Source: Amanita rubescens (lineage: Eukaryota > Basidiomycota > Agaricomycetes > Agaricales > Amanitaceae). Taken from it: a stretch of 21,031 bases of DNA. The stretch covers positions 1 through 21,031 of the forward strand of contig WION01000760.1 in the NCBI GenBank assembly GCA_015039365.1, written 5' to 3'. A program made the position numbers and the translations under genes. The notes beneath the pieces were generated by a model. That model made no database searches. It was not told the origin of the DNA and saw only the letters and a program-made list of their open reading frames with translations. Of the stretch, positions 1 to 21,031 are shown in pieces; within the stretch, counting starts at the first letter, position 1; each line of letters opens with the position of its first letter.

Positions 1-1
1 T

Positions 2-2119
2 GCTACTCCAGCCACTTCAACGGTCGTCGAGGAAACCATCCCTCCGACCCCTTCCAGAGAGGAATCGCCCACGCCACTGCCAATTCCTCCTCCCATCTGT
101 ATGTTACATTATACGTCCATCGGTACAGAATGGCTCCCTATAATTCCTTCTGACGAGGAATTCATACCACGAGATGAAGATTCTTTATCTTCTAACTCGT
201 CTTATACCTTCCCACCATCGAACGCTTCTACGATAGAAGAACTAATGCGAAACGTCACAGATATGGGGAACGCCATTCCCCCTAATACTCCTGTGTCACT
301 TGAGATGCAGGAAATGGTAGCTCAAGTATTCGCCACCAGAGACCAAATGGTCATCACCTACGCACGCGGACCACGTCCCGATACTACCCCTGAAGATATC
401 CGGATCATGCGAGAAGGACTACTTATGTTTAACACCACCGCCTTTACTATGGGAATTCCTCCCATCAACGAAGAACTCGTAAACAACTACCTTGAAAGAG
501 CAAGGACCATTGCCGCCACTAATGCTGCAACCACTGCCGCCATCTCTGCTGCTGCTAATGCTGTCGCCGTCGAACTTGATGTTGTCACCGCTAACGCCAT
601 CACCGACGACGAGATCAATGAAAGACTTGTCAATCCCATCTCGATCCCTATTGTCTTCCCAGAAGACACCCCATCGCCAAGGCCCCTCTACACCCCGTTG
701 GATCTAATGAGGGAAACCCACGCTCGATCCATGAGCCCAGTGCCTAGACTTCCTGCCGAAGGACCCATTCCTAGGTTTCTATTTCAGCACGCTTCTGTCA
801 ATGACGACAATTTCAACGTACCCGCACCCGACATTCCCACCATAAACGTCATCTTGACGCATTACGCCATCCCCTCCTTCGTCGATCCGATAATTCGACG
901 AGCCTTTTACAGAATCTGGACGTTGTTCACGTCCTGGACCTTTGCCAACAACTATCTGTTCATCTTGAATAGATATGTTCGCCCTGATCTGATGGCCCTC
1001 GTCAACGTCATCATTAATCTCACCCGCCGGTTCCGAGAACCGCAACGCAATCGCTGGATCACTTTGATGATCTGGAATAATATTCATTGGTTTTGTGATC
1101 TACGAGGAGACGTATACCTCGAAGAAGCAACCTGTCTTACCACCGCCGGACATCGTCACCATTTCATCCAACCAACACGACAACCCGCTTTAGACACTGG
1201 CATGGCCTGGATGCACGGACGCCCTGTATTTCCCCGCACTCCCGTCAATGCCACGTTCGAACGAATTCGAACCCTTAGTGACCGACTCAACCCGATGATG
1301 ACCCCCGATGGTTGGGACATAACTATATTACGACAACTACAAACGACGATTAACAATCTCGTGTGGAGGCACGATCGTAACCCTAACAGACCCAATGCCA
1401 GTAACGAATACCAAGACGCCGCCGTCATCGCACTCCAAACAGGACATACAATTGAAGGACGCGATGTCCCTATCCTTGAAAACCCGACACGTCGCACCAT
1501 CTTTCACCTGCACGGACCTGATCCCTCAGCCGAACGATTGGTATCATTCGAACCGAATAACCTAGCCTTCGAGGGAGAAGACATCCCTGGAACTCAAGGT
1601 TGTTACATGTGTGGAGCCCCGCATCACACTACCGAACACCATCGACGACGAGAAATACGCCGAGGACCGGTACATGAGGAAACCCCGCCTCCCACTTATC
1701 CAGACGCTATAACACAATCGTCGCTGCCCACGCCGTTTGAACAAATCCCTGAAAGACGAATTTCTACCGCTTCGCCCGCTACTACTATCGATTCCGCCCA
1801 ACTCGAACAAGGCGAACCTTCCCCGCTTATCGAAAGAAGACGACGAGGGACAAATACTTGTCCTCCAGGCAACCGCTTCACTACTACTACTACTGGACCT
1901 CCACCATCACGACGAAACCTTGGAAACCGTCGAGGCCAATCCACACGAGGACAGTCGACACGACATGTCGCCACTATGACCGCCTCGAATACACGAGAAG
2001 AACGACCGACTCTTCAAGAACGTCTTACCGATAACCGTCGTCGCCGTCGTCACCCTTGGCAAGGAAACGAAGACTCTTACACCTATGACAGCGACGCCGA
2101 ACACAACCGTGACACGTAG
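2..2119 (+). CDS. Unrecognised 3'-terminal ORF of a plus-strand LTR element (5' end outside window)
   Basis: The frame is open from base 2, so the first ATG at 101 is probably internal and the gene starts before the window. From 101 it gives 672 residues. I recognise no domain. Visible parts are an acidic, serine-rich start, an Ala/Thr-rich helical stretch (about residues 135-165 from the 101 ATG), a central aromatic-rich region, one CX2C-type metal-knuckle-like motif with several histidines (CYMCGAPHHTTEHH, near 1600-1640), and an Arg/Thr/Pro-rich basic tail. The ORF ends 58 bp before an LTR with a polypurine tract between them, so it is the last ORF of that element. It has no protease, RT, RNase H or integrase motif. 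It could be a Gag-like protein of a non-autonomous element or an extra ORF in the env position; the sequence cannot decide. No clear transmembrane segment is seen. Confidence 0.6.
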   Translation, partial: ATPATSTVVEETIPPTPSREESPTPLPIPPPICMLHYTSIGTEWLPIIPSDEEFIPRDEDSLSSNSSYTFPPSNASTIEELMRNVTDMGNAIPPNTPVSLEMQEMVAQVFATRDQMVITYARGPRPDTTPEDIRIMREGLLMFNTTAFTMGIPPINEELVNNYLERARTIAATNAATTAAISAAANAVAVELDVVTANAITDDEINERLVNPISIPIVFPEDTPSPRPLYTPLDLMRETHARSMSPVPRLPAEGPIPRFLFQHASVNDDNFNVPAPDIPTINVILTHYAIPSFVDPIIRRAFYRIWTLFTSWTFANNYLFILNRYVRPDLMALVNVIINLTRRFREPQRNRWITLMIWNNIHWFCDLRGDVYLEEATCLTTAGHRHHFIQPTRQPALDTGMAWMHGRPVFPRTPVNATFERIRTLSDRLNPMMTPDGWDITILRQLQTTINNLVWRHDRNPNRPNASNEYQDAAVIALQTGHTIEGRDVPILENPTRRTIFHLHGPDPSAERLVSFEPNNLAFEGEDIPGTQGCYMCGAPHHTTEHHRRREIRRGPVHEETPPPTYPDAITQSSLPTPFEQIPERRISTASPATTIDSAQLEQGEPSPLIERRRRGTNTCPPGNRFTTTTTGPPPSRRNLGNRRGQSTRGQSTRHVATMTASNTREERPTLQERLTDNRRRRRHPWQGNEDSYTYDSDAEHNRDT

Positions 2120-2163
2120 TCACAAATTATTTCAATATTCGGTGAATATTGGACTTCGTATGT

Positions 2164-2173
2164 AGGAGAAGGG
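2164..2173 (+). promoter_or_regulatory. Polypurine tract of the plus-strand LTR element
   Basis: AGGAGAAGGG is an all-purine run ending three bases before the TGTTAC start of the LTR. This is the expected place for the plus-strand DNA primer of an LTR retrotransposon and it fixes the element's orientation as plus. Confidence 0.6.
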
Positions 2174-2290
2174 CTATGTTACAAACGTACGTCATGGCCT
2201 ATCTTTTCTTATCTTATCATCCCTCCTATGTCGTTATTTGCATATGCGTTCCTTCCGGAACATTCATCGTTTATCATATGCCAACTATCT

Positions 2291-2362
2291 TTATCACATG
2301 TATGTTCGTTTTCACATGTTAACCGTTTCATTATCACATGCAACCGTTTTCATTATCACATG
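2291..2362 (+). promoter_or_regulatory. Cluster of TCACATG repeats in LTR U3
   Basis: TTATCACATG occurs at 2291-2300 and 2331-2340 and again at 2353-2362, with a fourth TCACATG at 2312-2318. The last two copies lie in near-tandem units of about 22 bp. CATATG also occurs at 2240 and 2275. Position upstream of the TATA box suggests protein-binding sites for an unknown factor; the CACATG core resembles an E-box. Confidence 0.4.
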
Positions 2363-2399
2363 CATATATACTTACCATATTTACGTATGTACTCTGTAC

Positions 2400-2407
2400 T
2401 ATATAAA
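2400..2407 (+). promoter_or_regulatory. TATA box of the LTR
   Basis: TATATAAA lies roughly midway through the LTR, followed after 15 bp by a 7-bp hairpin. This is the usual arrangement of a U3/R boundary. Confidence 0.5.
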
Positions 2408-2597
2408 TCACGCAAATATACGACTAGACCTTAGTCTAGTTTTAACAGTCAAAATCTGTCTCGTTATCGTCTAAGTTCCCTTGAGGACTTATCCGATAAC
2501 ACTCTTATACTTTGAACGTTCTTAAGTGCCGGAACTCCCTTGAGGAACCTACGGTACCTGATAGGCTTGACTTATCAGTGAACGAACAAACGTAACA

Positions 2598-4142
2598 CCA
2601 ACATTTCTCCGCTTTCAACGACAATTTGTACCGCTTTAATTTTTCTAAGATTTGATTCACATGTAGTTTATGCGTCTCTTCATCTTTAGAGTACACCAAT
2701 ATGTCATCCATGTATATCACCACCCATCCTTCCACTATTTCCTCTCTAAATATGTCATTCATCATCGTTTGAAAGGTTGCCGGTGAATTCGTGAGTCCAA
2801 AGAACATTACTAACGGCTCAAACAACCCTCTATTCGTTCTGAATGCCGCCTTCCACTCATCTCCTTCCTTTATCCGTATGTTATTGTACCCCCACCGGAT
2901 GTCCATCTTCGAGAATACTTTTGCGTGACTAAGTTGATCCGCTAGTTCAGATATCAGTGGTAATGGATATCTGTTCTTTATCATCATCTCGTTCAGTTTT
3001 CGGTAATCTTGTACCGGCCTCAACTTCCCATCCTTCTTTTTAATGAAGAAGAACGGCGATGCCATCAGGGATTTGCTGGTTCTTATCCGCCCTGTTTCTA
3101 GGTTATCTTTCAGGAACGCATCTAATTGCTCTTGTTCCTCTTTATTCAGTGGGTAGATCTTACAATCCACCGCTTGGGCGCCAGGCACCAACTCGATCGC
3201 GTGATCCCATCTTCCTCGTTTTGGCAGTTCATCAAACGTCTCCTTGTCAAACACTTCTCGGTGACTTAAATAATGAGCGGGTACGATATCTTTCACATCG
3301 CGTTTTATTTGATTTGCTACCGCTATTTCAGTTGCCGTGGTTGCGTGAGCTCTTATTCCCCAACTCGTCTCTTCGTTCTCCATTACCACTAACAATCTAT
3401 CTCCCTCCTCCCACTCATGTGTTCCACTGGTCTCGTCATTGCCCTCAGTGTCTATAGTGTCGTCGTCCTCTCCTTCTACGTGGCATGTACCTGGGCAATT
3501 TTTCATAAGGAGTGAGCCCGTCTTCCAGTTCACGATCGGATTATGATGTCTTAACCAATCGTGTCCTAAGTATATGTCAAGCTTTCCGAGCGCAGATACG
3601 CCGAATTCAAACACTTCGTAGTGAGTCCCTACTTGCAGTTTTAATTGTACCATCTCCTTTAACGCTCCCCCTAAGTTCGGCGTGCCGTCGGCATTATAGA
3701 CGGGGATGGGTCGGTCTAGGCGGCGTGTATTAAGATTATGTTGTCGTACAAATTTTTCGTTAATGCAAGAGCCCGTGCATCCCGAGTCGACGAGTATCTC
3801 TACCTTATGTCTTTGAAAGGTATCGAGTGTGGTGATCACGCCGCTGACCGTTATTTGGTTCTTTCCTCTCCCCCGTACATAACGTTCCTTCGTCTTTAAA
3901 TTTTGCAAATGCCACAATGCATTTTTTTCCGTCATTCCGTTCAACGCATTCACCGTTTCTGCTGTCGCTTCCCTTTCTCTCGTCTTATGTACCCATTGTT
4001 TTAGACTTTGCACCGCTATTTCTTCTGGTTGTTCCCACACCCTTCTCACCATCCACGGTCCCTTCCACGTCTCTAATTTGTCCTTTTTTGTCGTTATCTT
4101 TTTGTTCCTCCATTTATGTTCTAACCCTCTGAGTTCGTACAT
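2598..4142 (-). pseudogene. pol: gypsy pol: protease and reverse transcriptase, broken by LTR insertion
   Basis: From the ATG at 4142 there are 515 codons before the inserted LTR, but the frame is open further upstream into gag, so translation probably enters by frameshift rather than at this ATG. A retropepsin-like active site DSGCTGS starts at residue 119. Reverse transcriptase follows with LRPVQDYRKLN, the FFGLTNSPATFQ block and the catalytic YMDD at residues 477-480. The reading frame then stops making sense after KAEKC: the next 31 residues before the TAA at 2505 are antisense LTR. RNase H and integrase are missing here. The copy cannot make a complete polyprotein, although the portion present shows no other frameshift, so the insertion may be fairly recent. 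Confidence 0.88.
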
Positions 4143-4208
4143 AATGCAATCGATATTCAGTTTAGAATCTTCGTATTGTACATCAGGGGTCGTAACATAA
4201 CGTTCTTC

Positions 4209-6188
<1,980 letters not shown>

Positions 6189-6236
6189 CTTTTTTTTCAT
6201 TCCATTTATTTCTGTTCTTTACTTGAAGAATCTTCT

Positions 6237-6410
6237 GTTGGAATGCAAGGAAAGGCCATGCTTGCCTAGCCCAACATGTTGACTATAAGTCTGGTATAGA
6301 ACCAAGGCCTGGTAGCTCAGTGGTTAGAGCACCTGGTATATGTCCAAGGAGGTCTTGGGTTCAATCCCCAGTCAGGCCACTTCTTTTCGAGGTCACACGA
6401 TTTGCCCAAC
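6237..6410 (+). mobile_element. 174-bp tRNA-containing insertion (SINE-like) with 7-bp target duplication
   Basis: Copy B of the flanking repeat (19674-19850) lacks this segment and so serves as the empty site. The insertion is bordered by ATCTTCT at 6230-6236 and 6411-6417, a clean 7-bp target duplication. It holds 69 bp of leader, a 73-nt tRNA-like core in plus orientation and 32 bp of tail. The ends also show a short inverted match, GTTGG at 6237-6241 and CCAAC at 6406-6410. A tRNA-headed SINE would normally begin at the tRNA, so the long leader is odd. A small DNA element that captured a tRNA is the alternative. Confidence 0.7.
6306..6378 (+). tRNA. tRNA-like domain, probably not a working tRNA gene
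   Basis: A 73-nt cloverleaf can be drawn. Acceptor stem GGCCTGG with TCAGGCC (one G-U), D arm GCTC/GAGC, T arm TTGGG-TTCAATC-CCCAG. The A box (TAGCTCAGTGGTTAGAGC) and B box (GGTTCAATCCC) are near consensus, so polymerase III could initiate here. The anticodon stem CCTGG/CCAAG has a mismatch, and loop position 33 is A instead of the near-invariant U, with TAT in the anticodon place. I therefore read it as a tRNA-derived promoter module inside a mobile insertion. Confidence 0.6.
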
Positions 6411-6703
6411 ATCTTCTACTGTATGATTAGAGTCTGAGTTTTTTATTTGTATTTGAAAGTTTGACAATATGAGTAAAACCCTTGACTTCCATATAGAGAC
6501 TTGTGGCTACACCTTTTGTGATAAAACAATCACAAAATATGCCACTGATCATAACAGGCTGCCAGAAGTCCATGAGAAGCCAATTTCATGTGTTTTGCCT
6601 TGCCAATTTTGCAGACAATTTCAATACTTTGCCTGTACAATCACACCTAATTTGTTCATCACATCAATCTTTATAATATGCTCTACTTAGTGCTTAACAC
6701 AAT

Positions 6704-7273
6704 ATGTTTACTAGTAAGCATCAGAAACCTCATACATGTCAAAACTCAGGCCAATTCTGTCATTATCATCACCCTCACCATCCCAATTTTGTTCATCTGT
6801 CAATCCACTTACCTCAGCTTCCTCAACTGGCATCATTGATTTGTACTGCATGCTCCATTCTGGACTTGGCTAATATGGGCCACCAGCCATTTTTTTTGAT
6901 CTTACCCAACTTGGTAGATGATCAACATGCTGCACTGCAAAAGTAATCTGTGTTGCATCCAGAAACTCTTCAACTGATTCTGCCAACTGATTATGAATAT
7001 CTACCAGGTGAGAGCCCACTCAATAAGGTTATAGACTCAGCACATATGTACATCTTCCCTTGTTATTTTGATGAGTTGTGGCAAGGTTTCAGGCTGATTG
7101 AAATTCTGCAACTGGAGACAAATGCATTTGAGACAATATTGTATGGTGCTGAACCCTTGATGTTCTTCATAAATTTTGTGAACAACTATAGAAATACTTC
7201 TCTGTGGGCTTCAGACTACCAATGTTGCCTTTGCCCCTGCACTGGTACCATGAAAAGGTCAAACTTTGTATAA
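6704..7273 (+). pseudogene. Decayed ORF, function unknown
   Basis: One frame runs from an ATG at 6704 to a stop at 7273, broken only by a TAA at 6944. The second half (ETNAFETILYGAEPLMFF around 7110-7170) reads like real protein, but I recognise no family. The region contains no CpG, as expected for old, methylated and mutated repeats. It could be a remnant of a transposon gene or chance. Low confidence. Confidence 0.2.
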
Positions 7274-8080
7274 ACTTTAGGGAACAAGAGGGGTTGGGCA
7301 AACCCCAGGGTTTTTATGGGGAGTTTTGGAGGGACAGGGGGGCTTGACCCTTCACTGTATATCAGGCTCAAGAGATGAAATCTGATGGAGGCTGCCAAGG
7401 CAAGAATGGTGCATTGGGTACAAGATTGAGGGCAAGGGGGTAACAGGCACTTTGGCAAGCTCGAGAGTTGAGTGTGTGGGCCAAGGCTTCATCAGCAATC
7501 CCAGTTTTTGATGGGAGTGCACTGCTTTTTGATGAGTTGACCCGAGCAGACCCGAGTGCTCCAGATATCCAACTGGTTCTCCCCAGAGCTCATGAATACT
7601 CCCCACCTTGGCATTCTCCTCCTGAATATTCCCTGCCTCCACATTCTCCTCCTGGTCACTCAGGAGCACCAATCATGTCTCCAGAGTTTAACCCCCACTG
7701 GGATTGCTACATATTAAGTATCAACTAAGTATATACTAAAGTGGTATTCATATTTCTCAATATTAAGCTACCAGACAAGTGACAATTCCCATACACAACC
7801 ATAGTGCGACGAAGTTTGCTTCAATAATCCACCAAGTCCACTGTTTGTATTTATTTGGCCAATGTTCAACTTCCTTCTTAATACATCGCCAAACAAACTT
7901 CTAACTCATCGTCTCCCATGATGTCTCCCATGATCGTTCATCCTGCTTGGTGTGAAGGTGCTGCTTCAGAGGTGCAGAAATGTACCACACTGGGTGGAGC
8001 CAACATGCCACTGAAGCAGTGGCTGAATGTCTGGAAGCTTCTCTGACTTGTTGTCAGAGTTGTCGAGTCGTCCAACCCCC
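7274..8080. other. Stretch without a convincing gene
   Basis: ORFs here are short, overlap in antisense and lack recognisable domains. One plus-strand frame (7468-7728) has a proline/serine-rich run with repeated HSPP-type motifs. Near 7911-7935 TCTCCCATGAT is repeated twice in tandem. I see no RNA gene, splice pattern or mobile-element ends. Confidence 0.4.
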
Positions 8081-9408
8081 ATCCCCACTGAGGCTCGTCT
8101 CAGCACCCATAGGCTCGTCTCAGCACCCTTAGGCTTGTCTCAGCACCCCCAGGCTCATCTCAGCATCCCTAGGCTCATCCCACCATCCCCAGGCTCGTCT
8201 CAGCACCCCCAGGCTCACCCCACCATCCTCAGGCTCGTCTCAGCATCCCCAGGCTCATCTCAGCACCCTTAGGCTTGTCTCAGCACCCCCTGCTTCGTCT
8301 CAGCATCCCCAGGCTCGTCTCAGCACCCTTAGGCTTGTCTTAGCACCCTTAGGTTCGTCTCAACACCCCCTTCTTCGTCTCAGCATCCCTAGGCTCATCT
8401 CAGTACCCCCAGGTTCGTCTCAGCATCCCCAGGTTCGTCTCAGCACCCTTGGTCTCACCCCACCATCCCCAGGCTCGTCTCAGCACCCCCTGCTTCGTCT
8501 CTGCATCCCCAGGCTCGTCTCTGCATCCCCAGGCTCGTCTCTGCATCCCCAGGCTCGTCTCTGCATCCCCAGGCTCGTCTCTGCATCCCCAGGCTCATCT
8601 CTGCATCCCCAGGCTCGTCTCTGCATCCCCAGGCTCGTCTCAGCACCCTTAGGCTCGCCTCAGCATCCCCAGGTTCGTCTCAGCACCCTTAGGCTCTCCT
8701 CAGCATCCCCAGGTTCGTCTCAGCACCCTTAGGCTCGTCTCAGCACCCCCAGGTTCATCTCAGCACCCTTAGTCTCACCCCACCATCCCCAGGCTCGTCT
8801 CAGCACCCTTAGGCTCGTCTCAGCACCCTTAGGCTCGTCTCAGCACCCTTAGGCTCGTCTCAGCACCCCCTTCTTCGTCTCAGCATCCCTAGGCTCGTCT
8901 CAGTACCCCCAGGTTCATCTCTCGTCTCAGCACCCTTAGGCTCGCCTCAGCATCCCCAGGTTTGTCTCAGCACCCTTAGGCTCATCTCTGCATCCTCAGG
9001 CTCGTCTCAGCACCCTTAGGCTCGTCTCTGCATCCCCAGGCTCGTCTCAGCACCCTTAGGCTCGTCTCTGCATCCCCAGGCTCGTCTCAGCACCCTTAGG
9101 CTCGTCTCTGCATCCTCAGGCTCGTCTCAGCACCCTTAGGCTCGTCTCAGCATCCCCAGGCTCGTCTCAGCACCCTTAGGCTTGTCTCTGCATCCCCAGG
9201 CTCGTCTCTGCATCCCTAGGCTCGTCTCAGCATCCCCAGCTTTGTCTCATCCCCAGGCTCATTGTCTCTGCATCCCCAGGCTCGTCTCAGCACCCCTAGG
9301 CTCATCTCAGCACCCCCTGCTTCGTCTCAGCATCCCCAGGCTCGTCTCAGCCCCCTTAGGCTTGTCTCGCCATCCCTAGGCTTGTATCGCCATCCCCAGG
9401 CTCTCGGC
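8081..9408. repeat. Minisatellite, 20-bp unit, about 66 copies
   Basis: The unit is CTCGTCTCAGCACCCTTAGG with many point variants. The main second type is CTCGTCTCTGCATCCCCAGG. Around 8500-8640 the second type repeats by itself, while at about 8990-9180 the two types alternate, making a 40-bp higher-order unit. The plus strand is C-rich. Three copies make 60 bp, so the reading frame cycles and long low-complexity ORFs arise on both strands; I treat them as non-coding. The array lies between decayed sequence and the WDR5 gene's 3' side. Confidence 0.9.
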
Positions 9409-9898
9409 TTTTCTCATAGTACAGTACTGTTATTAGATTTGTAACTAGTTCATTAATAAAAAATAATCTTTTATTATAATCCTATGGTGTGAGAATGGAT
9501 TAACGACAACAATTGATGCAAATGTGTTGAATTTAGATGTATTACAGAGCTCTCCAGAGAGATGCAGGAATCAATACTTGATTCTGGAGTGCTATAAAAC
9601 CCAGGACCCATGCTACAGCAACTTCAGCACCTCAGCGAGCTCTGGAGTACTCCAGAGAGCTCCAGAGCAAACCCTGGAATTGCTGATGTTGGGCTCCAGG
9701 GTTTACTATCTATGTGATGCATGACCCAGGGACACATGCATTGCATCCGAGACACCTCAGGCTCCTGGCTGACCAAGATCTCATGCTTAGGCCACCGTTG
9801 AGCCATGAACATTCACAGCTCTACTGCTGCCAGCCTGAGAGACGTGATGATTACACAAAATAAATGATTATACACTAGCAATACAACGTCAACATACG
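9409..9898. other. Gene-free spacer 3' of the WDR5 gene
   Basis: No coding signal was found. An 18-bp perfect palindrome, CTCTGGAGTACTCCAGAG, lies at 9640-9657 among several related CTCCAGAG/CTCTGGAG words (9543-9670). The 3' UTR of the neighbouring minus-strand gene should occupy the right part. Confidence 0.4.
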
Positions 9899-11364
<1,466 letters not shown>

Positions 11365-11475
11365 AGGTTAGATATGATAGGCACGTCAAAGTTGGGAAAC
11401 ATAATATTGATTACGGTATCCAAATCCATTATCTTATCAACAAAATAAATGTATGTAGTAGATGATAATCCGAGA

Positions 11476-11866
11476 TCACTCCTCTAGATGAATCCGAACA
11501 TGTTGTCCTAAATTATCCCTTCTGCTGAACGACTTTCCACAGCCTTTGTGCGGGCAAACATGTGCTACGCGAGAGATCAGACAGCAACCAGGAAAGAGAC
11601 CTCATTTACGACTTACGCTTGTCGTCGGTATGAATACTCCTAACGTGCCTCTTCAAGTGCTCACCACGCACAAAGCATTTCCCACATCCGGGAACCATGC
11701 AGATAAACGTTCGCTCTTCAACAGGCGCGTCATCGTCCAAATCACTTGCTGCCGTCCTTCTTCTGCCCCTGCGACCACTAGGGGTCAATGCCACAATGTC
11801 AGTGACAGGAACGCCTTCTCCGATTCCTTCTCCCCCGCGCAGCACTGCCTTCATCTGTTCTTCCAT
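11476..11866 (-). pseudogene. C2H2 zinc-finger transcription factor, DNA-binding 3' part
   Basis: Two exons, 11866-11617 and 11564-11476, separated by a 52-nt GTAAGT...TAG intron. Finger 1 is CMVPGCGKCF...HLKRHVRSIH and finger 2 CPHKGCGKSFSRRDNLGQHVRIH. The spliced linker between them reads TDDKPHVC. The GEHLKRHVRS and SRRDNL helices are those of Msn2/Msn4-type stress regulators, which bind AGGGG-like sites. The reading frame opens at an ATG at 11866, but in the intact gene more N-terminal sequence should precede it. The minus-strand sequence upstream of 11866 is not convincing, whereas the expected piece appears on the plus strand next door. I therefore call the gene rearranged, although a short protein with both fingers could still be made. 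It lies 112 bp from the WDR5 start. Confidence 0.6.
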
Positions 11867-11871
11867 CCCTT

Positions 11872-12180
11872 GTGGTCACGTTTCCAAGTCCATCTGCGTC
11901 TCCTTCAATAGCCGATGAGCTGTCGACAACCGTTGTCAAAGGCAAAAGGGGACGGGGGAGAGGTAAAGGAAAGGCGAAGGGCAGGGCAGCCCGTGCATTG
12001 GCTATGGTCACTAGAGCAAGAGAAGAGCAAGACTCTTTGGAACTCATGTATCCTGATCTATCTGACGGAGATGGTCTTTCGATAGGGGGCGCATCTACCG
12101 AAGGTGCCAGTAGAACAAGGCGGGCCCCGCTACCTGTTCCTGTACCGAATTTGATTAAGAAGAGTCGCGGAAGAAAGGTA
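11872..12180 (+). pseudogene. Probable inverted internal segment of the zinc-finger gene
   Basis: The plus frame reads naturally as protein: a Ser/Pro start, a lysine/arginine/glycine-rich stretch, an acidic YPDLSDGDGLS patch, then PVPVPNLIKKSRGRKVP. From memory of basidiomycete Msn2-like regulators, a VPNL-KKSRGR-VP motif stands N-terminal of the two zinc fingers. Here it lies on the opposite strand to the fingers and to the upstream acidic part. The antisense reading is a Pro/Leu-rich run that looks artificial. An inversion of about 300 bp with ends near 11870 and 12180 explains this. The alternative is a chance open antisense frame. Confidence 0.45.
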
Positions 12181-12181
12181 C

Positions 12182-12574
12182 CATATGTTCCGATCGAGAT
12201 GGGATATATGCGTCGGAATCATCGTTCCCGGATTCATTCTCGCCCTCATCGTCGCTTCCGAAAACCAAGTCAAAATCGAAAGAGGCATTTTGCATCTTTT
12301 TCCGAGTACTTCTATGGGCATAATTATCCTCGGACCGGTTCACGCGCTGGCGCTTGACAGGGGTGGCCGTGGACGGCTCTATTTGATCCCTTCCTCGTTT
12401 CTGGCTCGACTTGCTCGAATCGCTAGTGCTTGGAGATCCACCCCTTGGTGCCAAATCTTGTTGATCTGTCCCAAAGATATCCGTGCCGGACAGAGTGTCA
12501 AAGGTTGACTGGTTATCCGAAGTAGACGGATAGTGAACGTCCTGTTGTTGCCCTCCAGTAAGCGCCTCTCCCAC
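12182..12574 (-). pseudogene. N-terminal/central part of the zinc-finger gene
   Basis: The minus frame encodes a polar, disordered stretch with STSDSSKSSQKRGRDQIEP, a basic patch (KRQRVNRSEDNYAHRSTRKK), then a strongly acidic patch (FGSDDEGENESGNDDSDAY), typical of a transcription-factor regulatory region. No in-frame ATG occurs before the patch; the first codon of the open stretch is GTG. Upstream the frame meets the stop at the duplication junction. The true 5' end therefore seems lost or rearranged. It stops making sense at about 12182, where the putative inversion begins. Confidence 0.45.
12355..12431. repeat. 77-bp direct duplication, copy 1 (inside zinc-finger gene)
   Basis: Identical to 12585-12661 except for one base (GTGGACGG here, GTGTACGG there). 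This copy lies in continuous coding-like sequence, so it is probably the original. Confidence 0.9.
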
Positions 12575-12584
12575 GCGGGCTGGG

Positions 12585-12661
12585 TGACAGGGGTGGCCGT
12601 GTACGGCTCTATTTGATCCCTTCCTCGTTTCTGGCTCGACTTGCTCGAATCGCTAGTGCTT
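12585..12661. repeat. 77-bp direct duplication, copy 2 (at the junction with the TBC gene)
   Basis: This copy begins 230 bp from copy 1 and ends exactly where the TBC gene sequence begins (12662). It therefore marks a breakpoint: a piece of the zinc-finger gene was copied onto the truncated end of the TBC gene. Confidence 0.9.
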
Positions 12662-14475
12662 AAGATACCCGTCGTTGTTCTTGTCATGGAGGTTGAGGAA
12701 CCATTCAATGTTCTCCATCAAGTCATTGAACATGACACCATCCAAGCCCGATACAAGATCCTGCAATCATCAGGCACAAATCAGAAAGAAGAACCACAAC
12801 GAGTAAAACTTCCGCCTACCTGGAACGACAACGCACCCCGACATGACGTATCCCAGAAGTAGAACAACCGGTCGATAAACTCATGTTCAGCGACCTCACG
12901 ATCCACACGCCGCTTATCAAACGAGCAAAACATCAGAAAAGATTCTTCATGACGAACGGGAACTCACCGTCAAACCATTCATAACGATCTTCTCATCTCG
13001 AGCCCACGTCGCAATCTCACTCAAAAAGTGGCGGAACGTCCGCAATCCGATCCTCGTCTCAGGCTTCTCCTCATGACCATCGTTGGTCGTGAACAACGAC
13101 GGCGGTGGCGCAGCCGCAGGTGGTGCCGGCTCAATACACATCGCCTTATACAAGGCATCGTAAATGAGCCCCGCTTGTTCCTTGCTGAATCTACCGAGAG
13201 TCTTGAGGTTCCGAACCGCAGCACGCTTAGAGAAAGCTTCGATATTGTGGATGATCTCGTTTCGGAAACGTTTCCGTTCCGAGAGGATCATTTCCTCTGT
13301 AATGACGGAAAACTCTCGGAAGGATATGAGAAGGAGCTCTTGGAAGCGCGTGATGGCACGCGATCGGGGGTCACTTGAGCTTGGATGGGCTGATTGGTCA
13401 AGGGAGGCGAAGTATTCCCTCATCACACTGAACGGTAACGTGAGTGGTATGATCATCGAAAGGGTTCTAGTACGTACTTGAGGAAACCGCCGTCATCCTG
13501 AACTTGTAGTAGCTTCTCCCCATTGATCTTGAGAATAGCTATAATATGTTCCATCGTAAGTCACGATATCATCATCGAGGCTGGAAGTCAGACCTAATCT
13601 ATCAAAAAATCATTAATACGAAGAATTCAACATAAAAAAGGTTTACATACCCTACTTGGAACAAAACCTTGGGCCCCATGCAGAAGAAGCAGTCCACTAT
13701 CCGGAACGCGAAGACCATAGGCATACTGTTGATATATCTGAGACCTCTGTCAGCTCAAGTTCGGTTCAAGTTATTATAATTTAGTTTCGTGATGGATGGG
13801 CTACATACGAGTCGTGGACCGTGCCAGGTTGATACGCTGAGCGCATATATGCCTGCTCTGGCGTTCAACCGTTCAACGCGACGAACGGTTGCGAGGGGTA
13901 TTGTGAACCGGACGGATTTGCGATCCAACGACGCAAACGAGAGGTAGGGCGGCATGAGGTAAAGCTTCCCCGCCTATTCGAATCGTACGGTGAGCAAAAG
14001 CCGTTATCGAGGAGAAGCGCTGATAACTCACGTATGATTCTTCCTCTGCGTCTCCCAGCGTCAAGACCGCGTTAATGTCCATCTTGTCGATATCATTGGA
14101 AGCAGAATCCGCGATGGTTGATGGAGGTATAGAGAAGTAAATGTGGGTAAGTTCATCCTTTGTAGGCTCTTTGAAGTTGCGGAGAGCGGTTGAGATCATC
14201 GCGATCTCATGCGTGTCGCTTGCGGTGGATGCGCGTGATGAACTGTTGCCTTTTTTGGAATGGGCGCGGGAGTATGACCACGATCTATTAGTATTATTGG
14301 CCAGTGCAAGACCGCGAACTGCATTCATCGCGTTTCAAGAGCGGATGTTAGTCTCTTCTGCACGGAAGACCTTACGACTCACGGCATTGAGATTAGGTTT
14401 GGAAAACAAGACATCGCGATTCGCGTAGCCGGAGTTACTCAAAGATGTGCGTTTGGCAGTGTTTGGCTGAATCAT
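12662..14475 (-). pseudogene. GRAM-TBC-EF-hand Rab GTPase-activating protein (Gyp2/Mdr1, TBC1D8/9 type), degraded
   Basis: Exons recognised on the minus strand: 14475-14032, 13973-13809 (GRAM: SFASLDRKS...IPLATVRRVERLNARAGIYAL), 13737-13651 (end of TBC: YINSMPMVFAFRIVDCFF), 13598-13594, 13538-13478, 13427-12968, 12912-12820 and 12760-12662 (EF-hand loop DKNNDGYL). From 13737 onward all exons join in phase. The intact protein would activate GTP hydrolysis by Ypt/Rab GTPases in membrane traffic. Three lesions are visible. Codon 47 is TGA (14337-14335), probably from CGA. About 300 residues between the GRAM domain and the last TBC helices, including the catalytic Arg/Gln fingers, are missing, and the join is out of phase. 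The EF-hand is cut after GYL, where the 77-bp duplication supplies a stop. It is divergent from the NACHT gene, 70 bp away. Confidence 0.82.
13594..13598 (-). other. Five-nucleotide microexon in the TBC gene
   Basis: ATTAG sits between a 52-nt intron (13650-13599, GTATGT...GATAG) and a 55-nt intron (13593-13539, GTCTGA...TATAG). Including it gives VLFQVG-LA-ILKINGEKLLQ, the expected run of conserved TBC residues. Skipping it or reading through destroys the frame. The second donor is weak. Confidence 0.65.
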
Positions 14476-14545
14476 GCGAATCTAATCGATAAGACTTGCC
14501 TTAAACCTCCACCACGTTTGAAACAACCATATTCTTTCGTCTAGA

Positions 14546-17500
14546 ATGTCTAGCGCCGCAAACATCAATATCCCCGGCAGCCAGTTCACCGACATTGGGG
14601 GCGATCAGATCAATAATTACGGCCTCATTACGGGCAACTTGAACATGCCAGTGCATTATCGTACGCTGTTTGCTTCCTACTCGTAGCTACCGGGTCGTGA
14701 CCACATAGATACAGGCACTGTCTTTGATATCTTGAAGGACTCGGGTCAAATTGCTATTCACGCTGCTTATAATTCTGCAGAACGCGAGTCAGAACATGCA
14801 TCAACCTGTCAGGGGGGTACTCGCGAAAGTGTTTTATCAAAGCTCATGCAGTGGTCCGGAGCTAGTGATGGATACCCAGTGTGTTGGCTCGAGGGACCTG
14901 CCGGCTCAGGGAAGTCGACAATCTTGCATACCATTGCGGAGCAATGTGACGATGAGGGGCGGCTCGCATTCAGCTTTTTCTTTTCAAGAGGCAAAGCTGA
15001 TCGCAGCGATACGGCTAAAGTCATCCCCACATTTGCGTATCAGCTTGCCCGATCCCTTCCTGCAATTCAATCACCCTTGTTGCATGTGCTCACAAAGAAT
15101 AATCCATTCTCCCCTTATCTCCGCTTGCACGATCAGCTCAAAAATCTTGTCCTCAATCCCACTCTTAGCATTCAGCAGACCACCCCACACATGGTTGTCA
15201 TCATTGATGGCCTTGATGAATGTAGTGACGAGAATCTCTTACTGCAGCTCATTCATGCACTTGTTGATATGACTCATTACCTTCCATTCCAATTTCTCTT
15301 TGCAAGTCGGCCTGAATCTCGTATCCAACAAACATTTGAATCCCCTTTGATCAAACCAAAGGCATACTTCCTCTCACTTCGAGACTTTCAGGCTCATCAT
15401 GATGTCAGCAACTACTTGAAGCAGCATCTTACAGAAATACACAGGCAAAATTACAACATCATGCAAAAAGTACCACATCCTTGGCCATCTGCAGAACAGC
15501 TTGTTGCTCTTGTCCAGAAATCAGAGGGTTTATTCATCTATGTGTCAACCCTGGTCAAATTTGTGGGTGATAGGCAAGGGCTTCCCCAGGAGAAGCTTGA
15601 GTTAGCTATAACAGCACATCATGGTGTTGATCCTCTATATGAGCAGGTTTTATCAAAAGCTCAAGCTGAGTCTGCTCACTTTTCCTATGTAGTGGGTACC
15701 ATCATATATCTCCACCACCCTCTTGCCATACATGACCTGGAGCAACTTCTACAGCTATCATCTGACCATATTCGACAAGCATTACAGGGATGCCAATCTA
15801 TTTTTGTCCTTCCCAACACTGATCAGGAATCAGTTTGCCCATATCATGCATCATTGAAAGATTTTCTTAGTGATATGAACAGAGCAAAGTTTCATTTTCT
15901 TGACCCCAAGATGTACCATGTTATTATTCTGGTCAACTGCTTGCAGTTGATTGGGCAGGTGCATGAAAACAGTGGTGTTCAGCCTCTGGAATATGCATGT
16001 CAACAATGGTGTTATCACTTCTCTTTGGCACTTTCATGTCAGGCAACAATTGATTTGATGAAGAACTGTGGAAACATAGAGGTGTTGATGGTGAAGTTGA
16101 GCAGAGAGTGGTTAAAAACTTGGATGTATGGGCTGGAAGATGGATTAGAGACTTTTTGTCAAGGTTGTGATTCTGTTCTTAAACAATTACAGGCAAGTTG
16201 TATTTAGACCACTATTGGAATATGTACTCAAGCTTGTCAATTAAGCCACTGCAAAGAGAGTGGAAAGTTGTTACAGAGAGTATGAATCAAATATTGGAGA
16301 TTTCTAAGGTGAATAATCCTTTATGAAACATAATAGAAGGAAAATAATTTTGTTACTCTGCTTAGAATGTATGTAACTTGATATAACATTGTGGCTCAAG
16401 TTGACTATCTTGTGCTATAAATAAATATCAGCTGGTGTGTATTTTGTCAATCTTTCTATAGCAAAGCAGCATTTCTCAAGCAATTATCTCTAGAATGTAA
16501 GCAAGTTGAATTTGTTAGCCTAATCATCAAAATCTAATAATTGCTGTTCTAGAATGTAATATTTGTGCAAAATCAAAAACCAAATATATTGCTAACTGAT
16601 ATTTTGTATTTCATTACTATCATTAGAAAGTAAGTTGCTTTGTTTACATATTTGATAGCTAGATGGTGGTATTGACCACAAAATGTTTTAGTTTGTAAGT
16701 GGTACTTTTGAACATGAACATATGTAATATTCTGATTATCACTTTGTGGCATCAATCTGTGTACAGCAAGTAAGTGATTCAGCTTGACATGTGCAGAACC
16801 TCTGGGTAATGGTTTTGTGACATCTGGCTGTGTTCAGGAAGTAAGTGATTCATGTTGACATGTACAGAACCTCTTGATGATGATTTTGTGGCATCTGGCT
16901 GTATTCAGGGAGTAAGTGATTCAGCTTGACATGTGCAGAACCTCTTGGTGATGATTTTGTGACATCTGGCTGTGTTCAGGAAGTAAGTGACAGGTTGACA
17001 TGTGCAGAACCTCTTGGTGATGATTTTGTGGCATCTGGCTATGTTCAGTATGTAAGTGATTTGGGTTGACATGTGCAGAACCTCTTGGTGATGATTTTGT
17101 GGCATCTGGCTGTGTTCAGGAAGTAAGTGATTCAGGTTGACATGTGCAGAACCTCTTGGTGATGATTTTGTGGCATATGGCTGTGTTCAGTATGTAAGTG
17201 ATTTGGGTTGACATGTGCAGAACCTCTTGGTGATGATCTTGTGGCATCTGGCTGTGTTCAGTATGTGAGTGATTCGGGTTGACATGTGCAGAACCTCTTG
17301 GTGATGATCTTGTGGCATCTGGCTGTGTTCAGTATGTAGGTGATTCTGGTTGACATGTGCAGAACCTCTTGGTGAAGATCTTGTGGCATCTGGCTGTGTT
17401 CAGTTTGTAAGTGATTCAGGTTGACATGTGCAGAACCTCTTGGTGATGATTTTGTGGCATCTGGCTGTGTTCAGAGAGTAAGCAGTGATTCAGGTTAACA

Positions 17501-19733
17501 TGTGCAGAACCTCTTTGTGATGATTTTGTGGCATCAATCTGTGTTCAGTTTGTAAGTGATTCAAGTTGACATGTGCAGAACCTCTTTGTGATGATTTTGT
17601 GGCATCTGGCTGTGTTCAGGGAGTAAGTGATTCAGGTTGACATGTGCAGAACCTCTTGGTGATGATCTTGTGGCATCTGGCTGTGTTCAGTTTGTAAGTG
17701 ATTCAGGTTGACATGTGCAGAACCTCTTGGTGATGATTTTGTGGCATCTGGCTGTGTTCAGTTTGTAAGTGATTCAGGTTGACATGTGCAGAACCTCTTG
17801 GTGATGATTTTGTGGCATCTGGCTGTGTTCAGAGAGTAAGCAGTGATTCAGGTAAACATGTGCAGAACCTCTTGGTGATGATTTGTGGTGTCTGGCCATG
17901 TTCAGTATGTAAGTCATTCAGGTTGACATGTGCAGAACCTCTTTGTGATGATTTTGTGCATCTGGCTGTGTTCAGAGAGTAAGTGATTCAGGTTGACATG
18001 TGCAGAACCTCTTTGTGAAGTGATTTTGTGGCATCTGGCTGTGTTCAGTATGTAAGTGATTCAGGTTGACATGTGCAGAACCTTTTTGTGATGATTTTGT
18101 GGCATCTGGCTGTGTACAGCAAGTAAGTGATTCAGGTTGACATGTGCAGAACCTCTTTGTGATGGTTTTGTGGCATCTGGCTGTGTTCACTGTTCAGAGA
18201 GTAAGTGATTCAGGTTGACATGTGCAGAACCTCTTAGTGATGATTTTGTGGCATCTGGCTGTATTCAGAGAGTAAGTGATTCAGGTTGACATGTGCAGAA
18301 CCTCTTGGTGATGATTTTGTGGCATCTGGCTGTATTCAGGGTGTAAGTGATTCAGGTTGACATGTGCAGAACCTCTTTGTGATGATTTTGTGGCCTCTTG
18401 CTGTGTTCAGGGAGTAAGTGATTCAGGTTGACATGTGCAGAACCTCTTGGTGATGATTTTGTGGCATCTGGCTGTGTTCAGTTTGTAAGTGATTTAGGTT
18501 GACATGTGCAGAACCTCTTGGTGATGATTTTGTGGCATCTGGCTGTGTTCAGTTTGTAAGTGATTCAGGTTGACATGTGCAGAACCTCTTGGTGATGATT
18601 TTATGGCATCTGGCTGTGTTCAGTTTGTAAGTGATTCAATTTGACATGTGCAGAAAGTCTTCATGATGATTTTATGGCATCTGGCTGTGTTCAGGCAGTA
18701 AGTCAATTAGCTTGACATTGTGCAGAACCTCTTGGTGATGATTTTATGGCTGTGTTCAGACAGTAAGTCATTCAGCTTGATATATGAGGATCTCTTCAAA
18801 AGTGATAATTTTGGGACCCTTTGCTGGCATTTAGTTTGTAAGTTGTTTTTTTAGACTCAAGATTTTTTTTAATCATACATTATTTTTGTATTTAGAATGT
18901 ATGTCACTTATTATTTGTTGAGACATTTGCTAATGTCTGTCTTGCTCATAAATCAGAATGTATGTACTTTTGTTCATTCTTTTACACTTGTGTTTCAGTT
19001 ACTCAAAATTTGTAGTGGGTATGTTACTTTTTTACATTTACATTCAAATTCTGCTAACATTGTGTATTAATGTTATCAGAAGGTTAGTGGTTTTCTTAAC
19101 TAATTTAAATTCAAATGCTTACTCTTTCTCTTGTCAGGAGGTATATGTAATACATCTTTTCTATCTCTGATTTGTATGCTAACTCTACTATTACTAAACT
19201 TAGTTGGTATGTTTCTACTATTTTATGCTTAATAACTGAATTAATGTTATTTTTTGACTTCATTTTCAGATTGTATGGTTCTTCATCTCCAGTGCAGTGC
19301 AGAACTTTCTCATCTTTTTTTCATTATTTTCCTTTAGGATGTCAGTTTGTTACTCCTCACTGCAATTTTTTTTGATGCAAAATTCAAATCTGGAATTTGC
19401 TAGCATGTATGTATCCTCTTTGTTCTATACATAGCATATATAATAACATTTACCAATTACTTGACTTTGAAGTACTTTGGTGCTGTTTTTAATTCTTCTA
19501 TTTGTTTCTTGTTGTCATTAAAATATTCTACAGACAATTTTGTGCAGCACTCCAAGTTGGATTGCACTCCCCCTCTCACCTAAAAGACTACATGTGTCAA
19601 TTCAGCAGGTATAGTATGCACATTCCTTTGATCTTTGGTCCATTCTGACATTCCCAACAACTCCTAGCATGCCTTTTTTTTCATTCCATTTATTTTTGTA
19701 CTTTACTTGAAGAATCTTCTACTGTATGATTAG
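14546..19733 (+). CDS. NACHT-domain NLR (STAND) protein with a one-codon-per-exon region
   Basis: Exon 1 is 14546-14660. A 48-nt intron (14661-14708, GTACGC...ACATAG) removes an in-frame TAG, and exon 2 runs from 14709 to about 16192, in phase. The N-terminus is Gly/Asn-rich (QFTDIGGDQINNYGLITGN). The NACHT NTPase has Walker A GPAGSGKS (residues 101-108), Walker B VVIIDGLDEC (201-210) and a sensor-like FQFLFASRPE (233-242), followed by a helical region to Q533. Proteins of this kind are fungal innate-immunity or incompatibility receptors; nucleotide-driven oligomerisation is the family mechanism. Without further introns it would stop at 16207 (537 residues). The phase-preserving splice pattern of 16193-19533 instead leads to exon 19534-19608 (a STPSWIALPLSPKR linker) and, after intron 19609-19667, into an inserted repeat with a stop at 19733. 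The expected C-terminal repeat domain is missing. Confidence 0.75.
14661..14708 (+). other. First intron of the NACHT gene
   Basis: GTACGC...CACATAG, 48 nt. It leaves exon 1 with one extra base and exon 2 supplies two (C+AT). The frames on both sides are the same, and the intron removes the TAG at about 14683. Length and ends match the other introns in the window. Confidence 0.75.
16193..19533 (+). other. Chain of about 46 introns separated by three-base exons
   Basis: Acceptor-NNN-donor junctions (AG-NNN-GT) occur with triplets starting at 16366, 16432, 16494, 16553, 16627, 16692, 16767, 16838, 16909, 16980, 17049, 17120, 17191, 17262, 17333, 17404, 17475, 17549, 17620, 17691, 17762, 17833, 17906, 17976, 18049, 18120, 18198, 18269, 18340, 18411, 18482, 18553, 18624, 18695, 18760, 18835, 18896, 18957, 19016, 19080, 19138, 19204, 19270, 19338 and 19404. 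Donors are mostly GTAAGT or GTATGT; acceptors are CAG or TAG after pyrimidine-rich sequence. Intron lengths are 55-75 nt, except the last (19407-19533, 127 nt). Branch-like CTAAC/CTAAT is clear in many outer units (16590, 18930, 19053, 19179). No triplet is a stop, and all keep the phase of the flanking exons. The first step could be a GC-AG intron (GCAAGT at 16193 to 16276), AGA at 16277, then GTATGA 16280-16365; or a single longer intron. Confidence 0.7.
16767..18762 (+). repeat. 71-bp tandem array, about 28 units, each a complete intron plus one triplet
   Basis: Units are close to identical. Each starts GTAAGTGATTCAGGTTGACA, passes a CATGTGCAGAACCTCTTGG segment and ends in GTGTTCAG, followed by a variable triplet. 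Twenty-one of the 28 intron parts (16770-18759) are exactly 68 nt; the others are 62-75. The flanks (16695-16766 and 18763-18834) are diverged relatives. The triplets are not conserved: seven TTT, six TAT, five AGA, three GAA, three GGA, two CAA, and one each of GGT, GCA and ACA. Two of the units starting after AGA carry an inserted AGC right after the donor GTA. Confidence 0.93.
19534..19608 (+). other. Linker exon of the NACHT gene
   Basis: 75 nt between acceptor CTACAG and donor GTATAG, read in phase 0 as TILCSTPSWIALPLSPKR followed by LHVSIQQ. The STP...ALPLSP core resembles the STPHIYLSALPFSP-like segment that joins NACHT and WD40 parts in Agaricomycete proteins (from memory). The following intron, 19609-19667, has a CTGAC branch site and ends CTCCTAG. 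Six bases later the poly(T) of the inserted repeat begins. Confidence 0.55.
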
Positions 19734-19850
19734 AGTCTGAGTTTTTTATTTGTATTTGAAAGTTTGACAACATGAGTAAAACACTTGACTTCCATGTAGA
19801 GACTTGTGGCTACACCTGTGTGATAAAACAATCACAAAATATGCCATTGA
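19674..19850 (-). repeat. Poly(A)-ended repeat, copy B (uninterrupted)
   Basis: This copy matches copy A at 6190-6548 once the tRNA-containing insertion is removed. On the minus strand it ends AATAAATGG-AATG-A8 directly inside the last recognisable NACHT-gene exon. Its other end continues without a break into the WD40 coding sequence, so on this side it may simply be the 3' UTR of a retroposed WD40 transcript. Confidence 0.7.
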
Positions 19851-20130
19851 ATCCCACACCTTCAAAGACTGGTCACCTGAGCCAGAGGCAATGTGTGTGC
19901 CATCAGCACAGAAGGCAACAGAATAGATGGCCCCAGTGTGGCCATTGAGCAACTTCAGTACAACCCCAATCGAGGCATCCCACACCCACACAGACTTGTC
20001 ACCTGAGCCAGAGACAATATGTGTGCCATCAGCAGAGAAGGTGATAGAATAGACGGTCCCAGTGTGGCCCTTGAGCACCTTCAGCTCAGCTCCAGTCAAG
20101 GCATCCCACACCTGCACTGTGACAGACCGG
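19851..20130 (-). pseudogene. WD40-repeat fragment of the NACHT-WD40 type
   Basis: On the minus strand two WD units can be read (KVLKGHTGTVYSITFSADG...SGSGDKSVWVWD and KLLNGHTGAIYSVAFCADG...SGSGDQSLKVWD), plus the end of a preceding one (VTVQVWDALTG). Units are 42 residues (126 bp) and strongly alike at the DNA level, as in fast-evolving HET/NWD propellers. The open frame runs to a TAA at 19746 through the repeat's sequence. On its 5' side it reaches an ATG at 20219 inside the LTR, which is not the gene's own start. No introns are seen. It is a fragment cut by the LTR at 20131; it may be the 3' end of a retroposed mRNA. Confidence 0.75.
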
Positions 20131-20458
20131 TGTAACAACAAAACAGAGGTTGTGTTGGGTGCAACCTCTGAGGCTCGGTGTTTGCCGAGCAAGTTCAGCA
20201 GCACCAAAAGGGTGCTCATCTGAGTTCGGTTGCACTCTTGGGGCTCGGGAATGTAGAACTGAAGTGCGGGGGAGAGAAAGAATGTATAACTGTTGAAACT
20301 AGGGGTAACAAGTCCCTAGCGAGCAGCGCAGTATAGTACATGGAATGTACTACTTACCGAGTGTGGTGTGGAGTTGTTAAGAGCTTTACTGGAGCTGGGG
20401 CTCAACAGTAGACAGTAGAGAGGATAATAGGATAAGGATTGACGCTACTAGAGTACAG

Positions 20459-20466
20459 TTTATATA
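20459..20466 (-). promoter_or_regulatory. TATA box of the LTR
   Basis: On the minus strand TATATAAA lies 40-138 bp downstream of the four bZIP-like sites, in the expected U3 position. Confidence 0.5.
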
Positions 20467-20504
20467 CTACCAAACTACAAATAAGTACAAAGAGTCTTAT
20501 CAGT

Positions 20505-20597
20505 ATGAGTCAAAGGTATTTGACTCATAAGGCGTCATTCCACAGCAATACACAGCTTTGCGCAGCACTTGACTCATCAATTATATTGACTGACTCA
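20505..20597 (-). promoter_or_regulatory. Four Gcn4/AP-1-type bZIP sites in the LTR
   Basis: TGAGTCA at 20506-20512 and TGACTCA at 20521-20527, 20570-20576 and 20591-20597. The first two form a perfect 10-bp inverted repeat, ATGAGTCAAA-GGTA-TTTGACTCAT (20505-20528). TGA(C/G)TCA is the consensus of Gcn4/CpcA-type bZIP activators. Confidence 0.55.
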
Positions 20598-20669
20598 TCA
20601 CATTATCAATCTTCAATGTGATAGGTTGATAACCATAACGTATATATGTCTTCTATTCTCATGTCAACA

Positions 20670-20890
20670 TATATTCACATCATCAATAGTTCCACTATTA
20701 TGATTGGATGATCTTATGAGAATATCTTCAGGATATTCTCATTGTCAGAATATGTTCTCATCATCAATCATCCACTATTATGATTGGTAGATGAGTATGA
20801 GAATATGTCGAATATATTCTCATGTCAATATATTATCTCACACTCAATCATCCACTATTATGATTGGTTGAGAGACGAGTAAGTAACTGA
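20670..20890. repeat. Three 80-bp tandem units in the LTR U3
   Basis: CCACTATTATGATTGG occurs at 20692, 20772 and 20852, exactly 80 bp apart. In the last two units CAATCAT...ATGATTG pairs into a hairpin around it. Between units lie further inverted repeats such as GAGAATATC-TTCA-GATATTCTC-like arms (about 20718-20741). Confidence 0.75.
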
Positions 20891-20976
20891 GCGTTATTAC
20901 ATTAGTTGGTGTAAACTAATGATATCACTTATATTTACTATATACTGTATGTATATCGTATATTATAAGTTCAACA

Positions 20977-20984
20977 CTCCCCTT
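20977..20984 (-). promoter_or_regulatory. Polypurine tract of the minus-strand element
   Basis: AAGGGGAG on the minus strand directly abuts the TGTTGA start of the LTR. It shows that this is the 3' LTR and that the element body continues to the right. Confidence 0.55.
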
Positions 20985-21031
20985 CGCTAAGTTATTTATT
21001 AGCTTTCAAAAGGGTAGTCAATTTATCATTT
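20985..21031 (-). mobile_element. Edge of the internal region of the minus-strand element
   Basis: Only 47 bp are in view, AT-rich and too short for a domain. They are assigned by their position next to the polypurine tract. Confidence 0.4.

Follow-up and report, generated by a model that had tools for sequence, protein, structure and literature searches.

How far can a coding sequence be cut up and still be read? The question is raised by a locus in Amanita rubescens where a gene appears to be read one codon at a time through dozens of successive exons. The window, that is, the whole 21,031-nt stretch of DNA that was analyzed, corresponds to contig C716 in a genome of 75.7 Mb, and its public protein is F5887DRAFT_1294564 (P0001). 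The original prediction, made from this single copy, placed 45 consecutive three-base exons at 16193..19608 and suggested either a splicing-dependent switch in an immune receptor or a graveyard of intron insertions. From the genomic DNA, we consider it quite probable that the gene belongs to a NACHT-type (STAND/NLR-like) family whose C-terminal part is a chain of predicted, mostly one-codon exons, which would be spliced to a single frame and likely form a rapidly diversifying recognition segment.

Gene Layout in the Window

The second exon matches the Pfam families NPHP3_N (E=7e-28) and NACHT (E=1.3e-13), and its translation contains GPAGSGKS, the P-loop of a NACHT-type NTPase, in agreement with the NACHT immune-receptor-like gene first proposed (Table 1). 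No WD40, ANK or TPR match turned up in exon 2 (Pfam) or in the predicted spliced tail, where 0 families matched with a cutoff of E=1; since part of the fungal NACHT/STAND family is repeat-free, this weakens only the label "repeat NLR". As predicted after splicing, the tail of the gene is short, open and free of repeats, and the joined reading frame is open throughout its 623 residues. The chain of the original prediction was confirmed, but both borders shift: position 16193 marks the GC donor of the intron ahead of exon 3, and the last exon extends to its stop at 19614. Judged by eye, the proteins of many relatives apparently run through a site such as the donor at 16193, and a segment like exon 3 was found by regular expression in 9 of 119 relatives.

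Table 1. Predicted features of the NACHT gene in the window.
Feature	Position	Strand	Basis
Exon 1, with the start codon and a short N-terminal stretch	14546..14660	+	P0001 read against DNA, borders by eye; as in public model
Exon 2: NACHT (STAND NTPase) domain, then helical region	14715..16192	+	Pfam; open frames 92-93% identical in six other copies
GC-AG intron, 53 nt	16193..16245	+	GCAAGT donor common to all eight copies
Exon 3, 21 codons, 63 nt: PLQREWKVVTESMNQILEISK	16246..16308	+	Open in copies
5' outer one-codon exons AAT CTG AAT AAT AAA TTT (N L N N K F) with introns	16366..16694	+	Chain of 6
Core array: 29 one-codon exons in ~71-nt tandem units (68-nt intron plus triplet)	16767..18762	+	Period-71 tandem repeat
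3' outer one-codon exons TTT AAT AAT TGG AAG GAG TTG ATT GAT CAT (F N N W K E L I D H) with introns	18835..19406	+	Chain of 10
Last exon, 81 nt, with stop TAG: TILCSTPSWIALPLSPKRLHVSIQQV	19534..19614	+	Frame and TAG common to six copies without array defects; conserved in alignment

The Chain of Three-Base Exons Against Chance

All 45 AG-NNN-GT units were recovered in order and at the 55-75 nt intervals initially described, from 16366-16368 (AAT) to 19404-19406 (CAT), one pattern match inside an intron having been removed before the counts. The 44 introns between the triplets are each 55-75 nt long, and the introns flanking the chain measure 57 nt before it and 127 nt after it. Every unit (45/45) retains exactly three bases that form a sense codon in phase with both exon 3 and the last exon, just as had been proposed. 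The further claim that 16-17 outer units are unrelated to the tandem repeat holds approximately for 16 of them, six on the 5' side and ten on the 3' side, whose introns show an identity of 0.39-0.58 to the core consensus and are barely separable from unrelated sequence, given a maximum of 0.556 in shuffled controls (n=100); three introns at the array edges grade into the consensus, with identities of 0.67, 0.83 and 0.69.

It could be argued that 16309-19533 is simply one large intron or untranslated DNA with a minisatellite, AG-NNN-GT being a non-coding part of the repeat unit, a reading which we regard as improbable. Two thirds of the triplets do lie in the 71-nt tandem repeat, where one chance motif is multiplied, and the public gene model ends inside the first intron, ahead of the chain. 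The 16 outer triplets, however, lie in unique DNA, and their chains stand far above those in shuffles: the longest chain is 6 in the 5' flank and 10 in the 3' flank, against at most 2 and at most 3, respectively, in 1000 dinucleotide shuffles. Among exon lengths of 0-9, a length of three gives the best chains in these flanks, the runners-up being chains of 2 and 4, both at length 7, and none of 194 background segments of 768 nt (82,872 nt, both strands) had a chain above 1. The splicing signals are less favorable to the chain: the core introns contain two AGs ahead of the predicted acceptor, and of array introns 8 and 35 one has no branch-like motif in the searched range and the other has one weak motif.

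Copies of the Gene in the Genome

A query with the array identified, among the best-scored candidates, eight loci, all in the NACHT gene family and adjoining a NACHT exon, a search that dispersed single copies could escape. Beside the window these are C557a, C557b, C223, C746, C321b, C321a and C605. A dispersed "mobile gene" was considered and dropped: flanks match between copies over several kb, which points to segmental duplication. A search of viral_contigs and genome_contigs found no DNA of close relatives beyond this genome. Within it, five regions with ordinary NACHT paralogues were translated; they belong to other subfamilies and proved unusable for reading the chain. The eight copies serve as natural controls, with intact ones, one that is partly broken (C321a) and one that is decayed (C605).

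The six copies without array defects, a set from which C321a was excluded, each hold 38 to 52 codon-sized chain exons. Their array exons are sound in 184/184 cases, partly by choice as these copies were labeled by their clean arrays, with 180 exons of 3 nt, four of 6 nt and no stops. Adding C321a gives 216/219. The predicted spliced tails of the six copies are open, in frame and share a common TAG end, in a check that left out the sixth 5' triplet (TTT or TTG in the alignment) outside the window copy. The decayed C605, in contrast, has 8 of 22 array exons broken by wrong length or a stop, with 14/22 sound; the resulting Fisher value of 4.6e-9 for the six copies against C605 is too strong, as the units arose from one another by duplication and clean arrays were the ground for choosing the six. 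Such failure of exon lengths and stops in a decayed copy speaks against a non-coding minisatellite.

The copies also bear on a further reading, which we consider very unlikely, that the whole family has died or is decaying and its chain is a relic. In favor of decay, C605 combines in-frame stops in the NACHT exon with its broken array exons; C321a carries three array exons of 4 nt (32/35 sound), which are consecutive and of a summed length divisible by three, yet read TAA TAG, as well as an insertion of ~690 nt in its last intron; and the stretch of C179 that was examined yielded no more than a fragment similar to the 3' end of the gene. These cases are set against NACHT frames that are open in seven copies, including C321a, pairwise dN/dS below 1 in 21/21 comparisons (all values between 0.28 and 0.89), conserved junctions (see below) and the six open predicted tails.

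The copies also differ in several small respects. The first array exon has six bases (CAACTT or CATCTT) in C557a, C223, C746, C321b and C321a, and three (CAA) in the window and C557b. The donor after the TGG exon is GCATGT instead of GT in all seven non-window copies, and C223 has a GC donor at one core unit; these donors weigh against the chain of one-codon exons, as do the frame-breaking array units of C321a beside an open NACHT frame.

Constraint on Junctions and Frame

When the open copies are compared over their unique flanks (seven copies for the 5' flank; six for the 3' flank, where C321a was left out), changes affect 2/180 columns of the junctions (acceptor, triplet and donor) compared with 110/960 intron columns (Fisher 8e-7), and indels of the open copies fall in introns. 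Conserved outer junctions between changing introns are not what a single large intron would lead one to expect. Against the decayed copy the constraint is weaker, with 13/182 junction and 122/957 intron columns changed between the window and C605 (p 0.03) and 12/182 and 107/957 between C557b and C605 (p 0.06). Two triplets of C605 have extra bases (GAAG, TTTG).

The expectation that a retained 68-nt intron would disrupt the frame was borne out. If an array intron of the six copies were retained, the reading frame would hit a stop at codon 6 in 172/178 cases and at codon 7 in 2, and would meet none in the other 4.

Codons and Introns in the Core Array

The comparison of several copies adds a feature beyond the original prediction, namely that variability is highest in the codon columns of the array while the introns are nearly constant. 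Across the 150 core units that are spaced exactly 71 in the six copies, the fraction of minor bases is 0.55, 0.46 and 0.25 in the three codon columns, whereas intron columns have a mean of 0.009 and a maximum of 0.06. Among unit pairs with identical introns, the codon differs in 3727/4592. Codon columns that are 25-55% variable beside introns at 0.9% would be unexpected for a plain minisatellite. The contrast of three hypervariable with 68 nearly constant bases marks where change is tolerated or favored.

The same pattern is found between the closest copies. C321b and C746 have flanks that are 99.6% and 98.9% identical, and over 26 aligned units 12/78 codon bases differ compared with 4/1771 intron bases (introns of unequal length were left out, and one 3-nt exon was compared with the first three letters of a 6-nt exon). 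In addition, whole codon-plus-intron units are absent on either side. Plain turnover of units would homogenize the codons along with the introns, so that codon differences outlasting it speak for either strong selection favoring change or mutation aimed at the codon. As single codons differ strongly among sister genes with almost identical introns, the chain likely builds a recognition segment that changes fast.

The near-identity of the core introns would also fit a graveyard of insertions, the second suggestion of the original prediction, in which an introner-like intron struck an older uninterrupted exon repeatedly at codon borders, leaving old coding sequence as the codons, young copies as the introns and a chain of no use. 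We find this quite unlikely, and in its pure form it is disfavored by the data: every codon border would have to be struck with 3 nt remaining almost every time, giving one-codon spacing nearly everywhere, whereas between the near-identical C321b and C746 entire units are missing on either side and codons have changed beneath identical introns, and runs such as GAT x7 and ACA x6 indicate that codon and intron were duplicated together. Insertion may nonetheless be the first origin of the chain.

The core residues (n=188) consist of Y 54, R 30, G 20, T 20, F 15, D 15, E 10, Q 6, S 6, H 5, L 5 and A 2. Returning to the favored reading of codon-sized exons in a receptor, we infer that the receptor senses through this tail, in which Tyr, Arg, Gly, Thr, Phe and Asp abound. 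Core triplets never end in C or G (0/188), compared with 205/492 NACHT codons. As a point against the reading, the absence of stops is not significant over the 15 distinct triplets (P 0.58; over the 188 units, 1.3e-9).

A Relative With Residues Matching the Chain, and the Public Gene Models

A protein relative, P0060, provides a view of the outer codons. The 3' outer codons FNNWKELIDH align with IGNWKSLVDH of P0060 at a score of 43, which was reached in 0/200,000 random draws for either of two pools and in 0/50,000 shuffles. With exon 3 setting the register, NLNNKF of the 5' side aligns with KLHAKF (P 0.0017 and 0.0006). Among the 119 relatives, P0060 is the only one with an NWKxLxDH match, running on through NWKSLVDH; a protein search with its tail returned only itself. 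Its 585 codons lie on a contig of 2387 nt, which leaves no room for a chain of >2 kb, and P0060 may thus represent either spliced RNA or an uninterrupted gene. The match of FNNWKELIDH argues against non-coding DNA in the window, while the presence of matching residues in a sequence without room for the chain would be compatible with later insertion of introns.

A protein search with the predicted spliced tail returned three public models from Amanita rubescens (E 0.05-0.1). Three public models of other copies hold runs of array codons, for example YYDDDDDDD, in line with the chain; counting against it, the three longer public models blend triplets with intron-derived peptide. Parts of the public models assume longer core exons, in which an acceptor at GTGCAG in each unit would produce exons of 44 nt, as seen in peptides such as NLLVMILWHLAVF and PLGDDFVASGCVQ in P0121-P0123. 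We give this arrangement very little credence, as it would leave an intron of only 27 nt per unit, shift the frame at each unit and meet a TGA in one of the three frames; the public models themselves switch between 44-nt exons and triplets.

A Proposed Mechanism

If the array is spliced as one-codon exons, a three-base exon is likely too small to hold two splicing complexes at once, and the introns would for this reason be removed one by one, with every splicing step adding one codon and uncovering the next donor. Skipping of a three-base exon would keep the frame, while retention of a core intron would usually bring a stop at the sixth codon. At the level of the genome, unequal exchange between near-identical introns could lead to the gain, loss and shuffling of whole codons without a frameshift, and selection for new residues would keep the codons unlike.

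On these grounds the locus might be a codon-cassette array, in which the identical introns form a removable recombination scaffold, each unit carries one hypervariable residue, and a binding segment of ~20-36 residues is extended, trimmed and reordered codon by codon, without frameshift, through very strong diversifying selection or codon-aimed mutation; on this proposal we are evenly divided. Should it be true, the Tyr/Gly/Arg/Asp-rich product would act like an evolvable, germline-shuffled binding loop. The locus makes two questions testable, namely how a spliceosome handles more than 40 consecutive three-base exons and how receptor diversity can arise through intron shuffling.

Comparison With Known Systems

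Several known systems share parts of this arrangement. The micro-exon genes of schistosomes likewise have many consecutive tiny exons with lengths that are a multiple of three and predicted protein variation; their exons are mostly longer than one codon, there is no homogenized tandem array, and the organisms and proteins differ from those of the Amanita chain. Drosophila recursive splicing ratchet points resemble it in the adjacency of acceptor and donor and in stepwise removal, which is proposed here for Amanita. Between the sites of the ratchet points lies nothing or an aid to exon definition, whereas in the Amanita chain a retained codon would sit between them.

The closest precedent comes from truffles, where, according to papers that cite it, the original account of the 3-bp mini-exons of the nank genes is reportedly that of Iotti et al. 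in 2012. The NACHT-ANK genes of Tuber melanosporum are reported to have tens or dozens of 3-bp mini-exons and alternative splicing (PMC9815663, PMC3689799, PMC4986451, PMC10197012), and the statement of the original prediction that it knew of no described gene with such a chain is not supported. By its sequence, with 45 such exons in the window, the Amanita gene is likewise a NACHT gene with dozens of 3-bp exons, and the two systems share NACHT receptor-like genes, an expanded family, dozens of codon-sized exons and a proposed diversification of the C-terminal recognition part. The truffle is an ascomycete with ankyrin repeats, whereas A. rubescens is a basidiomycete and no ankyrin repeats were found in its exon 2 or spliced tail; alternative splicing is reported for the truffle genes, and the Amanita chain is predicted from DNA.

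A second parallel is provided by HET-D/HET-E (HNWD) of Podospora anserina, which has near-identical WD40 units with high internal conservation and a few hypervariable codons, concerted evolution and unit shuffling (PMC12222747, PMC4986451). The Amanita array likewise shows near-identical tandem units, hypervariable codons and unit turnover in a fungal NLR. The two differ in that the constant repeat part of HNWD is translated into a beta-propeller, whereas in A. rubescens the constant part is predicted to be intron and the variable codon alone to be kept; the 71-nt unit is not divisible by three and its retained intron mostly runs into a stop at codon 6, so the repeat unit itself fails as a translated repeat of the HNWD type. 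The Amanita case would thus join features of the truffle and HNWD systems, with codon-sized exons and a constant part that is predicted to be removed. That even exons below three bases can be spliced is shown by an Arabidopsis single-nucleotide exon (PMC4674806).

In the open-licence literature, we found no report of such a chain in a basidiomycete. To the truffle precedent, the present analysis adds a basidiomycete lineage, the codon-versus-intron contrast and a pseudogene control. That a basidiomycete has such a chain as well suggests a device that is either ancient among fungal receptors or was invented more than once.

Neighboring Sequence

Directly past the gene, the minus strand of the window at 19746-20315 has an open frame with WD40 repeats (a 126-nt tandem repeat, 2.1 copies), and the block common to the other copies ends at 19850. 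The stretch at 6411-7489 matches the 3' flank behind the gene in other copies, and since 6411-6548 also matches 19714-19850, the window seems to contain pieces of a duplicated segment. In C179 (L033 5352-5768), sequence resembling the gene's last intron and last exon together with its 3' flank lies near a WDR5-like gene; no array or NACHT was found within the 8.5 kb examined there. Elsewhere in the window, minus-strand frames at 2505-5620 have the gag, protease and reverse transcriptase domains of a retrotransposon, a minus-strand frame at 9995-10384 strongly matches the WDR5 beta-propeller, and a minisatellite of 20-nt units in ~65 copies occupies 8091-9403.
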